From: Oscillospiraceae bacterium
GTDB lineage: Bacteria > Bacillota > Clostridia > Oscillospirales > Ruminococcaceae
Reading direction: 5' to 3'
Length of the DNA: 64,000 bases
NCBI GenBank assembly: GCA_017472965.1
Contig: JAFUNR010000046.1
Span: forward strand, 23,117-87,116
The stretch's first letter is position 1, and each line of letters opens with the position of its first letter. Below, one piece after another: positions 1-64,000 of the stretch. A program made the translations under genes and the position numbers. The notes beneath the pieces are model-generated. The model worked only from the letters and a program-made list of their open reading frames with translations. It searched no databases and was not told where the DNA came from.

Positions 1-607
1 GGGTATCTCCAAATCCATGATGGAAAAGATCATCGGCGCCCGCGCCCGTGAGGCTGCCGGCACCACCACCATCTGCTGCACCCGCTACGGCAACGTCATG
101 TGCAGCCGCGGCAGCGTCATTCCGCTGTTCATCGATCAGATCAAAGCCGGCAAGCCCATCACCGTCACCGATCCCGAGATGACCCGCTTCCTGATGAATC
201 TGGACGAAGCGGTGGATCTGGTCATGTTCGCCTTTGAGCACGCCAACCCCGGTGATCTGTTTGTACAGAAGGCCGATGCCTGCACCATCGGTGATCTGGC
301 CAAGGCCGTGCAGAAGCTGTTCGGCGATACCGGCCTGCGCGTCATCGGCACCCGTCACGGTGAAAAGCTGTATGAGACTCTGCTCACCGCCGAGGAGCGC
401 ATCCGCAGCGAGGATATGGGCGATTATTTCCGCGTATCCGCCGACGGCCGCGACCTGAACTACGACAAATACTTCATCGACGGCAAGGTCAAGACCCAGG
501 CCGACGAAAGCTACACCAGCCACAACACCGAGCGTCTGGATGTGGACGGTGTGGTAAAAAAGATCCTGACCACCGACTATGTGCAGGAGATGCTGAAGAA
601 TAAGTAA
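1..607 (+). CDS. capE: UDP-GlcNAc 4,6-dehydratase/5-epimerase, C-terminal part (CapE/FnlA)
   Basis: Partial gene open at the left edge; the reading frame starts at base 2 and about 201 residues remain. The family is an SDR enzyme that converts UDP-GlcNAc to the 4-keto-6-deoxy, C5-epimerised sugar, the first step to UDP-L-FucNAc. The part seen holds the end of the Rossmann domain (GISKSMMEK) and the C-terminal polysaccharide-synthesis domain (MTRFLMNLDEAVDLV, GEKLYETLLTAEE). capF starts 13 bases downstream, which supports this role over a generic CapD-type dehydratase. Confidence 0.9.
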   Translation, partial: GISKSMMEKIIGARAREAAGTTTICCTRYGNVMCSRGSVIPLFIDQIKAGKPITVTDPEMTRFLMNLDEAVDLVMFAFEHANPGDLFVQKADACTIGDLAKAVQKLFGDTGLRVIGTRHGEKLYETLLTAEERIRSEDMGDYFRVSADGRDLNYDKYFIDGKVKTQADESYTSHNTERLDVDGVVKKILTTDYVQEMLKNK

Positions 608-620
608 CGGAGGCTTTCCC

Positions 621-1751
621 ATGGAAAAGACCGCACCCATTCTTATCACCGGCGCAAAAGGCTTCATCGGCAAAAACCTTGCCGCGGAGCTTGCCAACCG
701 CGGCTTTGCCGAGTTGATGCTCTTTGATATCGATACCGATCCCGCCCTGCTGGAGCAGTATGCCGCCCGCGCGGCCTTTGTGTTCCATCTGGCGGGGGTC
801 AACCGACCCACCGACCCCGCCGAATTCTATACCGGCAACCGCGGCTTTACCGAGCATCTGCTGACGCTGCTGGCCGCCGCCGGCAACACCTGTCCTGTCA
901 CCGTCACCAGCAGCGCACAGGCCGCGCTGGATAACGACTACGGCCGCAGCAAGCGGGAGGCCGAGGAGCTGGTCTTTGCCCACAGCGAGAGCACCGGTGC
1001 GCCGGTGTTCGTGTTCCGGCTGCCGGGCGTGTTCGGCAAGTGGTGCCGACCCAACTACAACAGCGTGGTGGCCACCTTCTGCCACAATGCAGCCAACGGC
1101 CTGCCGCTGCAGGTGCGCGACCCTGCCTATGCGCTGCCGCTGGTGTATATCGATGATGTGGTGCGCTGCCTGCTCGATACCATGGAGGGTCTTGCCCTGT
1201 GTGACCGCAGCGCACGGCCCATCTGCCGTGTGCATCCCGTGTACGAGACCACGCTGGGCTTCCTTGCCGATACCATCTCCTCCTTTGCCGAAAACCGCAC
1301 AAAGCTGGGTGTGGCCGATATGGCCGATCCGCTGGTCAGTGCGCTGTACAGTACATGGCTCAGCTATCTGCCCGCGGATGCCTTTTCCTATCCGCTGAAG
1401 ATGAACTGCGATGCCCGCGGCTCCTTCACCGAATTCCTGCGTACCGCCAATGCGGGACAGGTCTCGGTGAATATCTCCCGCCCCGGCATCGTCAAGGGCA
1501 ACCACTGGCACCACTCCAAGAATGAAAAATTCCTTGTGGTCAGCGGCCGCGGCGTCATCCGTTTCCGCAAGCTGAACACCGACGAGATCATCGAATACCA
1601 TGTCAGCGGCGAAAAGCTGGAGGTGGTGGATATCCCCACCGGCTACACCCACAACATCGAAAATCTGGGCGATACCGATATGGTCACCGTCATGTGGGCA
1701 AACGAGCCGTTCGATCCCGATAAGCCCGATACCTATTTTCTGCCCGTGTAA
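621..1751 (+). CDS. capF: UDP-2-acetamido-2,6-dideoxy-hexulose reductase/epimerase CapF (FnlB)
   Basis: 376 residues, the usual CapF length. The N-terminal two thirds is an NAD(P)-dependent SDR fold (GAKGFIGKNLA near residues 11-21; a YGRSK-type catalytic motif near 109). The C-terminal third is a metal-binding cupin (GNHWHHSKNEKF near residues 293-304). Bifunctional CapF acts second in UDP-L-FucNAc synthesis, epimerising and then reducing the CapE product. A cggagg ribosome site precedes the ATG. It lies between capE and capG in one operon. Confidence 0.93.
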   Translation: MEKTAPILITGAKGFIGKNLAAELANRGFAELMLFDIDTDPALLEQYAARAAFVFHLAGVNRPTDPAEFYTGNRGFTEHLLTLLAAAGNTCPVTVTSSAQAALDNDYGRSKREAEELVFAHSESTGAPVFVFRLPGVFGKWCRPNYNSVVATFCHNAANGLPLQVRDPAYALPLVYIDDVVRCLLDTMEGLALCDRSARPICRVHPVYETTLGFLADTISSFAENRTKLGVADMADPLVSALYSTWLSYLPADAFSYPLKMNCDARGSFTEFLRTANAGQVSVNISRPGIVKGNHWHHSKNEKFLVVSGRGVIRFRKLNTDEIIEYHVSGEKLEVVDIPTGYTHNIENLGDTDMVTVMWANEPFDPDKPDTYFLPV

Positions 1752-1761
1752 GGAGAGCATC

Positions 1762-2904
1762 ATGGCAAACAAGATCAAGCTTATGACCATCATCGGCACC
1801 CGTCCGGAGATCATCCGCCTGTCTGCCGTCATCAAAAAGTGCGATGTGTACTTCGATCAGATCCTGGTGCACACCGGTCAGAACTACGATTACACCCTGA
1901 ACCAGATCTTTTTTGAGGATCTGGGTCTGCGTGCACCGGATTTCTATCTGGATGCTGTGGGCGCGGATCTGGGCGAGACCATCGGCAACATCATCGCCAA
2001 AAGCTATAAGCTGATGGTGGAGCAGAAGCCCGATGCGCTGCTGATCCTCGGCGATACCAACAGCTGCCTTTCCGCCATTGCGGCCAAGCGCCTGCACATC
2101 CCCATCTTCCACATGGAGGCCGGCAATCGCTGCTTTGACGAGTGCCTGCCCGAGGAGACCAACCGCCGCATCGTGGATCATATCTCCGATGTCAACCTGT
2201 GCTATTCCGAGCACGCCCGCCGCTACCTGAATGCCGAGGGCACCGCCAAGGAGCGTACCTATGTCACCGGCAGCCCCATGGCCGAGGTGCTGCACGCCAA
2301 TCTGGAAAAGATCGAAGCCAGCGATGTCCACGCCCGTCTCGGGCTGGAAAAGGGCAAATACATTCTGCTTTCCGCCCACCGCGAGGAGAATATCGATACC
2401 GAGGCCAACTTCCTCAGCCTGTTCAACGGCATCAACGCGCTGGCGGAAAAATACGATATGCCCATCCTGTACTCCTGCCATCCCCGCAGCAAAAAATTCC
2501 TCGAGGCCCGCAATTTCAAGCTGGATGCCCGCGTGCACCTGCATGCCCCGCTGGGCTTCCACGATTACAACTGCCTGCAGATGAATGCCTTCTGCGTGGT
2601 CTCCGATTCCGGCACCCTGCCGGAGGAGAGCAGCTTCTTCACCAGCGTGGGCCATCCTTTCCCGGCGGTGTGTATCCGTACCTCCACCGAGCGCCCCGAG
2701 GCTCTGGATAAGGGCTGCTTCATTCTGGCGGGTATCGCCGGCGACGGCATCGCACAGGCGGTGGATACCGCGGTTGCCATGAATGAAAACGGCGATCTGG
2801 GTATTCCCGTGCCCGTCTACACCGAGGATGTTTCCACCAAGGTGGTCAAGATCATCCAGAGCTATGTGGGCGTGGTCAACAAGATGGTCTGGCGCAAAAG
2901 CTGA
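1762..2904 (+). CDS. capG: UDP-N-acetylglucosamine 2-epimerase family, CapG/FnlC
   Basis: 380 residues from the ATG at 1762 (aaggagag upstream, 10 bases after capF). The open frame extends further upstream only as overlap with capF. WecB-type signatures are present: GTRPEIIRLSAV at the N terminus, HTGQNYD, EAGNRCFDECLPEETNRRI and SDSGTLPEESSFF. By family and position it makes UDP-L-FucNAc from the CapF product in the cytoplasm. A WecB acting on UDP-GlcNAc is possible from sequence alone, but the capE-capF-capG order decides the call. Confidence 0.92.
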   Translation: MANKIKLMTIIGTRPEIIRLSAVIKKCDVYFDQILVHTGQNYDYTLNQIFFEDLGLRAPDFYLDAVGADLGETIGNIIAKSYKLMVEQKPDALLILGDTNSCLSAIAAKRLHIPIFHMEAGNRCFDECLPEETNRRIVDHISDVNLCYSEHARRYLNAEGTAKERTYVTGSPMAEVLHANLEKIEASDVHARLGLEKGKYILLSAHREENIDTEANFLSLFNGINALAEKYDMPILYSCHPRSKKFLEARNFKLDARVHLHAPLGFHDYNCLQMNAFCVVSDSGTLPEESSFFTSVGHPFPAVCIRTSTERPEALDKGCFILAGIAGDGIAQAVDTAVAMNENGDLGIPVPVYTEDVSTKVVKIIQSYVGVVNKMVWRKS

Positions 2905-2984
2905 GTTTCCTGCCAGATAAACAGCGTTTTCTTTCCAAACGGTAATATTTGATTGAATTTATACGGAAAAAGGGGGCTTTGCCG

Positions 2985-4226
2985 ATGCAAAAGCAGCTGC
3001 TGGTGGTCACCCAGCACTTCTGGCCGGAAAATTTCCGCATCAACGATATCGTGCAGGGCTTCCTTGCCGATGGCATCGCGGTGGATGTGCTGTGCGGTCT
3101 GCCCAATTATCCCAGAGGGATCTGGTTTGACGGCTACAGCGAAAAGGGGCCCTTTTACGAGGAGTGGAACGGTGCGCGGATCTTCCGCTGCCGCGAGATC
3201 CCCCGCACCGGCAATTCCTCCGTGCGCATCTTTCTCAACTATGTCTCATGGCCGGTGTATGCCGCGCTGGCTCTGCACAGGCTCAAAGGCCCCTACGATG
3301 CGGTGCTGTGCTACAACACCAGCCCGGTGCTGATGAGCTGGCCTGCCATTCTGGCTGCCCGCCGCTTTAAAGCGCCGCTGACCAATTATGTGCTGGATAT
3401 CTGGCCGGAGAATCTGTATTCCGTACTGGATATCAAAAACAGGCTGCTGCGCAGGATCGCTTCGGCGGTGTCCGACTGGCACTACCGCCGTGCCGACCGG
3501 CTGATCGCCATGAGCCCCGGTCTGGAGACGCTGCTGCGCCGCCGTGTGGGTGAAAAGAATGCCCGCGGCTGTGCGGAAAAGCAAAAGCGCTATACCGTCA
3601 TCCCGCAGTATTGCGAGGATTTTTATGCCGAGCACGCCTGTGATGAAACGCTGCGGACGGAAAACGGCGGCGTTTTCACCCTGATGTTCGCAGGCAATTT
3701 CTCACCGGCGCAGAGCCTGCCCACCGCACTGGAGGCTATGGCTCTGCTGAAAAAAGACCCCGATGCCCCGCCCTGCCGGCTGCTGCTGGTGGGCGACGGT
3801 ATGAGCCGTGCCGGACTGGAACAGCAGGCACAGGCGCTTGCGCTGGGCGATGCGGTGCGCTTTTACGGCAGTGTGCCGCCCGCCCGTATTCCGGCGCTTG
3901 CCGGTGCCTGCGATGCGCTGCTGGTCAGCCTTTCCGATTCACCGGATCTGGGTCTGACCATCCCCGCCAAGCTGGCCAGCTGCATGGCGGCGGCAAAGCC
4001 GCTGCTGGTTTCCATCAACGGCGAGGGCGCGGCTGCCGCTGCCGAAAGCGGCGGCGCGCTGGTATCCCCCGCTTGTGATGCCGCGGCGCTTGCCAAAAAT
4101 CTGACAGTGCTGGCATCCATGCCTGCCGCCGAACGCGCCGCCATGGGCGAAAGGGCCTTTGCCTATTACCGCAGCCATTACCGCCGCGATATGCTGCTGA
4201 AGCAGCTGGAGGATTTTATTCTGTAA
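2985..4226 (+). CDS. GT4 glycosyltransferase, WbuB-like (probable L-FucNAc transferase)
   Basis: 413 residues; the ATG at 2985 is chosen because agggggc lies just upstream. The N terminus (VVTQHFWPENFRINDI, LPNYPRGIWFDGY) and the GT-B C-terminal region (LMFAGNFSPAQSL, DLGLTIPAKLASCMAAAKPLLV) match the WbuB branch of GT4. WbuB-type enzymes transfer FucNAc onto a lipid-linked GlcNAc primer. The order FucNAc genes then WbuB-like gene is the same as fnlABC-wbuB in E. coli O26. The specificity is inferred from this context. Confidence 0.8.
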   Translation: MQKQLLVVTQHFWPENFRINDIVQGFLADGIAVDVLCGLPNYPRGIWFDGYSEKGPFYEEWNGARIFRCREIPRTGNSSVRIFLNYVSWPVYAALALHRLKGPYDAVLCYNTSPVLMSWPAILAARRFKAPLTNYVLDIWPENLYSVLDIKNRLLRRIASAVSDWHYRRADRLIAMSPGLETLLRRRVGEKNARGCAEKQKRYTVIPQYCEDFYAEHACDETLRTENGGVFTLMFAGNFSPAQSLPTALEAMALLKKDPDAPPCRLLLVGDGMSRAGLEQQAQALALGDAVRFYGSVPPARIPALAGACDALLVSLSDSPDLGLTIPAKLASCMAAAKPLLVSINGEGAAAAAESGGALVSPACDAAALAKNLTVLASMPAAERAAMGERAFAYYRSHYRRDMLLKQLEDFIL

Positions 4227-4346
4227 ACCGCAGAGCGGCGGCATTCCGTACAGGCGGGATTCAGGCCTTTTCCATACGCAGATCCGCACGGACGGCGCGG
4301 CCGTCCGTACCCCTCATAAAAAATCAAGGAAAACAGGTGAACGAAA

Positions 4347-5057
4347 GTGAAGATACTTGTCATCATTCCCTGCTACAACGAAGAAGAAAATCTGGAGCGG
4401 GTGGTCGCCCGTCTGCAGAAGGAAGCCCCGCAGGTGGATTTCCTCATCGTCAACGACTGCTCCACCGATTCCAGTGCCGCTATCTGCAAAGCCAACGGCT
4501 GGCGCTTTCTGGATCTGCCCAGCAATCTGGGTATCGGCGGCGGCGTGCAGAGCGGCTACCAGTACGCCGTGGAAAACGACTACGACATCACTGTGCAGAT
4601 GGACGGCGACGGACAGCACGATCCCGCCTATCTGGAGGCGGTGCTGGCGCCTGTTATTGCCGGCGAGCTGGATATGGCCGTGGGCAGCCGCTTCATCACA
4701 AAGGAGGGCTTCCAGACCAGCTTTATGCGCCGGCTGGGCATCCGTATCATCAGCGCCACCATCCGTCTGGTGTGCGGCGCAAAGGTGCGGGATGTGACCA
4801 GCGGCTTCCGCGCTTGCGGCAAAAAGCTCACCGCTTTCTATGCCCGCAGCTACGCGCAGGATTATCCCGAGCCGGAGGCCATCGTCTCCGCCGTGCTGAA
4901 CGGCTACCGCGTGGGCGAGGTGCCCGTGGTCATGCAGGAGCGTATGGGCGGTGTTTCCTCCATCAACCTGCTGCGCTCGGCGTATTATATGATCAAGGTA
5001 CCGCTGGCGCTGCTGGTGTACCGGCTTTCCATCCGCCGCAAGGCCGCACGCAAATAA
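4347..5057 (+). CDS. Glycosyltransferase family 2 (dolichol-phosphate-mannose synthase-like)
   Basis: 236 residues, starting with GTG at 4347 behind a weak aagga site. The GT-A fold is clear: IIPCYNEEENL at the start, VNDCSTDSS, and DGDGQHDP (residues 87-94) as the metal-binding DxD region. There are no C-terminal membrane helices, so it is a soluble or peripheral DPM1/DPG-type transferase. The next gene is a DUF2304 membrane protein, a common partner of such GT2 enzymes in polysaccharide loci, so it probably charges a polyprenyl-phosphate sugar carrier. The sugar cannot be read from sequence. Confidence 0.85.
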   Translation: MKILVIIPCYNEEENLERVVARLQKEAPQVDFLIVNDCSTDSSAAICKANGWRFLDLPSNLGIGGGVQSGYQYAVENDYDITVQMDGDGQHDPAYLEAVLAPVIAGELDMAVGSRFITKEGFQTSFMRRLGIRIISATIRLVCGAKVRDVTSGFRACGKKLTAFYARSYAQDYPEPEAIVSAVLNGYRVGEVPVVMQERMGGVSSINLLRSAYYMIKVPLALLVYRLSIRRKAARK

Positions 5058-5099
5058 GTGCCATCCCCCGAATTTGTAGAAAAGAGAGGTTCCCTCTTT

Positions 5100-5456
5100 A
5101 TGGATAAACTGCAGATCGCGCTGATCATCGGCTCCGTACTGTATCTGGCCGTCATTTTCTGGCTGCTGAAAAAGAATAAGATGTCCATCCGCTATTCGCT
5201 TCTGTGGCTGGCCAGCGGTGCAGTGATGCTGCTGTTCGCGTGTTTCCCTTATCTGGCCAAGGTGCTGCGCGCCATCACCGGGGTGCAGGTGGTTTCCAAC
5301 CTGATCTTTTTGCTGGCCATCGTGTTCATGCTCATCATCCTGCTCAGCCTGACCTCGGCGCTTTCCGCGCTGGTGGATAAGGTCAAGCGGCTGACTCAGG
5401 CCAACGCTCTGCTGGAGGAGCGTGTGCGCCGGCTGGAAAAGCAGCAGCAGGATTGA
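5100..5456 (+). CDS. DUF2304 family small membrane protein
   Basis: 118 residues from the ATG at 5100, with aaagagagg upstream. Three hydrophobic segments (residues about 4-20, 28-46 and 58-85) are followed by a basic, Glu/Gln-rich coiled-coil tail that ends in KQQQD. This is the DUF2304 pattern. It follows the GT2 gene by about 40 bases and probably anchors or helps that enzyme at the membrane. Its biochemical role is not established. Confidence 0.8.
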   Translation: MDKLQIALIIGSVLYLAVIFWLLKKNKMSIRYSLLWLASGAVMLLFACFPYLAKVLRAITGVQVVSNLIFLLAIVFMLIILLSLTSALSALVDKVKRLTQANALLEERVRRLEKQQQD

Positions 5457-5506
5457 TCCCGGCTGTACATCAACCAACCCCCTTTTGAAGGAGGCTCTGC
5501 CGCCCC

Positions 5507-7015
5507 ATGCTGTTCAACTCACTGGAATTCCTCATCTTCTTTCCGGTGGTGTGTCTGCTTTATTTCCCGTTGCCGCAGGCTTTGAAAAAGCCGTGGCTGC
5601 TGGTGTGCAGCTACTACTTTTATATGTGCTGGCACGCAGGCTTTGCGCTGCTGATTTTTGTCTCCACCCTGTCCACATGGGTGTGCGGCTTTTTTATCGA
5701 ACGCTGCACCACGGTGAAGCTGCGGCGGCTGGCGCTGGCGCTGAATCTGGCACTGAATCTGGGCATCCTGTTCACCTTCAAATATTTCGATTTCTTTTCC
5801 GGCAGCATTGCCGCCATCTTCGGCGCAAAGCCGCTGCTGCTCAGCCTGACCCTGCCGGTGGGCATCAGCTTCTACACCTTTCAGGCGCTGGGCTATTCCA
5901 TTGATGTGTACCGCGGGGATATTCCCCACGAAAAAAACTTTCTGAACTATGCGCTGTTCGTCAGCTTTTTCCCCCAGCTGGTGGCCGGTCCCATCGAGCG
6001 TTCGGTCAATTTCATCCCGCAGCTGCACGAGCGCAAATATTTTGATGAGCGCCGTGTCGAAAGCGGCATTGCCCGTATGCTCGTCGGCTTTTTCAAAAAG
6101 GTGGTCATTGCGGACGGTCTGGCCGCTTTCGTGGATGTGGTTTACGCCGCACCGGAGAAATTCAGCGCCGCGCAGCTCATCTTTGCCACCGTGGCCTTTG
6201 CCATCCAGATCTACTGCGATTTCGGCGGCTATTCCGATATTGCCGTGGGCGCGGCGCAGGTGCTGGGCTTCCGGCTGATGCAGAACTTTGACCGTCCCTA
6301 TTTTGCCTCCTCTGTGGATGATTTCTGGCGGCGCTGGCATATCAGTCTTTCCGGCTGGCTGCGCGATTACGTTTATATTCCGCTGGGCGGCAACCGCAAA
6401 GGGGCCTGGCGCAAGCGGCTCAATCTGTTCATCACCTTTCTTGCCAGCGGCCTGTGGCACGGCGCCAGCTGGACCTACGTGGCGTGGGGTGCGCTGCACG
6501 GCATATATCAGGTGATCGGCGATATCACCCGCGGTGTGCGCAAAAAGCTGTATGCCGACTGGAAATTGGAAAATTTCTGGCTCTTCAAGGCGCTGCGTAA
6601 GGTGCTTGGCTGTGTTTTTACCTTTGCACTCACCAATCTTGCGTATGTGTTTTTCCGTGCACAGACCCTGCCGCAGGCCGTTATGGTGCTGCAGCGGATC
6701 TTTGCCGCCGAGGGCGGCAGCCTGCTGGACGGCAAGGTCTGGCTGCAGGCGCTGCAGGGGATCCAGTTTTTCGGCCTGCTGCCGGTGGATGCCCTGAGCT
6801 GGGCGCATATCCTCACCAATACCGGCATCGGTCTGGGGCTCTGCGTGGCGCTGCTGATCCTGCTGGATCTGGGCGAGGGCCGCAGCGGCCGCCTGATCGA
6901 CCGTATCTCCCGCTGTCCCTATCCGGTGCGCTGGGCGTTCTGTCTGGTGCTGCTGGGCGCAATTATGCTGTACGGCAGCTTTGAGCCCTCCGGTTTCTAC
7001 TATTTCCAGTTCTGA
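5507..7015 (+). CDS. MBOAT family membrane-bound O-acyltransferase
   Basis: 502 residues with about ten membrane segments, the AlgI/DltB length. MBOAT signatures are visible: LPVGISFYTFQALGYSIDVYRG, FFPQLVAGPIER, DFWRRWHISLSGWLRDYVYIP, and the catalytic-His region FLASGLWHGASWTYVAWG (about residues 311-328). Such proteins move acyl groups, usually acetyl, across the membrane onto a surface polysaccharide. The next gene, an SGNH-like protein, is the usual extracellular partner. Both fit O-acetylation of the FucNAc polymer made upstream; the target is inferred. Confidence 0.92.
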   Translation: MLFNSLEFLIFFPVVCLLYFPLPQALKKPWLLVCSYYFYMCWHAGFALLIFVSTLSTWVCGFFIERCTTVKLRRLALALNLALNLGILFTFKYFDFFSGSIAAIFGAKPLLLSLTLPVGISFYTFQALGYSIDVYRGDIPHEKNFLNYALFVSFFPQLVAGPIERSVNFIPQLHERKYFDERRVESGIARMLVGFFKKVVIADGLAAFVDVVYAAPEKFSAAQLIFATVAFAIQIYCDFGGYSDIAVGAAQVLGFRLMQNFDRPYFASSVDDFWRRWHISLSGWLRDYVYIPLGGNRKGAWRKRLNLFITFLASGLWHGASWTYVAWGALHGIYQVIGDITRGVRKKLYADWKLENFWLFKALRKVLGCVFTFALTNLAYVFFRAQTLPQAVMVLQRIFAAEGGSLLDGKVWLQALQGIQFFGLLPVDALSWAHILTNTGIGLGLCVALLILLDLGEGRSGRLIDRISRCPYPVRWAFCLVLLGAIMLYGSFEPSGFYYFQF

Positions 7016-7052
7016 CGGTTTGTCTATTTTGCTTTGAAAGGAGAGTGCTCCC

Positions 7053-8183
7053 ATGCGCGTGCTGCGTCTTGTGCTCAAGCTGCTGCTGCTGGCAGTGCCA
7101 CTGGCGCTGCTGCTCATACAGGTCAACTATGCCGTGGATGGCAGCGCTATCCTGCGCGGCGATAAATATGAACTGGAGATCGCCACTGCCTGGCTGGACG
7201 GCAAGGCTGTGGGCAATTTTGACAATACCATCAATGAGCGCAGCGTTATGCGGTTGTATGTGGAGAACCTGCAGCAGGAGCTTGGTACGCTGGTACTGGG
7301 CTCCAGCCGCGCTATGCAGGTGACTGCAGAGATCGCCGGCGAAGAAGGTGGCTTTTTCAACAGCGGCATGACCGGCGCCGACCGCAAGGATGTGCTCTCC
7401 ACCTTCTACCTGTTTGACCGCGCCGATAAACTGCCCGAAAATCTGATCATCGCCGCCGATCCATGGCTGTTTTTTGACAGCGATGCGGCGCTCAACTACC
7501 GCAGTGACGATAACCTCTACCGTGAGTTTCTCAGCCAGCGGCTGGGCTACGAGGTGGAGTTTGTGGCCGAGGATGATTCCGTCCGACAGAAGGCGCTGGT
7601 CTCTTTCGCCTATTTTCAGGAAAATCTGCTCTACCATTTCACCGATCACTCCGCCGATGCCCGTCCCGTCATTCTGCCGGATCAGCTGCTGGATTATGAA
7701 TACGATATCCGCACTGCCGACGGTACCCAGTGGTATATGGAAAGCTTCCGCAACACGCCGCAGGCGGATGTGGATGTCTCTGCGCTGGTGCTCACCGGTG
7801 TGGATTATGCTCAGATGTACGGTTATACACAGGTGGATGCCCGCCTTGCGCAGGAATTCGAGGATTTTCTGGCCTATGCTGAAAGCCGCGGCGTGCAGGT
7901 GACACTGCTGCTCACCCCCTTTCACCCCATCTATTGGGATAAGCTGCGTACCGATCCGGAGTATTCCGGTGTCATGGAGGCCGAAAAGGCCCTGAGGGCC
8001 ATGGCGCAGCGCTGCGGGGTGGAGGTGTACGGCTCCTACGATCCCGCCGCTGCCAATTGCACCAACGAGGATTTCTACGACGGTCTGCATATCCGCCGCG
8101 AGAGCATTGCCAACTATTTTGCCGGCGTGGGCCTGCCCGCACCGCAGCCGGAGGAAATCCCTGCAGAGGAACAGACCGCCTGA
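7053..8183 (+). CDS. Secreted or membrane-anchored SGNH-like protein, MBOAT partner
   Basis: 376 residues with one N-terminal membrane segment (residues about 4-24) and a large extracytoplasmic domain. A block I-like LVLGSSRAM (residues 89-97) and a C-terminal DFYDGLHIRRES resemble the Ser and Asp/His blocks of SGNH/AlgX/DltD-like proteins. The codon context and the ggagag ribosome site match the MBOAT gene 37 bases upstream. It probably completes acyl transfer on the outer face. No close named family was recognised, and the SGNH assignment is from short motifs only. Confidence 0.65.
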   Translation: MRVLRLVLKLLLLAVPLALLLIQVNYAVDGSAILRGDKYELEIATAWLDGKAVGNFDNTINERSVMRLYVENLQQELGTLVLGSSRAMQVTAEIAGEEGGFFNSGMTGADRKDVLSTFYLFDRADKLPENLIIAADPWLFFDSDAALNYRSDDNLYREFLSQRLGYEVEFVAEDDSVRQKALVSFAYFQENLLYHFTDHSADARPVILPDQLLDYEYDIRTADGTQWYMESFRNTPQADVDVSALVLTGVDYAQMYGYTQVDARLAQEFEDFLAYAESRGVQVTLLLTPFHPIYWDKLRTDPEYSGVMEAEKALRAMAQRCGVEVYGSYDPAAANCTNEDFYDGLHIRRESIANYFAGVGLPAPQPEEIPAEEQTA

Positions 8184-8220
8184 TATACCTGAAATAACCG
8201 GATAAAAAGGAAGCGAAACC

Positions 8221-8841
8221 ATGAACAGCATGATCATCGGCATTGCCGGCGGAACCGGCAGCGGCAAAACCACCCTCACGGAGCAGATCGTCCGGCGCTT
8301 CGGCGATCAGGTGGCGGTGCTCTGCCACGATAATTACTACCACGCCCACGACGATATGCCCTATTCCGAGCGCTGCAAGCTGAACTACGATCATCCGGAT
8401 GCCTTTGATTCCGCGCTGATGACCGACCAGCTGCGCCGGCTGAAGGCGGGCGAGACCATCCACTGCCCCACCTACGATTATACACAGCACAACCGCGCCG
8501 CCGCAACCGTCACGGTGCAGCCTGCGCCCGTTATCGTGGTGGAGGGTATCCTGATCCTTGCCGATCCGGTGCTGCGCCAGATGATGGATATCCGCATTTT
8601 TGTGGATACCGATGCCGATGTGCGTATTCTGCGGCGTATCCTGCGGGATGTGGAGCAGCGCGGCCGCAGCCTGCAGAGCGTGGTGGAGCAGTACCTGACC
8701 ACCGTCAAGCCCATGCACGAGCAGTTTGTTGAGCCCAGCAAGCGCTGCGCCGATATCATCGTGCTGGACGGCGGCCGCAATCTGGTGGCGCTGGATATGA
8801 TCATGACCCGTATTGCGGAGCATATCGCCGCAAATTCCTGA
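8221..8841 (+). CDS. udk: Uridine kinase
   Basis: 206 residues, the typical length. It has a P-loop, GIAGGTGSGKTTL (residues 7-19). CHDNYYHAHDDMPYSER, NYDHPDAFD and PTYDYTQHNR are the substrate-binding signatures of Udk. It phosphorylates uridine and cytidine in pyrimidine salvage. aaaaggaa lies upstream of the ATG. It sits downstream of the polysaccharide genes but has no evident functional link to them. Confidence 0.95.
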   Translation: MNSMIIGIAGGTGSGKTTLTEQIVRRFGDQVAVLCHDNYYHAHDDMPYSERCKLNYDHPDAFDSALMTDQLRRLKAGETIHCPTYDYTQHNRAAATVTVQPAPVIVVEGILILADPVLRQMMDIRIFVDTDADVRILRRILRDVEQRGRSLQSVVEQYLTTVKPMHEQFVEPSKRCADIIVLDGGRNLVALDMIMTRIAEHIAANS

Positions 8842-8902
8842 CAGGAAGCCCTTGCCGTCTGCACTGCAGCCGGCGAATGATTATACAAAAAGGAGAAAAT
8901 AA

Positions 8903-9352
8903 ATGATTTACGACATTCTGGAAAATCTGGAGCAGTATACCGGACTGTTTGAGAATCTGGATACCGCCATTGACTGGCTGGTGAACAATGATATCGAGGC
9001 GCTGCCTCTGGGCCGCACCGAGATCTCCGGCAGCGATATCTATATCAATGTCAGCGAGCTGGAAGCCCGTCCCAGCGAGGGCGCACTGTTCGAGACTCAC
9101 TCCGACTATATGGATATCCACATCGATCTGGAGGGTGTGGAGCTGTTCGAGGTAGCGCTGGGCGCTTTGGAAGAGGATACTCCCTACAACGCCGAAAAGG
9201 ATGTGGCGCTGTACCGGGCAGATCTTTCCAATGCCAGCGTTCTGGGGCCGGGGCGCTTCCTTATCACCATGACCGAGGAGCCCCACAAGCCCAACATCGC
9301 CAGCGCGCAGGGAACACATCTGAAAAAAGCCGTGGTCAAGGTACGCCGCTGA
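8903..9352 (+). CDS. YhcH/YjgK/YiaL family (DUF386) protein
   Basis: 149 residues with the DUF386 cupin-like pattern: ISGSDIYINVSELEARP, FETHSDYMDIHIDLEGVE, RFLITMTEEPHKPNIA. Members (EbgC, NanQ, YiaL) help sugar anomerisation or sialic-acid metabolism, and their His residues bind metal. There is no sugar catabolic gene next to it here, so the substrate is unknown. The ribosome site is aaaaaggaga. Confidence 0.85.
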   Translation: MIYDILENLEQYTGLFENLDTAIDWLVNNDIEALPLGRTEISGSDIYINVSELEARPSEGALFETHSDYMDIHIDLEGVELFEVALGALEEDTPYNAEKDVALYRADLSNASVLGPGRFLITMTEEPHKPNIASAQGTHLKKAVVKVRR

Positions 9353-9393
9353 GGTCGTCTGCCGCATCATTGCCGTAAGAAAGGGAAAGTATC

Positions 9394-10788
9394 ATGGAAA
9401 AAGAACTGCTTTTGAAGAAAATCGATGCATTCATCGAGGCCAATAAGGAAGCCATCGTCAAGGATATCGCCGCACTGGTTGCAGTGGACAGCGTGCAGGC
9501 TGCCCCGACGCCCGGCGCACCTTTCGGCGAGGGCGCAAAGCGTGCATTGGAAGTGACGCTGGAGATCGCGGAGCGGTTGGGTCTGACCACCCGCAACTGC
9601 GAGAACTACATCGGCTATGCCGAGCTGCCCGGCGCCGATTGCGAAAAGTATCTGGCCACCATCTGCCATGTGGATGTGGTGCCGGTGGGCAACGGCTGGG
9701 ATGCCGATCCTTTTGTTCTGCGTGAGCGTGAGGGCTGGCTGCTGGGCCGCGGCGCCGCCGATGACAAGGGCCCCATGGTCATCACGCTGTACACCCTGAA
9801 ATGCCTGAAGGAGCTGGGTGTGGATCTGCGCTACGGCATCCGTGCGCTGGCCGGTACCAACGAGGAGACCGGCATGCTGGATGTGGAGTACTATCTGGAA
9901 AACTACCCCGCTCCCGTGTTCGCTTTCAGCCCCGATGCCGGTTTCCCGGTGTGCAACGGTGAAAAGGGCCTATTTGGCGCCACCATCCTCAGCCCTGCCT
10001 TTGAGAACGGCAATATCGTGGATATCGCCGGCGGCGTTGCCAACAATGCCATCCCCGACCGCGCTTTTGCTATCGTCAAGGCTGATATCGCTGCCATGAC
10101 TGCCGGTGAGGGTGTCACCCTGTCTGCTGAGGGTGAGGGTCTGGTACGCGTTGCCGCCGTGGGCAAGGCCGGTCATGCCGCCTCTCCCGCCGGCACCATC
10201 AATGCCATCAGCCGCGTGGTGGATTGTCTGGTGGATAACGGCGTGTGCACCGCCGCCGAGACCGCCTATTTGCAGGCACTGCAGAAGCTGCACTGCTCCA
10301 CCGCCGGCGAGGGTCTGGGTATCGCCTGCGAGGATGGCCCCTTCGGCCCGCTGACCATCATCGGCGGCCGCATCTTTGTGCAGGACGGCCGCATCCATCA
10401 GACCTGCGACAGCCGCTATCCCACCACCACCACCGGCGCTGCCATGGTGGAGAAAATGCGTGCTGCCATCGGCGATGCCGCCGAGGTCGTGCTGGATCGC
10501 GCCAACGATCCCTTCTATATCGAGGCCGACAGCCCAGCCATCCGCGCCTGCATCGATACCTTTAACGAGATCACCGGCAGCAATGCAGAACCCTTCACCA
10601 TGGGCGGCGGCACCTATGCCCGCCATTTCCCCGCAGCGGTCAGCTTCGGTCCCGAGTACGATGCGCCCATCCCCGCATTCGGCGGCGGCGCCCATGCTGC
10701 CAATGAGGCTGCACCCTTCGATGTGCTGCTGCAGGCACTCAAGATCTATGTGGTCACCCTGCTTCGTCTGGAAGAGGTAGATTTCTGA
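9394..10788 (+). CDS. M20 family dipeptidase (PepV/Sapep type)
   Basis: 464 residues, the usual size of the Sapep/PepV branch. Metal-site motifs are present: CHVDVVPVGNGWDADPF, GRGAADDKGPM, GTNEETGMLDVEYYL and SPDAGFPVCNGEKG. A dimerisation insert lies around residues 180-330, and GGGTYARHFPAAVSFGP is near the C terminus. It cleaves dipeptides in the cytoplasm. It is closed by a strong terminator 15 bases after the stop. Confidence 0.92.
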   Translation: MEKELLLKKIDAFIEANKEAIVKDIAALVAVDSVQAAPTPGAPFGEGAKRALEVTLEIAERLGLTTRNCENYIGYAELPGADCEKYLATICHVDVVPVGNGWDADPFVLREREGWLLGRGAADDKGPMVITLYTLKCLKELGVDLRYGIRALAGTNEETGMLDVEYYLENYPAPVFAFSPDAGFPVCNGEKGLFGATILSPAFENGNIVDIAGGVANNAIPDRAFAIVKADIAAMTAGEGVTLSAEGEGLVRVAAVGKAGHAASPAGTINAISRVVDCLVDNGVCTAAETAYLQALQKLHCSTAGEGLGIACEDGPFGPLTIIGGRIFVQDGRIHQTCDSRYPTTTTGAAMVEKMRAAIGDAAEVVLDRANDPFYIEADSPAIRACIDTFNEITGSNAEPFTMGGGTYARHFPAAVSFGPEYDAPIPAFGGGAHAANEAAPFDVLLQALKIYVVTLLRLEEVDF

Positions 10789-10803
10789 TTCCGTTTTCCG
10801 CAT

Positions 10804-10844
10804 AAAAAATCCTTCGTGCACTGCGGTGCATGAAGGATTTTTTA
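10804..10844 (+). terminator. Rho-independent terminator of the M20 dipeptidase gene
   Basis: AAAAAATCCTTCGTGCA pairs with TGCATGAAGGATTTTTT around a short loop and ends in a T tract. The A-rich left arm means it may also act on the opposite strand. Confidence 0.9.
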
Positions 10845-10873
10845 TTGCATTTTGTATCGGTTTGTGATATAAT
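10845..10873 (+). promoter_or_regulatory. Sigma-A promoter of the ECF S-component gene
   Basis: TTGCAT, 17-base spacer, TATAAT. It begins at the T tract of the preceding terminator. The transcript would start near 10880, leaving a leader of about 140 bases. Confidence 0.8.
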
Positions 10874-10879
10874 CAGCCT

Positions 10880-11012
10880 GTGCCCGGCAGGAAGCCGGGA
10901 CGAAAACGGCTTTCCGCAACGGAAAGAATGCCATGAAGGCTGCCGCGTGCATCCGCCGCAGGGCGGGTGTGTTTTTTGTGTACCTTCGGGTGTTGCTTTC
11001 GTGTTTCGGGAG
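10880..11012 (+). other. Structured 5' leader before the ECF S component, class not identified
   Basis: About 130 bases without a convincing ORF. It can form CCCGGC/GCCGGG (near 10881-10899), TTTCCG/CGGAAA (near 10911-10926), and CCGCC/GGCGG (10953-10966) followed by GTGTGTTTTTT, which looks like an internal terminator. This layout suggests a cis-regulatory RNA. The 3' part GGACGAAAA...TGCATCCGC recalls a tetrahydrofolate riboswitch, but the 5' half of that motif is absent, so no class is assigned. Confidence 0.45.
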
Positions 11013-11021
11013 GTGTTTTTT

Positions 11022-11561
11022 ATGTCAAAAAATCGTTTCAATACCCGCGCGCTGGTGTTCGCGGGCGTATGTGTGGCGCTGGGTGTGGTACTGCCGGTGG
11101 CATTTCACAGTCTGCCGGACGGCGGGCGTGTTTTCCTGCCCATGCATATTCCTGTGCTGCTGTGTGGTCTGCTGTGCGGTCCGTGGTACGGGCTGGGCTG
11201 CGGCGTTCTTGCGCCGGCGCTTTCGCATCTGATCACCGGTATGCCCATGGCGGCGGCGCTGCCCGGTATGCTGTGCGAGCTGGCGGTCTATGGCCTTGTC
11301 AGCGGTCTTGTCAGTCATGCGCTGCGCCGTAAAGGCCGCGGCCTGCGGGTGTATACCGCGCTGGTGTGCGCGCAGCTGGCGGGCCGTATCGTTGCCGGTC
11401 TGGTGAACGGATTCATCTTTATGGCGGGCAGCTACAGCCTGCAGATGTGGCTGACGGCTTCCTTCGTCACTGCGCTGCCCGGTATTATTGCGCAGCTGCT
11501 GCTTCTGCCGGTGCTGGTGCTTGCGCTGGAAAAAGCCGGCATCCGCTCCCCCGCGGCGTAA
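11022..11561 (+). CDS. ECF transporter S component (substrate-binding membrane subunit)
   Basis: 179 residues from the ATG at 11022 with gggaggtg upstream. There are five to six hydrophobic helices and S-component patterns (RALVFAGVCVALGVVLP, FLPMHIPVLLCGLLCGP, LITGMPMAAALPGMLCELAVYG). S components bind a vitamin-like substrate and use a shared EcfAA'T module, which is not in this window. The substrate is unknown. The structured leader suggests control by a metabolite. Confidence 0.8.
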   Translation: MSKNRFNTRALVFAGVCVALGVVLPVAFHSLPDGGRVFLPMHIPVLLCGLLCGPWYGLGCGVLAPALSHLITGMPMAAALPGMLCELAVYGLVSGLVSHALRRKGRGLRVYTALVCAQLAGRIVAGLVNGFIFMAGSYSLQMWLTASFVTALPGIIAQLLLLPVLVLALEKAGIRSPAA

Positions 11562-11600
11562 GCGCTGTTTTCAGCGCAAGGAAGATCCGCTAAAAGCAAA

Positions 11601-11634
11601 AAAGGCTCCGGAAGGAAACCGGAGCCTTTTTCTA
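11601..11634 (+). terminator. Terminator after the ECF S-component gene
   Basis: AGGCTCCGG, short loop, CCGGAGCCTTTTT, about 40 bases after the stop codon. Confidence 0.9.
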
Positions 11635-11664
11635 TTGTATTTGACCGGGAGAAAGGCATGGTGT

Positions 11665-11697
11665 AAAAAAGGCCGACCCATACGGGGCCGGCCTTTT
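11665..11697 (-). terminator. Terminator of the CofE-like gene
   Basis: AAAAGGCC...GGCCTTTT hairpin. Read on the minus strand it ends in a T tract just past the stop codon at 11707. Confidence 0.85.
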
Positions 11698-11706
11698 GTT
11701 GAGAGA

Positions 11707-12906
11707 TCAGTTGGTGTAGTTGTCGAAGTAGCCCTGCACCAGAACCACGGGGGTGCCCTTGTCGCCGCTGCCGCTGGTCAGATCGCAAAGCGAACCGATC
11801 AGATCGGTCAGCTGACGGGGCGTGGTGCCTTCGCTGGCCATCTTGCCCACAAGGTCGCTGTCCTTGGCACGGATGCTGGCGGAGATGGCCTCCTTCAGCT
11901 CTTCGCCGGAAAGGCTGGCGAACTCGTTGTCAGCCAGATACTTCAGCTTCAGCTCATTGGGGGTACCCACCAGACCGGGGGTGTGGGCGGGGCTGACAAC
12001 AGGATCGGCCAGCTCCCAGATTTTGCCCTTGGGATCCTTGAAAGCGCCGTCACCGTATACCATGACCTCCACGCACTTGCCGGTGCGCTCCAGCATACGG
12101 GCCTGGATATCCATCACCAGATCCTGGCATTCGCGGGGGAACAGCTTGACGGTTTCCTCGGTGGCCTTGTTGGAGCCCAGCAGGCCGTACTGCTCGTTGC
12201 AGCCGCTGCCGTTGATGGGAGCATTCATGATCTCGTCCAGACCGCAGACGATCCGGGCGCCGGCAGCCTTCAGGATGCGCTTGGTACGGGCACGGGTGTG
12301 GATATCGCAGTTGATGATGCAGTCGGTGTAATCCAGAATGGCCTTGGCCTGATTGGCGAAGACGATCTCCACCTCGGCGCCGCACTCGCGGATCAGATCG
12401 CCATAGTACTGCACGTAATCCACGCCGGTGAATTCGTGCACACCGTAGCCGAACAGCTCGCGGTAGCGTTCCAGACTCAGCACATCTGAGTAGGGATTGA
12501 TGCCGGCCTCATCCAGTTTGTCCAGACTGACCAGCTCGTTGCCCACCTCGTCGGAAGGATAGCTGAGCATCAGCACAACTTTCCTGCAGCCCTTGGCGAT
12601 GCCGCGCAGGCAGATGGCGAAGCGGTTGCGGGACAGGATGGGGAAGATCACGCCCACGGTTTCGCCGCCCAGCTTGGCGCGCACATCGGCGGCGATGTCA
12701 TCCACGCTGGCGTAGTTGCCCTGTACGCGGGCCACAACGCTCTCGGTGATGGAGATGACGTCGCGGTCGCGGATGGCAAAACCGTCGCTCTCGGCGGCGC
12801 CCAGAACGCTGTCCACCACCAGAGCAGCCAGATCGTCGCCCTCACGGAAGATGGGGCAGCGAATGCCGCGGGATACTGTACCGACTCTTCTTTCTTTGCT
12901 TTCCAT
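11707..12906 (-). CDS. Coenzyme F420-0:L-glutamate ligase (CofE-like) family protein
   Basis: 399 residues. The ATG at 12906 is chosen because agaaaggat precedes it; the open frame runs further upstream without a ribosome site. The sequence fits the CofE-like glutamate ligase fold (ISITESVVARVQGNYAS near residues 51-67, PILSRNRFAICLRGIA, ADPVVSPAHTPGLVGTPNE). Firmicutes such as this do not make F420, so the true acceptor is probably a different metabolite. It is about 100 bases downstream of gpmI on the same strand. Confidence 0.75.
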   Translation of the reverse strand: MESKERRVGTVSRGIRCPIFREGDDLAALVVDSVLGAAESDGFAIRDRDVISITESVVARVQGNYASVDDIAADVRAKLGGETVGVIFPILSRNRFAICLRGIAKGCRKVVLMLSYPSDEVGNELVSLDKLDEAGINPYSDVLSLERYRELFGYGVHEFTGVDYVQYYGDLIRECGAEVEIVFANQAKAILDYTDCIINCDIHTRARTKRILKAAGARIVCGLDEIMNAPINGSGCNEQYGLLGSNKATEETVKLFPRECQDLVMDIQARMLERTGKCVEVMVYGDGAFKDPKGKIWELADPVVSPAHTPGLVGTPNELKLKYLADNEFASLSGEELKEAISASIRAKDSDLVGKMASEGTTPRQLTDLIGSLCDLTSGSGDKGTPVVLVQGYFDNYTN

Positions 12907-13007
12907 AAAAACAGGATCCTTTCTGTATGACTGCAAAGCAGTCTTGGAATAAGGGAACGGAAGCCGCTTTGTGCAGCGGCTGCCGGAACTCACAGAATAA
13001 GGGAAAA

Positions 13008-14522
<1,515 letters not shown>

Positions 14523-14560
14523 AATGTGCGTTTACTCCTTGAAATATTCTACGAAGATCA

Positions 14561-14601
14561 AAAAAAGTAGAGTGGGGCGGCGGCAGGGGCCACCGCCCCA
14601 C
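14561..14601 (-). terminator. Hairpin between tpiA and gpmI, possible attenuator
   Basis: GTGGGGCGG (14572-14580) pairs with CCGCCCCAC (14593-14601). On the minus strand the stem is followed, four bases on, by TTTTTT. It could partly terminate transcription between tpiA and gpmI or protect the 3' end. The spacing makes it a weaker terminator than others here. Confidence 0.55.
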
Positions 14602-14643
14602 TTGGGCTGGTCTTTTACAGAGGATATGCCTTTCAAAAACCGC

Positions 14644-15411
14644 TTATTTGCTGGCAGCGGCAACGATGGTGGCGAAGTCGGGAGCCTTCAGAGAGGCGCC
14701 GCCGATCAGGCCGCCGTCCACGTCCGGCTTGCCCAGCAGCTCGTCGGCATTGCCGGCGTTCATGCTGCCGCCGTACTGCACGGTGGTAGCCTCGGCAACT
14801 TCCTTGCCGTACAGCTCGCAAACCACATCACGCACGATGGCGCAGACCTCCTGAGCCTGCTCGGCGGTGGCAGTCTTGCCGGTGCCGATGGCCCACACGG
14901 GCTCATAGGCGATGATGACATTGGCCATCTGCTCGGCGGTGACATCCTTCAGGGCGATCTTGGTCTGCAGAGCAACCAGCTCGGCGGTGATGCCCTGCTC
15001 ACGCTGGGTCAGGGTCTCGCCTACACAGACGATCACCTTCAGGCCGGCGTTCAGACCGGCCAGAGTGCGCAGGTTGACGGTCTCATCGGTCTCGCCGAAA
15101 TACTGACGGCGCTCGCTGTGGCCGGTGATGACATACTCGCAGCCCACTTCCTTGAGCATCTCGGCAGAGATCTCGGCGGTGTAGGCGCCGCTGGCCTTGA
15201 AGTGCACGTTCTGGGCGCCCACCTTCACATTGGAGCCCTTGCACTTCTCCACGGCGACACACAGGTCAACGTAAGGAACGCAGATAACGACTTCGCAGTC
15301 GGCATCCTTCACCAGGGGCAGCATCTCATCGATGAGAGCGGCGGCCTGGGCGGGGGTCTTGTTCATCTTCCAGTTGCCGGCGATGACGGCCTTACGGGTA
15401 GCTTTATTCAT
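14644..15411 (-). CDS. tpiA: Triose-phosphate isomerase
   Basis: 255 residues. The catalytic residues are visible: Lys15 in GNWKMN, His98 in GHSERR and Glu170 in AYEPVWAIGTG. The phosphate-binding end is QYGGSMNAGNA and GGLIGGASL. It interconverts DHAP and glyceraldehyde-3-phosphate. It lies between pgk and gpmI on the same strand. Confidence 0.98.
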   Translation of the reverse strand: MNKATRKAVIAGNWKMNKTPAQAAALIDEMLPLVKDADCEVVICVPYVDLCVAVEKCKGSNVKVGAQNVHFKASGAYTAEISAEMLKEVGCEYVITGHSERRQYFGETDETVNLRTLAGLNAGLKVIVCVGETLTQREQGITAELVALQTKIALKDVTAEQMANVIIAYEPVWAIGTGKTATAEQAQEVCAIVRDVVCELYGKEVAEATTVQYGGSMNAGNADELLGKPDVDGGLIGGASLKAPDFATIVAAASK

Positions 15412-15439
15412 GTTCGATTACCTCATTTTATGTGATGGG

Positions 15440-15513
15440 CACAGCGCCGGGCGCTGTGCCGGTGACCGCAGGCCGGGCAAGGGGTCTTGTCCGGCCGCGG
15501 GATGTGTCCGGTG
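15440..15513 (-). other. Two strong hairpins between pgk and tpiA
   Basis: GGCACAGCGC/GCGCTGTGCC and GGCCGGGCAAG/CTTGTCCGGCC are perfect or nearly perfect stems placed side by side. Neither is followed by a T tract on the minus strand, so they look like mRNA-processing or stability elements rather than terminators. Confidence 0.6.
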
Positions 15514-15529
15514 GTTAAAACGGCTGGGA

Positions 15530-16741
<1,212 letters not shown>

Positions 16742-16839
16742 GATGAAAACTCCTTTTATTAAAATATTCTTGCGGATAACGATTCATACAGGTCAACTGC
16801 GCCGGTGCCGTGAGGAACACACGCAGTTTACCATCTATC

Positions 16840-16868
16840 AGTATAATAAAAAACACCGCATTATTCAA
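16840..16868 (-). promoter_or_regulatory. Promoter of the pgk-tpiA-gpmI operon
   Basis: On the minus strand: TTGAAT, 17-base spacer, TATACT, about 100 bases before the pgk start. The region 16742-17014 holds no gene that I can support. Confidence 0.8.
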
Positions 16869-17014
16869 GTGTTTCTTGCGGGAAAACCCATTCTTTTTTC
16901 AATTTTGTGCATCTGCACGATTCCCGCTGCCGACGGATTCGGAAATTGGTTATTTTTTTAACGCACAGAAAAGAGAGGTTGGCCGCAGCGCATAAGGCTG
17001 CAGCACTGCAGCAG

Positions 17015-17047
17015 CAAAAAACCGCCGCGGTATGGGCGGCGGTTTTT
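17015..17047 (-). terminator. Terminator of the GDPD gene
   Basis: AAAAACCGCCG...CGGCGGTTTTT hairpin, 27 bases past the GDPD stop. The symmetric A/T tails could serve either strand. Confidence 0.85.
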
Positions 17048-17073
17048 GAGAAGCCCGGCAGGGGTCCCGGGTT

Positions 17074-17892
17074 TCAGTAGCGGATACGGGGCTTGTAGTG
17101 CTCAAAGATGACGGCGGCGTTCTCCTGCTCCAGCTTACGGGTGTCATCCTGCGGCTGTGCGGTGTAGACCACCGGCAGCGCGCCCAGCTTATATGCCAGC
17201 TTCACCAGCACATTGCGCCGCTCCTTGTGAAAAGCGATGAAATGCGGCCGGGCGATCACATTCAGCAGGCAGCGGGAAAGAAGGAAGCTGAGCACGGCAC
17301 TCTGCTTTTTATGCAGATCCTGCCAGCCGGAGGAAAGCTGCCCGCGCAGCACCTGACGGGCGTATTTTTTCCACCATGCCACAATGCGGGGGTCGAAGCT
17401 TTCCACGCAGAAAGCGCCGGTGTACTGCAGCAGAATGCTCCATGCCTTTTCGCACAGCTCGGCATTGCGCGGACCGGTCTTGATCTCCACGATCAGCGGC
17501 ACGCGGCCGTCCACAAGGCTGAGCACCTCGGTGAAAAGCGGCATGCGCTGGTCGGTGCCGTACAGCGGCATTTCGCGCAGCTCCTCCCAGGTGAAGGCAT
17601 CCACACGGCCGTGCACGCCGCAAACGCGGTCCAGCGTATCGTCGTGAAAGACCACGACCTGTCCGTCTTTGGAAAGCTGGATATCCAGCTCGATGCCGTA
17701 GCCGCCCGCCACGGCGGCGCGGAAGGCTGCGGGGCTGTTTTCCGGTACGGACTGATCCTGTGTATACAGGCCCCGGTGGGCAAAATTCCGTTTGAGAAAG
17801 GCGCGGGCCTGTCCGGGTGCGGGGCGCTGCGGCATCAGCAGAAACAGCAGCAGAAAAGCGGCGGCGAACAGAGCGATGATAAGTGCGATCAT
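17074..17892 (-). CDS. Membrane-anchored glycerophosphodiester phosphodiesterase
   Basis: 272 residues. The N terminus is one hydrophobic helix (residues 2-20). The GDPD barrel follows: NFAHRGLY (His40 region), ENSPAAFRAAV, GIELDIQLSKDGQVVVFHDDTLDR and PLIVEIKT carry the metal ligands and catalytic histidines. It hydrolyses glycerophosphodiesters, probably at the membrane face. The ribosome site is aaggaaggt. The gene upstream on the same strand is the repeat protein at 17991. Confidence 0.9.
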   Translation of the reverse strand: MIALIIALFAAAFLLLFLLMPQRPAPGQARAFLKRNFAHRGLYTQDQSVPENSPAAFRAAVAGGYGIELDIQLSKDGQVVVFHDDTLDRVCGVHGRVDAFTWEELREMPLYGTDQRMPLFTEVLSLVDGRVPLIVEIKTGPRNAELCEKAWSILLQYTGAFCVESFDPRIVAWWKKYARQVLRGQLSSGWQDLHKKQSAVLSFLLSRCLLNVIARPHFIAFHKERRNVLVKLAYKLGALPVVYTAQPQDDTRKLEQENAAVIFEHYKPRIRY

Positions 17893-17990
17893 GATTTACC
17901 TTCCTTTTTTTGCGGGGTGTATGTGCGGAGGAAAAAACGGAAAGTCGGAAAGGACGGAGCAAAAAGGGGCAAGGCCGCTGTGAGGAACGG

Positions 17991-18482
17991 TCACTCCATC
18001 AGCTTCATCAGCGGGGCAAGCAGCCGGTTCAGATTGGTCAGTGCGGTGTTCAGCTGGTCGGTATCCAGCTGCTCCAGCTGTGCAAGTGCTCCCTCCAGCC
18101 GGGAGAGCGCATCGTTCAGCTGTGCGGCATCCACCTGTCCGAAGGCTTGCAGCGCATCGCCCAGCGAAGCGGTATCCAGCGCCGAAAGCTGTCCCAGCGC
18201 GGCGGAAAGCGCAGCGGTATCCAGTGTCAGAAGCTGATCCATTGCGCCGTCAAGGGCGGCAGGATCCAGCTGTTCCAGCAGTGCGGCGACATTCTCCAGC
18301 TGCGCCATGGCGGTGCGGGTCTGGCGCAAGGCGGGGACCAGCACGGCGCAAAGCAGCGCCAGCACCAGTGCGGCGGCGGCCAGTGCCAGCCAGAAGCGGC
18401 GGCGCTGCGCCTGCTGACGGGCCTCAATGTGCTCCAGACGGGCAGAAATGGCAAGCAGAAGCTCCTGTGTGCTGTTTTCCAC
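17991..18482 (-). CDS. Single-pass membrane protein with about five 15-residue LD-rich repeats
   Basis: 163 residues with a GTG start and a strong aaggagg site. Residues 1-27 form a charged helix, 29-50 a transmembrane segment, and 58-160 a run of near-regular units of the form L-D-x-x-x-L-x-x-A-L-x-x-L (EQLDPAALDGAMDQL, TLDTAALSAALGQL, ALDTASLGDALQAF, and so on). The pattern predicts long amphipathic helices or a coiled coil outside the membrane. No named family was recognised. Confidence 0.7.
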   Translation of the reverse strand: MENSTQELLLAISARLEHIEARQQAQRRRFWLALAAAALVLALLCAVLVPALRQTRTAMAQLENVAALLEQLDPAALDGAMDQLLTLDTAALSAALGQLSALDTASLGDALQAFGQVDAAQLNDALSRLEGALAQLEQLDTDQLNTALTNLNRLLAPLMKLME

Positions 18483-18589
18483 GGGCAGACCTCCTTGTTT
18501 TATGATCGATATCCCTGCCGGCGGCAGGGAAAATGATTTTCATTCTGCGGCAGACCGAAAGCTCTTTTTTGACGGCGCCTGCGGGGCAT

Positions 18590-19999
18590 TTATGCTCTTT
18601 TGCGGCGGCGCAGCAGCTGGTTGAGCAGTGCCAGAAGCTCGCGGAAATTCACCGCGGTCAGCAGCACAAAGATGCCGGCGCTGGCATAGATCCACCACGC
18701 AGGCTCGGCGAGCATCACCGCTGCCTGCACAAAGAGCAGCACGGTATTGAATGCCATGCGCGGCAGCTGCAGATCGAAAGCGATGTAACGCCGGCTGGTC
18801 AGCGCCCGCAGCACAAAGATCAGCAGATAGCTCAGAAAGGTGGCCACGGTGGCGCCGTTGACCCCGAAGCGGGGGATCAGCAGGGCATTCAGCAGCAGAT
18901 TCAGCGCCGCGCCCGCCATGGTGGTATACAGGTTCATGCCGGTCTTTTTGGCCACCATATAGACGGTGCTCATATAGCCGGTGTAGCAGCTGAACACGGT
19001 GGCGATGACCAGAATGGGGATAAAGCGCCATGCGCCGTAATAATCGCCGCCGCTGCCGTCCAGCACGGTGACAAACACCTTGGAGAACAGGATGATGCCC
19101 GCAGCGCCCACCGTCAGAATGCTCTGGTAGCCGCCGAACACCCGGCTGAAGAAACGGCTGCGCTCCTCGCCGTCGCCGGCATCCGCCACGGCGGAAAGCT
19201 GCCACGCCTCAGTGAACAGGGTGCTCACCAGCATCAGCAGGTTGGGGATCTTGTAGGCGAAGGCATACAGACCGCTGGCCTCGGCCCCCAGCATGTACAG
19301 CACAAATTTTTTGTCGCTGGCATTGGTGATCCACCAGCACATGGCGGCGGGAATCAGGGGGATACTGTATTTTACCATGGCGGCAAAGAGTTTTCTGTCG
19401 AAGCAGCGCACATCAAAGAATCGCGGCAGCTTTGCGGCTGCGCACAGGAAGATGCCGGAGAGCGCATCCGCCGTGATGGTGGCCAGTACATAGCCCACGA
19501 TGCCCAGCCTGCAGGGCACCAGATAAATGATGTAAAAGCATACCAGCAGCGCGGTGTTCAGCACGCCGTCCAGCGCATAGAGCCGGGTCTTTTGCTGGGA
19601 GCGGACAAACTGGCTGCACAGGTTGCGGGCACAGCTGACGGTGACATACAGATACACCAGCCAGCGGTAACCGTCCAGCGCAGGCTCCACCGCCAGCACC
19701 GGATACAGCGCCAGCACGATGGCGGTGCCGATGCCCAGTGCTGCAAATCCGCCGGTGAATACCGCCTTTTTGTCACAGGCTGTATCCAGCCCGAACCGGA
19801 TGATGGCGTTGGTGATGCCGATGCACGTCAGCGGCAGCAGCAGCTGGCTGGTATCCTGAATGTTGCTGATGATGCCGTATTCGTCTGGGCTCAGAATGCC
19901 GGTGTACAGCGGCATCATCAGGTAGATCAGTATCTTGGAGCCGAAGCTGCTCAGTGCAAACAGCAGCGTATTGGTGATCAGTTTTTTGTATTTGTCCAA
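18590..19999 (-). CDS. Oligosaccharide flippase family protein (Wzx/MATE-like)
   Basis: 469 residues with about 12-14 membrane segments. The N terminus KLITNTLLFALSSFGSKILIYLMMPLYTGILSPDEYGI is typical of Wzx/MVF-type flippases of the PST family. GLYAFAYKIPNLLMLVSTLFTEAWQLSA is typical of the middle. It probably moves lipid-linked oligosaccharide units across the membrane. It stands alone, facing away from the sulfatase gene, about 15 kb from the polysaccharide genes at the left edge. A C-terminal RRRKR tail faces the cytoplasm. Confidence 0.88.
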   Translation of the reverse strand: MDKYKKLITNTLLFALSSFGSKILIYLMMPLYTGILSPDEYGIISNIQDTSQLLLPLTCIGITNAIIRFGLDTACDKKAVFTGGFAALGIGTAIVLALYPVLAVEPALDGYRWLVYLYVTVSCARNLCSQFVRSQQKTRLYALDGVLNTALLVCFYIIYLVPCRLGIVGYVLATITADALSGIFLCAAAKLPRFFDVRCFDRKLFAAMVKYSIPLIPAAMCWWITNASDKKFVLYMLGAEASGLYAFAYKIPNLLMLVSTLFTEAWQLSAVADAGDGEERSRFFSRVFGGYQSILTVGAAGIILFSKVFVTVLDGSGGDYYGAWRFIPILVIATVFSCYTGYMSTVYMVAKKTGMNLYTTMAGAALNLLLNALLIPRFGVNGATVATFLSYLLIFVLRALTSRRYIAFDLQLPRMAFNTVLLFVQAAVMLAEPAWWIYASAGIFVLLTAVNFRELLALLNQLLRRRKRA

Positions 20000-20114
20000 A
20001 ACAGGCCGCCTTTCCCGGTGTGTGGCAGGATATTATTCCAGTATGAAGTATAACACAATCCGCGCAAAAAATAAACCGTTCAAAATGCCCAAAATGTTTC
20101 GGCGCATTTCCCGC

Positions 20115-20143
20115 TTGACGGACGGCGCACGGGATGTTATAGT
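20115..20143 (+). promoter_or_regulatory. Promoter of the sulfatase gene
   Basis: TTGACG, 17-base spacer, TATAGT, about 70 bases before the chosen start. A TATACT-like -10 for the divergent flippase gene lies at 20047-20052 on the minus strand with a weak -35. Confidence 0.8.
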
Positions 20144-20213
20144 GAAGAAAAATGCACCGGTAAAGGTAACAATGTCCCGATACGGAAATACCGGAGAAAG
20201 TGAGGATCGGAGC

Positions 20214-21593
20214 ATGGAAAAAACCAACATTCTGTGGATCCAGGCCGACGAGCTGCGCGTGGATGCGCTGGGCTGCTACGGCGGCGACAACCTGACGCCC
20301 AACATCGACGCGCTGGCGGCGCGGGGCGCGGTGTTCCGCCGGCATTTCACCACCTCGCCTGTGTGTGTGCCTGCCCGTGTCAGCGAGCTGACCGGCTGCT
20401 ATCCCTGCCGCACCGGTGTGCTGGAAAACAGCGTTCACTACACCCACGGCCGCTGGCCGCAGGATCTGCGCGCCTTCCCCGAATTCTTTCTGGAGCAGGG
20501 CTGGGCCACCGCCAATTTCGGCAAGTACCACACCCCGAGCCACGGCAGCTGGGGCGAGAACTGGCACATGGAGCACCTGAACGAGGTGGGGCATTTTATG
20601 GCGCTGCACCCGCCCTATGACGAACAGGAGCACGAGGTACTGCACCTTGGCCGCAGCGAAAGGAATGTCATCGTTGCGGGGCGGTATCCCGATGTGGCGC
20701 AGGTGTCGCCCACCCACCGGGTCACCGATCATGCGCTGGAGTGGCTTTCCGCCTACCAGCATGTGCGCCGTCCGTTCCTGCTGCGGGTCAGCTACCTTGC
20801 GCCCCATACCCCCGTGCTGGCGCCGGAGCCTTTCTACAGTATGTATAAGGATAAGAATTACACATGGGACCGTCCCGCGCAGCAGACGCTGGAGGACCGG
20901 CCGGATCTGGAGAAAAACGGCCGGGAGATCTTCGGCGGCCAGTCGTATTACGCCGCCCACACCGAGGAGGATTTCCAGCGGATGCGCCGCACCTACTGTG
21001 CCCTTGTCAGCCATATCGATGATGAGGTGGGCCGTCTTGTGGAGCATCTGAAGCAGACCGGCGAATACGAGAATACCGTCATTCTGTTCACCTCCGACCA
21101 CGGCGATCTGATGGGGGAGTACGGTCAGTTCCAGAAGGGTGTTTTCTACGATATCACCGCCAATGTGCCCTGCATTCTGGCCGGCCCCGGGGTGAAGCCG
21201 GGCGTGTACGACAACCTGACCGAGTGCGTGGATATCGCCCCCACCCTGATGGCGCTGTGCGGCCTGCAGCCGGAGCAGCAGTTCCAGGGCGAGGATATGT
21301 TTGCCTCCGATAAGCCGGAGGTTCTGGGCGAGATCTTCCTCTCCGGCCGCCGCCGCAGCTGGCTGCGTACAAAGCAGTACAGTCTGGATATCACCACAGC
21401 CGAAAACGGGGAACACACCGCCCCCGACCGCTACGACGGCAAGCTGATCGATCTTGCCGCCGATCCGCTGTACCATACCAATGTATACGGCAGCCCGGCT
21501 TATGCCGAAATACAGCAGCAGCTGACCGGGCGGCTGCTTGCGCGCATCGCCCCGTACCCCATCGAGGTAAAGCGCGGCGATATCCCGATGTGA
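20214..21593 (+). CDS. Cys-type sulfatase, cytoplasmic
   Basis: 459 residues from the ATG at 20214. NILWIQADELRVDALGCYG and LTPNIDALAARG open the alkaline-phosphatase-like fold. The formylglycine site is CVPAR (Cys51 to Arg55, C-x-P-x-R). FTSDHGDLMGEYGQFQKG carries further metal ligands. There is no signal peptide, so it acts in the cytoplasm on imported sulfated sugars or sulfate esters. It needs a maturase (probably anSME), which is not in the window. It has its own promoter and terminator. Confidence 0.93.
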   Translation: MEKTNILWIQADELRVDALGCYGGDNLTPNIDALAARGAVFRRHFTTSPVCVPARVSELTGCYPCRTGVLENSVHYTHGRWPQDLRAFPEFFLEQGWATANFGKYHTPSHGSWGENWHMEHLNEVGHFMALHPPYDEQEHEVLHLGRSERNVIVAGRYPDVAQVSPTHRVTDHALEWLSAYQHVRRPFLLRVSYLAPHTPVLAPEPFYSMYKDKNYTWDRPAQQTLEDRPDLEKNGREIFGGQSYYAAHTEEDFQRMRRTYCALVSHIDDEVGRLVEHLKQTGEYENTVILFTSDHGDLMGEYGQFQKGVFYDITANVPCILAGPGVKPGVYDNLTECVDIAPTLMALCGLQPEQQFQGEDMFASDKPEVLGEIFLSGRRRSWLRTKQYSLDITTAENGEHTAPDRYDGKLIDLAADPLYHTNVYGSPAYAEIQQQLTGRLLARIAPYPIEVKRGDIPM

Positions 21594-21633
21594 GCCGGCA
21601 GCGGACAGCGCAGCCGGAAATGTCACCCTTTTG

Positions 21634-21672
21634 CAGACCTGCGGCGTTTTTGCCGCGGGTCTGTTTCATTTT
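21634..21672 (+). terminator. Terminator of the sulfatase gene
   Basis: CAGACCTGCGGC pairs with GCCGCGGGTCTG, followed by TTTCATTTT. Confidence 0.88.
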
Positions 21673-21708
21673 CGGACATGTTTTCAAAAAGATGTCCGTT
21701 TTTGCATC

Positions 21709-21737
21709 TTGTCATCCCGGTGCGCGCAGGGTATGAT
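21709..21737 (+). promoter_or_regulatory. Promoter of the gene at 21827
   Basis: TTGTCA, 17-base spacer, TATGAT. Together with the terminator upstream it makes the next gene a separate transcription unit. Confidence 0.75.
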
Positions 21738-21826
21738 AAAGGCGGAAGCTCCCGTTCGGGAAACGCTTTGAAAAACGGTGTGCGGAAGACCGCCGCACAC
21801 AGAGCCGCTTAAAAAGGAGGATCCTT

Positions 21827-23602
21827 ATGGAGCGAAAAGAGGTTATCATCAGCGATCTTGCCGCCGCCGTGCGGGAGAAAGAGAGCCTTTCGGCACAGCC
21901 CGCCCCCGATAAGTGGGAGGCCGTGCCCTATTCCACCGCTGCCGCCGCGGGGACCCTGCTGCTGGCCGGCCCGGCGGAGTATCCCGCACCGGTCACCGTC
22001 GAGCCGGGACTTTCCGGCTGGTACCGCATCTATGTGTGTCTGGGCGAGCAGTACGGCACCAGCTGGGCCAGTCGTGTGGATCTGCAGCTGACCGGTGATG
22101 AATTCGCCACCACCGCCCGCTGCTGCAATCTGCTGCCCTTCACCCGCTGGAAGTTTCTGGAATGGGTGGAGGAATCCCTGTGGAAGGCCGCCGATATGAC
22201 CGGTCAGAGCATCACCATCCGTAAAAACGACGACGGTCAGCCCAATACCTCCTGCGTGCTGTGGCTGCGCTTTGAGCCCATGACGGATGCCGAGGTCGCC
22301 GCCCACACCGCGCGCCTTGCGGACAACAGCCGCCGCACCATGCTGGCCCACATGGACGGCGATTACCACCAGTTCGATATGGCAAAAAAGCCCCATGATT
22401 ACTGCAAGATGCTCTACGCCATGAAGGAAAGCGATGTGGAGATCATCTCGCAGGAGACGATGTACGATCTGGCGGATTTCTCGCTGTGCAGCGAATTTTC
22501 CCGCGATCCGGGCGATGCCCGCCGTAACGCCTACTTGAAGGAATTCGATGAAAACAAAGAGGCCATCTATAAGGAACAGCTGGATTACGTGCACAAAAAC
22601 GGCATGAAGATGTATGCCGCCATCCGTATGGGCTTTTCCTCCTTCAGCTTCAATGCGGATAAGCCCCTCTTCCGCATCGCTTTTGTGGATGAGCACCCGG
22701 AATGGTTCTGCCGCACCCGCGATGGCTATACCGTGAATATGCTCTCCTACGCTTACCCCGAGGTGCAGGCTTTTGTCATCGAGCATATCCTGCAAAGCGC
22801 CCGCCGCGGGTTTGACGGTGTCACGCTGCTGTTCAGCCGCGGTATCCAGACCATGTTTGAGCAGCCCGTCATCGACCGCTTTGTGCAGAAATACGGCACG
22901 GAGACCGACTGCCGCCGCCTGCCGCTGGACGATCCCCGTCTGAACGGCATCTGGTCGGATATCATGACGGAATTCATGGTAAAGCTGCGCGGTGAGCTGA
23001 ATGCCCTTGCCGCCGCTGAGGGCCGTCCCGCCCCCGGGATCTTCGTCACCGGCTGCCAGAAGCTCTCCGACGGCCTGCATCAGGGCGTGGATATCGGGCG
23101 CTGGGCAAAGGAGGGGCTGATCACCGGTGTGGTGCAGACCAATATGTGCGTGTGGGAGGATCTGGACGGCCTGCTTGCCGCCGACGGCCTGATCGATCTT
23201 GCCGCCTATGAGGAAAAGGGAAAAACCGGCCTTGTGGTCAAGCGGGAGCACTGCAACGACCCCGACAGCATCACCGCCGGCGTGGGCGATTACCGCCGTG
23301 CGGCGGATGAGACCGGCATCCGGTTCTTCAGTGAGCTGCAGTGGGAGAATACCGTCAAGCCCGAAGAGTACCTCGCCGCAGCCAAGGCGATCTATGCCGC
23401 CGGCGGCGACAGCATCGGCCTGTGGGATTGCTACCCCGGCCGCGTGTTCGTGCTTTCCGAGTGGGACTGCGTTTCCCGTCTGGGCAGCGCCGCAGGCACG
23501 CTGGCCCTGCCGGATGACCCTGCCCGCTGGCACCGTATCCATAAGGTGCTCAGCTACAAGGATACCGATATCCGCTATGTCAGCCCCACGTGGAGAGGGT
23601 AA
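21827..23602 (+). CDS. Uncharacterised barrel-type protein, glycosidase-like
   Basis: 591 residues, strong aaaaggagg site. Residues 1-150 look like a beta-sandwich (LSGWYRIYVCLG, SRVDLQLTGDEF). Residues about 170-560 have the repeating strand-helix pattern of a TIM barrel (MKMYAAIRMGFSSFSF, GFDGVTLLFSRG, DIMTEFMVKLRGELN, GIRFFSELQWEN, GGDSIGLWDCYP). This resembles the broad glycosyl-hydrolase-like 10 group. There is no signal peptide. It follows the sulfatase, so a role in sulfated glycan breakdown is possible, but the reaction is unknown. Confidence 0.6.
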   Translation: MERKEVIISDLAAAVREKESLSAQPAPDKWEAVPYSTAAAAGTLLLAGPAEYPAPVTVEPGLSGWYRIYVCLGEQYGTSWASRVDLQLTGDEFATTARCCNLLPFTRWKFLEWVEESLWKAADMTGQSITIRKNDDGQPNTSCVLWLRFEPMTDAEVAAHTARLADNSRRTMLAHMDGDYHQFDMAKKPHDYCKMLYAMKESDVEIISQETMYDLADFSLCSEFSRDPGDARRNAYLKEFDENKEAIYKEQLDYVHKNGMKMYAAIRMGFSSFSFNADKPLFRIAFVDEHPEWFCRTRDGYTVNMLSYAYPEVQAFVIEHILQSARRGFDGVTLLFSRGIQTMFEQPVIDRFVQKYGTETDCRRLPLDDPRLNGIWSDIMTEFMVKLRGELNALAAAEGRPAPGIFVTGCQKLSDGLHQGVDIGRWAKEGLITGVVQTNMCVWEDLDGLLAADGLIDLAAYEEKGKTGLVVKREHCNDPDSITAGVGDYRRAADETGIRFFSELQWENTVKPEEYLAAAKAIYAAGGDSIGLWDCYPGRVFVLSEWDCVSRLGSAAGTLALPDDPARWHRIHKVLSYKDTDIRYVSPTWRG

Positions 23603-23624
23603 AAGTGACATAAATAAAGCAAGA

Positions 23625-23659
23625 GCCTCCGGCAGAAAGCTTTGCCGGAGGCCCTTTTT
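23625..23659. terminator. Terminator between convergent genes
   Basis: GCCTCCGGCA (23625-23634) pairs with TGCCGGAGGC (23643-23652), followed by CCTTTTT. It ends the plus-strand gene at 21827 and may also act on the minus-strand gene. Confidence 0.85.
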
Positions 23660-23707
23660 GGATATCAGAAACTGTCGGAGCAGATCTGCGTTTTTGGGTG
23701 CTGCCGC

Positions 23708-23947
23708 TTACTCCTCCACGGGGGCGCCGGCGTACTCCGGCTCTTCCACGATGGGGCAGGTGGCGCAGTCATCAAAGCAGCAGTCGGCGCAGCCTTCTTC
23801 GTTCAGGCCCACCTCCACGCTGTTTTTCGGGGCTTTCTTTTTTGCCAGCAGCTTGTACACCACCAGCACGGCGGCGGCCAGTGCGGCCAGCGTTGCAACC
23901 ACCACCAGTACGGTCTTGACGGTCTTGCATACATTGCATTTTTTCAT
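23708..23947 (-). CDS. Small single-pass membrane protein with Cys-rich acidic tail
   Basis: 79 residues with a good aggagg-type site. Architecture: short Cys-bearing N terminus (MKKCNVCKTVKTV), one transmembrane helix (residues about 12-33), a KLLAKKK basic stop, then an acidic tail with five cysteines (CADCCFDDCATC). It has the same layout as the protein at 40702. The tail could bind metal or undergo redox chemistry. No named family was recognised. Confidence 0.7.
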   Translation of the reverse strand: MKKCNVCKTVKTVLVVVATLAALAAAVLVVYKLLAKKKAPKNSVEVGLNEEGCADCCFDDCATCPIVEEPEYAGAPVEE

Positions 23948-24153
23948 GGGTCGGCCTCCTTTTTTCTGTCGGGCGCCTCCTGTGTGCGCCGTTTTTTCCT
24001 TTACAAACTAATTTTAACAAAAAAGACAGGAGAATGCAATGTTTCACAGGAAAAATTTGCATCTGCTGTTGACAAATCGCGCTCTTGTGCAAACTATACC
24101 AAATTTGCTTTGAAACTTGTACTGATTTTTTCGGCGGTTTGCAAAATCTATGA

Positions 24154-24183
24154 TTGACCTTGCTATATTTGGGGTGTTATAAT
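24154..24183 (+). promoter_or_regulatory. Promoter of the anaerobic RNR locus
   Basis: TTGACC, 18-base spacer, TATAAT. The spacer contains NrdR box 1, and NrdR box 2 covers the expected start site. Confidence 0.85.
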
Positions 24184-24207
24184 TCTAACGGACACTAGAT
24201 ATTGTGT
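24160..24207 (+). promoter_or_regulatory. Tandem NrdR boxes
   Basis: Box 2, ACACTAGATATTGTGT (24192-24207), matches the NrdR consensus acaCwAtATaTwGtgt closely. Box 1, TTGCTATATTTGGGGT (24160-24175), is weaker. Their starts are exactly 32 bases apart, about three helical turns, which is the known arrangement for co-operative NrdR binding. They lie between -35 and -10 and over +1, so NrdR would repress by blocking RNA polymerase. Confidence 0.85.
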
Positions 24208-24310
24208 ATACCTTTGGTATATTGTCCCTGTTTCCGTGCAAGGGGATGCAACTTTGAGTAATACGGGCGGTGCTGTCCGCACTGCCTGCCGCAGAAAATG
24301 GAGGAGAAAA

Positions 24311-26590
24311 ATGATCCGCAGTATTGTCAAACGCGACGGCCGTGTGGTGCTGTACGATGAAACCAAGATCGCCGGTGCGATCCTCAAGGCGCTGACCGCC
24401 GCCGGCAACGAGGATGCCCGCGCCGCCGCTGCCGTGGCCAACGCCGTGGGCGCCCGTCTGGATGCCCGCCCCGATACCACCGAGCCCCCCACCGTGGAGG
24501 AGATCCAGGATATGGTGGAAACCGAGCTGATGGCCGCCGGCCACAGCGAGGCTGCCAAAAAGTATATTCTGTACCGCGCCGCCCGTACCCGTGTGCGCGA
24601 GACCAATACCTCTCTGATGAAGACCTTCGCCGAGATCACCCACGAGGATGCCCGTGCCTCCGATCTCAAGCGCGACAACGCCAACGTGGACGGCAACACC
24701 GCCATGGGCACCATGCTGCAGTACGGCAGCACCGCTGCCAAGGCCTACAGCGAGGCATATCTGCTCAGCCCCGAGCAGGCCCGTGCCCACCGCGAGGGCG
24801 ATATTCACATCCACGATTTCGATTTCTATGCGCTGACCACCACCTGCTGCCAGATCGACCTGCTCAAGCTGTTCAAAAACGGCTTCTCCACCGGTCACGG
24901 CTTCCTGCGCGAGCCGCAGGAGATCGCCAGCTACGCGGCGCTGGCCTGCATTGCGGTGCAGTCCAACCAGAACGACCAGCACGGCGGCCAGAGCATCGTC
25001 AACTTCGATTACGGTCTGGCTCCCGGCGTGGCCAAGAGCTACGAAAAGCGCTGGGCCGAGAACATCACCAAGTATTTCGACGTGCTGGGCGTGGGTCACT
25101 ACACGCTGGAGCAGGTGAAGGCGATCATCAAAAAGATCAAGGCCGACACCGGCCGCAAGCCGCAGCTGGCCACGGATGACGGCTATCTGCGCGCCGAGTG
25201 CGCCGCGCTGATGGATATCCCCGAGGAAACCGTCCGCGCCGCTCAGAAATTCGCCATTGAAAAATCCGCCGAGGAGGTGGACCGCAACACCTACAAGGCC
25301 ATGGTGGCATTGGTGCACAACCTGAACACCATGCACAGCCGAGCCGGTGCGCAGACCCCCTTCTCCTCCATCAACTACGGCACCGACACCTCCCCCGAGG
25401 GCCGCATGGTCATCAAGAATGTGCTGCTGGCCACCGAGGCGGGTCTGGGCCACGGCGAGACCCCCATCTTCCCCATCCACATCTTCCGCGTCAAGGAAGG
25501 CATCAACTACAATGAGGGCGATCCCAACTACGATCTGTTCCGTCTGGCCTGCCGTGTCAGCGCCAAGCGCCTGTTCCCCAACTTCAGCTTTATCGACAGC
25601 CCCTATAACCTGCAGTATTACAAGCCCGGCCATCCCGAGACCGAGGTCAGCTACATGGGCTGCCGCACCCGCGTCATGGCCAATGCCTACGATCCCGACC
25701 GCGCCATCGCCAACGGCCGCGGCAACCTGAGCTTCACCTCCATCAACCTGCCCCGCATCGCCATCGAGAGCAAGGGCGATGAGAAGGTGTTCTATCAGAA
25801 GCTCTCCGATATGATGGAGCTGGTCACCGGCCAGCTGCTGGACCGTTTTGAGATCCAGGCCCGCAAGCATGTTTATAACTATCCGTTCCTGATGGGACAG
25901 GGCGTGTGGCTGGACAGCGAAAAGCTGGGCCCTGCGGACGAGGTGCGCGAGGTGCTCAAGCACGGCACCCTTTCCATCGGCTTCATCGGTCTGGCCGAGA
26001 CGCTTACCGCGCTGTACGGCCACCACCACGGCGAAAGCGACGAGATGCAGCAGAAGGGTCTGGAGATCGTGGGCTTCATGCGAGATTTTGTGGATGCCAA
26101 GAGCCGCAAGCACCACATGAACTTCACCCTGCTGGCCACCCCCGCCGAGGGCCTTTCCGGCCGCTTCATCCGCATGGATAAAAAGCGTTACGGCGAGCTG
26201 CCCGGCATCACGGACAAGGAGTACTACACCAACAGCTTCCATGTGCCGGTGTGGTACAATATCCCCGCCTACGAGAAGATCTGGAAGGAAGCCCCCTACC
26301 ACGCACTGACCAACGCCGGTCACATCACCTATGTGGAGCTGGACGGCGACACCGCCAACAATCTGGAGGCGTTTGAAAGCATTATCCGCTGTATGCACGA
26401 TGCCGGCATCGGCTACGGCAGTGTCAACCATCCGGTCGACCGCGACCCCGTCTGCGGCTACACCGGCGTCATCGGCGATGTGTGCCCGCGCTGCGGCCGC
26501 CGCGCCGGCGAGGGTGTCAGCGCCGAAAAGCTGCGCGCTTTGCGTAAGCTGTACCCCGATATGCCCTATCAGTACGGCGTGGAGGAATAA
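24311..26590 (+). CDS. nrdD: Anaerobic ribonucleoside-triphosphate reductase NrdD, large part without glycyl-radical segment
   Basis: 759 residues from the ATG at 24311 (ggaggag upstream). An ATP-cone (residues 1-90, IVKRDGRVVLYDETKIAGAILKAL) is followed by the ten-stranded barrel with INYGTDTSPEGRM, LGHGETPIFPIHIF and YMGCRTRV, the last holding an active-site cysteine. It reaches the zinc motif VCGYTG...VCPRCG, then stops after about 30 more residues. The expected C-terminal glycyl-radical segment (R-x-x-GYL...RVKH) is missing here. It is encoded separately at 28579. Alone, this chain should be inactive. Confidence 0.93.
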   Translation: MIRSIVKRDGRVVLYDETKIAGAILKALTAAGNEDARAAAAVANAVGARLDARPDTTEPPTVEEIQDMVETELMAAGHSEAAKKYILYRAARTRVRETNTSLMKTFAEITHEDARASDLKRDNANVDGNTAMGTMLQYGSTAAKAYSEAYLLSPEQARAHREGDIHIHDFDFYALTTTCCQIDLLKLFKNGFSTGHGFLREPQEIASYAALACIAVQSNQNDQHGGQSIVNFDYGLAPGVAKSYEKRWAENITKYFDVLGVGHYTLEQVKAIIKKIKADTGRKPQLATDDGYLRAECAALMDIPEETVRAAQKFAIEKSAEEVDRNTYKAMVALVHNLNTMHSRAGAQTPFSSINYGTDTSPEGRMVIKNVLLATEAGLGHGETPIFPIHIFRVKEGINYNEGDPNYDLFRLACRVSAKRLFPNFSFIDSPYNLQYYKPGHPETEVSYMGCRTRVMANAYDPDRAIANGRGNLSFTSINLPRIAIESKGDEKVFYQKLSDMMELVTGQLLDRFEIQARKHVYNYPFLMGQGVWLDSEKLGPADEVREVLKHGTLSIGFIGLAETLTALYGHHHGESDEMQQKGLEIVGFMRDFVDAKSRKHHMNFTLLATPAEGLSGRFIRMDKKRYGELPGITDKEYYTNSFHVPVWYNIPAYEKIWKEAPYHALTNAGHITYVELDGDTANNLEAFESIIRCMHDAGIGYGSVNHPVDRDPVCGYTGVIGDVCPRCGRRAGEGVSAEKLRALRKLYPDMPYQYGVEE

Positions 26591-26721
26591 GCCTGCCGCC
26601 AAACCAGCGGCGATCGGCTGTGTGACCGGCAGAAAAGGCAGACAGAATGGCAAAAAATCCGGCATTGTCCTTTGAAAAAGGCGGACCAAAAGCCTTTGCA
26701 GACAAAGAGAGGAGCCGTTTT

Positions 26722-28434
26722 ATGACGATCAGGCTGAACGACGGATATCGGATAGTTGTCGCTGCCGGCTGCAGTGCCTCCGGCGCGTATGCCGCTGCGG
26801 AGCTGGCCCGTTATCTGAAGCAGATCACGGGCGGTTCTTTCCCTGTTGTGAAGGACGATGTGCCCGGACAGGACTGTGAGATCCTCATCGGAAAGACCAG
26901 CCGGCCGGGCACACCCAGCGGTGCGGGATTGAAAAACGACGGCTATGTTCTGCGCACCGCAGGGAAAAAGCTGTTTATCTTCGGGGAAAATGACCGTGCC
27001 AATCTGTACGGTGTGTATTACCTGTTGGAAAAATATCTGGGCTGCGGTTTCTATGCCCACGATGTGGAGAGAGTTCCTGTCAACGAAGAGGCCTGTCTGC
27101 CGGAGATCGACGAAATGCGCATTTCGCCGTTGGAATACCGGGAGACCTACTGGTATGAGCCGTATCGCCATGAGGAGTTTGCCATCAAACGCGGCTTCAA
27201 CGGTTCCTGGCTCAAGCCTTACGGCAGTAAGGTGGGAGGCTGCGTCCGGGTCGACGCTCTGGCCCATACCATGTTCCAATACGTGCATCCGGATGAATAT
27301 TTCGACGAACACCCGGAGTATTTTTCCATGGTGGACGGCAAGCGTATCCGCATATCGACGCAGTTGTGTCTGACGAATCCGGATGTTCTGGAGATCACGA
27401 AGAGAAAGCTGCGTCAAAAGATCCGGGAAAATCCCGATATCAGGATTTTTGGTATCTCCCAGATGGACTGGCTGAATCCCTGCCAATGTCCCGCGTGCGC
27501 GAAGATCGATGCCGAGGAAGGTTCCCACATGGGCACCATGCTGCGGTTCCTGAATGCGCTTGCCGAAGATATTGAACGCGACTATCCGGATGTGGTCATT
27601 GAGACGCTGGCGTATCAGTACACCCGGCAGGTGCCGAAGATCACCCGTCCGCACCCCAACGTCCTCATATGCTTCTGTACCATAGAGAATTGCTTTACCC
27701 ACCCTCTGCGCCGGTGCACGAAGGTCAGCCCGAGCTTATGGCAGTATTTTATCCCCGGTACCTCGGTGAAGCAGGATCTGCAGGAATGGGGCAGGATCTG
27801 CAAGCGGATGTTTATTTGGGATTACACCACCAATTACAGCTTCTATCTTGCGCCAATGATCAATTTCCATGTGTTGCAGGATAACATCAACTTCTTTCTG
27901 GAGAACGGTGCGACAGCTCTTTTTGAACAGGGTAACGCCGAATCTGTCTCCGGTGAATTCGGTGAGTTGCGCGCCTATATTCTTTCGAGACTGATGTGGG
28001 AGCCGCATGGAGATGTGTCTGCATGGATGGATGAATTCCTCGCCGGTTATTACGGAGAGGCTGCCGCGAAGCCGATCCGTGCCTACATTGACTATCTGGC
28101 AGATTTCGTGGAAAGGTTCGATATTCATGCCGGCATTTACGACAGTCCGAAGAATGTGATACCAAAGGCGGTTTTTCCCGTTTTGGACCAGTTCTGGGAT
28201 GCTGCCGAGGCTGCCGCCGCGAACGGAGAACAACTTACGCGCATCCGGCGCAGCCGGCTGCAGCTCCGTTTTGTGAAGCTGCTTTGCAAACGACATACGG
28301 ATATGGATTATCAGGAAACGGCAGATCGTTTCCTTGACGATGTGAAGAAACACGGAATCACCCATCTCCGGGAGGGGCGTTCTTTTGAGGAAGGGGTAGC
28401 TCAGATCGGTATCGGTTGTCCGCCGGTAGGATGA
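26722..28434 (+). CDS. DUF4838 domain protein (alpha-glucuronidase-like)
   Basis: 570 residues from the ATG at 26722, chosen for the agagagg site; an upstream ATG at 26647 lacks one. The N-terminal part (AAELARYLKQITGGSFPVV, CEILIGKTSRPGTP, FIFGENDRANLYGVYYLLEKYLGCGFY) is the alpha-glucuronidase-type N domain. The rest is a DUF4838 barrel (FGISQMDWLNPCQCPACAK). There is no signal peptide. Base composition and codons are visibly less GC-biased than nrdD and nrdG. It sits between the two parts of the RNR locus and looks inserted. Confidence 0.82.
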   Translation: MTIRLNDGYRIVVAAGCSASGAYAAAELARYLKQITGGSFPVVKDDVPGQDCEILIGKTSRPGTPSGAGLKNDGYVLRTAGKKLFIFGENDRANLYGVYYLLEKYLGCGFYAHDVERVPVNEEACLPEIDEMRISPLEYRETYWYEPYRHEEFAIKRGFNGSWLKPYGSKVGGCVRVDALAHTMFQYVHPDEYFDEHPEYFSMVDGKRIRISTQLCLTNPDVLEITKRKLRQKIRENPDIRIFGISQMDWLNPCQCPACAKIDAEEGSHMGTMLRFLNALAEDIERDYPDVVIETLAYQYTRQVPKITRPHPNVLICFCTIENCFTHPLRRCTKVSPSLWQYFIPGTSVKQDLQEWGRICKRMFIWDYTTNYSFYLAPMINFHVLQDNINFFLENGATALFEQGNAESVSGEFGELRAYILSRLMWEPHGDVSAWMDEFLAGYYGEAAAKPIRAYIDYLADFVERFDIHAGIYDSPKNVIPKAVFPVLDQFWDAAEAAAANGEQLTRIRRSRLQLRFVKLLCKRHTDMDYQETADRFLDDVKKHGITHLREGRSFEEGVAQIGIGCPPVG

Positions 28435-28578
28435 TACCTCTGCTGCAAAGACATTCAGTAACGAAAAAATAGCTGCGCAGCAATGGGACGGATGGCTCCG
28501 CATTTTTGAGAGCCCGGCTTTTGCCGCCAGCTGTAAGAACAGATAACAGGATCACAGAAGATAAAAAGGAGAACAACT

Positions 28579-28749
28579 ATGAACGAGCAGAACAATTACA
28601 CCGTCCGCAACGACCATCTGGTGGGCGAAGGCGTGGGCTTTGAGCGCATCCGCCGCATTACCGGCTATCTCGTCGGCACGCTGGACCGTTTCAACGATGC
28701 CAAAAAAGCCGAGGAGCACGACCGCGTCAAGCACGGCCTGAGCGTATAA
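28579..28749 (+). CDS. Stand-alone glycyl-radical segment of anaerobic RNR (NrdD C-terminal piece)
   Basis: 56 residues with a strong aaaaaggag site. The core FERIRRITGYLVG...RFNDAKKAEEHDRVKHG aligns with the C terminus of NrdD enzymes; for example E. coli NrdD has KRTCGYLG...EISARVKH. Gly29 in RRITGYL is the predicted radical glycine. The gene ends 4 bases before nrdG. Because the large NrdD ORF lacks this segment, the small protein probably docks into it in trans and is activated by NrdG, by analogy with GrcA/YfiD in pyruvate formate-lyase. In-trans function is inference. Confidence 0.85.
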   Translation: MNEQNNYTVRNDHLVGEGVGFERIRRITGYLVGTLDRFNDAKKAEEHDRVKHGLSV

Positions 28750-28753
28750 CGCA

Positions 28754-29269
28754 ATGGTGCTCAGGACTGCGGGCTTTGTGCCCGAAAGCATCACCGACGG
28801 CCCCGGTATCCGCTTCGTGGTGTTCTGTCAGGGCTGTGTGCACCACTGTCCCGGCTGCCACAATGCGCAGACATGGCCCTTTGAGGGCGGTGAGCCGTGG
28901 GAGGTGCAGCAAATCTTTGAAAAGCTGCGCCGCGACCCGCTGGTACGGGGAGTCACCTTCTCCGGCGGCGAGCCGTTCTGTCAGGCGGCGGCCTTTGCCG
29001 AGCTGGCGCAGATCTTAAAACAGCACCGCTACGAGGTGGCCGCTTACTCCGGCTGGACCTTTGAGGAGCTGTGCGAAAAAGCAAAGACCGAGCCGGAGAC
29101 AGCAGCGCTGCTGGGGCTGCTGGATGTTCTGGTGGATGGCCGCTTCGAGAAGGAGCAGCTCAGTCTGGAGCTGAAATTCCGCGGCAGCCGCAACCAGCGC
29201 ATTCTGGATGTGCCCGCCAGCCTTGCCGCCGGCCGTGCCATCCCGAAAGAGGACGGCCGCTGGAAATGA
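28754..29269 (+). CDS. nrdG: Anaerobic RNR-activating radical SAM protein
   Basis: 171 residues. The radical SAM cluster motif CVHHCPGC (Cys28, Cys32, Cys35) and the SAM-binding GVTFSGGEPFCQ are present. It makes the glycyl radical on NrdD. It starts 4 bases after the small glycyl-segment gene, so translation of the two is probably coupled. Confidence 0.95.
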   Translation: MVLRTAGFVPESITDGPGIRFVVFCQGCVHHCPGCHNAQTWPFEGGEPWEVQQIFEKLRRDPLVRGVTFSGGEPFCQAAAFAELAQILKQHRYEVAAYSGWTFEELCEKAKTEPETAALLGLLDVLVDGRFEKEQLSLELKFRGSRNQRILDVPASLAAGRAIPKEDGRWK

Positions 29270-29358
29270 AACCGTAAAAAACAGCAGATGCCTGTAATGA
29301 AGAATGAGTGCGCTGCAAAACGAAGGTTTCACAGCGCACAGTAAACGAATGCTCATTT

Positions 29359-29394
29359 GGAGCTGCTGCAAAATTGCAGCAGCTCCTCTTTTTC
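29359..29394. terminator. Terminator between nrdG and the UroD-family gene
   Basis: GGAGCTGCTGCAA pairs with TTGCAGCAGCTCC (29359-29386), followed by a T-rich tract. The same hairpin type recurs at 57981 and, in related form, at 31501 and 35091. Confidence 0.88.
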
Positions 29395-30456
29395 TTACAG
29401 CACGCTCATCCGGTGGCGGAAGCCGCCCTCGCGGCCAAGGTCGGCTTCGGCGCGTGCGCGGAGGAAGGCCAGCAGGGGAATGCCCTTGTCCACCGTATTG
29501 CGGTAGATGGTTTCCATGTCGTTATACTCCGGCTGGCTCATGTTCACGCCGGTCAGGTCGGGAATGCTGCACAGCGTTTCCATGTAATGGTCACCGCGGC
29601 CGCAGAAATGTACTACGCCGCCTTTGAAATGCTTCAGCAGCTCGGCATCGTAGGGGGCGGCGAACTCCTTGTACAGCTCGGGAGAAAGGTTCATGGCGCT
29701 GTCATCCCGCAGCACGATGCCGCCCCGGTGACGCAGGCTGGCCCAGTGGGTGGTCATCTCCGCGTGGATCGGGAACAGGGCGAACCACTTTTCCAGAAAA
29801 GCGGTGTAGGTGTCGGTGACAAGCCGCAGCAGCCCGTGCACCAGCTCCGGCTCATCATACATGGCAAGGAACATCTCACCGCCCCACATCAGCTCGCACA
29901 GATCCAGCGGGCCCTGCGTGTCGGGGTGGTAGACCTCCACATACTTCTGAATGTTGGGGTAACGGGCGAACACCTCGGCGCAAAGCTCGCCGAAATCGAA
30001 TACCCGCTGTCCCAGTCCGCCCAGCAGGTCGGGCATGCCCTTTTCCAGCAGGCCGCGCATCACCTCGGTATCGTTGAAAGCACGGGTGGTGGGCAGGGTG
30101 TTGGTGTGGCGGGGCATCATGAAAAGCTCTGCCCCGAACAGCGAGGTCATGATGCCGGTGCCGTAGTTGGCGCGGATGCAGGGGCTGAGCGCCTCGGTGG
30201 AAAGCTGCGCCGCCACATCCTGCAGCCCGAACTGCAGCATCAGCTCCAGATCGTCAATGGCATCGTTGATATGTACGGCGGGCAGCGAAATGCCGGGGGC
30301 GCTCACTGCTTTGCGCTTTGCGGTGAAAAGATCTCCTTCAAAGCGGCCGTACAGAAAATCCTTCCACTGGGCGGAAAAATCCTCCTCCACGGCGGGATCG
30401 ATACGGCGTTCAATGTCCTCCAGCAGGGCAATGGTCTCTTTTTTCAGCTGCAGCAT
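29395..30456 (-). CDS. Uroporphyrinogen decarboxylase family protein (methyltransferase-type branch)
   Basis: 353 residues. The ATG at 30456 is chosen because aaaggag lies 8 bases upstream; a GTG three codons earlier would overlap that site. The UroD-type barrel is indicated by HPDTQGPLDLCELMWGG, LVTDTYTAFLEKWFALFP, GIVLRDDSAMNLSPELYKEF and GGVVHFCGRGDHYME. This branch includes MtaA/CmuA-like corrinoid methyltransferases as well as UroD. With no haem genes nearby, the methyltransferase-like role is more likely. It is transcribed away from an AraC regulator. Confidence 0.78.
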   Translation of the reverse strand: MLQLKKETIALLEDIERRIDPAVEEDFSAQWKDFLYGRFEGDLFTAKRKAVSAPGISLPAVHINDAIDDLELMLQFGLQDVAAQLSTEALSPCIRANYGTGIMTSLFGAELFMMPRHTNTLPTTRAFNDTEVMRGLLEKGMPDLLGGLGQRVFDFGELCAEVFARYPNIQKYVEVYHPDTQGPLDLCELMWGGEMFLAMYDEPELVHGLLRLVTDTYTAFLEKWFALFPIHAEMTTHWASLRHRGGIVLRDDSAMNLSPELYKEFAAPYDAELLKHFKGGVVHFCGRGDHYMETLCSIPDLTGVNMSQPEYNDMETIYRNTVDKGIPLLAFLRARAEADLGREGGFRHRMSVL

Positions 30457-30650
30457 GGTCGGCACTCCTTTCGGCTCATAACAGGCCGGATTTTTTGTTA
30501 TGCGGGCGGGTACGCAGATGCACCCCGCTTTTCACTGTCATTGTACCCTTTTTCACAGTGAAATTCCAGTGGGTGTTTTGCTGCAAAGCTTAAGAATATT
30601 GACTTTTTTCGCCCCGGTCACTACAATGAAAAGAGAAAGGAGGGAGTGGC

Positions 30651-31499
30651 ATGAAAATGCAGCCCGTGTGGGAGACGGAGGAAATTTACTGTGCGCATGC
30701 CGTCACGGACGGCAGCACCATGGCTGCCATGCACATCCATGAGGTGTATGAGATTTTCATGGCCTGCAGCGGCGGCATCCGCTATCTGGTCAATGACCGC
30801 ATCTATACCCTTGCGCCGGGCGATGTGCTGCTTTTTACCGATACCGATCTGCACAAGCCCAGTGTACCCGCGGGTACGGTGTACGACCGGTATGTCATCA
30901 CCTTTCCGCCGCAGCTGCTGCGCCGGTGCGGCGGCGAAGAGCTGCTTTGCTGCTTTGAAGCGGGCCGGAACGGCGGCAGCCACCGGCTTTCGCTGAGCAC
31001 AGAGGAACAGGCGGAGTTTTTGGCGCTGGTGCAGGCGCTGGAAGCACAGGCACAGCAGCCGGTCTGTCCGCAGCTGGGACAGTGGGTGGAGCTTTGCCGT
31101 CTGCTGTTGTTTTTGGGACGCATCGCCAGCCGCGCCCCGCGGGAATTGCCCGCTCTGCGGCAGAGCCTGCATCCGCAGATCCGCACCGTTCTGGAATATA
31201 TCGATGAAAATTTCCGGCAGAATATCCCGCTGGATACCCTCAGCGCCCTGTGCTTTCTGAATAAACACTACCTGTGCCGTCTGTTCCGGCGCGAGACCGG
31301 TTTCTGTATCCACGATTACATCACCTACCGCCGTCTGGCCCATGCCATCCGGCTGCTGCGCACCGGTGAAAGTGTGGCCGGCGCGGCGCGGCTTTCCGGT
31401 TTCGGCAGCGATACCTTTTTTATCACCACCTTCAAAAAGATCCTCGGCACCACCCCCAGCCGTTACGCCCGCCAGCAGCGGGAGCAGCGGCTGCCATAA
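30651..31499 (+). CDS. AraC family transcriptional regulator
   Basis: 282 residues. The N-terminal cupin sensor domain (HIHEVYEIFMACSGGIRYLVNDRIYTL, GDVLLFTDTDLHKP) is followed by two C-terminal helix-turn-helix motifs (residues about 185-280: LDTLSALCFLNKHYLCRLFRRETG, ARLSGFGSDTFFITTFKKILGTTPSRY). The ribosome site is aaaggagg. It is divergent from the UroD-family gene and may control it; the shared region 30457-30650 shows no clear dyad. Confidence 0.92.
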   Translation: MKMQPVWETEEIYCAHAVTDGSTMAAMHIHEVYEIFMACSGGIRYLVNDRIYTLAPGDVLLFTDTDLHKPSVPAGTVYDRYVITFPPQLLRRCGGEELLCCFEAGRNGGSHRLSLSTEEQAEFLALVQALEAQAQQPVCPQLGQWVELCRLLLFLGRIASRAPRELPALRQSLHPQIRTVLEYIDENFRQNIPLDTLSALCFLNKHYLCRLFRRETGFCIHDYITYRRLAHAIRLLRTGESVAGAARLSGFGSDTFFITTFKKILGTTPSRYARQQREQRLP

Positions 31500-31500
31500 T

Positions 31501-31544
31501 GAAGAAAAGGAACCGCTGCAATCTTGCAGCGGTTCCTTTTCTTC
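31501..31544. terminator. Bidirectional terminator between convergent genes
   Basis: GAAGAAAAGGAACCGCTGCAA and its inverse form a 21-pair perfect stem around a 2-base centre, with A and T tails on the two sides. It ends both araC and the HAD gene. Confidence 0.93.
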
Positions 31545-31546
31545 AT

Positions 31547-33622
31547 TTACAGCAGTCCCCGCTGCAGCATGATGCGCCGCAGCGTGCTCCGGCTGCGGGT
31601 CCTGCCCAGCCGGGGCAGGCTGTCGGTGTACTCCTGAAAATCACCGAAAACCCGTTCCAGATACTTCCAGTCCGCGGCCACAGGTTCATAGGGGGCAAAG
31701 GCATCCGCCGCCGTGATCGCCGGCTCAAAGCCCAGCCTGCCGCAGGCCTCGAACCAGTCCCGTGCAAAGGCCAGAATGCCCCGCTGCACCTCATTGATGA
31801 TGGCGGCATCGCCGGTCTGCTCGCCGTATTCAAAGCCGCAGCCGCCGTCCGGCCGCAGGGTGTAGCGCATCAGTGTAGGTGCGGCGGAGGAGAACATCGC
31901 CTCAAAGCACATCACCGCCGTATTGCCCCACAGCGTGTCGTTGGGGATGATCATATCCCGGTTCTGACCGTAGGTGAAAAGCCATGCGTTCAGCACGCCG
32001 CTGTTGATATACGGGTTTGCCGCCGGTGTGACGGCGGCGGCCATATAGCCGCCGATCAGCTCCACATCGGTGCGGTGCATCACATCCCGTACAAAATGCC
32101 GCAGCTGCAGCAGGATCTGTCCGCTCCAGCCCACATCTGCCACCACGATGCGCTTTGCATCGCCGAAGCAGGCATTGAAGTAGGCCGTCGCTGCTTCGCG
32201 CTGAGGGGCGAGCTTTCCGGCAATCAGCTCCCGTGCGGCGTAGATCAGTTCCCGCAGGGCGGGATAGGTTTCGGCATCCAGCAGCGCTTCCGGCGCAAGC
32301 CCGCGGGCGGGCAGCTCCGGCAGCAGGCATTCCAGTCCGGTTTCAGTCAGTGCATCGGCAACGGTGGTATCCGCCGCCTGTGCGCGGGCATAGAAAAAGA
32401 AACGGATGTACTCCTCGGTGTGGATATCAAAAACCAGCTGCCACAAAGCAAAACGGGATACCGTCATATAGCTGCAGGGCAGTGTGTTGATATGGGTGCG
32501 CCACAGCACATCGAAGATCTCGCAGTCCCGCGCAAGGAACAGGATCTTTTCTGCCTTTTTTTCGGCGGCAAAGCGCTCAAGCCAGCGGCAGTAGCCCACG
32601 CTGAGAATGCCGCCGTAGCCGTATCCGTGGCAGAAGCCGGCGCTCAGCGGATGGGAATCTGCGCACAGTGCCGCACGGCATAGTCCGGTGTGCAGACTGC
32701 CCGCCGGCGAGATGCAGCCGGCAAAAGCATCACCCGCCAGTGTCTGTACCGGCGGGTAATACCACGCCGCCCAGCCGGCAGCGCGGGCGTTTTCCACATC
32801 GCTGCAGTAGTTGTCGCCGATGTGGATCACCTTTTTTTCGCCCAGAGCGGCGGCAACATGCCGGTACAGGGTGCCGCTTGCCTTGGAGTGCAGCTGCTCG
32901 CAGCTGACATACACCGCGGAAAAACCGCTGTAGCCGCAGCTTTCCAGCAGGCGTTCCAGCGTCTTTTTTGGCAGATACATATCGCTGACGGTGATCAGTT
33001 CCTTGCCCATGCTACGCAGCGCATCAAACAGCCGCTTCATGTAGGGGTTGGCCATGCACACCGCCAGCTCGGTATCGATCTCGGCACGCATGGCGGCGCG
33101 GATATCGATGCCCAGCCATTCACCCAGCACGGTGTAGATCTGCACCAGCTCCACCTCTTTTTCCTTACCGGTCACCCGGCGGCGGGCTTCGGCCTCCGCT
33201 TCGGCACGCAGCCGGGCAAAGCTTTCCATTCCCAGCTTCTGCGCTGTCAGCGTGAATACATCCTTCGGATCGGCCACCCGCCGCAAAAGCAGCGTATCAA
33301 AAATATCAAAGGAGATCACATCGTATTCCCGCAGCTGCCGCAGCAGAGTCTCCGTATCCATACGCGCCGGCGGCAGCATAACGGGCGGTGCGGCCGTTTC
33401 CGGTGCGGGCGGCGCGGCGGCAGGGTCCGCTGCCGGCGGTGCGGTGCGCCTGCCCCGCAGCAGGTTGACGGCATTGCGCAGCCACTGGGTGCGCCGCCAG
33501 ATGCCGGAATTCACCACCTTGAAGTATTCGTCCTGCAGCGCCTTGTACTGCGCCTGCTGCTCCTTCAGCTGCTGCTCCTTGAGCAGCATGCTCACCTGAA
33601 ACATCCCGCTTTCTCCGTTCAT
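31547..33622 (-). CDS. HAD superfamily hydrolase-like protein (COG5610 type)
   Basis: 691 residues with ggagg before the ATG. Residues 8-45 form a Gln/Lys-rich coiled coil and 58-90 a Pro/Ala linker. The HAD domain follows (SFDIFDTLLLRR motif I, VSDMYLPK motif II, HIGDNYCSDVENARAAG motif IV). A further 350-residue region follows with its own conserved blocks (LFLARDCEIFDVLWR, RIVVADVGWSGQILLQL). Such proteins are common in surface-polysaccharide loci of Firmicutes. Its promoter is overlapped by two dyads, see 33701. Confidence 0.8.
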   Translation of the reverse strand: MNGESGMFQVSMLLKEQQLKEQQAQYKALQDEYFKVVNSGIWRRTQWLRNAVNLLRGRRTAPPAADPAAAPPAPETAAPPVMLPPARMDTETLLRQLREYDVISFDIFDTLLLRRVADPKDVFTLTAQKLGMESFARLRAEAEAEARRRVTGKEKEVELVQIYTVLGEWLGIDIRAAMRAEIDTELAVCMANPYMKRLFDALRSMGKELITVSDMYLPKKTLERLLESCGYSGFSAVYVSCEQLHSKASGTLYRHVAAALGEKKVIHIGDNYCSDVENARAAGWAAWYYPPVQTLAGDAFAGCISPAGSLHTGLCRAALCADSHPLSAGFCHGYGYGGILSVGYCRWLERFAAEKKAEKILFLARDCEIFDVLWRTHINTLPCSYMTVSRFALWQLVFDIHTEEYIRFFFYARAQAADTTVADALTETGLECLLPELPARGLAPEALLDAETYPALRELIYAARELIAGKLAPQREAATAYFNACFGDAKRIVVADVGWSGQILLQLRHFVRDVMHRTDVELIGGYMAAAVTPAANPYINSGVLNAWLFTYGQNRDMIIPNDTLWGNTAVMCFEAMFSSAAPTLMRYTLRPDGGCGFEYGEQTGDAAIINEVQRGILAFARDWFEACGRLGFEPAITAADAFAPYEPVAADWKYLERVFGDFQEYTDSLPRLGRTRSRSTLRRIMLQRGLL

Positions 33623-33700
33623 CTGATGTCCTCCGTTTTGAAGCGTTCCAATGTATTAGGGTTTCGTTGAAACCGACTTCTCTATACATTCAAAAAACTT

Positions 33701-33753
33701 ATGCCACAATATTGTAGCATATACAACACAAAAATGCAACAAAATAGTAGCAT
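33701..33753. promoter_or_regulatory. Two 20-bp operator-like dyads over the HAD gene promoter
   Basis: Dyad 1 (33701-33720, ATGCCACAATATTGTAGCAT) is a 20-bp inverted repeat with one mismatched pair. Dyad 2 (33734-33753, ATGCAACAAAATAGTAGCAT) keeps both ATGC and GCAT ends. Their starts are 33 bases apart, about three turns. A minus-strand promoter, TTGCAT (33734-33739), 17-base spacer, TACAAT (33711-33716), is covered by both. The neighbouring XRE protein is the obvious ligand. Confidence 0.75.
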
Positions 33754-33775
33754 CGTTGCAAAGGAGAGTGTTGTG

Positions 33776-34009
33776 ATGTTTTTTCAGCGATTGACAGATC
33801 TGCGCGTGGATGCGGATAAAACACAGCAGGAGGTCGCCGATGTGCTGAACTGCAAGCGGGAGGTTTACCGGCGGTACGAAAAAGGCCTATATGAGATCCC
33901 CGTGTGGGCGGTGATCAAGCTGGCGCAGTATTACGGTACCAGCACGGATTATCTGCTCGGCATGACGGATGAGCCCTGCCCGTATACCCGCTCCAAAAGC
34001 GGCATATAA
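33776..34009 (+). CDS. XRE family helix-turn-helix regulator
   Basis: 77 residues from the ATG at 33776 (aaggagag upstream). Nearly the whole protein is one HTH domain: FFQRLTDLRVDADKTQQEVADVLNCKREVYRRYEKGLYEIP, WAVIKLAQYYGTSTDYLLGM. It is divergent from the HAD gene, and the two dyads lie in the shared region, so it probably represses both genes. It has no separate sensor domain. Confidence 0.85.
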   Translation: MFFQRLTDLRVDADKTQQEVADVLNCKREVYRRYEKGLYEIPVWAVIKLAQYYGTSTDYLLGMTDEPCPYTRSKSGI

Positions 34010-34061
34010 AGGAATAACGGTCCGTTTTGGCGGCGCGGCCGACCGGAAAGAAACTCCATGC

Positions 34062-34090
34062 TTGACAAACCCCTTATCCGATGGTATCAT
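34062..34090 (+). promoter_or_regulatory. Promoter of the Mn2+ riboswitch-mntP unit
   Basis: TTGACA, 17-base spacer, TATCAT, immediately before the riboswitch. Confidence 0.88.
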
Positions 34091-34095
34091 ACTAG

Positions 34096-34272
34096 GAAAT
34101 GAGGGAGTAGCAGGCGTGCTTTTTGGTGCGCAGCAAGTCAACATACTGGCTTCGGCCTGGCTTGCTTTCATTTGCGAGACTCATGTATAACTTTGCGCGA
34201 GCTATACATGAAGTCTGCCCTTTCCCGACTGAAAAGGTGCACGCGGATATGGTTTCGCCATATCCGTTTTTT
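34096..34272 (+). ncRNA. Manganese riboswitch (yybP-ykoY) with terminator
   Basis: GAGGGAGTAGCAGGC (near 34101), CAACATACTGGCTTCGGCCTGGC (near 34140-34162) and TTTGCGAGACTC (near 34172) follow the yybP-ykoY pattern. The expression platform is GGATATGG/CCATATCC (34245-34265) followed by GTTTTTT. In this class Mn2+ favours the antiterminated form. It sits before a Mn2+ exporter gene, which confirms the call. Confidence 0.9.
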
Positions 34273-34296
34273 ATGTGCTGCGGAGGAAGCAAAACG

Positions 34297-34884
34297 ATGA
34301 TTCTGGATATAAGTTTTTTTATCAACAGCATCCTGTTGGGCGTGGGCCTTGCTATGGATGCGTTTTCCGTGTCGCTGGCAAACGGTCTGAACGAGCCGTG
34401 TATGCGGGCGCGCAAGATGTGTGGCGTGGCGGGTGTTTTTGCCGCGTTTCAGGCAGCCATGCCGCTGGCGGGCTGGTTCTGCGTGCATACACTGGTGCAG
34501 TATTTTCAGGCCTTTGAGCCGTTTATTCCCTGGGTCGCTCTGATCCTGCTGTGCTGGATCGGCGGTAAAATGCTGTGGGAGGGCCTCCACAGTGACGGTA
34601 CCCCCTGTGAGGAAAAGCCCGGCGTGGGTCTTTCCGCGCAGCTGGTGCAGGGCGTGGCCACCTCCATCGATGCGCTTTCGGTGGGCTTCACCATCGCCGA
34701 GTACGGCGCGGGCGAGGCGGTGCTGGCCGCCGCGCTCATCGCTGCCGTCACCTTTGTCATCTGCATGGGCGGCCTGATCATCGGCAAAAAGGCCGGTACA
34801 AAGCTGGCGGGCAAGGCCGGTATTCTGGGCGGTGTCATTCTGATCGCCATCGGTCTGGAGATTTTTATCAGCAGTTTCCTGTGA
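34297..34884 (+). CDS. mntP: Manganese efflux pump MntP
   Basis: 195 residues from the ATG at 34297 (cggaggaag upstream). Six membrane helices in two repeats, with the paired conserved acids of the family: GLAMDAFSVSLANGL (residues 17-31) and SIDALSVGFTIAEYG. It exports Mn2+ and is switched on by the upstream riboswitch. Confidence 0.95.
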   Translation: MILDISFFINSILLGVGLAMDAFSVSLANGLNEPCMRARKMCGVAGVFAAFQAAMPLAGWFCVHTLVQYFQAFEPFIPWVALILLCWIGGKMLWEGLHSDGTPCEEKPGVGLSAQLVQGVATSIDALSVGFTIAEYGAGEAVLAAALIAAVTFVICMGGLIIGKKAGTKLAGKAGILGGVILIAIGLEIFISSFL

Positions 34885-34911
34885 TTTTTGTGGGAAAATG
34901 CCGCTGCCCCC

Positions 34912-34940
34912 TTGACAAAGCGCGGCGGCAGGAGTATTCT
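34912..34940 (+). promoter_or_regulatory. Promoter of the FMN riboswitch-ribU unit
   Basis: TTGACA, 17-base spacer, TATTCT, 30 bases before the RFN element. Confidence 0.85.
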
Positions 34941-34970
34941 TTATTTGAAAAATAAATACCGGAAAACCGG

Positions 34971-35166
34971 GTCTTCAGGGCAGGGTGAAATTCCCGATTG
35001 GCGGTTACAGTCCGCGAGCGCGCACAGCGCCGATTTGGTGTGATTCCAAAACCAACAGTACAGTCTGGATGAAAGAAGGCCGGCGGAAAAGGAGCTGCTG
35101 TATTCTGCAGCGGCTCCACGGCTGCCGACACCTGAGGAACACTGTGTTTTTCAGGTGTTTTGTATT
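34971..35166 (+). ncRNA. FMN riboswitch (RFN element) and expression platform
   Basis: The RFN core spans 34971-35080: GTCTTCAGGGCAGGGTGAAA, TTCCCGATTGGCGGTTACAG, GTGTGATTCCAAAACC and CAGTCTGGATGAAAGAAGG are its near-invariant blocks. Downstream, a GGAGCTGCTG/CAGCGGCTCC hairpin (35091-35117) and CACCTGA/TCAGGTG followed by TTTTGT look like the antiterminator/terminator region. FMN binding should stop transcription of ribU. Confidence 0.95.
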
Positions 35167-35183
35167 GTCCGGAGGTGTTATTT

Positions 35184-35846
35184 ATGAAAAGACAAACCCG
35201 TACCCGCACCCTGACGCTGCTGGCCATGTTCAGCGCGCTGGCTTTTGTTGTGATGACGGTGGGGCGTGTGCCTATCGTCATGTGGCTGAAATACGATCCC
35301 AAGGATGTGATCATCACTTTTGCCGGTCTGCTGTTCGGGCCGCTTTCCTCGCTGGCCGTGTCGCTGGCGGTATCGCTCATCGAAATGGTCTCCGTCAGCG
35401 ATACCGGCATCCTCGGCTGTGTGATGAATGTGCTTTCCACCTGCAGCTTTGCCTGCACGGCAGCCTTTGTCTACAGCCGCCGCCGCACGCTGGGCGGCGC
35501 GGTGCTGGGGCTGGTTTCCGGCGTGCTGCTGATGACCGCTGCCATGCTGCTGTGGAATTACCTGCTCACCCCGCTGTATATGAATCAGCCGCGGGAGCAG
35601 GTTGCCGCGCTGCTGGTGCCGGTGTTCCTGCCCTTCAACCTGTTCAAGGGCAGCCTGAATGCCGCGCTGACGCTGCTGCTGTATAAGCCGCTGGTGCAGG
35701 GGCTGCGCCGTGCAAAGCTGATCGAAGCCCCCGAAAAGACGCAGGCAGCTTCCGGCCGCAGCAATCCGGGGGGGATGCTCATCGCCGTGGCGGTGCTGGC
35801 GGCGGTGTGTGTGGTGCTTCTTCTGGTGCTGAAAAAAATGCTGTAA
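35184..35846 (+). CDS. ribU: Riboflavin ECF transporter S component
   Basis: 220 residues from the ATG at 35184 (ccggaggtg upstream). Six helices with S-component features (LLAMFSALAFVVMTVGRVPIV, PKDVIITFAGLLFGPLSSLAVSLAVSLIEMV) and a C-terminal extra helix ending KKML. The FMN riboswitch upstream decides the substrate. It needs the EcfAA'T module, which is not in the window. Confidence 0.93.
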   Translation: MKRQTRTRTLTLLAMFSALAFVVMTVGRVPIVMWLKYDPKDVIITFAGLLFGPLSSLAVSLAVSLIEMVSVSDTGILGCVMNVLSTCSFACTAAFVYSRRRTLGGAVLGLVSGVLLMTAAMLLWNYLLTPLYMNQPREQVAALLVPVFLPFNLFKGSLNAALTLLLYKPLVQGLRRAKLIEAPEKTQAASGRSNPGGMLIAVAVLAAVCVVLLLVLKKML

Positions 35847-35998
35847 TGTGGTGGGAAGCTGCCGCAATTTGTCGCCGCAGCTCCTTTCGGCGCAGGATCC
35901 GACCGTTTTTTTAGGACATTTCTGCGAAAATGTGAAAAGAAGTTTCAACTTTTTTCATTTTTTCGGGATACCATTGTTCATTGAAGAAATTTATTGTT

Positions 35999-36015
35999 TT
36001 ATTCCGTTGGAATAA
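35999..36015. promoter_or_regulatory. Short dyad before the acyltransferase gene
   Basis: TTATTCC GTT GGAATAA, a perfect 7-bp inverted repeat 22 bases before the ATG at 36037. It may be an operator or a short hairpin; no clear promoter hexamers were found around it. Confidence 0.35.
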
Positions 36016-36036
36016 TGGTATCAGGAGCAAAACACG

Positions 36037-36780
36037 ATGCAAAAAAAGAAAGTATCCGTTACATACCGCGTGCTGAAGTGGCTGGTGTGGCTGTTTTCAC
36101 CGAAGATGAAGGTGCAGGGGGCAGAGAATATCCCCGACGAGCCGGTGATCATCGTGGGCAACCACTGCCAGATGTACGGGCCCATCGCCTGTGAGCTGTA
36201 TTCCCCCGTGCCGCGCCGTACCTGGTGCGCCGGGCAGATGATGGAATGGAAAGAGGTGCCCGGCTATGCCTATGAGGATTTCTGGTCGGGCAAGCCGGCG
36301 CACAGCCGCTGGTTTTACAAGCTGCTGGCGCACCTGATCACGCCGGTTTCCGTCTGCCTTTTCAACAATGCCGAGACCATCCCCGTGTGGCGGGATGCCC
36401 GTATCCTCTCCACCTTCCGCAGCACGGTGAATTCGCTGCAGCAGGGGGTCAGCGTGGTCATTTTCCCCGAGCACAATGTCCTGCGCAACAATATTATCTA
36501 TGATTTTCAGGATCGCTTTATCGATGTGGCCCGGCTTTATTACAAAAAGACCGGCAAGGCCGCTGCCTTTGTGCCGCTGTATATTGCGCCGAAGCTCTCC
36601 GTGATGGTGTACGGCGCACCGGTGCGCTTTGATCCCGATGCTCCCATCGAGCAGGAGCGCCGCCGCATCTGTGAGCACCTGATGGAGGAGATCACCGCTC
36701 TTGGACGCGGTCTGCCCCGGCATACGGTGGTGCCCTACCGCAACATTGCGAAAAAAGACTATCCCTGCAATATCCTGTAA
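36037..36780 (+). CDS. PlsC-like lysophospholipid acyltransferase family protein
   Basis: 247 residues. LKWLVWLFSPKMKVQGAENIPDEPVIIVGNHCQMYGPI opens the LPLAT fold. The usual NHx4D catalytic block reads NHCQMYG, so the Asp is not in the usual place, and the second block reads FPEH instead of FPEG. It may therefore have a changed mechanism or substrate. A PAP2-type protein follows after 15 bases, so the two probably act together on membrane lipids or lipid-linked intermediates. Confidence 0.72.
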   Translation: MQKKKVSVTYRVLKWLVWLFSPKMKVQGAENIPDEPVIIVGNHCQMYGPIACELYSPVPRRTWCAGQMMEWKEVPGYAYEDFWSGKPAHSRWFYKLLAHLITPVSVCLFNNAETIPVWRDARILSTFRSTVNSLQQGVSVVIFPEHNVLRNNIIYDFQDRFIDVARLYYKKTGKAAAFVPLYIAPKLSVMVYGAPVRFDPDAPIEQERRRICEHLMEEITALGRGLPRHTVVPYRNIAKKDYPCNIL

Positions 36781-36795
36781 AAGGAGGCTCTTTCC

Positions 36796-37482
36796 ATGCG
36801 AAAACCCACGGTAGATTACAGCGGATTCCGGCTTTCGCGCCTTGCCGAGCCGCGCTTCCGGCATCTGCTGCTGCTTTTGGGCTGGGTGGGGTATTTTGTG
36901 CTGTATGCCCTGACCGAGAACCTGATCCCCGCCGAAAAATGCACGCCCGTGCATATTTTTCTGGATGATATCATTCCCTTCTGTGAGTGGTTCGTCATCC
37001 CGTACGTATTCTGGTATGTGCTGATCGTCATCTCGCTGGGCTATTTCATGTTTTACGATGTGGACAGCTTCCGCCGGCTGCAGATCTTCATCATGATCAC
37101 GCAGGCGGTGGCTATGGTGTGCTACATTCTGTTCCCCACCCGGCAGGATCTGCGGCCGGAGTTCTTTCCCCGGGAAAACCTGCTCACCGCCCTTGTGGGG
37201 GTGCTGTATCACTTTGATACCAACACCGGCGTGTGTCCCTCGCTGCATGTGGCGTACTCGCTGGGTATCGCCTCGGTCTGGCTCAAGCAGAAGGATGCCG
37301 CGTGGATGTGGAAGGCCTTTGTCGTGGTGGCGGTGGTGCTCATCTGCCTTTCCACCGCATTCATCAAGCAGCATTCGGCGGCGGATATCTTCGCCGCGCT
37401 GCCGCTGGGCCTGCTGGCAGAGGCTCTGGTATATGGCAAAAGCTACTGGCTGCCAAGGCTGCGCCGGTCGGCAAGGAAATAA
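36796..37482 (+). CDS. PAP2 family membrane phosphatase/phosphotransferase
   Basis: 228 residues with about six membrane helices and aaaaggagg before the ATG. PAP2 active-site parts are seen: CPSLHVAYSLGIASVW (His region) and STAFIKQHSAADIFAALPLG (second His and Asp). This order resembles the inositolphosphotransferase-like PAP2 branch rather than classical PgpB. It is co-transcribed with the acyltransferase. Confidence 0.82.
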   Translation: MRKPTVDYSGFRLSRLAEPRFRHLLLLLGWVGYFVLYALTENLIPAEKCTPVHIFLDDIIPFCEWFVIPYVFWYVLIVISLGYFMFYDVDSFRRLQIFIMITQAVAMVCYILFPTRQDLRPEFFPRENLLTALVGVLYHFDTNTGVCPSLHVAYSLGIASVWLKQKDAAWMWKAFVVVAVVLICLSTAFIKQHSAADIFAALPLGLLAEALVYGKSYWLPRLRRSARK

Positions 37483-37490
37483 CGAAAAGC

Positions 37491-37532
37491 AAAGGCTGCC
37501 GCGGCCCGATGAGGGGCTGCGGCGGCTTTTTG
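37491..37532 (+). terminator. Terminator after the PAP2 gene
   Basis: GCTGCCGCGGCCC pairs with GGGGCTGCGGCGGC, followed by TTTTT. Confidence 0.88.
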
Positions 37533-37536
37533 TTCA

Positions 37537-37565
37537 TTGACGGCGGCTTTTTTCCGTGCTATAGT
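37537..37565 (+). promoter_or_regulatory. Promoter of the PHP-domain gene
   Basis: TTGACG, 17-base spacer, TATAGT, directly after the preceding terminator. Confidence 0.82.
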
Positions 37566-37609
37566 ATGAAAAAACAGGGCGTTTTGCCCGGGAAGGTGAG
37601 GGGCCGTCC

Positions 37610-39409
37610 ATGTACCGTCTTTGTGAAAATACGCTTGCATCCTATGCCGGCGATGTGCTGCCGCTGTATTTTGACGGCGAAGAGCTGCCGCAGCAGGTGC
37701 AGTGGAGCGTACAGGGCAGCTGCGTGCGGCTGCGCGGCTTTGCGGGCGAAGAGCCCGATTGCTTTGCCCACGGCGTGCTGGTGACTCTGCTGCAGTCGGG
37801 CGAAGCAAAGATCCTGGCCGAAGCGCATGGCGAGGTGCACACCTGCTGTGTGCGGGTGCGCCCCCGCCGCACCGACGGCCCCGCTGCGCCGCTGCGGCCG
37901 TGGTGCGCCGATCTGCACACCCACACCACCGAGGACCATAACCATGACCGGGTGGCCGCCTGCGGCGGAGGGCTTGCCGCCGCGCTCACCGAGAGCCAGC
38001 GGCAAAGCGGCGCCATTGATTGCGGGGTCATCACCGACCATGCGGTGGTCACCAACCGGCGGCTGTTCTTTGCGGGCTTCTGCGCCGCGCAGAAAAGCGG
38101 ACATACCGTTTTTGCCGGCAGCGAATCCGAGGCCGAGATCCTCGGCACCGACCGCTACGGTCTGCCGCACAAATATGCCGGCGAGATGGTGGCGCTGAAC
38201 ACCGACCGCTATATCTGTGCGGATAACTGGCCGGATTTCCTCGATGCCTTTGCCGAAAGCTCCGCCGCGGTGGGGGTGCTCTCTCACCCGTATGTGATGG
38301 GCTGGTCCCAGCGTTCCATCTGGGATTTCCGCTTTCACGAAAACGCCGCGCGGCCGGTTTTCCGCCGCGTTGTCTGCGGCATCGAGATGGATAACGGCAC
38401 CCACAGCAGCACCCGCCCGCTGTATCAGTATGCCTATTCGCTGGCGCTGGACAGCGGTATGCGTCTTGCCCCCTGCTGCAACAGCGACAGCCACGGCGCA
38501 TACCAGCCCTGCCCGGGGAAAACCATGATCCTGAGCAGCGAAAACAGCCGCGAGCTGCTGCTGGATGCCCTGCTTGCCCGGCGCTTTTACGCCTGCCAGA
38601 GCGGCGCTGTGGCGCTGGAAATGACCGTCAACGGCTGCCGCATGGGTGAAACGCTGCCCGCCGCGCAGGAGTACCGCTTCTGTATAAAGACCTCGCTGCT
38701 GCGTCCCGAGACCGATGCCGCCCCCGTGCGGTGCGAGGTGATCTCCGATCACGGTCTGACGGTGCGGGACGCTCCCTTTGACACGGCGGCGGAATTCATC
38801 CTGCACTCGGATACCGCCCGCTATTTCTATCTGCGGCTGACCGATGCTGCCGGGCGCTTTACCTGGTCGGCGCCGGTGTGGACGGGCCGTGCCTTTGATG
38901 ATCCCGCCGTGCAGCTGCGGGCGGTGCCGCTGGATAAAGCGGGATTTACCGCCTGGGATGAGCGCCGCGGCTGCCCTGCGCCGGAGCTTATTTGTGATGA
39001 CCCGCGGCAGGTGTGGGATGCCGGTGCACCCTCTGCCTGCATCACGCTGGATCTGGGCGCAATACAGCAGGTGTGCGCTGTGGGCCACATCGCCCCGCCG
39101 CTGCACGAAATGTCCCCCGGCGATGCGGAGGGTCTGCGTACCGCTATCATGAGCTTTGCGGGCGGCTACCGCATCCTTGCGGGGACTGATGGTGAGCATT
39201 ACACCCTGTGCCGCAGCGGTATCATCCGCAATTTCGGCGGCGAGGAGCTGCTCACCTTTGCTCCCGTGCAGGCGCGGTATATCCGCTTTGAGGTGACGGA
39301 TACCGTGGGCCGCGCCGTGGGCGGCGGTGCATACGATGCCGCGCCGGTGCGCATCGGCGAGCTGAGCGTTTTTACCGATCCCGCCCTGCCGGCCGCAGCA
39401 GGCCGCTGA
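37610..39409 (+). CDS. PHP domain metallohydrolase (CehA/McbA type) with C-terminal discoidin-like region
   Basis: 599 residues. A beta-rich N domain (1-100) is followed by the PHP barrel: WCADLHTHTTEDHNHD (first His pair, about residue 102), GVITDHAVVTNRR, VLSHPYVMGW and PCCNSDSHGAY are the metal-ligand blocks. Residues about 440-599 (ITLDLGAIQQVCAVGHIAP, YRILAGTDGEHYT, ARYIRFEVTDTVG) look like an F5/8-type C carbohydrate-binding fold. It probably hydrolyses a phospho- or carboxylic ester. There is no signal peptide; the substrate is unknown. Confidence 0.8.
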   Translation: MYRLCENTLASYAGDVLPLYFDGEELPQQVQWSVQGSCVRLRGFAGEEPDCFAHGVLVTLLQSGEAKILAEAHGEVHTCCVRVRPRRTDGPAAPLRPWCADLHTHTTEDHNHDRVAACGGGLAAALTESQRQSGAIDCGVITDHAVVTNRRLFFAGFCAAQKSGHTVFAGSESEAEILGTDRYGLPHKYAGEMVALNTDRYICADNWPDFLDAFAESSAAVGVLSHPYVMGWSQRSIWDFRFHENAARPVFRRVVCGIEMDNGTHSSTRPLYQYAYSLALDSGMRLAPCCNSDSHGAYQPCPGKTMILSSENSRELLLDALLARRFYACQSGAVALEMTVNGCRMGETLPAAQEYRFCIKTSLLRPETDAAPVRCEVISDHGLTVRDAPFDTAAEFILHSDTARYFYLRLTDAAGRFTWSAPVWTGRAFDDPAVQLRAVPLDKAGFTAWDERRGCPAPELICDDPRQVWDAGAPSACITLDLGAIQQVCAVGHIAPPLHEMSPGDAEGLRTAIMSFAGGYRILAGTDGEHYTLCRSGIIRNFGGEELLTFAPVQARYIRFEVTDTVGRAVGGGAYDAAPVRIGELSVFTDPALPAAAGR

Positions 39410-39436
39410 ATGTTTTGCAAAAAAGGAGAAAAAGCC

Positions 39437-40567
39437 ATGCAGCTGACACAGGAAGTCATCCGCTATATCGATGCCCACCGGCAGGAGGCCTTTGACCTGC
39501 TGGTGGAGCTGGCGCAGATCCCTGCGCCCTCCAATCACGAGGAACGCCGCGCCGTTTTCTGCAAGGAGTGGCTGGAACGGCAGGGTGCACAGGGCGTGTA
39601 CATCGACGAGGCGCTCAATGTTATCTATCCGCTGGGCGATACCGCCGGTCCCCTGACGGTGTACTGTGCCCACAGCGATGTGGTCTTTCCCGATACGGAG
39701 GCGCTGCCGCTGCGTATTGAGGAGGGCCGCATCCACTGCCCCGGCGTGGGCGACGATACCGCCAATGTGGCGGCGCTGCTGCTGACGGCGAAATACATCG
39801 CGCAGCAGGGGCTGCAGCCGCAGACAGGCGGTGTGCTGCTGGTGGTGAATTCCGGCGAAGAGGGTCTGGGCAATCTGAAGGGCTCCCGCCGGCTGATGGA
39901 GCGCTTCGGTGCACAGATCAAGGAATTCATCTCGCTGGACGGCGGCTATTCCCATGCGGTGGACCGTGCCGTGGGCAGCCACCGCTACCGCATCGCCATC
40001 GATACCGAGGGCGGCCATTCCTACGGGGCCTTCGGCAACCGCAATGCCATCGCGTATCTTGCCTCCCTCATCGATACGCTTTATACTATGAAGGTTCCCC
40101 CTGCGGGGCGCACCACCTACAATGTGGGCACCATCAGCGGCGGCACCTCGGTGAATACCATTGCCCAGCACGCCGAGATGCTGTACGAATACCGCAGCGA
40201 TGATGCCGCCTCGCTGGAGATCATGCGCTGTCATCTGGCCGCCGCGCTGGATTTCTACCGCGCCAAGGGAGTGCAGGTCACCGCCGAGCTGGTGGGCGAC
40301 CGTCCCTGCTCCGGCGAGGTGCACGCCGCCGCGCAGCAGGCTCTCAACGCCCGTGCCGCCGCCGCAGTACAGGAGCAGTACGGTGTGCAGCTCACCTTCG
40401 GGGCGGGCTCCACCGACTGTAATATGCCGCTTTCGCAGGGCATCCCTGCCATCTGTCTGGGCTGTTACAGCGGTGCAGGTGCCCACACCCGCGAGGAATA
40501 TGTCAACATCGATTCGCTTCACGCCGGCTTAAAGCTGGCCGCGCAGCTGATCCTGTACCATTTCTAA
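39437..40567 (+). CDS. M20 family metallopeptidase
   Basis: 376 residues from the ATG at 39437 (aaaaaggag upstream), 27 bases after the PHP gene. M20 motifs: YCAHSDVVFPD, CPGVGDDTANVAALLLTAKYI, NSGEEGLGNLKGSRRLMERF, and SLDGGYSHAVDRAVGSHRY (lid region), with GAGSTDCNMPLSQGIPAICLG near the end. It acts on small peptides or acylated amino acids in the cytoplasm. It is in an operon with the PHP hydrolase. Confidence 0.9.
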   Translation: MQLTQEVIRYIDAHRQEAFDLLVELAQIPAPSNHEERRAVFCKEWLERQGAQGVYIDEALNVIYPLGDTAGPLTVYCAHSDVVFPDTEALPLRIEEGRIHCPGVGDDTANVAALLLTAKYIAQQGLQPQTGGVLLVVNSGEEGLGNLKGSRRLMERFGAQIKEFISLDGGYSHAVDRAVGSHRYRIAIDTEGGHSYGAFGNRNAIAYLASLIDTLYTMKVPPAGRTTYNVGTISGGTSVNTIAQHAEMLYEYRSDDAASLEIMRCHLAAALDFYRAKGVQVTAELVGDRPCSGEVHAAAQQALNARAAAAVQEQYGVQLTFGAGSTDCNMPLSQGIPAICLGCYSGAGAHTREEYVNIDSLHAGLKLAAQLILYHF

Positions 40568-40590
40568 GCCGCCGGTACAAAATTTCACCG

Positions 40591-40604
40591 TTTGTACATA
40601 CAAA
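40591..40604. promoter_or_regulatory. TTTGTA-TACAAA dyad before the small Cys-rich gene
   Basis: TTTGTACATACAAA with further TACAAA copies nearby (about 40576 and 40617). It lies just upstream of a TTGCAA-18-TATAAT promoter (40631-40660) that serves the gene at 40702. A possible operator; the regulator is unknown. Confidence 0.4.
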
Positions 40605-40701
40605 ATTTGCTATCTGTACAAAGACGGCGGTTGCAATAAATCGGTTTTCCGGTTTATAATAAAACCGTACCCCGAAATCAAAAAAAGGAGACTGACTGCT
40701 G

Positions 40702-40950
40702 ATGAAACGTTCCAACTGGATCCCCCTGCTGGCCGCAGGCTGTGCGGCAGCCGGTGTTGCCGCCGGTATTCTGGCCGTGCTCAAAAAGAAGAAAGCCGCA
40801 AAGACTGACCCGGTGGAGGCTGTCGCCGTGGATGTGACGGAGGAGTGCTGCCCCTTTGAGGAGCCCTGCTGCCCCGCCGAAGGCTGCGCTCCCGGCGAGG
40901 ATTGCGGCTGCGCCGAAGAGGTCCCCGCTGAGGAGACTCCCGCCGAGTAA
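40702..40950 (+). CDS. Small single-pass membrane protein with Cys-rich acidic tail
   Basis: 82 residues, aaaaaaggag before the ATG. One transmembrane helix (residues about 7-27) is followed by the basic run KKKKAAK and then an acidic tail with seven cysteines grouped as CC, CC, C, C and C (ECCPFEEPCCPAEGCAPGEDCGC). The layout matches the protein at 23708, although the sequences are only loosely similar. The tail suggests metal binding or redox function. No family was recognised. Confidence 0.75.
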   Translation: MKRSNWIPLLAAGCAAAGVAAGILAVLKKKKAAKTDPVEAVAVDVTEECCPFEEPCCPAEGCAPGEDCGCAEEVPAEETPAE

Positions 40951-40972
40951 ACCTGTATTTTCCAAAACAAAA

Positions 40973-41027
40973 GCACCCGCCGTTCCCCCGCATACAGCGG
41001 CAGAGGAACGGCGGGCATTTTGTCTTT
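40973..41027. terminator. Bidirectional terminator
   Basis: CCCGCCGTTCC (40975-40985) pairs with GGAACGGCGGG (41005-41015). T-rich tracts follow on both strands. Confidence 0.8.
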
Positions 41028-41116
41028 TGCGGAAAAGCAGCGGCGGGTGCGCGCAGTTTTCCGATTGGAAACGCGTACTGCGCGGCAAAGCTGTGCATCA
41101 TACAGCGGTACACGGG

Positions 41117-41272
41117 TTACAGATCGTCCGCATCCTGCACCGGGCGCGTATCCTGCTCCGGTATGCCGGTGTAGCTTCCCTGCGGGTCGGCAGGCGAGGG
41201 CTCGCCCAGCTGCAGGGCTTCCAGCAGACGGCGGGCACGGTGTTCCGCTTCCTTCTGGCACGGTTTTTTCAT
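41117..41272 (-). CDS. Small hypothetical protein
   Basis: 51 residues from the ATG at 41272, with a ggggg-type site upstream on the minus strand. The first half is basic and helical (MKKPCQKEAEHRARRLLEALQLG), the second polar and Pro/Asp-rich (DPQGSYTGIPEQDTRPVQDADDL). It faces the LCP-like gene. No family was recognised; it could be a chance ORF, but the start site and composition favour a gene. Confidence 0.45.
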   Translation of the reverse strand: MKKPCQKEAEHRARRLLEALQLGEPSPADPQGSYTGIPEQDTRPVQDADDL

Positions 41273-41368
41273 GTGTTCACCCCCTTTTGCGCCGGATGGC
41301 TGCATACAGTATGGCCTTTTTGGCAAGAATACCGAACAGGAAAGTTCTGTATGAAAGGAAGTGGTGCC

Positions 41369-42205
41369 ATGACGCGGTGGAAGGCTTTCTGGTGCAGTCT
41401 GTTCATCACGCTGTTCTGTCTGCTGCCGCTGTACCTGCTGGCTGTGGGCGGTCAGCTTTTTGGCGCACAGCCGGTGGAGGAAGCCACCGAGGGTGTACCG
41501 GTGCTGAGTGCATCCCCGCAGGATAAGCTGACCCTTCTGCTGGTGCTGCGGGATCCCGCCCCCGCCGCCGTGCTGCTACGGCTGGATGCATGGGCGCAGC
41601 GGGCACAGGTGCTGGTGCTGCCCGCCGATACCCTGCTGCCTGCGCAGGAGGGGCGCATCACGCTGCAGGATTGCTATGAACAGGCCGGTCCGCTGCAGCT
41701 TCGCACCGCGCTGGAGGATGTCCTCGGTGCGCCTTTTGAGCGGTATCTGTGCCTTTTTGGCGACACATTGGCAGAGACATTCGGCGAATATGCGCCGGTG
41801 ATGAACTGGCACGAGCTGGGCAGTATCCGGGATCTGGCGCTGCTGCGCCGCCTTGCCTTCAACGGCGGCGAGGGCGCCATCGCTGGCAGTACCGCCGCCG
41901 CGCTGGTGCGCCAGTGTGAGAGTCCGTCTGCTGCCGCACAGCTTCGGGCGGCGCTGTACCGGGCGTTTCTGACCGAGGGTCTGCCCACCCTGCACGGCCC
42001 GGTGGTGGAGCTGCTGCGCTCGGATGAAGATCTGCTCACCGATATCACCGCGGTGGATATCTACGGCGTGGAGCGTCTGCTGAAGCTGCTGGCCGCCGCC
42101 CCGCCCGCAGTGGAATGCGCCGTGCCGGAGGGCATCGTCACCGCCGACGGCTGGCAGCTTACCGATGCCGGCTGGCAGGCCATGCGGGATCTGCTGGCGG
42201 ATTGA
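41369..42205 (+). CDS. Membrane-anchored protein resembling a degenerate LytR-CpsA-Psr domain
   Basis: 278 residues. The ATG at 41369 is used because aaaggaag lies 8 bases before it. One N-terminal membrane helix (residues 7-26) precedes a soluble domain. Its block order recalls LCP proteins: KLTLLLVLRD, AAVLLRLDAW, VLVLPADTLLP, then a helical part and FERYLCLFGDTLAETFG. The SIPRDT-type arginine block reads LPADT, so lipid-phosphate binding by that arginine is lost. It may be a non-catalytic relative; the assignment is tentative. Confidence 0.5.
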   Translation: MTRWKAFWCSLFITLFCLLPLYLLAVGGQLFGAQPVEEATEGVPVLSASPQDKLTLLLVLRDPAPAAVLLRLDAWAQRAQVLVLPADTLLPAQEGRITLQDCYEQAGPLQLRTALEDVLGAPFERYLCLFGDTLAETFGEYAPVMNWHELGSIRDLALLRRLAFNGGEGAIAGSTAAALVRQCESPSAAAQLRAALYRAFLTEGLPTLHGPVVELLRSDEDLLTDITAVDIYGVERLLKLLAAAPPAVECAVPEGIVTADGWQLTDAGWQAMRDLLAD

Positions 42206-42272
42206 AGCCCGCCGCAGCCCTGCAAAACGCCCCGGACCGACCGTCGATCGACCCCGGGGCGCTCGTCTTTTT
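42205..42272 (+). terminator. Terminator after the LCP-like gene (repeat copy 1)
   Basis: GCCCCGG...CCGGGGC hairpin with a long T tract (TTTTTTTT). Its first 23 bases (42205-42227) recur exactly at 43334-43356. Confidence 0.8.
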
Positions 42273-42286
42273 TTTCGTACGCTCTC

Positions 42287-42314
42287 TTGACATCACCGGA
42301 AAATGAGGTATGAT
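42287..42314 (+). promoter_or_regulatory. Promoter of the sugar isomerase gene
   Basis: TTGACA, 16-base spacer, TATGAT, 40 bases before the ATG at 42355. Confidence 0.78.
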
Positions 42315-42354
42315 AGACGCAAAAGAATGTTTATCATGGCAAAGGAGAGCGGTT

Positions 42355-43251
42355 ATGAAGATTTCGACAAACGGCGGATACATTCTTTCCCGGTTTGGCT
42401 ACGAAAAAGGCTTTGCACTGCTGAAGGAAGCCGGCTTTGACGCAGTGGATGTGGGACTGGACGAGATGACCTCGATGGATTCTCTCCTGAATCAGCCCGG
42501 CTACGAAAAAAAGGCGCAGGAGATCCGCCGTGCGGCAGACAACGCGGGAATTCCGGTCAATCAGACCCACGCTCCTTTCAAGGATCCGCTCGATGTCTGG
42601 GAAAAGAACGAAAATCTGTACCAGATCCTGAAGCGCTCACTGGAGGTCTCCGGCATTCTCGGCGCAGAGATCGCAGTGGTGCATCCGTACCATCATCCGG
42701 TTTTCCTCGGTCATGAGGACGAAATGTTCGAGAAGAACATGGCATACTACGGCGAGCTTCTTCCGACCGCAATTGCGGCGAAGGTGAAGATCGGTGTGGA
42801 AAATATGTACCGGGTGGACTCACGGCGCAGGTACATCGTCGACGATACCTGCTCCCGCCTGTACGATTTCATCCGCTATGTCGATACGCTGAACAGCCCG
42901 TGGGCGGTGGCCTGCCTCGACATCGGCCATGTCGCCGTCATCCGCCAGAAGGACGAGCCGTGGGATTTCATCCGCGGGCTCGGTCACGACCGTCTCAAAG
43001 CACTGCATGTCCACGACAACGACTACGTCGGAGACCAGCACAAGCTGCCTTACGAAGGCCTCATCAACTGGAATGAGGTGACCCGTGCCCTCGGTGAAAT
43101 TGATTATCAGGGGTACTTCACCTATGAGACCATCGGGCATCTCGGCGCATGCGACGATGACTTCATCCCCACCGCACTGAAATACATGGCCGATCTGGCG
43201 AAATACCTTGCGGATAAGGCGGAAAGCTGCCGGACTCCTGCAAGGCTGTAA
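42355..43251 (+). CDS. Sugar phosphate isomerase/epimerase (xylose-isomerase-like TIM barrel)
   Basis: 298 residues from the ATG at 42355 (aaaggaga upstream). AP-endonuclease-2-type barrel: GFALLKEAGFDAVDVGL, GIPVNQTHAPF, EIAVVHPYHHP, KIGVENMY, ACLDIGHVAVI, KALHVHDNDY and YFTYETIGHL hold the Glu/His/Asp metal ligands. It probably isomerises a keto- or inositol-type sugar. Codon choice differs mildly from its neighbours (more CTC and GAC). It lies between two copies of a repeat that carries a terminator, so it may be an insertion. Confidence 0.83.
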   Translation: MKISTNGGYILSRFGYEKGFALLKEAGFDAVDVGLDEMTSMDSLLNQPGYEKKAQEIRRAADNAGIPVNQTHAPFKDPLDVWEKNENLYQILKRSLEVSGILGAEIAVVHPYHHPVFLGHEDEMFEKNMAYYGELLPTAIAAKVKIGVENMYRVDSRRRYIVDDTCSRLYDFIRYVDTLNSPWAVACLDIGHVAVIRQKDEPWDFIRGLGHDRLKALHVHDNDYVGDQHKLPYEGLINWNEVTRALGEIDYQGYFTYETIGHLGACDDDFIPTALKYMADLAKYLADKAESCRTPARL

Positions 43252-43333
43252 AAGGAAGAAATTGAGATTTACTGTGGGTTTATCGGGAAGATCGAGCGAC
43301 AGACCGGTATCCACAGAGGGAAGGTACGGGAAA

Positions 43334-43398
43334 AAGCCCGCCGCAGCCCTGCAAAATGCTCCGGAGTCGACTGTCAGTCGGTTGACCCCGGGGCATTT
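43334..43398 (+). repeat. Repeat copy 2 with terminator-like hairpin
   Basis: The first 23 bases equal 42205-42227. The rest is a diverged GC-rich hairpin (GCTCCGG...CCCCGGGGC) that ends the isomerase gene, followed by ATTTTC. The inner dyad CGACTGTCAGTCG (43368-43380) lies one base before the next -35. Confidence 0.75.
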
Positions 43399-43411
43399 TC
43401 TGTGGTATGCT
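43382..43411 (+). promoter_or_regulatory. Promoter of the XRE-GH51 gene
   Basis: TTGACC, 18-base spacer, TATGCT. The -35 lies in the right arm of repeat copy 2, next to the dyad CGACTGTCAGTCG, which could be an autoregulatory operator. Confidence 0.6.
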
Positions 43412-43439
43412 GAAAAAAACGCAGGGAGGGATATACTGT

Positions 43440-45536
43440 ATGGATATGCTCAAGACCGGAAAGCTCATCGGACAGCGCCGCGCACAGCTGGGGCTGACAC
43501 AGGCCGAACTTGCGCAGCGGCTGGGGGTCACGGACAAGGCGGTATCCAAATGGGAGCGGGGCAAAAGTCTGCCGGATATCGCGCTGCTGAACGGTCTTGC
43601 CTCGCAGCTGCATCTCAGCGTGGTGGAGATTCTGGACGGCGAGCAGAGGAATGCCGCAGACACCAGTTTTCGTCTGCAGACGGTCACCGCGCCCATGCCG
43701 GAGGAATATGCCCGCCCGGTGATGCTGACAACCGATGCGGCCTGCAATACAGCGGTGTCGCCGTATCTGTTCGGTATCAATCTGGAACATACGCGCCGCT
43801 GTATCTTTCAGGGAATCTCCGCTCAGCTGCTGCGCAACCGCAAATTTGCCGGCAAGCCGGCGAACCGGGGCTGCGCCATGGAATGGTATGCCATCGGCGG
43901 ACAGGCGGCCTTTGGCTTTACAGAACCCTATACCCGCCACGCACAGCAGGGGTATCACATGACCCGTATGAATGAATGTGCGGCACTTTCAGTGTTGAAT
44001 CCGGCACAGGGCTCTGCTGCCGGCATCGGGCAGCACGGGATCGCCGTACAGGAAGGCCGCAGATACCTGTTTGCCGCCGTGCTGCGTACAAAGGGGATCA
44101 CCGCCCTGACCGTGACACTGCAAAGCCGCAGCGGAACGGTGTACGCCCGCGGCGAACTTGCCGTGGATGCGGCGGACTGGACCCGGTATGAGCTGGTGCT
44201 GACGCCGCGGCAAGGCGATGCGGATGCGGATATCTGCATCACCGCGGAGCAGCAGGGCAGTGTCAGCTTTGGTGCGCTCTCGCTGCTGCCGGAGGATCAC
44301 TTTTGCGGAATGCGGCGGGATGTTATCGATCTGCTGCGGCAGATGGGCGTCACCGTACTGCGCTGGCCGGGCGGCAATTTTGCCGGTGAATACTGCTGGT
44401 TTGATGGTCTGCTGCCGGTGGATATGCGAGCGCCGCTGCAATCCCATCTGGGGCTGGAGACACAGCCCAACAGTATGGGATATGATTATCACGAGATCGG
44501 CACCGATGAATTCATCGCACTGTGCCGCGAGGTGGGCGCACAGCCCTTCATCACCATCAACCCCAGCTGGAACACGCCGGAGGAAAACGCCGCGTGGGTG
44601 GAATACTGCAACGGCAGCCCCGAAACGCCCTACGGCAGTCTGCGTGCACAGCGCGGCAGCCCCGAGCCTTACAATGTACCGTTTTGGTCGCTGGGCAACG
44701 AGGCCGGCTACGGCCATATGGAGGGGGATAACACCCCCGGCGGCTACTGCCGTATTGCCCGGGAAAATGCACGGAAAATGCTGGGGGCTTCGCCGTACAT
44801 CAGCCTGTGCTCCTCCGGCCCCTATCCCAATCCGGAGTGGGCGCAGCAGTCGGCGCGGCCGCTTGTGGATATCGTGCAGCTGGTCTCGCTGCATCATTAC
44901 AGCCGCGAGCCCCGCTATGCCGGCGGCGCTCCTGTGCAGCAGGAATATTATGCCGCCCTGGCGGGCGCTGCCGAGATGCGGCAGAGGCTGCGTGAGATGC
45001 GATCCATGCTGGATGACAGTCTGAAGATCTCCTTTGATGAATGGAATGTCTGGTATGCATGGTATCGACCCTCCTGCGTGACGGATGGCATCCATGCCGC
45101 ACTGACGCTGCATATGTTCATGGAGGAGGCCGATCCCTGCGGTGTGGCGCTGGTCTGCCATTTCGAAGCGGTGAATGAGGGTATGATCATCGCCGACCCG
45201 GGCGTGCCCGCGTATCTGACAGCGCAGGGACAGGTGTTTGCGGTGATGCGCCGCCATGCCGGCGGCAGGCTCTGCCATGCCGCACCGGATGCCGTTGCTA
45301 CCGTGGATGGCGAGGGCTTTATCACGGTCACGGCGGTCAATGCCTCTTTTGACAGCGAAAAGCCGGTGGATCTCTCCGCCCTCGGCCGCTGTGTCGAGGC
45401 GGTGCTGTATACCTCGGATACCGTGCTGCCGCCCTCGCGTTTCAAAGAGCAGGATGTGCTTGCCGCCGCCGGTACCGGCAGTCTTTCGCTGCCGCCCCAC
45501 AGCCTTGTGCTGCTGCGTTTTGCGCCCGATACCTGA
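43440..45536 (+). CDS. XRE helix-turn-helix fused to GH51 alpha-L-arabinofuranosidase-like domain
   Basis: 698 residues from the ATG at 43440 (gcagggaggg upstream). Residues 2-67 are an XRE DNA-binding domain (QRRAQLGLTQAELAQRLG, TDKAVSKWERG). Residues about 92-698 are a GH51 enzyme: VSPYLFGINLEHT, LRWPGGNFAGEYCWFDG, the acid/base WSLGNEAGYGH (Glu421), the nucleophile ISFDEWNVWY (Glu534) and a C-terminal beta domain. Both catalytic glutamates and the sugar-binding blocks are intact. There is no signal peptide. It may be a sugar-sensing regulator, or an enzyme that controls its own gene. Confidence 0.9.
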   Translation: MDMLKTGKLIGQRRAQLGLTQAELAQRLGVTDKAVSKWERGKSLPDIALLNGLASQLHLSVVEILDGEQRNAADTSFRLQTVTAPMPEEYARPVMLTTDAACNTAVSPYLFGINLEHTRRCIFQGISAQLLRNRKFAGKPANRGCAMEWYAIGGQAAFGFTEPYTRHAQQGYHMTRMNECAALSVLNPAQGSAAGIGQHGIAVQEGRRYLFAAVLRTKGITALTVTLQSRSGTVYARGELAVDAADWTRYELVLTPRQGDADADICITAEQQGSVSFGALSLLPEDHFCGMRRDVIDLLRQMGVTVLRWPGGNFAGEYCWFDGLLPVDMRAPLQSHLGLETQPNSMGYDYHEIGTDEFIALCREVGAQPFITINPSWNTPEENAAWVEYCNGSPETPYGSLRAQRGSPEPYNVPFWSLGNEAGYGHMEGDNTPGGYCRIARENARKMLGASPYISLCSSGPYPNPEWAQQSARPLVDIVQLVSLHHYSREPRYAGGAPVQQEYYAALAGAAEMRQRLREMRSMLDDSLKISFDEWNVWYAWYRPSCVTDGIHAALTLHMFMEEADPCGVALVCHFEAVNEGMIIADPGVPAYLTAQGQVFAVMRRHAGGRLCHAAPDAVATVDGEGFITVTAVNASFDSEKPVDLSALGRCVEAVLYTSDTVLPPSRFKEQDVLAAAGTGSLSLPPHSLVLLRFAPDT

Positions 45537-45579
45537 TTTTTGGCACGATGCGGCGCAGCCGCTGTACGCCCCGCATAAG

Positions 45580-45613
45580 AAAAGACCTGCCGTTTTGCAG
45601 CGGCAGGTCTTTT
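45580..45613. terminator. Bidirectional terminator between XRE-GH51 gene and ogt
   Basis: AAAAGACCTGCCG pairs with CGGCAGGTCTTTT; symmetric A and T tails. Confidence 0.9.
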
Positions 45614-45622
45614 CCGTTTCGT

Positions 45623-46159
45623 TCATTTCCTTTTCTTCGGCTTTGGCAGCCGCAGGGCGGCGGGGTCGTGCCCCTCCAGTGCCAGCAGCGCCAGCTTGTT
45701 CTGGATGCCGCCGCCGTAGCCGGTCAGCGCATTGTCCGCGCCCATCACCCGGTGGCAGGGGATCAGGATGCTGATGGGGTTGCGCCCCACCGCGCCGCCC
45801 ACCGCCTGTGCCGACATCCTGCCGCCGCGTGCGGCGGCGATGTGTGCGGCAAGCTGGCCGTAGGTGCGCACCTCGCCGTAGGGGATCGCCAGCATGGCCT
45901 GTGTCACTGTCTGCCGGAATTCCGAAAGCCCCTCCAGCCGGTATGGGGGCATGAAATCCGGCTGTTCGCCGCTGAAATAGATGTCCAGCCAGCGGCAGGT
46001 CTGCGCAAATACCGGCAGCGGTGCTTCCGCCGCGTCCGAAGGATGATCCTCCCGGCTTTCCGCGCCGGTGAACCACAGACCGGTCAGGCATTCGCCGTCG
46101 CTGTGCAGCAGAATCTCCGAAAAGCCCTCCGGCGGCCGGTAGAGGTGTTTATACAGCAT
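45623..46159 (-). CDS. ogt: Methylated-DNA-[protein]-cysteine S-methyltransferase
   Basis: 178 residues from the ATG at 46159 (aaaggag upstream). YGEVRTYGQLA, AVGGAVGRNPISILIPCHRVMG with acceptor Cys135, and GYGGGIQNKLALLALEG are the Ogt signatures. It removes O6-alkyl groups from guanine in DNA. It follows trmB by 22 bases in one operon. Confidence 0.95.
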   Translation of the reverse strand: MLYKHLYRPPEGFSEILLHSDGECLTGLWFTGAESREDHPSDAAEAPLPVFAQTCRWLDIYFSGEQPDFMPPYRLEGLSEFRQTVTQAMLAIPYGEVRTYGQLAAHIAAARGGRMSAQAVGGAVGRNPISILIPCHRVMGADNALTGYGGGIQNKLALLALEGHDPAALRLPKPKKRK

Positions 46160-46181
46160 ACGCCGGTCTCCTTTCGGCGGG

Positions 46182-46922
46182 TCACACCCCGGGATGGCGT
46201 GCGCGGCTGGCCAGCGCATCGCGGGTGGCCTCGTTATCCGGCAGCACGGGCAGCATACGGGCGATCAGTCCCTTGATGGGAATGCCCTGACTGCTGAACA
46301 TCTCCTCGTGCTCGGTGCGCAGATTGTCCGCCGGTTCATCGGCGTGCAGATCGCGCGTCACCTGCAGGATCTCAAAGCCCGCATCGGGAAAATACTGCAG
46401 ACTGGCTTCAAACAGCTCGTCATCATCGGTCTTGAACCAGATCTCGGCGCCTTCGGCCAGAAATTCCCGGTACAGGATCAGCTGGCGGGGATGGGTCAGC
46501 CGGCGCTTGTTGTGGCATTCCTTGGGCCACGGATTGCAGAAATTGATGAAGATGCGCTCCACTCGGTCCTGCGCATTCAGCAGCCGTTCGATCAGGCCGA
46601 TCTCCTGCGCCACGATCTTGACGTTGTCCACCTCCGGCTTTCCGGCGGCGGCGAAAGCGGCCTCCACGCTGCGCTTGGCCAGCACCAGTACCTCGCTTTT
46701 GATATCCACGGCGATGAAGTTGGCCTGGGGCCAGTGCAGCGCCGCCTGTGCGGCAAAGCCGCCCTTGCCGCAGCCGAGCTCCAGCCACAGCGGGGCGTCG
46801 GGGCGGGCAAACTGCTGCCGCCACGCGCCGCGGTACTGTGTGGGATCGTTGGAATATTCGTCGTAACAAAACGGGCTGGCGGCCAGTTCCGGCCGCGCCC
46901 AGGGTTTGCGCCGCATTCTCAT
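46182..46922 (-). CDS. trmB: tRNA (guanine-N7-)-methyltransferase
   Basis: 246 residues. The SAM site is LELGCGKGGFAAQAA and the family signature is FINFCNPWPKECHNKRRLTH; the C terminus has NLRTEHEEMFSSQGIPI. It methylates G46 in tRNA. The ATG at 46922 has aaaggaag upstream; a second ATG two codons later is possible. Confidence 0.95.
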   Translation of the reverse strand: MRMRRKPWARPELAASPFCYDEYSNDPTQYRGAWRQQFARPDAPLWLELGCGKGGFAAQAALHWPQANFIAVDIKSEVLVLAKRSVEAAFAAAGKPEVDNVKIVAQEIGLIERLLNAQDRVERIFINFCNPWPKECHNKRRLTHPRQLILYREFLAEGAEIWFKTDDDELFEASLQYFPDAGFEILQVTRDLHADEPADNLRTEHEEMFSSQGIPIKGLIARMLPVLPDNEATRDALASRARHPGV

Positions 46923-47024
46923 GGGATAATACTTCCTTTACATTGTTGTGAAAAAATGCTATGATACAGTCACGGTCAATATTTTACCAGATGAAACGGC
47001 GGATTGCAATGCCGCCGCCGTTTT

Positions 47025-47870
47025 TTACAGGAACAGGCTGGCCTCGGCAGAATCCGTCAGCGGCTGTGCCGCGGGGGCGGGCTGCACGGTGGCGCGATAC
47101 TGCGCCGGGCTCAGGCCCGTTTCCTTTTTGAATACCTTGCACAGGTAGTTTGCGCCGGAAAAACCGCACAGCGTGGCCACGACCTCCAGCGAATGTCCCC
47201 GCGCCAGCAGCTGGCGGGCGGCCTCGATGCGGGTCTCGGTCAGATAGCGCCCCGGTGTCATGCCCAGTGCGGCGTGAAAGCTGCGCACCAGATGGCTCTT
47301 GGTCACGCCCAGCTCATCGGCCAGCTCCTCCACCCCGTACAGGCTGCCGTACCGAGTGCGGATGATGCGCACCGCTTCCTGGATCAGCGGCGGCCAGCCG
47401 CCTGTGGCGGGGGCATCCGGCTCCAGCAGGCATAGAATGTCAAAAGCCAGCGCGGTACGGCGGCGTCCGGCGGGCGCGGCGGGATCGCATAACGCCTGCA
47501 GCAGGCCGCTTGCCGCGGGATAAATGCCCGCATCCTGCGCCACAGGGCCGGTCAGTTCAGCGCAGAGCGCATCGGCGGCGCTGCCCTCCAGTACCGTGCA
47601 CAGACAGTGGCAGGGCTCCAGCGGCTCGATGACAAAGGGGACCGGTGTGATGAAAAGACTGCCCGCACCGCCGTTGGTGGCAGTGCCCTCGGCGGGGGCA
47701 GCTGAGGCGGAAAGCGTGCGCAAAACGCACCTTCCGCTGGAAAGCAGCACCACCCCCAGCCGGCCGGAGGTATGGGTCACAGCGGCGGCGGGCCAGCTTT
47801 CGCCCGCGTACAGCACCCGGCACAGACCCTCGCACAGCTCATCAAATTGATTCACAGCAACAACTTCCAT
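47025..47870 (-). CDS. AraC family transcriptional regulator
   Basis: 281 residues. An N-terminal sensor domain (residues 1-160) is followed by two HTH motifs: GVEELADELGVTKSHLVRSFHAALGMTPGRYLTETRIEAARQLL and VVATLCGFSGANYLCKVFKKETGLSPAQYR. The ATG at 47870 has no clear ribosome site; a GTG at 47855 with ggaag upstream is an alternative start. It is divergent from the sugar-ABC ATPase gene and could control it. Confidence 0.9.
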   Translation of the reverse strand: MEVVAVNQFDELCEGLCRVLYAGESWPAAAVTHTSGRLGVVLLSSGRCVLRTLSASAAPAEGTATNGGAGSLFITPVPFVIEPLEPCHCLCTVLEGSAADALCAELTGPVAQDAGIYPAASGLLQALCDPAAPAGRRRTALAFDILCLLEPDAPATGGWPPLIQEAVRIIRTRYGSLYGVEELADELGVTKSHLVRSFHAALGMTPGRYLTETRIEAARQLLARGHSLEVVATLCGFSGANYLCKVFKKETGLSPAQYRATVQPAPAAQPLTDSAEASLFL

Positions 47871-47977
47871 TCGATATCAATATTTTACCATTTTATTCGG
47901 GAAATTCTCTGTTATTATTATATTGTCAGCAAATGCTGCTGTCAAGAAAATCCATAAGATTTTGGAGGAAAAAGGAT

Positions 47978-49093
47978 ATGGCAGGTATTAGTCTGCGCCA
48001 CATTTACAAGATCTACGAAGGCAACGTCACCGCCGTTTCGGATTTCAACCTGGAGATCACCGATAAGGAGTTCGTCATTCTGGTTGGTCCTTCCGGCTGC
48101 GGTAAGTCCACCACTCTGCGTATGATCGCCGGTCTGGAGGAGATCTCCAAGGGCGAGCTGTACATCGGCGACCGTCTGGTCAACGACGTTCCTCCCAAGG
48201 ATCGTGACATCGCCATGGTGTTCCAGAACTACGCTCTGTACCCCCACATGACCGTTTACAAGAACATGGCTTTCGGTCTGGAGCTGCGTAAGACCCCGAA
48301 GGCTGAGATCGAGAAGCGCGTCCGCGAGGCCGCCCGTATTCTGGATATCGAGCATCTGCTGGACCGTCGTCCCAAGGCTCTGTCCGGTGGTCAGCGTCAG
48401 CGTGTTGCTCTGGGCCGCGCTATGGTTCGTAACCCGGCCGTCTTCCTGCTGGACGAGCCTCTGTCCAACCTGGACGCCAAGCTGCGTACCGCCATGCGTA
48501 CCGAGATCGTCAAGCTGCATCAGCGTCTGGGCACCACCTTTATCTACGTTACTCATGACCAGACCGAGGCTATGACCATGGGCGACCGTATCGTCGTTAT
48601 GAAGGACGGCTTCATCCAGCAGGTCGATACCCCGCAGAACCTGTACGATTACCCCGTCAATCTGTTCGTTGCCGGCTTCATCGGCAGCCCCCAGATGAAC
48701 TTCGTCGACGGCACTCTGGTCAAGAATGCCGATGGCAGCTACTCCGTCGATCTGGGCGAGGACACCATCGGTATCCCCGCTGCCAAGACCGCCGGCACCG
48801 ATCTGTCCGCCTACGAAGGCAAGACCATCGTTATGGGTATCCGTCCTGAGAACATCGAGGATAACCCCGAGTTCCTGGAAGCCAACCCCGACAAGGTCCT
48901 GACCTCTTATGTCGACGTTCACGAGCTGATGGGCTCCGAGATCTACCTGTACCTGACCTACAAGAACACCCGCTTCACCGCCCGTGTCAAGCCCACCTCC
49001 AAGTCCCGTACCGGTGATACCGTCAAGATCGCTCTGAACACCAACTATGTGCACCTGTTCGACAAGGACACCGAGCTGACCATCCTCAACTAA
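47978..49093 (+). CDS. msmK: Sugar ABC transporter ATPase (UgpC/MsmK type)
   Basis: 371 residues from the ATG at 47978 (ggaggaaaaagg upstream). Walker A GPSGCGKSTT (37-46), signature LSGGQ (135-139), Walker B VFLLDEP (Asp159-Glu160), and the C-terminal OB/TOBE regulatory region (VMGIRPENIEDNP). MsmK-type ATPases energise several carbohydrate importers, which explains why no permease or binding protein lies nearby. Codons are unusually optimised (GTT, GCT, CGT, TCC), unlike adjacent genes, which points to very high expression. Confidence 0.92.
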   Translation: MAGISLRHIYKIYEGNVTAVSDFNLEITDKEFVILVGPSGCGKSTTLRMIAGLEEISKGELYIGDRLVNDVPPKDRDIAMVFQNYALYPHMTVYKNMAFGLELRKTPKAEIEKRVREAARILDIEHLLDRRPKALSGGQRQRVALGRAMVRNPAVFLLDEPLSNLDAKLRTAMRTEIVKLHQRLGTTFIYVTHDQTEAMTMGDRIVVMKDGFIQQVDTPQNLYDYPVNLFVAGFIGSPQMNFVDGTLVKNADGSYSVDLGEDTIGIPAAKTAGTDLSAYEGKTIVMGIRPENIEDNPEFLEANPDKVLTSYVDVHELMGSEIYLYLTYKNTRFTARVKPTSKSRTGDTVKIALNTNYVHLFDKDTELTILN

Positions 49094-49128
49094 TCAAGAC
49101 AATCCTTCTAGCTGCCGCATAACAGCAT

Positions 49129-49170
49129 TGCCCCGCATCTCCAACAAGAGATGCGGGGCATCGCCTTTTT
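49129..49170 (+). terminator. Terminator of the sugar-ABC ATPase gene
   Basis: TGCCCCGCATCTC pairs with GAGATGCGGGGCA, followed by TCGCCTTTTT. Confidence 0.92.
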
Positions 49171-49171
49171 A

Positions 49172-49189
49172 ACGGAAGAATTCTTCCGT
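49172..49189. promoter_or_regulatory. 18-bp perfect palindrome before the glycosyltransferase promoter
   Basis: ACGGAAGAATTCTTCCGT is a perfect inverted repeat, 7 bases upstream of the -35 at 49197. It could be an operator. Confidence 0.5.
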
Positions 49190-49196
49190 ACAGCGG

Positions 49197-49225
49197 TTGC
49201 GCATCGGGCGGCGGTGTGCTATCAT
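49197..49225 (+). promoter_or_regulatory. Promoter of the GT gene pair at 49263
   Basis: TTGCGC, 17-base spacer, TATCAT, 37 bases before the start codon. Confidence 0.7.
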
Positions 49226-49262
49226 AAACATAACAGTACAAAATCTGACAGTGAGGGCGGTT

Positions 49263-50432
49263 ATGACGGCAGAGAGCAAAGCGGTTTGGCGGACGGTTCA
49301 AAGCTTTATCAGAGAGACGGCAAAAAACGGCAGGCCGGTATGCGTGCTGGCACCGTGGTTTGTGCCGGCCAGGGAAGGGTATCTGCAGCGTGTGGCGGCG
49401 ATCGATGCCGAAGTGCTGGATCCGCTGCCCTGTATTCATCTTGATTTTGAAACAGGCTGTACACGGCCCTGCGCACAGCGTATGGATGACAGACATCTTC
49501 TGGTGGCGCTTCTGCCGCACCATGCGCAAAGTCTGCAGCTTGCAAAAAAGATTGCCCGCGCCTGCGGTGTGATGTATATCCACAGCGTGATGCGTGCGAT
49601 GCAGGATGTGATGGGTGAGCACATTGATGAGCTTTTTTGCCTGCGCGGCGTATACCGGATCTGGGATGTGCATGGTGCTGTTCCGGAGGAATATGTCATG
49701 CAGCCGAATTTTTATGAGGCACAGAATGCAACGCATGCCGAGGAACTGCTGCTGCGGCAGGCACACACCGTTGTGACCATCAGCGAATCCATGCGCCGCC
49801 ATTTTGAACGGAAATACGGGGTGACATTGCAAAACACCGTCAATACATCGGTGTTCAATGTGACGCAGGTGGATTTTGAAAGGCTTGCTGCCGCCAAGCT
49901 GCAGGCAGCGGGAAAGCAGACAGCTGCCTATGCGGGCAACCTGATGCCCTGGCAGAATATACCGCTGCTGCAGCGGCTGATGGAGCAGGCGGGCGATGCT
50001 TTTGACTACCGTATTTATACGCCGCAGCCGCAGGAATTTGCGGCGATGGCGGAGAGTCTTGCCATGCCGCCGTATACGGTGCAGTGTGTTTCACCGCAGC
50101 AGGTGCTGGAAAGCTATCGGGACTGTCATTTCGGATTTGCGCTGCGGGATGATTCTGCAGTCAACCGGGTGGCGTGCCCCACCAAGATCATGGAATATAT
50201 CCAGTTCGGTCTGGTTCCGGTGCTGAAAAGCCCGCATATCGGCGATTTTGAGGAGCTGGGCCTGTGCTATATTCCGATGGAGAGCTTCCCCGCATTGCGC
50301 ATGAGTGCGCAGGAGCACCAGCGGATGATCCGGCATAACTATGCCATTCTGGAGAAGCTGCAGCAGATGCATGAAGCCGGCATTGTACAGCTGCGGACTC
50401 TGGTGCACAGTAAGGCGAAAGGAAAAGGTTGA
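49263..50432 (+). CDS. Glycosyltransferase, GT-B/GT4-like
   Basis: 389 residues from the ATG at 49263 (gagggcgg upstream). The two-domain GT-B pattern is seen in VCVLAPWFVPAREGYLQR (N domain), IWDVHGAVPEEY, HTVVTISESMRRHFERKYG, AYAGNLMPWQNIPLLQRLM and CPTKIMEYIQFGLVPVLKS (C-domain nucleotide-sugar region). It is more divergent than the WbuB-like enzyme at 2985. A small gene follows 6 bases later. The acceptor and donor are unknown. Confidence 0.72.
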   Translation: MTAESKAVWRTVQSFIRETAKNGRPVCVLAPWFVPAREGYLQRVAAIDAEVLDPLPCIHLDFETGCTRPCAQRMDDRHLLVALLPHHAQSLQLAKKIARACGVMYIHSVMRAMQDVMGEHIDELFCLRGVYRIWDVHGAVPEEYVMQPNFYEAQNATHAEELLLRQAHTVVTISESMRRHFERKYGVTLQNTVNTSVFNVTQVDFERLAAAKLQAAGKQTAAYAGNLMPWQNIPLLQRLMEQAGDAFDYRIYTPQPQEFAAMAESLAMPPYTVQCVSPQQVLESYRDCHFGFALRDDSAVNRVACPTKIMEYIQFGLVPVLKSPHIGDFEELGLCYIPMESFPALRMSAQEHQRMIRHNYAILEKLQQMHEAGIVQLRTLVHSKAKGKG

Positions 50433-50438
50433 CAGGCA

Positions 50439-50798
50439 ATGAAAAATCTGCTGTTTATACTGTGGGGGCTGTGGAAGTTCCGTGTGTGCCGTCCCGGAGA
50501 AGGTGTTGGTCTGGTGACGGAGCGGTTTATACCGGATGCGGCGGGACAGAAGATCCTGCAGCGCGCATTGGAACATATGCACAGCGGCCGGAAGGTCTGG
50601 GTGCTGTGTGCATTCAACGATGCACCGGCCGGCGTGCAGCTGCCGGATTACCGTCAGGTGTACATTTTCAATAACGATCCCGTCCGTCTGGCGCATTTCT
50701 GTGCGGAAAAGGGGATCGGCAAACTGGAATATGCGCCCGATTGCGCGGTGATGCGCGGTGCGGCGGTGCGTTTCGGTTTGCAGGTGACGGAACTCTGA
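50439..50798 (+). CDS. Hypothetical protein co-transcribed with the glycosyltransferase
   Basis: 119 residues, 6 bases after the glycosyltransferase. A short hydrophobic N terminus (LLFILWGLWKF) is followed by an alpha/beta-like region (KVWVLCAFNDAPAGVQLPDYRQVYIFNNDP). No family was recognised. Tight spacing points to a shared job with the upstream enzyme. Confidence 0.6.
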   Translation: MKNLLFILWGLWKFRVCRPGEGVGLVTERFIPDAAGQKILQRALEHMHSGRKVWVLCAFNDAPAGVQLPDYRQVYIFNNDPVRLAHFCAEKGIGKLEYAPDCAVMRGAAVRFGLQVTEL

Positions 50799-50802
50799 TA
50801 CG

Positions 50803-50839
50803 AAAAAGACCGCCGGGAACTGTGCCGGCGGCCTTTTTT
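50803..50839. terminator. Bidirectional terminator between convergent genes
   Basis: AAAAAGACCGCCGG pairs with CCGGCGGCCTTTTTTT. Confidence 0.88.
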
Positions 50840-50855
50840 GTGCGGGAAGAGGTAT

Positions 50856-51824
50856 TCAAACAAGAAAATCTTCGTTTCGTTTGCCGATGATCCGATCGGG
50901 GGCAGCCAGCAGCTGCAGCATGGAGGCTGCCTCCCGCCGGGAAGCGGAAGGATTGGACAGAAGGGACAGCCATGTTTTGAAGGCGTTGCGGTAAAGGATC
51001 CGCCGATGCGATCTGTCCGCTGCGGGCAGGCGGCTGCGTTCCAGCAGAAGATTGTAAAAGAAAAGCCGCTGTACCCGATAAAGAACGCCCCATTTCCTGT
51101 TTTTGCGCAGGATCGCCATGCGATCCTCCTTGTAAGGAATGGAACGGATCCAGGGCTCAATGGGGATCCCCTTGCGGGAGATGCTTTCGGGATTGGTACA
51201 GTAAAAGTGGAGAGGGGCATAGCTGACGGCAATGCGCTGTGCCTGCAGTGCAAGCGTGTGAATGACGCAGTCATCCTCATTCAGCGTCTTTTCGGGATAA
51301 CGGACGCGGTTGAACAGATCACGGCGATAGAGCTTGCCCCAGGGCACGACATAAAGCACCTGAAGCGGGGTGCAAAGCCGTTCGATGTATTGCCATGGAT
51401 CGATCACTTCGCATCCGTTGCTTTGCAGCGGTGCAGGTTCGGCAGCGGGAACGGCATCCATGGGCGCGATCTCGTAGCCGCACACAGCCATAGAAACATC
51501 GTTTTCCAGACAAAGTGCAAGCAGATATGCCAGCTGGCGGCGATCCATAAAATCATCGTTGTCGGCAAAAGCGATGTAATCCCCGTTCGCGGCATCGATG
51601 CCTGCATTGCGTGCGGCGCTGGGGCCGCCATTTGCTTTGTGGATCACTTTTACGCGGGGGTCCTTCGCCGCATAGGCATCGCAAAGCGCGCCGCTTGCAT
51701 CGGTGCTGCCGTCATTGACAAGGATCAATTCCAGATCGGTGTGGGTCTGGGAAAGAATGCTGTCCACGCAGCGGGAAAGACAGTGTTCGGCGTTCCAGAC
51801 GGGAACGATGACGGAGATCTTCAT
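50856..51824 (-). CDS. Glycosyltransferase family 2
   Basis: 322 residues from the ATG at 51824 (aaaggag upstream). GT-A signatures: ISVIVPVWNAEHCLSRCVDSILSQTHTDLELILVNDGSTD, GGPSAARNAGIDAANGDYIAFADNDD (the DxD is DND). The C-terminal third has the basic helical region common in cell-wall or capsule GT2 enzymes. It is monocistronic as far as seen. The sugar is unknown. Confidence 0.9.
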   Translation of the reverse strand: MKISVIVPVWNAEHCLSRCVDSILSQTHTDLELILVNDGSTDASGALCDAYAAKDPRVKVIHKANGGPSAARNAGIDAANGDYIAFADNDDFMDRRQLAYLLALCLENDVSMAVCGYEIAPMDAVPAAEPAPLQSNGCEVIDPWQYIERLCTPLQVLYVVPWGKLYRRDLFNRVRYPEKTLNEDDCVIHTLALQAQRIAVSYAPLHFYCTNPESISRKGIPIEPWIRSIPYKEDRMAILRKNRKWGVLYRVQRLFFYNLLLERSRLPAADRSHRRILYRNAFKTWLSLLSNPSASRREAASMLQLLAAPDRIIGKRNEDFLV

Positions 51825-51884
51825 GGTGCTTCTCCTTTGCAAAAGGAATTCCCGCCGCGGCTGCGTCCGGACGGCGCAAAAATC

Positions 51885-51913
51885 TTGTCCGCGGCACGGA
51901 ATTGTGGTAATAT
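51885..51913 (+). promoter_or_regulatory. Promoter of recG
   Basis: TTGTCC, 17-base spacer, TAATAT, about 120 bases before the recG start. Confidence 0.65.
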
Positions 51914-52035
51914 TAGAAAAAAGCTGTTTCTTTTATAGTAACATATCCGCAGCCAAAAGAAAAGAGATATTCGGACGGCTGCGGACGAAACCTCGGCCAT
52001 CCCGCCGAAACGGGAAGAAAGGAGGCGTTTTCCGC

Positions 52036-54066
52036 GTGAAGCTCACCGATCCCGTCACCGGGCTGAAGGGCATCGGCCCCGCCGCCGCAAAGAAATTTGA
52101 GAAGCTGGGCATCCGCACGCTGGAGGATGCCATCCATTTCTACCCGCGGGATTATGTGGATCTCACCCATCCCTATCCGGTGGCGGATGCTCCCTACGAT
52201 ACCGCCTGTGTGGTAAAGGCAACGGTGTGGAGCATCGGCCAGCTGCGGCGTATTCCCGGCGGACGCACGCTGCTCAAGGTGAGTGCGGGGGATGATACCG
52301 CCGGTCTGGTGCTGACCTATTTCAATAACCCCTACGCCGCCAATGCCCTCAAGCCGGAGCAGGAGTATTTCTTCTGCGGCAAATTCTCCGGCAAAATGAC
52401 CCAGCGGGAGATCACCAACCCCACCGTCATCCCCGTGATGCCGGAAGGTGCCCCCGGCCTGCTGCCGGTGTATCCGCAGACCGCCGGCCTGACCAGCCGT
52501 ACCGTAGCCCGCTGTGTGAGCAATGCGCTGGCGGCGGTAGGGGATGCGTTGGAGGATCCTCTGCCGGAGGAGCTGGTGAAAAAATACCGTCTGGGCACAC
52601 TGGCACAGGCGCTGCGCACCATCCATGCTCCCGCCGACTGGGAGGCTGCCCGCCACGCCCGCCGCCGTCTGGCTTTTCAGGAGCTTTACCTGCTGCAGCT
52701 GGGGCTTTGTCAGCTGCGGGGCCGCAGCCGTACGCTCAGCGGCGCACGCATTTCCGGCGGCAGCCTGAAGGAATTTTTTGCCTCGCTGCCGTTTTCGCCC
52801 ACCGGCGCACAGCGCCGCGCCATTGCCGAAATACAGGCAGACCTTGCCGGCGAAAGCCCCATGAACCGGCTGCTGCAGGGCGATGTGGGCAGCGGCAAAA
52901 CGCTGGTGGCCGCTGCCGGTATGCTGCTGGCGGCACAGGCCGGTTATCAGAGCGTGCTGATGGCACCCACCGAAATTCTGGCACGGCAGCACGCCGCCAC
53001 ACTGGATAAGCTATTGGCACCGCTGGGCCTGCAGACAGCGCTGCTCACCGGCGCGGTCAAGGGAAAGGCACGCACTGTGGCACTGGCGGCCATTGCAGAT
53101 GGCAGCGCACAGCTGGTGGTGGGCACTCACGCCGTGCTGGGTGATGCGGTGCGGTTTGCAAATCTTGGCTTTGTGGTCACCGATGAGCAGCACCGCTTCG
53201 GTGTGCGGCAGCGTGCGGCGCTGGCGGCAAAGGCGAATCACCCCCATATCCTTGTTATGAGCGCTACGCCCATCCCCCGCACACTGGGATTGCTTTTGTA
53301 CGGCGATCTGGATATTTCCATACTGGATGAATTACCCCCCGGCCGCAAGCCGGTAAAGACCTATGCCGTCGGCACCGATCTGCGGGCGCGGATGTTCGGT
53401 TTTGTGGAAAAGCAGCTGGCCGCCGGCCGGCAGGCGTATCTGGTGTGTCCCGTCATCGAGGAGGGCCAGAGCGAGCTGCAGAGCGTGACGGAATATCTGG
53501 AGCAGGCGGCAAAGCCACTGCTGCCGGGGCGGCGTATCGGGCTGATGCACGGCAGACTGAAGCCCGCCGAAAAGACCGAGGTGATGCGGCAGTTTGCCGC
53601 GCACGAGCTGGATGTGCTGTGCTCCACCACCGTCATCGAGGTAGGTGTGGATGTGCCCAATGCCAACATCATGGTCATCGAAAATGCCGAGCGCTACGGT
53701 CTTTCGGCGCTGCACCAGCTGCGGGGCCGCGTGGGCCGCGGTGCGGCGGAAAGCTGGTGCATCCTTGTCAGCGACCACGACGGTGAGGAGGCGAAAAAGC
53801 GGCTGGAGTTTCTGTGCTCCACCACCGACGGCTTTGCCATCGCCCAGTTTGATCTGGATAACCGCGGCCCCGGCGATTTCTTCGGCAGCCGGCAGCACGG
53901 TCTGCCCGCGCTGCGCACGGCCGATCTGATGAAGGATTCCCGTATGCTGGAATATGCCCGCAGCGAGGCCCATGCCCTGATCGCCGCCGATCCTGCGCTG
54001 GAAGCCCATCCCGCGCTGAAGGCTGCCGTCAGCCGGCTTTTTGCCGACGAGGGCAGTATGAACTGA
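52036..54066 (+). CDS. recG: ATP-dependent DNA helicase RecG
   Basis: 676 residues from the GTG at 52036, which has aaaggagg upstream; there is no ATG with a better site. Order: wedge/OB domain (GLKGIGPAAAKKFEKLGI), then the helicase core with Walker A GDVGSGKT, DEQHRFGV (DExQ motif), MSATPIPRTL, GLMHGRLKPAEK, STTVIEVGVDVPNA and QLRGRVGRG. RecG remodels stalled forks and branched DNA. Confidence 0.96.
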   Translation: MKLTDPVTGLKGIGPAAAKKFEKLGIRTLEDAIHFYPRDYVDLTHPYPVADAPYDTACVVKATVWSIGQLRRIPGGRTLLKVSAGDDTAGLVLTYFNNPYAANALKPEQEYFFCGKFSGKMTQREITNPTVIPVMPEGAPGLLPVYPQTAGLTSRTVARCVSNALAAVGDALEDPLPEELVKKYRLGTLAQALRTIHAPADWEAARHARRRLAFQELYLLQLGLCQLRGRSRTLSGARISGGSLKEFFASLPFSPTGAQRRAIAEIQADLAGESPMNRLLQGDVGSGKTLVAAAGMLLAAQAGYQSVLMAPTEILARQHAATLDKLLAPLGLQTALLTGAVKGKARTVALAAIADGSAQLVVGTHAVLGDAVRFANLGFVVTDEQHRFGVRQRAALAAKANHPHILVMSATPIPRTLGLLLYGDLDISILDELPPGRKPVKTYAVGTDLRARMFGFVEKQLAAGRQAYLVCPVIEEGQSELQSVTEYLEQAAKPLLPGRRIGLMHGRLKPAEKTEVMRQFAAHELDVLCSTTVIEVGVDVPNANIMVIENAERYGLSALHQLRGRVGRGAAESWCILVSDHDGEEAKKRLEFLCSTTDGFAIAQFDLDNRGPGDFFGSRQHGLPALRTADLMKDSRMLEYARSEAHALIAADPALEAHPALKAAVSRLFADEGSMN

Positions 54067-54081
54067 AAAACGCAGAAACAT

Positions 54082-54128
54082 AAAACTGCCGCGGTACGCC
54101 TGACTTTTCAAGCGCACCGCGGCGGTTT
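54082..54128 (+). terminator. Terminator of recG
   Basis: AAAACTGCCGCGGT pairs with ACCGCGGCGGTTTT around a 20-base loop. Confidence 0.8.
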
Positions 54129-54136
54129 TGCTGCGG

Positions 54137-54385
54137 AAAAAACAGGGGATCACTTTCGGCAGAGATTTCCTCACCGGGAAATACGGGGTAGATGTGCCGG
54201 TGGAAATACTGGTCATCCAGATCCTCCGCCATCCACTCCTTCGCCGCGCCGTCGGCGTTGATCATGTAGGGCGGGATCTTATCCGGAATGCCTTGCCACA
54301 CCGGCAGCTTTTCGGTGTACAGGCCGCGGGGGGCGCACACCTCCAGCAGATGGGTCAGCAGCTCTTTTGTTATATAACCGCAATG
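54137..54385 (-). pseudogene. Remnant of a GH95-type alpha-L-fucosidase gene
   Basis: On the minus strand about 80 residues read LLEVCAPRGLYTEKLPVWQG, IPPYMINADGAAKEWM, EDLDDQYFHRHIYPVFPG. These resemble the GH95 core blocks (typically NADGxxKEW and HRHxSHLYPLFP). There is no start, no flanking domain and no partner half; a full GH95 protein is about 700-800 residues. The gene has been lost apart from this fragment. It lies between recG and the XRE-methyltransferase gene. Confidence 0.7.
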
Positions 54386-54402
54386 CAGAGATGTGGCTGC
54401 GG

Positions 54403-55518
54403 TCACTTTCTGCCCCATACCGTGAACAGTCCGTGCAGATGGGTGAAGGCTGCTTCCGGACCGGCTTTTTTCAGGTGGCGGGCCACGTCGTTCAGCCGGC
54501 GGCAATGCTCCTCGGCGGCGGCGCGGCTCAGTCCGTGGGCTGTCAGATAGTGCAGCCTTGCCTCCAGATCGCTGCCGCCCAGTTCCTGGCCCCAGTCGTG
54601 GCTTTGCAGAAAATCAGCCAGCACGGCATCGTGCTGCGGTGTACCGGGAAGCAGACAGGTGACACGGTCATTCATGCGGGCATCGATATCCCGCAATCCG
54701 GCCTCGTGCAGCAGGTGGGGCAGCCGCACTCCCATAGCCCAGTCCCGGTTTTTATTCCTGTATTCCGTGCACCACAGCGGGGTCAGATCACAGGCGGCGT
54801 GCACTTCGGCACGGTCCAGCCCGTGAATGTAAAGCCCGGCGGCCTCGATGGTGCGGTCTACCTCGATGCAGACCACCAGCCCGCCGGTGCGGGCAAAGTC
54901 TGCCATGCGGCGCACCAGTGCGGGGGCATCCCCCACATGGCGCAGCACCGATTGGCACAGCACCACATCGTATTGCTGCAAAGGCTGCCATTCGTAGATG
55001 TCTGCTTCAATGAATTCGGCGGTAAGCCCCTGCTGCGCAAACAGGCGGCGGCCCTCCGCCAGCAGGGCGGGAGCGTGATCCACACCGGTATAGCTGCTGC
55101 CGGCGGGCAGCAGCGGCAGCAGCGCCAGTCCCAGCGCACCGAAGCCGCAGCCGCAGTCCAGCAGCCGCACGGGGGCATTCAGCTGCCACACCTGCTGCAC
55201 CAGAAATGCCAGATAGTCATCGTTCCACAGATATTTGCGGGTGCGGTGCAGAAAATCCAGCCGCTGCTCCCAGTATTGCTTCTGACCGGTGGCGGCGGGG
55301 ATAAAGCCCTCCGGCAGCGGGGCAATGCCCAGCAGCTGGTCCGCGCTGATGTCAAAGCAGCGGCAAAGCGCCGGCACCAGCGAAAGATCCGGCAGCGTGA
55401 CACCGCACTCCCATTTGCTGACAGTCTGGCAGGAGACCCCCAGCTTATCCCCCAGCTGCTGCTGGGTCAGCCCGCTTTTTTTGCGCAGCTGCGCAATGTT
55501 CTTGGAAAAAACCTCCAT
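54403..55518 (-). CDS. XRE helix-turn-helix fused to a class I SAM-dependent methyltransferase
   Basis: 371 residues. Residues 5-62 are an XRE domain (LRKKSGLTQQQLGDKLGVSCQTVSKWECG). Residues about 80-330 are a Rossmann methyltransferase with motif I LLDCGCGFGALGLALL (119-134), YTGVDHAPALLAEGR and YDVVLCQSVLRHVGDAP. agaggtg precedes the ATG. The target of methylation is unknown. It may be a regulator that senses SAM or a small-molecule acceptor. Confidence 0.85.
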   Translation of the reverse strand: MEVFSKNIAQLRKKSGLTQQQLGDKLGVSCQTVSKWECGVTLPDLSLVPALCRCFDISADQLLGIAPLPEGFIPAATGQKQYWEQRLDFLHRTRKYLWNDDYLAFLVQQVWQLNAPVRLLDCGCGFGALGLALLPLLPAGSSYTGVDHAPALLAEGRRLFAQQGLTAEFIEADIYEWQPLQQYDVVLCQSVLRHVGDAPALVRRMADFARTGGLVVCIEVDRTIEAAGLYIHGLDRAEVHAACDLTPLWCTEYRNKNRDWAMGVRLPHLLHEAGLRDIDARMNDRVTCLLPGTPQHDAVLADFLQSHDWGQELGGSDLEARLHYLTAHGLSRAAAEEHCRRLNDVARHLKKAGPEAAFTHLHGLFTVWGRK

Positions 55519-55665
55519 GCAAACACCTCTTTTCTTCGGTTTGCGTTTATTTTACCACAGAGATCCGCGGCGGCAAAAGCACCAAAACGGCGTACCGGTT
55601 ATCCGTTTTATTGAAAAGGGCTGAATGCCGCGGCGATGAATGGCAGCACCAAACGGTGCCGCCGC

Positions 55666-55992
55666 TTAAAACACCAGCTGCACCAGCAGCATATAGCATA
55701 CCGTACCTCCGGCGATGGAAAGCAGCGTCTGCTTTTTCCACAGGTGCAGCGCCGCCACCACCGCGATGGCAATGGCCTCCGGCACACCGTGGCTGCCCGA
55801 AAGCAGCGATACATTTTTCAGACAGTACACCACCAGCATACCGAATACGGCGGCGGGCAGCACCCTGCCCAGATATTGGATGTATTTTGGGGTGGGTCTG
55901 CCGGCGGGGAACAGAAAAAACGGCAGAAAACGGGTGAGCATGGTGCCCGCGGCCACGGCGAGAATGGTGATCAGCTGTTGTGCGGCGGTCAT
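55666..55992 (-). CDS. azlD: AzlD family branched-chain amino acid export subunit
   Basis: 108 residues, four hydrophobic helices: [70 protein letters not shown]. Its start overlaps the azlC stop by ATGA (55989-55992), so the two are translated together. Exports branched-chain amino acids or analogues. Confidence 0.9.
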
Positions 55993-56702
55993 ACGGTTTC
56001 CTCCTTTTTCTGCAGCAGCGGGCGCAGCGCGGAAAGCGCCGCCAGCAGCGCCAGCATGGCGGGCAGAACAAAATCCTGTGCGCCGAAAACAAGCAGACAG
56101 ACCAGCGACAGTCCCAGTCCCAGCAGCGAGGCGGTGTGATCCTGCTCCTTTTTCCACTGGTTGATGAAGATCACCACAAACATGGCGGTCATGACGAAAT
56201 CCAGGCCCTCGGTGTTGAATTGCACCAGAGAGCCGAAGGCCGCCCCCGCCCATACACCGCACATCCAGTACAGCTGATCCAGCAGGGTGACGAAGAAATA
56301 GAACCATTTGCGATCGATGCCGGAAAGCTCCGCCGAGCAGTTGACGGAGAAGGTCTCGTCCGAAAGACCGAAGATGAGATACGGCTTGAAGGCGCCGGTA
56401 TCCCGGTATTTATCCAGCATGGAGATGCCGTAAAACAGGTGCCGTGCATTGACCAGCAGTGTCAGCGCAAGGGCATTCAGCGGGGCAAAGGCGCCGGTGA
56501 GCAGCCCGACGGTGAGGAATTCCATGCTGCCGGCATACACCACAGTGCTGGTGAGAGCCGGATGCCAGAAGGAAAGCCCGGCGCTGCGTGCAAGGATGCC
56601 ATAGGTCATGCCCAGAAAAAGAAAACCGGTCATGATGGGGATGCTCTGGGGAAAAGCCGCCGCCAGAGCCCGCAGCGCGGGGGAAGGAGTGCGTTTTTTC
56701 AT
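55989..56702 (-). CDS. azlC: AzlC family branched-chain amino acid export permease
   Basis: 237 residues, about seven helices. [50 protein letters not shown] and [13 protein letters not shown] are AzlC signatures. It pairs with AzlD. Confidence 0.93.
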
Positions 56703-56737
56703 AGATGCGTTGCTCCTGCACAGGTGTTTTTTCTTGT

Positions 56738-56766
56738 ATTATAATCCCGCGCAGCCCAAAACGCAA
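56738..56766 (-). promoter_or_regulatory. Promoter of azlCD
   Basis: On the minus strand: TTGCGT, 17-base spacer, TATAAT. Confidence 0.8.
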
Positions 56767-56881
56767 CCGTTGCTTTTCGGCGGAATAGACAGTTTTTTTG
56801 TGTTGTTTTGATATAGGCACGGCGGCGGAAATGTTGTATAATCAAGGCATACAAAAACCGCAGGAAAAAGGAGAACACATT

Positions 56882-57946
56882 ATGAAGACCCTCAATGTCG
56901 CCATCATCGGTCAGGGCCGCAGCGGCCGCGATATCCACGGTGCATTCTTCCGCAGCGAGATGAATACCAAATTCAAGGTCGTCGCCGTGGTGGATGCGCT
57001 GGCCGACCGCCGCGCCCGCGCCGCCGAGGAATACGGCTGTGACGTTTACGCCGATTACACCGAGCTTTTTGCGCGCACCGATATCGATCTGGTGGTGAAT
57101 TCCACCTTCTCGCATATGCATGCGCCCATCACCATCGCTCTGCTGGAGCACGGCTTCAATGTGGTGTGTGAAAAGCCCTTTGCCAAAACCTACGAGCAGG
57201 GCTGCCGCGTCATCGCCGCCGCCAAAAAGAGCGGCAAAATGGTCAACGCCTTTCAGCAATCCCGCCTTGCGCCCTATTACCGCAAGATCCGCGAGATCCT
57301 TGCAAGCGGCATTCTGGGTGAGCTGATGCAGATCTCCATCTCCTTCTCCGGCTTTGCCCGCCGGTGGGACTGGCAGACCAGTCAGGCCTTTGCCGCGGGC
57401 GGCGTGCGTAACACCGGCCCGCATCCGCTGGATCAGGCCATGGATCTGCTGGATTTCCCGGAAAATCCCACCGTGTTCTCCCGTCTGGGCCGCGCCAATA
57501 CCTTCGGTGATGCGGATGATTACGCCAAGATCCTGATCAGCGTGCCGGGCAAGCCGCTGGTGGATGTGGAGATCAGCAGCTGCAACTGCTACGCGCCTTA
57601 TACCTACATCATCTGCGGCAAAAACGGCTGCCTGCGCGCCACCCTTTCCAAGGTGGAGGTGCGGTATTTCGACCCCGCCGCCGCTCCCGAGCGCCATCAG
57701 ATCCTGACCCCGCTGATGAATGAGCAGGGCCTGCCTATCTACTGCAGCGAGCAGCTGGATTGGAAGGAGGAGAGCTGGGATATCACCGGCGACCCCTTCA
57801 ATAAGGCGGTGCAATCCTACTACGATATGATCTACGCCCACCTGACCGAAGGTACACCCATGGCCATCACCCCCGAGCAGGTGCTCACCCAGCTGAAGGT
57901 CATCGACCTGATCCACGCCCAGAACCCGCTGAGCGTGATGGAGTAA
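56882..57946 (+). CDS. Gfo/Idh/MocA family oxidoreductase
   Basis: 354 residues from the ATG at 56882 (aaaaggagaa upstream). N-terminal Rossmann fold (VAIIGQGRSGRDIHGAFF), the EKPFAKT motif (VVCEKPFAKTYEQG), then the C-terminal beta sheet with GGVRNTGPHPLDQAMDLLDF holding the catalytic-type His. It oxidises or reduces a sugar, inositol or related polyol with NAD(P). It stands alone, so the substrate is unknown. Confidence 0.9.
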   Translation: MKTLNVAIIGQGRSGRDIHGAFFRSEMNTKFKVVAVVDALADRRARAAEEYGCDVYADYTELFARTDIDLVVNSTFSHMHAPITIALLEHGFNVVCEKPFAKTYEQGCRVIAAAKKSGKMVNAFQQSRLAPYYRKIREILASGILGELMQISISFSGFARRWDWQTSQAFAAGGVRNTGPHPLDQAMDLLDFPENPTVFSRLGRANTFGDADDYAKILISVPGKPLVDVEISSCNCYAPYTYIICGKNGCLRATLSKVEVRYFDPAAAPERHQILTPLMNEQGLPIYCSEQLDWKEESWDITGDPFNKAVQSYYDMIYAHLTEGTPMAITPEQVLTQLKVIDLIHAQNPLSVME

Positions 57947-57980
57947 AAGCTTTCGTCCAAAAAAGAAGAGATCATGCAAA

Positions 57981-58016
57981 GGAGCTGCTGCAAAATTGCA
58001 ACAGCTCCTGTTTTTT
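57981..58016 (+). terminator. Terminator of the Gfo/Idh/MocA gene
   Basis: GGAGCTGCTGCAA pairs with TTGCAACAGCTCC, followed by TGTTTTTT. Nearly identical to the hairpin at 29359. Confidence 0.9.
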
Positions 58017-58080
58017 GTGATGCATTTGGTCTTTGCGTAATAATCGGGACTTATCGCCCGGATAAATCAAAAGCCGCGCT

Positions 58081-59253
58081 TTATCTATGAGTTGTTTTCA
58101 GCAGCTTTCGTGCCGAAGCGGTTGTGGCTACCATTGCGGCAAACAGGCAAATGATGTAGATCGGGAAAATGAACATTCCCAAATTCTGTCCCAGCAAACC
58201 GCAAAGCAACGGCCCAAAAAGAATTCCGATATAAGCGGATGCCATTTGCAGGCTGATGACCGATGCCGAAACGTCCTGTCCGAAGCTTTCCGGTGCAAGA
58301 TAGTTGAAATTCGGGAACAGCGGGCCGTTGCCTAATCCGATCATAAAGAAAGCCGCGGCGCCAAGAAATGCAGGGCCGGGAACAGCCAGCAGCAAAACGG
58401 CAGCACCGAGAACATACTCGCCGAGCGCAATGATTTTCCAGCTGTGCAGCCTGTCTGCAATGACGCCGGACAAAAATCTGCCCAATGCCATACCGACGAA
58501 GTAGAAGAGTATCACACTGGCGGCCTGTTCGGCTGTCATATTCTTGTATTCAACAAGATAAGTACTGCCCCATCCGCTGCAGCTGCACTCAATGGCGCAG
58601 GTCAGAAAGAACAAAGCGCACATCGATTTGACACCCGGGATCCGCAGGGTGTCACGGATGGTAAGCGTTTTTTCCTCCGGAGTTTCCGTTATGCTTGCCG
58701 CCTTGCTGACCTTCTTCCAGACCGGCAGCGAAAGGAACAGCAGAATGCTGATGGCAAGCTGGATGAGAAAGGCGATCCGGTAGCCGTTTCTCCAGCCGTT
58801 TTCGCCGCTGATGACCAGAGAAAGAATATAAGGGCTGACCGACACGCCGATACCGTAAAAACAGTGAAGAAAGCTCATCTGCTTTGCGGAATAATGCAGT
58901 GCAACATAATTGTTCAGAGAAACGTCGATCGCGCCTGCACCCAGACCGAGCGGAACGGCAAGCAGCATCATAAACCAGATGTTTGACGAAAATGAAAAAC
59001 CGATCAGGGCTGCGGCGGTGAGCAGCGTACTGAATGCCGTTACCTTACCGGTGCCCAGTTTATGGATCAGCCGTGTGCTTGTAAGGCTTGAAATAATTGT
59101 TCCGCAGGCAACCGTCGAGGATATAAAGCTTCCGTATGAAATCGGAAGAGCGAAATCCGAATAGATGGCAGGCCACGCCGTCCCAAACAGGGAGTCGGGC
59201 AAGCCGAGGCCTATGAAAGCAATATAAATAACGAACAAGAGAAAACTTGCCAT
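58081..59253 (-). CDS. MFS transporter
   Basis: 390 residues from the ATG at 59253, chosen for ggag 9 bases upstream; an ATG at 59268 is possible. Twelve membrane helices. The N terminus IAFIGLGLPDSLFGTAWPAIYSDFALP matches the FucP/fructose-like sugar MFS group. A central loop (KVSKAASITETPEEKTLTIRDT) joins the halves. Base composition is visibly lower in GC than its neighbours, which suggests acquisition by transfer. Substrate unknown. Confidence 0.85.
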   Translation of the reverse strand: MASFLLFVIYIAFIGLGLPDSLFGTAWPAIYSDFALPISYGSFISSTVACGTIISSLTSTRLIHKLGTGKVTAFSTLLTAAALIGFSFSSNIWFMMLLAVPLGLGAGAIDVSLNNYVALHYSAKQMSFLHCFYGIGVSVSPYILSLVISGENGWRNGYRIAFLIQLAISILLFLSLPVWKKVSKAASITETPEEKTLTIRDTLRIPGVKSMCALFFLTCAIECSCSGWGSTYLVEYKNMTAEQAASVILFYFVGMALGRFLSGVIADRLHSWKIIALGEYVLGAAVLLLAVPGPAFLGAAAFFMIGLGNGPLFPNFNYLAPESFGQDVSASVISLQMASAYIGILFGPLLCGLLGQNLGMFIFPIYIICLFAAMVATTASARKLLKTTHR

Positions 59254-59355
59254 TGTCGATAACTCCATTATGCCCTGTGGTATATTGGTTTCCAAAAAAT
59301 ATATTTACCGCAAAGGTATCCTGCGCGCCGGGATGCAAAGGGGCTGGCGCACCCC

Positions 59356-60006
59356 TTATTCCCCGCTGTGCTGCTCCCGCCGCTTTTTTGCTTCGGCGGC
59401 ACTGAAGGCGCAGCCGCAGTAATCCTGCCGGTACAGGTCGTATTCCCGGCTCAGGCGGATGCTTTCGGCATAGCCGCCTTTTTTCTTGAAATCGCTGGGC
59501 AGCCACGCCACGCCCTCCTCGGCAGCGATGCGCGCGCCGATCTCGTTGATCCAGTCCGCCTTTTTGTGCGGGCTGATGGAAAGCGTGGTGCAGAAATAAT
59601 CGTAGCCGCCCGCTGCGGCAGCTTTGGCTGTGGCACGCAGCCGTAGCTCATAGCACAGCCGGCAGCGTTCGCCCGGCTCGGGATCGTCCTCATGGCCGCG
59701 GGCAATGGCGTAAAATTCCTGCGGGTCGTAGGGACCCTCCTCCAGCTTCACCGGTGCAGCCAACGGCAGCTGCGCGAGCAGGCGGCGCAGCTCCTCCAGA
59801 CGGGCGCGGTATTCGCTTTCGGGGGCGATGTTGGGGTTGTAAAAATAGGCGGTGGTCTCAAAGGCCTCGCACAGATACGGCAGGCAGTAGCTGCTGCAGG
59901 GGGCGCAGCAGGCCTGGATCAGCAGCCGCGGGCGGCTGCCCCCGGCGGCGTGGCGCTGCATCAGCTTTTCCAGTTCCAGCTGGTAATTGGGCTTGGGCTG
60001 TGTCAT
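59356..60006 (-). CDS. queH: Epoxyqueuosine reductase QueH
   Basis: 216 residues. The four cysteine pairs of QueH are present: ACCAPCSSYCLPYL (Cys33, Cys34, Cys37), ERCRLCYELR, TTLSISPHKK, and DYCGCAFS. It carries out the last step to queuosine in tRNA. Its start overlaps the upstream stop by ATGA (60003-60006). Confidence 0.95.
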   Translation of the reverse strand: MTQPKPNYQLELEKLMQRHAAGGSRPRLLIQACCAPCSSYCLPYLCEAFETTAYFYNPNIAPESEYRARLEELRRLLAQLPLAAPVKLEEGPYDPQEFYAIARGHEDDPEPGERCRLCYELRLRATAKAAAAGGYDYFCTTLSISPHKKADWINEIGARIAAEEGVAWLPSDFKKKGGYAESIRLSREYDLYRQDYCGCAFSAAEAKKRREQHSGE

Positions 60007-61328
60007 TCGGCATCCTCTCTGGTTTTTGGGGCCAGCACATCCATCAGGCTGCGCGGCTCCTTTTCGGTATCCTCCGGCGGGGGAGGGGCGACCGTCACCC
60101 GCAGCTGGCTGATGCGTTTTTCCTCAATGCGGGTCACCTCAAAGGTCAGCCGGCCCAGCGTCACCTGCTCACCCGGCGCGGGAATATGCTCCAGCTGCTC
60201 CAGCACCAGACCCGCCGCGGTGGCGGCATCGGTCTCGGGCGGATCTTCATCCTCCAGCAGCTGGTCGTACAGATCCTCGATAAAGGCCTCGCCGTCCACT
60301 TCCCAGCGGTCGCCGCCCATGGGGCGGATGGGGCTGATCACCTGATCGTGCTCATCCCAGATATCGCCCACCAGCTGCTCCAGAATATCTTCCAGCGTGA
60401 TCAGGCCGGCGGTGCCGCCGTATTCATCGGTGACGATGGCCACATGGGTGCGGCGCAGCCGCAGCTCATTCATCAGCTCGTCGATCTTTTTACGGGTGGG
60501 CACATACAGACAGGGCTGCATCAGCGCGGCCAGATCCGTGTAGCGGCCGGTGACGATGGCGGCGAAGAAATCCTTCTGGCTGATGACACCCACAATGTGG
60601 TCCATATCCCGCTCGTATACCGGCAGGCGGCTGAACTGCTGCTCCAGAAAGACATTGGTGACTTCCTCACGGCTGTCGTGCAGCTCCACGGCGACGATGT
60701 TGACGCGGGGGGTCAGAATATCATCCACCGCGATCTCATCGAATTTCATGGCGTTCTGCAGCAGCTCGCTGCGCTCCTCCTCCAGCACACCCTCATCCAC
60801 GCTCTGGTCAAAAAGCAGCAGGAGCTCATCCTCGGTAACGGTGGGCTCCTCGGTTTTTTCCCTGGGCAGCACCAGCTTCTGCACACCCTTCAGGATGGCA
60901 GTCAGCGGGTAGAAAAGATACTGCAGCACAAGGATCGTGCCGGAGACCAGCCGCGCCACCGGCTCGGGTCGGGCGCCGGCATAGGTTTTGAGGGCGACCT
61001 CGCCGAAGATGACCACCAGCACCGTGACGGCAGCGGTGGCAATGCCCACTGCCCGGTCAGAGCCGCCGAACAGCTTTGTGCAGAACACGGTGGCAAGGCT
61101 GGCCAGCAGGGTATTGACGATGTTGTTGCCGATGAGCAGGGTGGAAAGGGTGCGGTCATAGGCATCGGTCAGGCGCAGGGCACGGCCTGCAGCGCGGCTG
61201 CCCTGTTCCTCCTGATTCTTCAGGCGTACCCGGTTTGCCTTGGTCAGCGCGGTTTCGGAAGAGGAGAAAAAGGCCGAAAGTGCCAGCAGGATCAGAAATA
61301 CGGTGATGGTACCGGCGGTATTGTCCAC
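60003..61328 (-). CDS. Hemolysin family protein (CNNM/CorC transporter-associated)
   Basis: 441 residues from the GTG at 61328 (aaaggag 9 bases upstream); the frame is open further but lacks a start site. A CNNM transmembrane domain (SSSETALTKANRVRLKNQ, TLLIGNNIVNTLLASLAT, IFGEVALKTYAG) is followed by a CBS pair (ILTPRVNIVAVE, DMDHIVGVISQKDFF, HVAIVTDEYGGTAGLITLEDILE) and a CorC_HlyC domain. Linked to Mg2+ or other cation transport. Translationally coupled to queH. Confidence 0.93.
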   Translation of the reverse strand: MDNTAGTITVFLILLALSAFFSSSETALTKANRVRLKNQEEQGSRAAGRALRLTDAYDRTLSTLLIGNNIVNTLLASLATVFCTKLFGGSDRAVGIATAAVTVLVVIFGEVALKTYAGARPEPVARLVSGTILVLQYLFYPLTAILKGVQKLVLPREKTEEPTVTEDELLLLFDQSVDEGVLEEERSELLQNAMKFDEIAVDDILTPRVNIVAVELHDSREEVTNVFLEQQFSRLPVYERDMDHIVGVISQKDFFAAIVTGRYTDLAALMQPCLYVPTRKKIDELMNELRLRRTHVAIVTDEYGGTAGLITLEDILEQLVGDIWDEHDQVISPIRPMGGDRWEVDGEAFIEDLYDQLLEDEDPPETDAATAAGLVLEQLEHIPAPGEQVTLGRLTFEVTRIEEKRISQLRVTVAPPPPEDTEKEPRSLMDVLAPKTREDAE

Positions 61329-61445
61329 GGAAGTTTGCTCCTTTGAAAAAACGCCCGGTGCGGGCGCGTGATACGCCGCCGTGTGAAAACTTTTTTTGAA
61401 AATTTCGCGATAGCGGCGGCGGGGACTGGCTTTTTGCTGATAGTT

Positions 61446-61474
61446 AGTATATAATAATTCTATATAAAGTGCAA
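61446..61474 (-). promoter_or_regulatory. Promoter of the CNNM/CorC-queH operon
   Basis: On the minus strand: TTGCAC, 17-base spacer, TATACT. The same A/T-rich stretch probably holds the divergent promoter of the AI-2E-family gene, but its hexamers are not clear. Confidence 0.78.
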
Positions 61475-61519
61475 TCGGTTTTGTGAAAAAAACGGGAAAA
61501 CAGCAGGAGGTCGGTATCC

Positions 61520-62797
61520 GTGCAGGATAAGGAACGTTCAAACAGCAAGCGTGCGGTGGGTTCGCCGCATTTTCTGGCATCGCTTGCGCTGGTATGCTCC
61601 GGCATACTGTTCTATGTGGCGCTCACCCATCTGGGCGATCTGATCAATCTTCTGCGCGGTATCTATCAGGTGGTTTGGCCGTTTATCCTTGCCTTTGTGG
61701 TGGCGTGGCTGCTGGATCCGCTGGTCTGCCGGTGCGAGAAACACCTTTTCAAAAAGGGCAGCGCCCGGCTGCGCCGCGGGCTTTCCATTCTGGTGACCTA
61801 TCTGGTGGTGATCGCAGTGCTCAGCGCACTGCTGTATGTGGTGCTGCCGCAGGTATATGAAAGCCTGCTGGCACTGATCGACCGCATCCCCACCTACCTT
61901 GCCAACCTGAGCGATATGGTCACTGCGCTGGCAAGGCGCTTTGAACTGGTGGATGCGGAGGATGCCACACAGGTGGTGGATGCCTACGCCAACATCATGA
62001 ACCGGCTGACCGGCTGGGTGGAATCCATTCTGCCGCAGCTGTTGAATGTGGGTATGTCGCTGGGCAGCGGCGTTGTCAATGTGCTGATGGCGCTGATCGC
62101 CTCCATTTATATGCTTTCCAGCAAAAACCGTATCAAAACCGCCGCCGTCCGTTTTGTGCGTGCTGTCGTTCCTTCCCCTGCGGATGAGCGCTTCCTGCAG
62201 ATCATGGCCCGTACCAACCACATCTTCAGCAGCTTTATCAACGGCAAGCTTATCGATTCGCTGATCATCGGTATTCTGTGCTTCATCGGCACCATGATCT
62301 TGCGCACGCCGTTCGCCGGGCTCATCAGTCTGATCGTAGGCGTCACCAATGTGATCCCCTTCTTTGGTCCGTTCATCGGCGCGATCCCCAGCATTCTGAT
62401 CCTGCTGATCGTGGATCCGTGGAGCGCACTGTGGTTCGGTATCTTCGTCATCGCACTGCAGCAGCTGGACGGTAATGTCATCGGCCCCAGAATTCTGGGC
62501 GATTCCACCGGTGTTTCTGCGCTGGGTGTGCTGATCTCCATCTCCATCGGCGGCAGTCTGGCCGGCGTGGCAGGTATGATCCTTGGCGTGCCGCTGTATG
62601 CCATCGGCAGCGAGCTGCTGCGGGAGTATCTGGATATCCGTCTTGCAAAAAAACAGGCGGCAGTCTCTGCCGAAGCGGCACATCCTGCGGCCGTGTCCGC
62701 AGAAAGCACATCTGCTGCATCCGCTGCCGGTGAAACGGCTGTACCTGCCGAAACTACCCCCGCCGGCGGCGCAAAGCCTGCGGCAAAGGAGGAATGA
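61520..62797 (+). CDS. AI-2E family transporter
   Basis: 425 residues from the GTG at 61520 (caggagg upstream). Seven to eight helices with family blocks: FILAFVVAWLLDPLVCRCEKHLF, FSSFINGKLIDSLIIGILCFIG, FAGLISLIVGVTNVIPFFGPFIGAIPS and ALQQLDGNVIGPRILGDSTGVSALGVLISI. The last 60 residues are an Ala/Glu/Pro-rich low-complexity tail. The family includes AI-2 exporters and Na+/H+ antiporters, so the cargo is open. Confidence 0.92.
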   Translation: MQDKERSNSKRAVGSPHFLASLALVCSGILFYVALTHLGDLINLLRGIYQVVWPFILAFVVAWLLDPLVCRCEKHLFKKGSARLRRGLSILVTYLVVIAVLSALLYVVLPQVYESLLALIDRIPTYLANLSDMVTALARRFELVDAEDATQVVDAYANIMNRLTGWVESILPQLLNVGMSLGSGVVNVLMALIASIYMLSSKNRIKTAAVRFVRAVVPSPADERFLQIMARTNHIFSSFINGKLIDSLIIGILCFIGTMILRTPFAGLISLIVGVTNVIPFFGPFIGAIPSILILLIVDPWSALWFGIFVIALQQLDGNVIGPRILGDSTGVSALGVLISISIGGSLAGVAGMILGVPLYAIGSELLREYLDIRLAKKQAAVSAEAAHPAAVSAESTSAASAAGETAVPAETTPAGGAKPAAKEE

Positions 62798-62802
62798 TCC
62801 TG

Positions 62803-63300
62803 ATGCTTTCCGTACGAACTTTTTTCAAAAAGCTGCTGCTTGGCGTGTTTCTCATCGCCGTGGCAGCGCTGGGCAGCTTTTTAATCAAGGAGACGCTGGA
62901 TTCCAACGATCCGGAAAACAATCTGCCCATCCTGACCGTCAACTGCGGCTATGCCAGCACACTGACCAGCGGCAAGGATACCCCCGAGACCTTTATCAAG
63001 CGGGCGGGATATGAGTGGAACTTTCTGACCAAGATCGTCAAAAGCCCCACGCTGCCGCCCACCGAATACCCGCTGTATCCCATCACGGTGGTGGCCAATA
63101 CCCCTATCGTGATCAATTTCTCCGTTCCATACGAGACGCTGAAGGTCTCCCGCTCCAACGGGCAGTATGATGTGAATTTTATGCCGGTGGCGGGCGATAT
63201 ATACACCCCTGCCGAGCCGGGCACCTACTGCTACTGCATCGAAGCCGGCTTCAAGCGGGGCTCCATCATCTACTATTTTGTGGTCAGCGTGACCGAATGA
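62803..63300 (+). CDS. Secreted or membrane-anchored cupredoxin-like protein
   Basis: 165 residues. The ATG at 62803 is 10 bases after aaaggagg; an ATG at 62794 overlaps the previous stop but is too close to that site. A basic N terminus and a hydrophobic helix (residues about 9-26) are followed by a beta-rich domain (LPILTVNCGYASTLTSGKDTPETF, ITVVANTPIVINFSVPYETLKV, EPGTYCYCIEAGFKRGS). The pattern is that of a small greek-key extracellular domain. No named family was recognised. Confidence 0.6.
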   Translation: MLSVRTFFKKLLLGVFLIAVAALGSFLIKETLDSNDPENNLPILTVNCGYASTLTSGKDTPETFIKRAGYEWNFLTKIVKSPTLPPTEYPLYPITVVANTPIVINFSVPYETLKVSRSNGQYDVNFMPVAGDIYTPAEPGTYCYCIEAGFKRGSIIYYFVVSVTE

Positions 63301-63396
63301 ACGGCCATTGGCCGGAAATACCGCAGTAAAGGCGTTTTTTGACGGACTCCACAGAAAAAAGTCGATGAATTTGGCTGAATTTTCTTCACGGAACAG

Positions 63397-63425
63397 TTGA
63401 CTTTTTGCGCGAACAAGTATATACT
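63397..63425 (+). promoter_or_regulatory. Promoter of the zinc-ribbon gene
   Basis: TTGACT, 17-base spacer, TATACT, about 90 bases before the start. Confidence 0.85.
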
Positions 63426-63512
63426 ATGAAAATACGCGGGGCATTTCCGGCACTGCGGCGGTATGCAAAACATATCGCAGGAAAAAACTATTTTAACTGA
63501 ATGAGGTATCCC

Positions 63513-63788
63513 ATGTACACTGACAAGACCCTGGTCTGCAAGGATTGCGGACAAGAATTCGTTTTCACCGCCGGTGAGCAGGAGTTCTACGCTGAGAAAG
63601 GCTTCACCAACGAGCCCCAGCGCTGCAAAGCCTGCCGTGATGCCCGCAAGGGTGTGACCCGCACCAACGCTGCCCCCCGCCAGATGTTCGAAGCCGTCTG
63701 CGCCGAGTGCGGCAAGACCTGCAAGGTCCCCTTCGAGCCCCGCAACGACCGTCCCGTCTACTGCAGCGATTGCTTCCGCAACCGCTAA
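63513..63788 (+). CDS. Zinc-ribbon protein with paired CxxC motifs
   Basis: 91 residues from the ATG at 63513 (gagg upstream). Four CxxC pairs: LVCKDCGQEFVFT, RCKACRDARKG, AVCAECGKTCKVPF and VYCSDCFRNR. The first two pairs plus EQEFYAEKGF resemble the zinc-trcl type zinc ribbon. It probably binds zinc and possibly nucleic acid. Highly biased codons suggest strong expression, and it has its own promoter and terminator. Confidence 0.88.
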   Translation: MYTDKTLVCKDCGQEFVFTAGEQEFYAEKGFTNEPQRCKACRDARKGVTRTNAAPRQMFEAVCAECGKTCKVPFEPRNDRPVYCSDCFRNR

Positions 63789-63820
63789 GCTGTCGGCCTG
63801 ACGCAACGAAGCGAAAAGAA

Positions 63821-63855
63821 AGAGGTCATCCTTATCGGATGACCTCTTTTTTTGC
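63821..63855 (+). terminator. Terminator of the zinc-ribbon gene
   Basis: AGAGGTCATCC pairs with GGATGACCTCT, followed by TTTTTTT. Confidence 0.92.
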
Positions 63856-63903
63856 ATTTGGTGAATTATACTATCAAGTGCAACAAAAGGAGAAAAAAGG
63901 AGA

Positions 63904-63973
63904 AGTTCATACAAATCTCTGGTAGAATGAAGTTACCACACACCAAACTACAAAAAGGAGATTTGTATGAACT
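63904..63973 (+). repeat. 16-bp inverted repeat enclosing the transposase start
   Basis: AGTTCATACAAATCTC (63904-63919) and its exact inverse (63958-63973) enclose a 38-base loop. The right arm covers the last part of the aaaaaggag ribosome site and the ATG at 63967. A transcript entering from outside would fold and hide the start. Confidence 0.85.
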
Positions 63974-64000
63974 ACCATCATCTTACCATAGAAGAGCGCA
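63967..64000 (+). mobile_element. IS30-family transposase, first 11 residues only
   Basis: Partial gene cut by the window end. MNYHHLTIEER matches the start of IS30-type transposases (usually xYxHLTxxER). aaaaaggag lies upstream. The left end of the element is not certain; it should lie between 63857 and 63950. Confidence 0.8.

Follow-up and report, generated by a model that had tools for sequence, protein, structure and literature searches.

A probable two-chain class III ribonucleotide reductase with a separately encoded glycyl-radical subunit

Introduction

Can an anaerobic (class III) ribonucleotide reductase (RNR) be built from two chains, one of them a small protein that carries the glycyl radical? 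The question is raised by a locus in a stretch of 64,000 nucleotides from an Oscillospiraceae draft genome (the whole stretch is called the window below), in which the catalytic chain NrdD ends shortly behind its zinc motif and a free glycyl-radical domain (GRD) is encoded farther downstream, just ahead of the gene for NrdG. Ribonucleotide reduction is essential, and oxygen destroys class III enzymes by cutting the chain at the glycyl radical. Judged from the sequences, the probability that its products form a functional class III enzyme of two chains is about 0.9.

Organization of the locus

The gene nrdD (24311..26590, + strand) encodes 759 residues, starts with ATG and has GGAGGAG upstream. 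About 100 nt ahead of it lies the palindrome ACACTAGATATTGTGT (24192..24207, no strand assigned), an exact match to ACACNANATATNGTGT, which we take to be the NrdR consensus; a mean of 0.02 matches is expected at up to one mismatch. The free GRD, of 56 residues with the radical glycine at Gly29, is encoded at 28579..28749 (+ strand), and AAGGAG stands 7 nt before its ATG. Starting 4 nt past this gene, nrdG (28754..29269, + strand) encodes the radical-SAM activase of 171 residues (TIGR02491, 142 bits, above the cut-off of 126); no Shine-Dalgarno sequence of its own was seen by eye before nrdG. The initial annotation had described a small ORF with its own ribosome site, 4 nt ahead of nrdG, and this description stands.

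The two halves are separated by 1,988 nt, a gap that contains a whole DUF4838 gene (26722..28434, + strand; the likely start at 26722, with AGAGGAG, was chosen by eye, and a longer ORF from 26647 is possible). This gene had not been mentioned in the initial annotation. NrdD and the GRD are much closer in 84 other split loci, with gaps of −14 to 411 nt and a median of 37.5 nt.

In profile searches the two ORFs tile the Pfam family NRDD (PF13597) once and with zero overlap, NrdD covering positions 1–530 and the small ORF positions 533–562 of 562 (31.5 bits, cut-off 26.2). This confirms that the 759-residue chain halts past the zinc motif, that the GRD is a separate ORF and, as had been proposed for checking, that both together cover the family a single time. 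On NCBIfam PRK07111 the matches (1–712 and 711–744 of 746) overlap by two profile positions.

The catalytic chain and the free glycyl-radical domain

The large chain has the catalytic domain of a class III RNR together with an ATP-cone (PF03477). Its residues C179, C451, and N472, which are invariant among 44 split NrdDs, take the places of C171, C416, and N435 in the alignment with Prevotella copri NrdD; C451 corresponds to the radical cysteine, and both the finger-loop cysteine and its partner residues are in place (the roles of the radical cysteine, the second cysteine and the asparagine of formate-type enzymes follow the available portion of PMC11226230). The zinc site is also present, C715, C725, and C728 being invariant in 44 split NrdDs; these are three cysteines versus four in the aligned 8p23 chain, and the fused relatives that were compared read like the window. 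Behind the last zinc cysteine, 31 residues of other sequence replace the glycyl-radical loop, which is lacking from the large chain alone and is supplied when the gene pair is taken jointly.

In the small protein, Gly29 sits in RRITG29YLVG, preceded by the signature GEGVGFERIR. The free-GRD profile aligns with residues 706–738 of the P. copri NrdD chain 8p23 (E 2.7e-12), which reads RITGYLVG in this region, and Gly29 falls on the glycine of its RITGYL. Among profile models the protein matches those of NrdD, with PRK07111 and PRK14704 scoring best, whereas a match to a pyruvate formate-lyase (PFL) model was not obtained. Over the 33-residue GRD core the mean identity is 0.85 among split sequences, 0.85 among fused ones and 0.84 between split and fused; the viral rows of this comparison, and of the linker comparison below, include a piece of a fused NrdD (L216).

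Free GRDs of the window type are compact, with about 48–66 residues. Directly before xFERIR the pattern G[EKQ..][GDN][VI..] occurs in 85/86 GRDs of split loci, 69/71 viral ones and 16/18 other short ones, and in 0/49 fused NrdDs and 0/18 GRDs of the extended type described below. A similar motif stands right behind the zinc site in 85 of 90 split NrdD tails versus 2 of 47 fused linkers. The sequences had been viewed before either pattern was drawn up. As the motif is common to both halves and mostly missing in fused enzymes, we read it as a putative duplicated linker or docking pair.

Extended free GRDs carry an extra N-terminal β-α-β-β domain of about 55 residues, for which no Pfam or NCBIfam match above cut-off was found in the few tested. 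A predicted model has a pLDDT of 73 overall, 81–88 in the N-terminal domain and about 52 in the GRD part. Such proteins are encoded beside full-length NrdD in G011, G015, G020, G064, and G491, with a divergent extension in G043, and the operon of G503 consists of full-length nrdD, 32 nt, an extended GRD, 3 nt, nrdG and then an nrdR-like gene (by eye). By analogy, a free GRD alongside full-length NrdD, as in G011, G015, G020, G043, and G503, may resemble the spare part GrcA/YfiD. One of the two extended GRDs of G020 (L053) adjoins endolysin- and holin-like genes (by eye) and the compact GRD of G011 is nearly identical to viral L161, which suggests that some of these GRDs are prophage genes. In G031 (ending in GFERIKRIR), G016, and G036, where an extended or similar GRD is encoded elsewhere, NrdD ends within its former GRD or a short way ahead of it.

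Distribution of the split enzyme

Sixty-one genomes, comprising the source genome, one other of its genus and others of the family and order, were searched with PF13597. NrdD is truncated in the same way in 20 of them, the source genome included, and a free GRD is present in 19 of these 20; 16 encode it in the NrdD locus and three (G016, G031, and G036) on a different contig. No free GRD was found in the remaining one (G017, 55% complete), which is therefore not among the 19 split genomes counted here; nor is G001, because of an N run. The survey of relatives that the initial annotation had suggested for the Oscillospiraceae thus gave truncated NrdD plus free GRD in 19 of the 61 genomes. G001, the sole other genome of the source genus in the survey (88% complete), has only an E. 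coli-type NrdD, with the N run over its end; as far as it is assembled, it shows no split NrdD and no free GRD.

A search for class I/II RNR (PF02867) was positive in seven of the 19 split genomes and negative in 12; its control was positive in 11 of 14 genomes. Two of the 12 have a further NrdD, which is diverged and full-length in G048 and interrupted in the source genome. The split enzyme is the only RNR detected in ten (G005, G013, G016, G023, G030, G031, G033, G036, G039, and G052), G023 being 86% complete and the remainder 91–100%. Ten named genomes were also checked: PF02867 matches in two (G639 and G642), a second full-length NrdD is present in two others (G638 and G643), and six have the split NrdD only, including Succinivibrio dextrinosolvens DSM 3072 and Massiliimalia timonensis. 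Its occurrence as the sole detected RNR in some relatives is the strongest argument for a working pair.

The source genome itself is a draft of 63 contigs, 85% complete. The initial annotation had held that a second, full-length nrdD accompanied by decay of the present locus would speak against a split enzyme. A second nrdD (E. coli type) does exist on contig 43; in the assembly it is interrupted by an in-frame TAG ahead of its own zinc/GRD part, and the window locus is not decayed. Because of this second gene and the incompleteness of the genome, we do not claim that the split enzyme is the only RNR of the source genome.

A wider view was obtained from named genomes and from virus contigs, in each case from the relatives most like the free-GRD alignment (the best 80 of at least 592 and the best 80 of 409, respectively); owing to this ranking, the large proportion of free GRDs does not reflect how frequent they are. 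A free GRD is encoded in 76 of the best 80 of at least 592 named-genome loci, three others being fused and one fused but cut by the contig start (L104); the truncated NrdD itself is visible in 64 of the same 80. Titles of these 80 records, mostly metagenome-assembled genomes, name Clostridia, Bacilli, Desulfovibrio, Succinivibrionaceae, a Fibrobacter bin and others, and the records named as strains are S. dextrinosolvens DSM 3072, M. timonensis, MH27-2 and 1XD42-1. By record titles, split NrdD thus reaches well beyond the Oscillospiraceae. In a survey of the class, 51 of 146 genomes have a match; frames shorter than 130 residues occur only in G000, G048, G059, G064, G491, and G503, those of the last three being extended GRDs beside fused NrdD, and the rest are long frames, one of them of 265 residues (G461). 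In the survey of the order (396 genomes), the 150 match rows listed do not contain the free GRDs, and no count is drawn from it.

Alternative explanations

The break could reflect a sequencing or assembly error or a decaying pseudogene. The window belongs to a single draft genome of 63 contigs that is 85% complete and whose second nrdD is indeed interrupted by a TAG in frame, and G001 is without the locus as far as assembled. On the other hand, the same break is seen in 20 of 61 genomes, the window counted, and in 64 of the best 80 of at least 592 named loci, named strains among them; the catalytic residues are invariant, the tail motif is shared by 85/90 split tails versus 2/47 fused linkers (with a pattern chosen post hoc) and an entire gene separates the halves. 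An error or pseudogene is thus hardly credible, and it is the recurrence across genomes that speaks against the sequencing error considered in the initial annotation. It is also very unlikely that a single protein is made after all through stop-codon readthrough, frameshifting or splicing. In 18 of 86 split loci the GRD does share the NrdD frame, the NrdD stop being the only one between them, and in a named genome (G644) one profile match spans both parts across a TAG. However, counted from the NrdD stop, the GRDs of the 86 loci are spread over the three frames as 31/38/17, without clear in-frame excess, and the stop is TAA in 57 of them, which argues against recoding (this set omits L001, L025, L013, L282, L086, L233, and L046). 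Moreover, a start-codon rule places the GRD in 84 of 89 split loci, and a Shine-Dalgarno sequence of at least 4 nt precedes the best-placed ATG in 83 of these 84; in the five others the GRD is on another contig (three loci) or present and missed by the rule (L116 and L127). The set of 89 counts one place twice (L046 = L111) and omits eight loci (the copies L001, L025, L013, and L282, the cut L086, the viral L171 and L190 and the phage L233). Finally, the halves are 1,988 nt apart in the window and on different contigs in three genomes.

If the break is real, the GRD might still be only a spare part for another glycyl-radical enzyme, either a second NrdD or PFL, the truncated NrdD being inactive or otherwise employed. 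Free GRDs do stand beside full-length NrdD, but the window GRD matches NrdD models (PRK07111 and PRK14704 best) and no PFL model, and ten surveyed genomes have no other NrdD or class I/II RNR detected, so that this explanation, which we consider improbable, would leave them no known de novo dNTP route. That the truncated NrdD generates its thiyl radical without any glycyl radical has nothing direct in its favor beyond the fact that class I and II RNRs manage without one; it appears highly unlikely given that nrdG and the GRD are retained in the window locus and that the GRD core shows the same degree of conservation as its fused counterparts. The explanation best supported is an NrdD with its glycyl radical in trans, as initially proposed: it accounts for 19 of 61 genomes, for the ten in which the pair is the sole detected RNR and for two named strains, and it is backed by the Shine-Dalgarno sequences before the GRD (83/84 loci) and the absent frame link.

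Free glycyl-radical domains in phages

With the GRD alignment as query, 409 relatives were obtained from virus contigs; the best 80 comprise 76 free GRDs, one fused NrdD, one piece of a fused NrdD (L216) and two without the motif (L162 and L173). Fifty virus records with a free GRD were taken from these 80 loci, L162, L173 and shorter contigs being omitted. No NrdD catalytic domain above cut-off was found in 44 of the 50, which may be fragments; a truncated NrdD is present in six (G573, G581, G582, G594, G597, and G603) and a full-length one in none of the 50. G581 resembles host sequence at the contig end. The viral nature is supported by a terminase (L155), integrases (L172 and L177), holins (L158, L180 and, weakly, L153) and endolysins (L155, L160, L177, and L213) encoded near the GRDs. 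Among ten downstream neighbors there are two holins, one weak endonuclease match and seven genes without known function; ten upstream neighbors include one endolysin, one tail fiber, one exonuclease, one weak holin and six without known function. A Shine-Dalgarno sequence of at least 4 nt precedes 64 of 77 viral GRDs, L216 counted. A viral GRD query found 14 among 50,697 phage records, and in Eggerthella phage EL753P1 the NrdD is truncated and, judged by eye, contains an intein-like insertion, while the GRD frame of this phage is disrupted in the record.

We lean slightly toward a reading in which the radical subunit of class III RNR is mobile and exchangeable. Free GRDs of NrdD type would be spare parts encoded by bacteria and phages for the host reductase; in many anaerobes the spare would have taken over and the built-in domain been lost, giving a two-subunit enzyme, and phages would carry only the subunit of about 50 residues, in several cases beside lysis genes, to sustain the dNTP supply of the host during infection.

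Origin of the split

The order of events was approached in one genus, represented by 36 genomes, in a comparison that pools NrdD types. A free GRD is present in 14/14 genomes with only truncated NrdD versus 4/14 with only full-length NrdD (Fisher p 1.5e-4, ignoring relatedness); five others are mixed or fragmented (G279, G626, G627, G632, and G633) and three are without match. Accordingly, a truncated NrdD lacking a spare GRD was not seen in this genus. This pattern is consistent with a free spare having preceded the loss of the built-in domain. In the order of events that we infer, the built-in GRD probably became dispensable through a free one, a spare part that is also phage-borne, and the split followed.

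A single origin of the split was rejected. The tree of the catalytic part with 138 rows, which carries a warning of long branches that meet, requires 16 changes, at least ten of them forced by starred branches. With 56 rows hand-picked from the 138, a one-clade split gave a p-AU of 0.00012, with 16 changes, five of them forced, and the split label is hardly more clustered than after shuffling (65/500 shuffles as low). On the catalytic-part trees, at least 5 (56 rows) to 10 (138 rows) changes of the split state thus fall on well-supported branches. Repeated truncation and exchange of a cassette of tail plus GRD (a 3′ module) fit these trees alike. A motif search of NrdG gave a match in 12 loci only, 11 split and one fused.

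Proposed mechanism and comparison with known systems

We infer from the sequences that the two chains would bind each other, that the radical would be installed in trans, that catalysis would follow and that the subunit could be exchanged after oxygen cleavage. The large chain would fold as an ATP-cone and a catalytic barrel with the radical-cysteine loop and a zinc knuckle, and the 56-residue chain, as glycyl-radical loop plus C-terminal tail, would dock into the barrel as in one-piece NrdD, most likely like the loop around Gly711 of P. copri NrdD. NrdG would install the radical on Gly29, which would pass it to Cys451, and catalysis would then proceed as in one-piece NrdD.

Oxygen cleaves glycyl-radical enzymes at the glycine (available portions of PMC8683613 and PMC12288474), so that a separate peptide would confine the damage. 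If the enzyme indeed consists of two chains, an oxygen hit at the glycyl radical would cost only a small peptide. Replacement of the radical subunit after such damage is plausible by analogy with GrcA/YfiD (PMC8683613, as far as available) and in view of the free GRDs beside full-length NrdD. The closest precedent is that a PflB with a mutation in its own glycine is supported by GrcA in producing formate in vivo (PMC12338860, in the part available). The radical-bearing peptide could moreover be made, labeled or swapped separately, and the finding points to a phage gene family of free GRDs, easily missed because it is so short.

The open-access literature searched, in the portions available and including PMC9531940, PMC9669993, PMC2795772, PMC3019208, PMC4390871, PMC3653736, PMC3322345, PMC8683613, PMC12386605, and PMC11528403, yielded no description of a two-chain NrdD of this kind or of an NrdD spare part. 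One-piece NrdD (phage T4, 1h78; P. copri, 8p23) shares with the window pair the ATP-cone (P. copri type), the catalytic family, the radical cysteine, the zinc motif, the GRD sequence and the NrdG partner, whereas in the window the loop and tail form a separate gene and polypeptide and the catalytic chain ends in a new tail. The split class II RNR NrdJa/NrdJb of Pseudomonas (PMC4520616 and PMC9669993, in part) is likewise an RNR in two chains, but it is B12-dependent, is split at another site and has no glycyl radical. RNR genes in pieces are also known from phages, in which nrdD and nrdA are interrupted by introns, inteins, homing endonucleases or unknown causes, nrdD being split most often, with six cases, according to the accessible text of PMC3653736; those interruptions concern single phages, whereas the NrdD split described here is a recurrent cut at the zinc/GRD border, with a start and ribosome site of its own.

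A further comparison is with the PFL spare parts GrcA/YfiD and T4 Y06I, which in the available part of PMC8683613 are the only two validated, others being considered possible for other such enzymes; split NrdD offers natural material for the question raised there, whether glycyl-radical enzymes beyond PFL have spare parts. The 56-residue window protein is, like these, a small free protein with a glycyl-radical domain that would act in trans, and both kinds are also known from phages. Unlike them, it is of NrdD type and not a PFL-type domain homologous to a parent PFL, and it does not coexist with a full-length parent in the window genome, where the adjacent NrdD is truncated and the second nrdD interrupted. 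Since the parent enzyme is permanently truncated, the free GRD would be a required subunit and not a repair part.

Within the window, the truncated nrdD and the gene for the radical subunit are separated by a DUF4838 gene (26722–28434), an arrangement that sets this locus apart from the 84 other split loci measured, in which the gap between nrdD and the free glycyl-radical domain (GRD) gene is at most 411 nt. Downstream of nrdG lie a gene weakly matching URO-D/MtaA-like methyltransferases (29395–30465, minus strand) and, adjoining it, one for an AraC-type regulator (30651–31499, plus strand).

The genome of the window has another nrdD on contig 43 (L002:763–2939); this one is E. coli-type and is followed by its own nrdG. 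The frame of this nrdD is interrupted after 681 codons by an in-frame TAG, ahead of the part encoding the zinc site and GRD, which continues as an open frame behind the stop codon. The same E. coli-type nrdD is found without interruption in relatives (L063 and L066), and the TAG may be a real mutation or an assembly error.

Free GRD genes of the NrdD type are also present on virus contigs (loci L153–L232), several of them adjoined by holin or endolysin genes. In Eggerthella phage EL753P1 (NrdD and GRD, L233:2533–6078), the NrdD chain contains an intein-like insertion and is truncated after the zinc site, and the GRD, not annotated in the record, has a disrupted frame. GRD-like matches were also observed in three unannotated extrachromosomal records of 90–110 kb from Subdoligranulum variabile plasmids (OY725842.1, OY725840.1 and OY725838.1), which are possibly phage-plasmids.

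Among bacteria, one locus (L116:2920–3556) has a single truncated nrdD followed by two free GRD genes in tandem, and S. dextrinosolvens DSM 3072 has a second free GRD (contig 32:10514–10618) on a different contig from its nrdD locus. An extended GRD gene, having an added N-terminal domain, is flanked by full-length nrdD and nrdG in genome G503 (L147:1555–1836, minus strand); it is the cleanest candidate for a ribonucleotide reductase spare part, that is, a small free GRD protein acting in trans, as GrcA/YfiD does for pyruvate formate-lyase.
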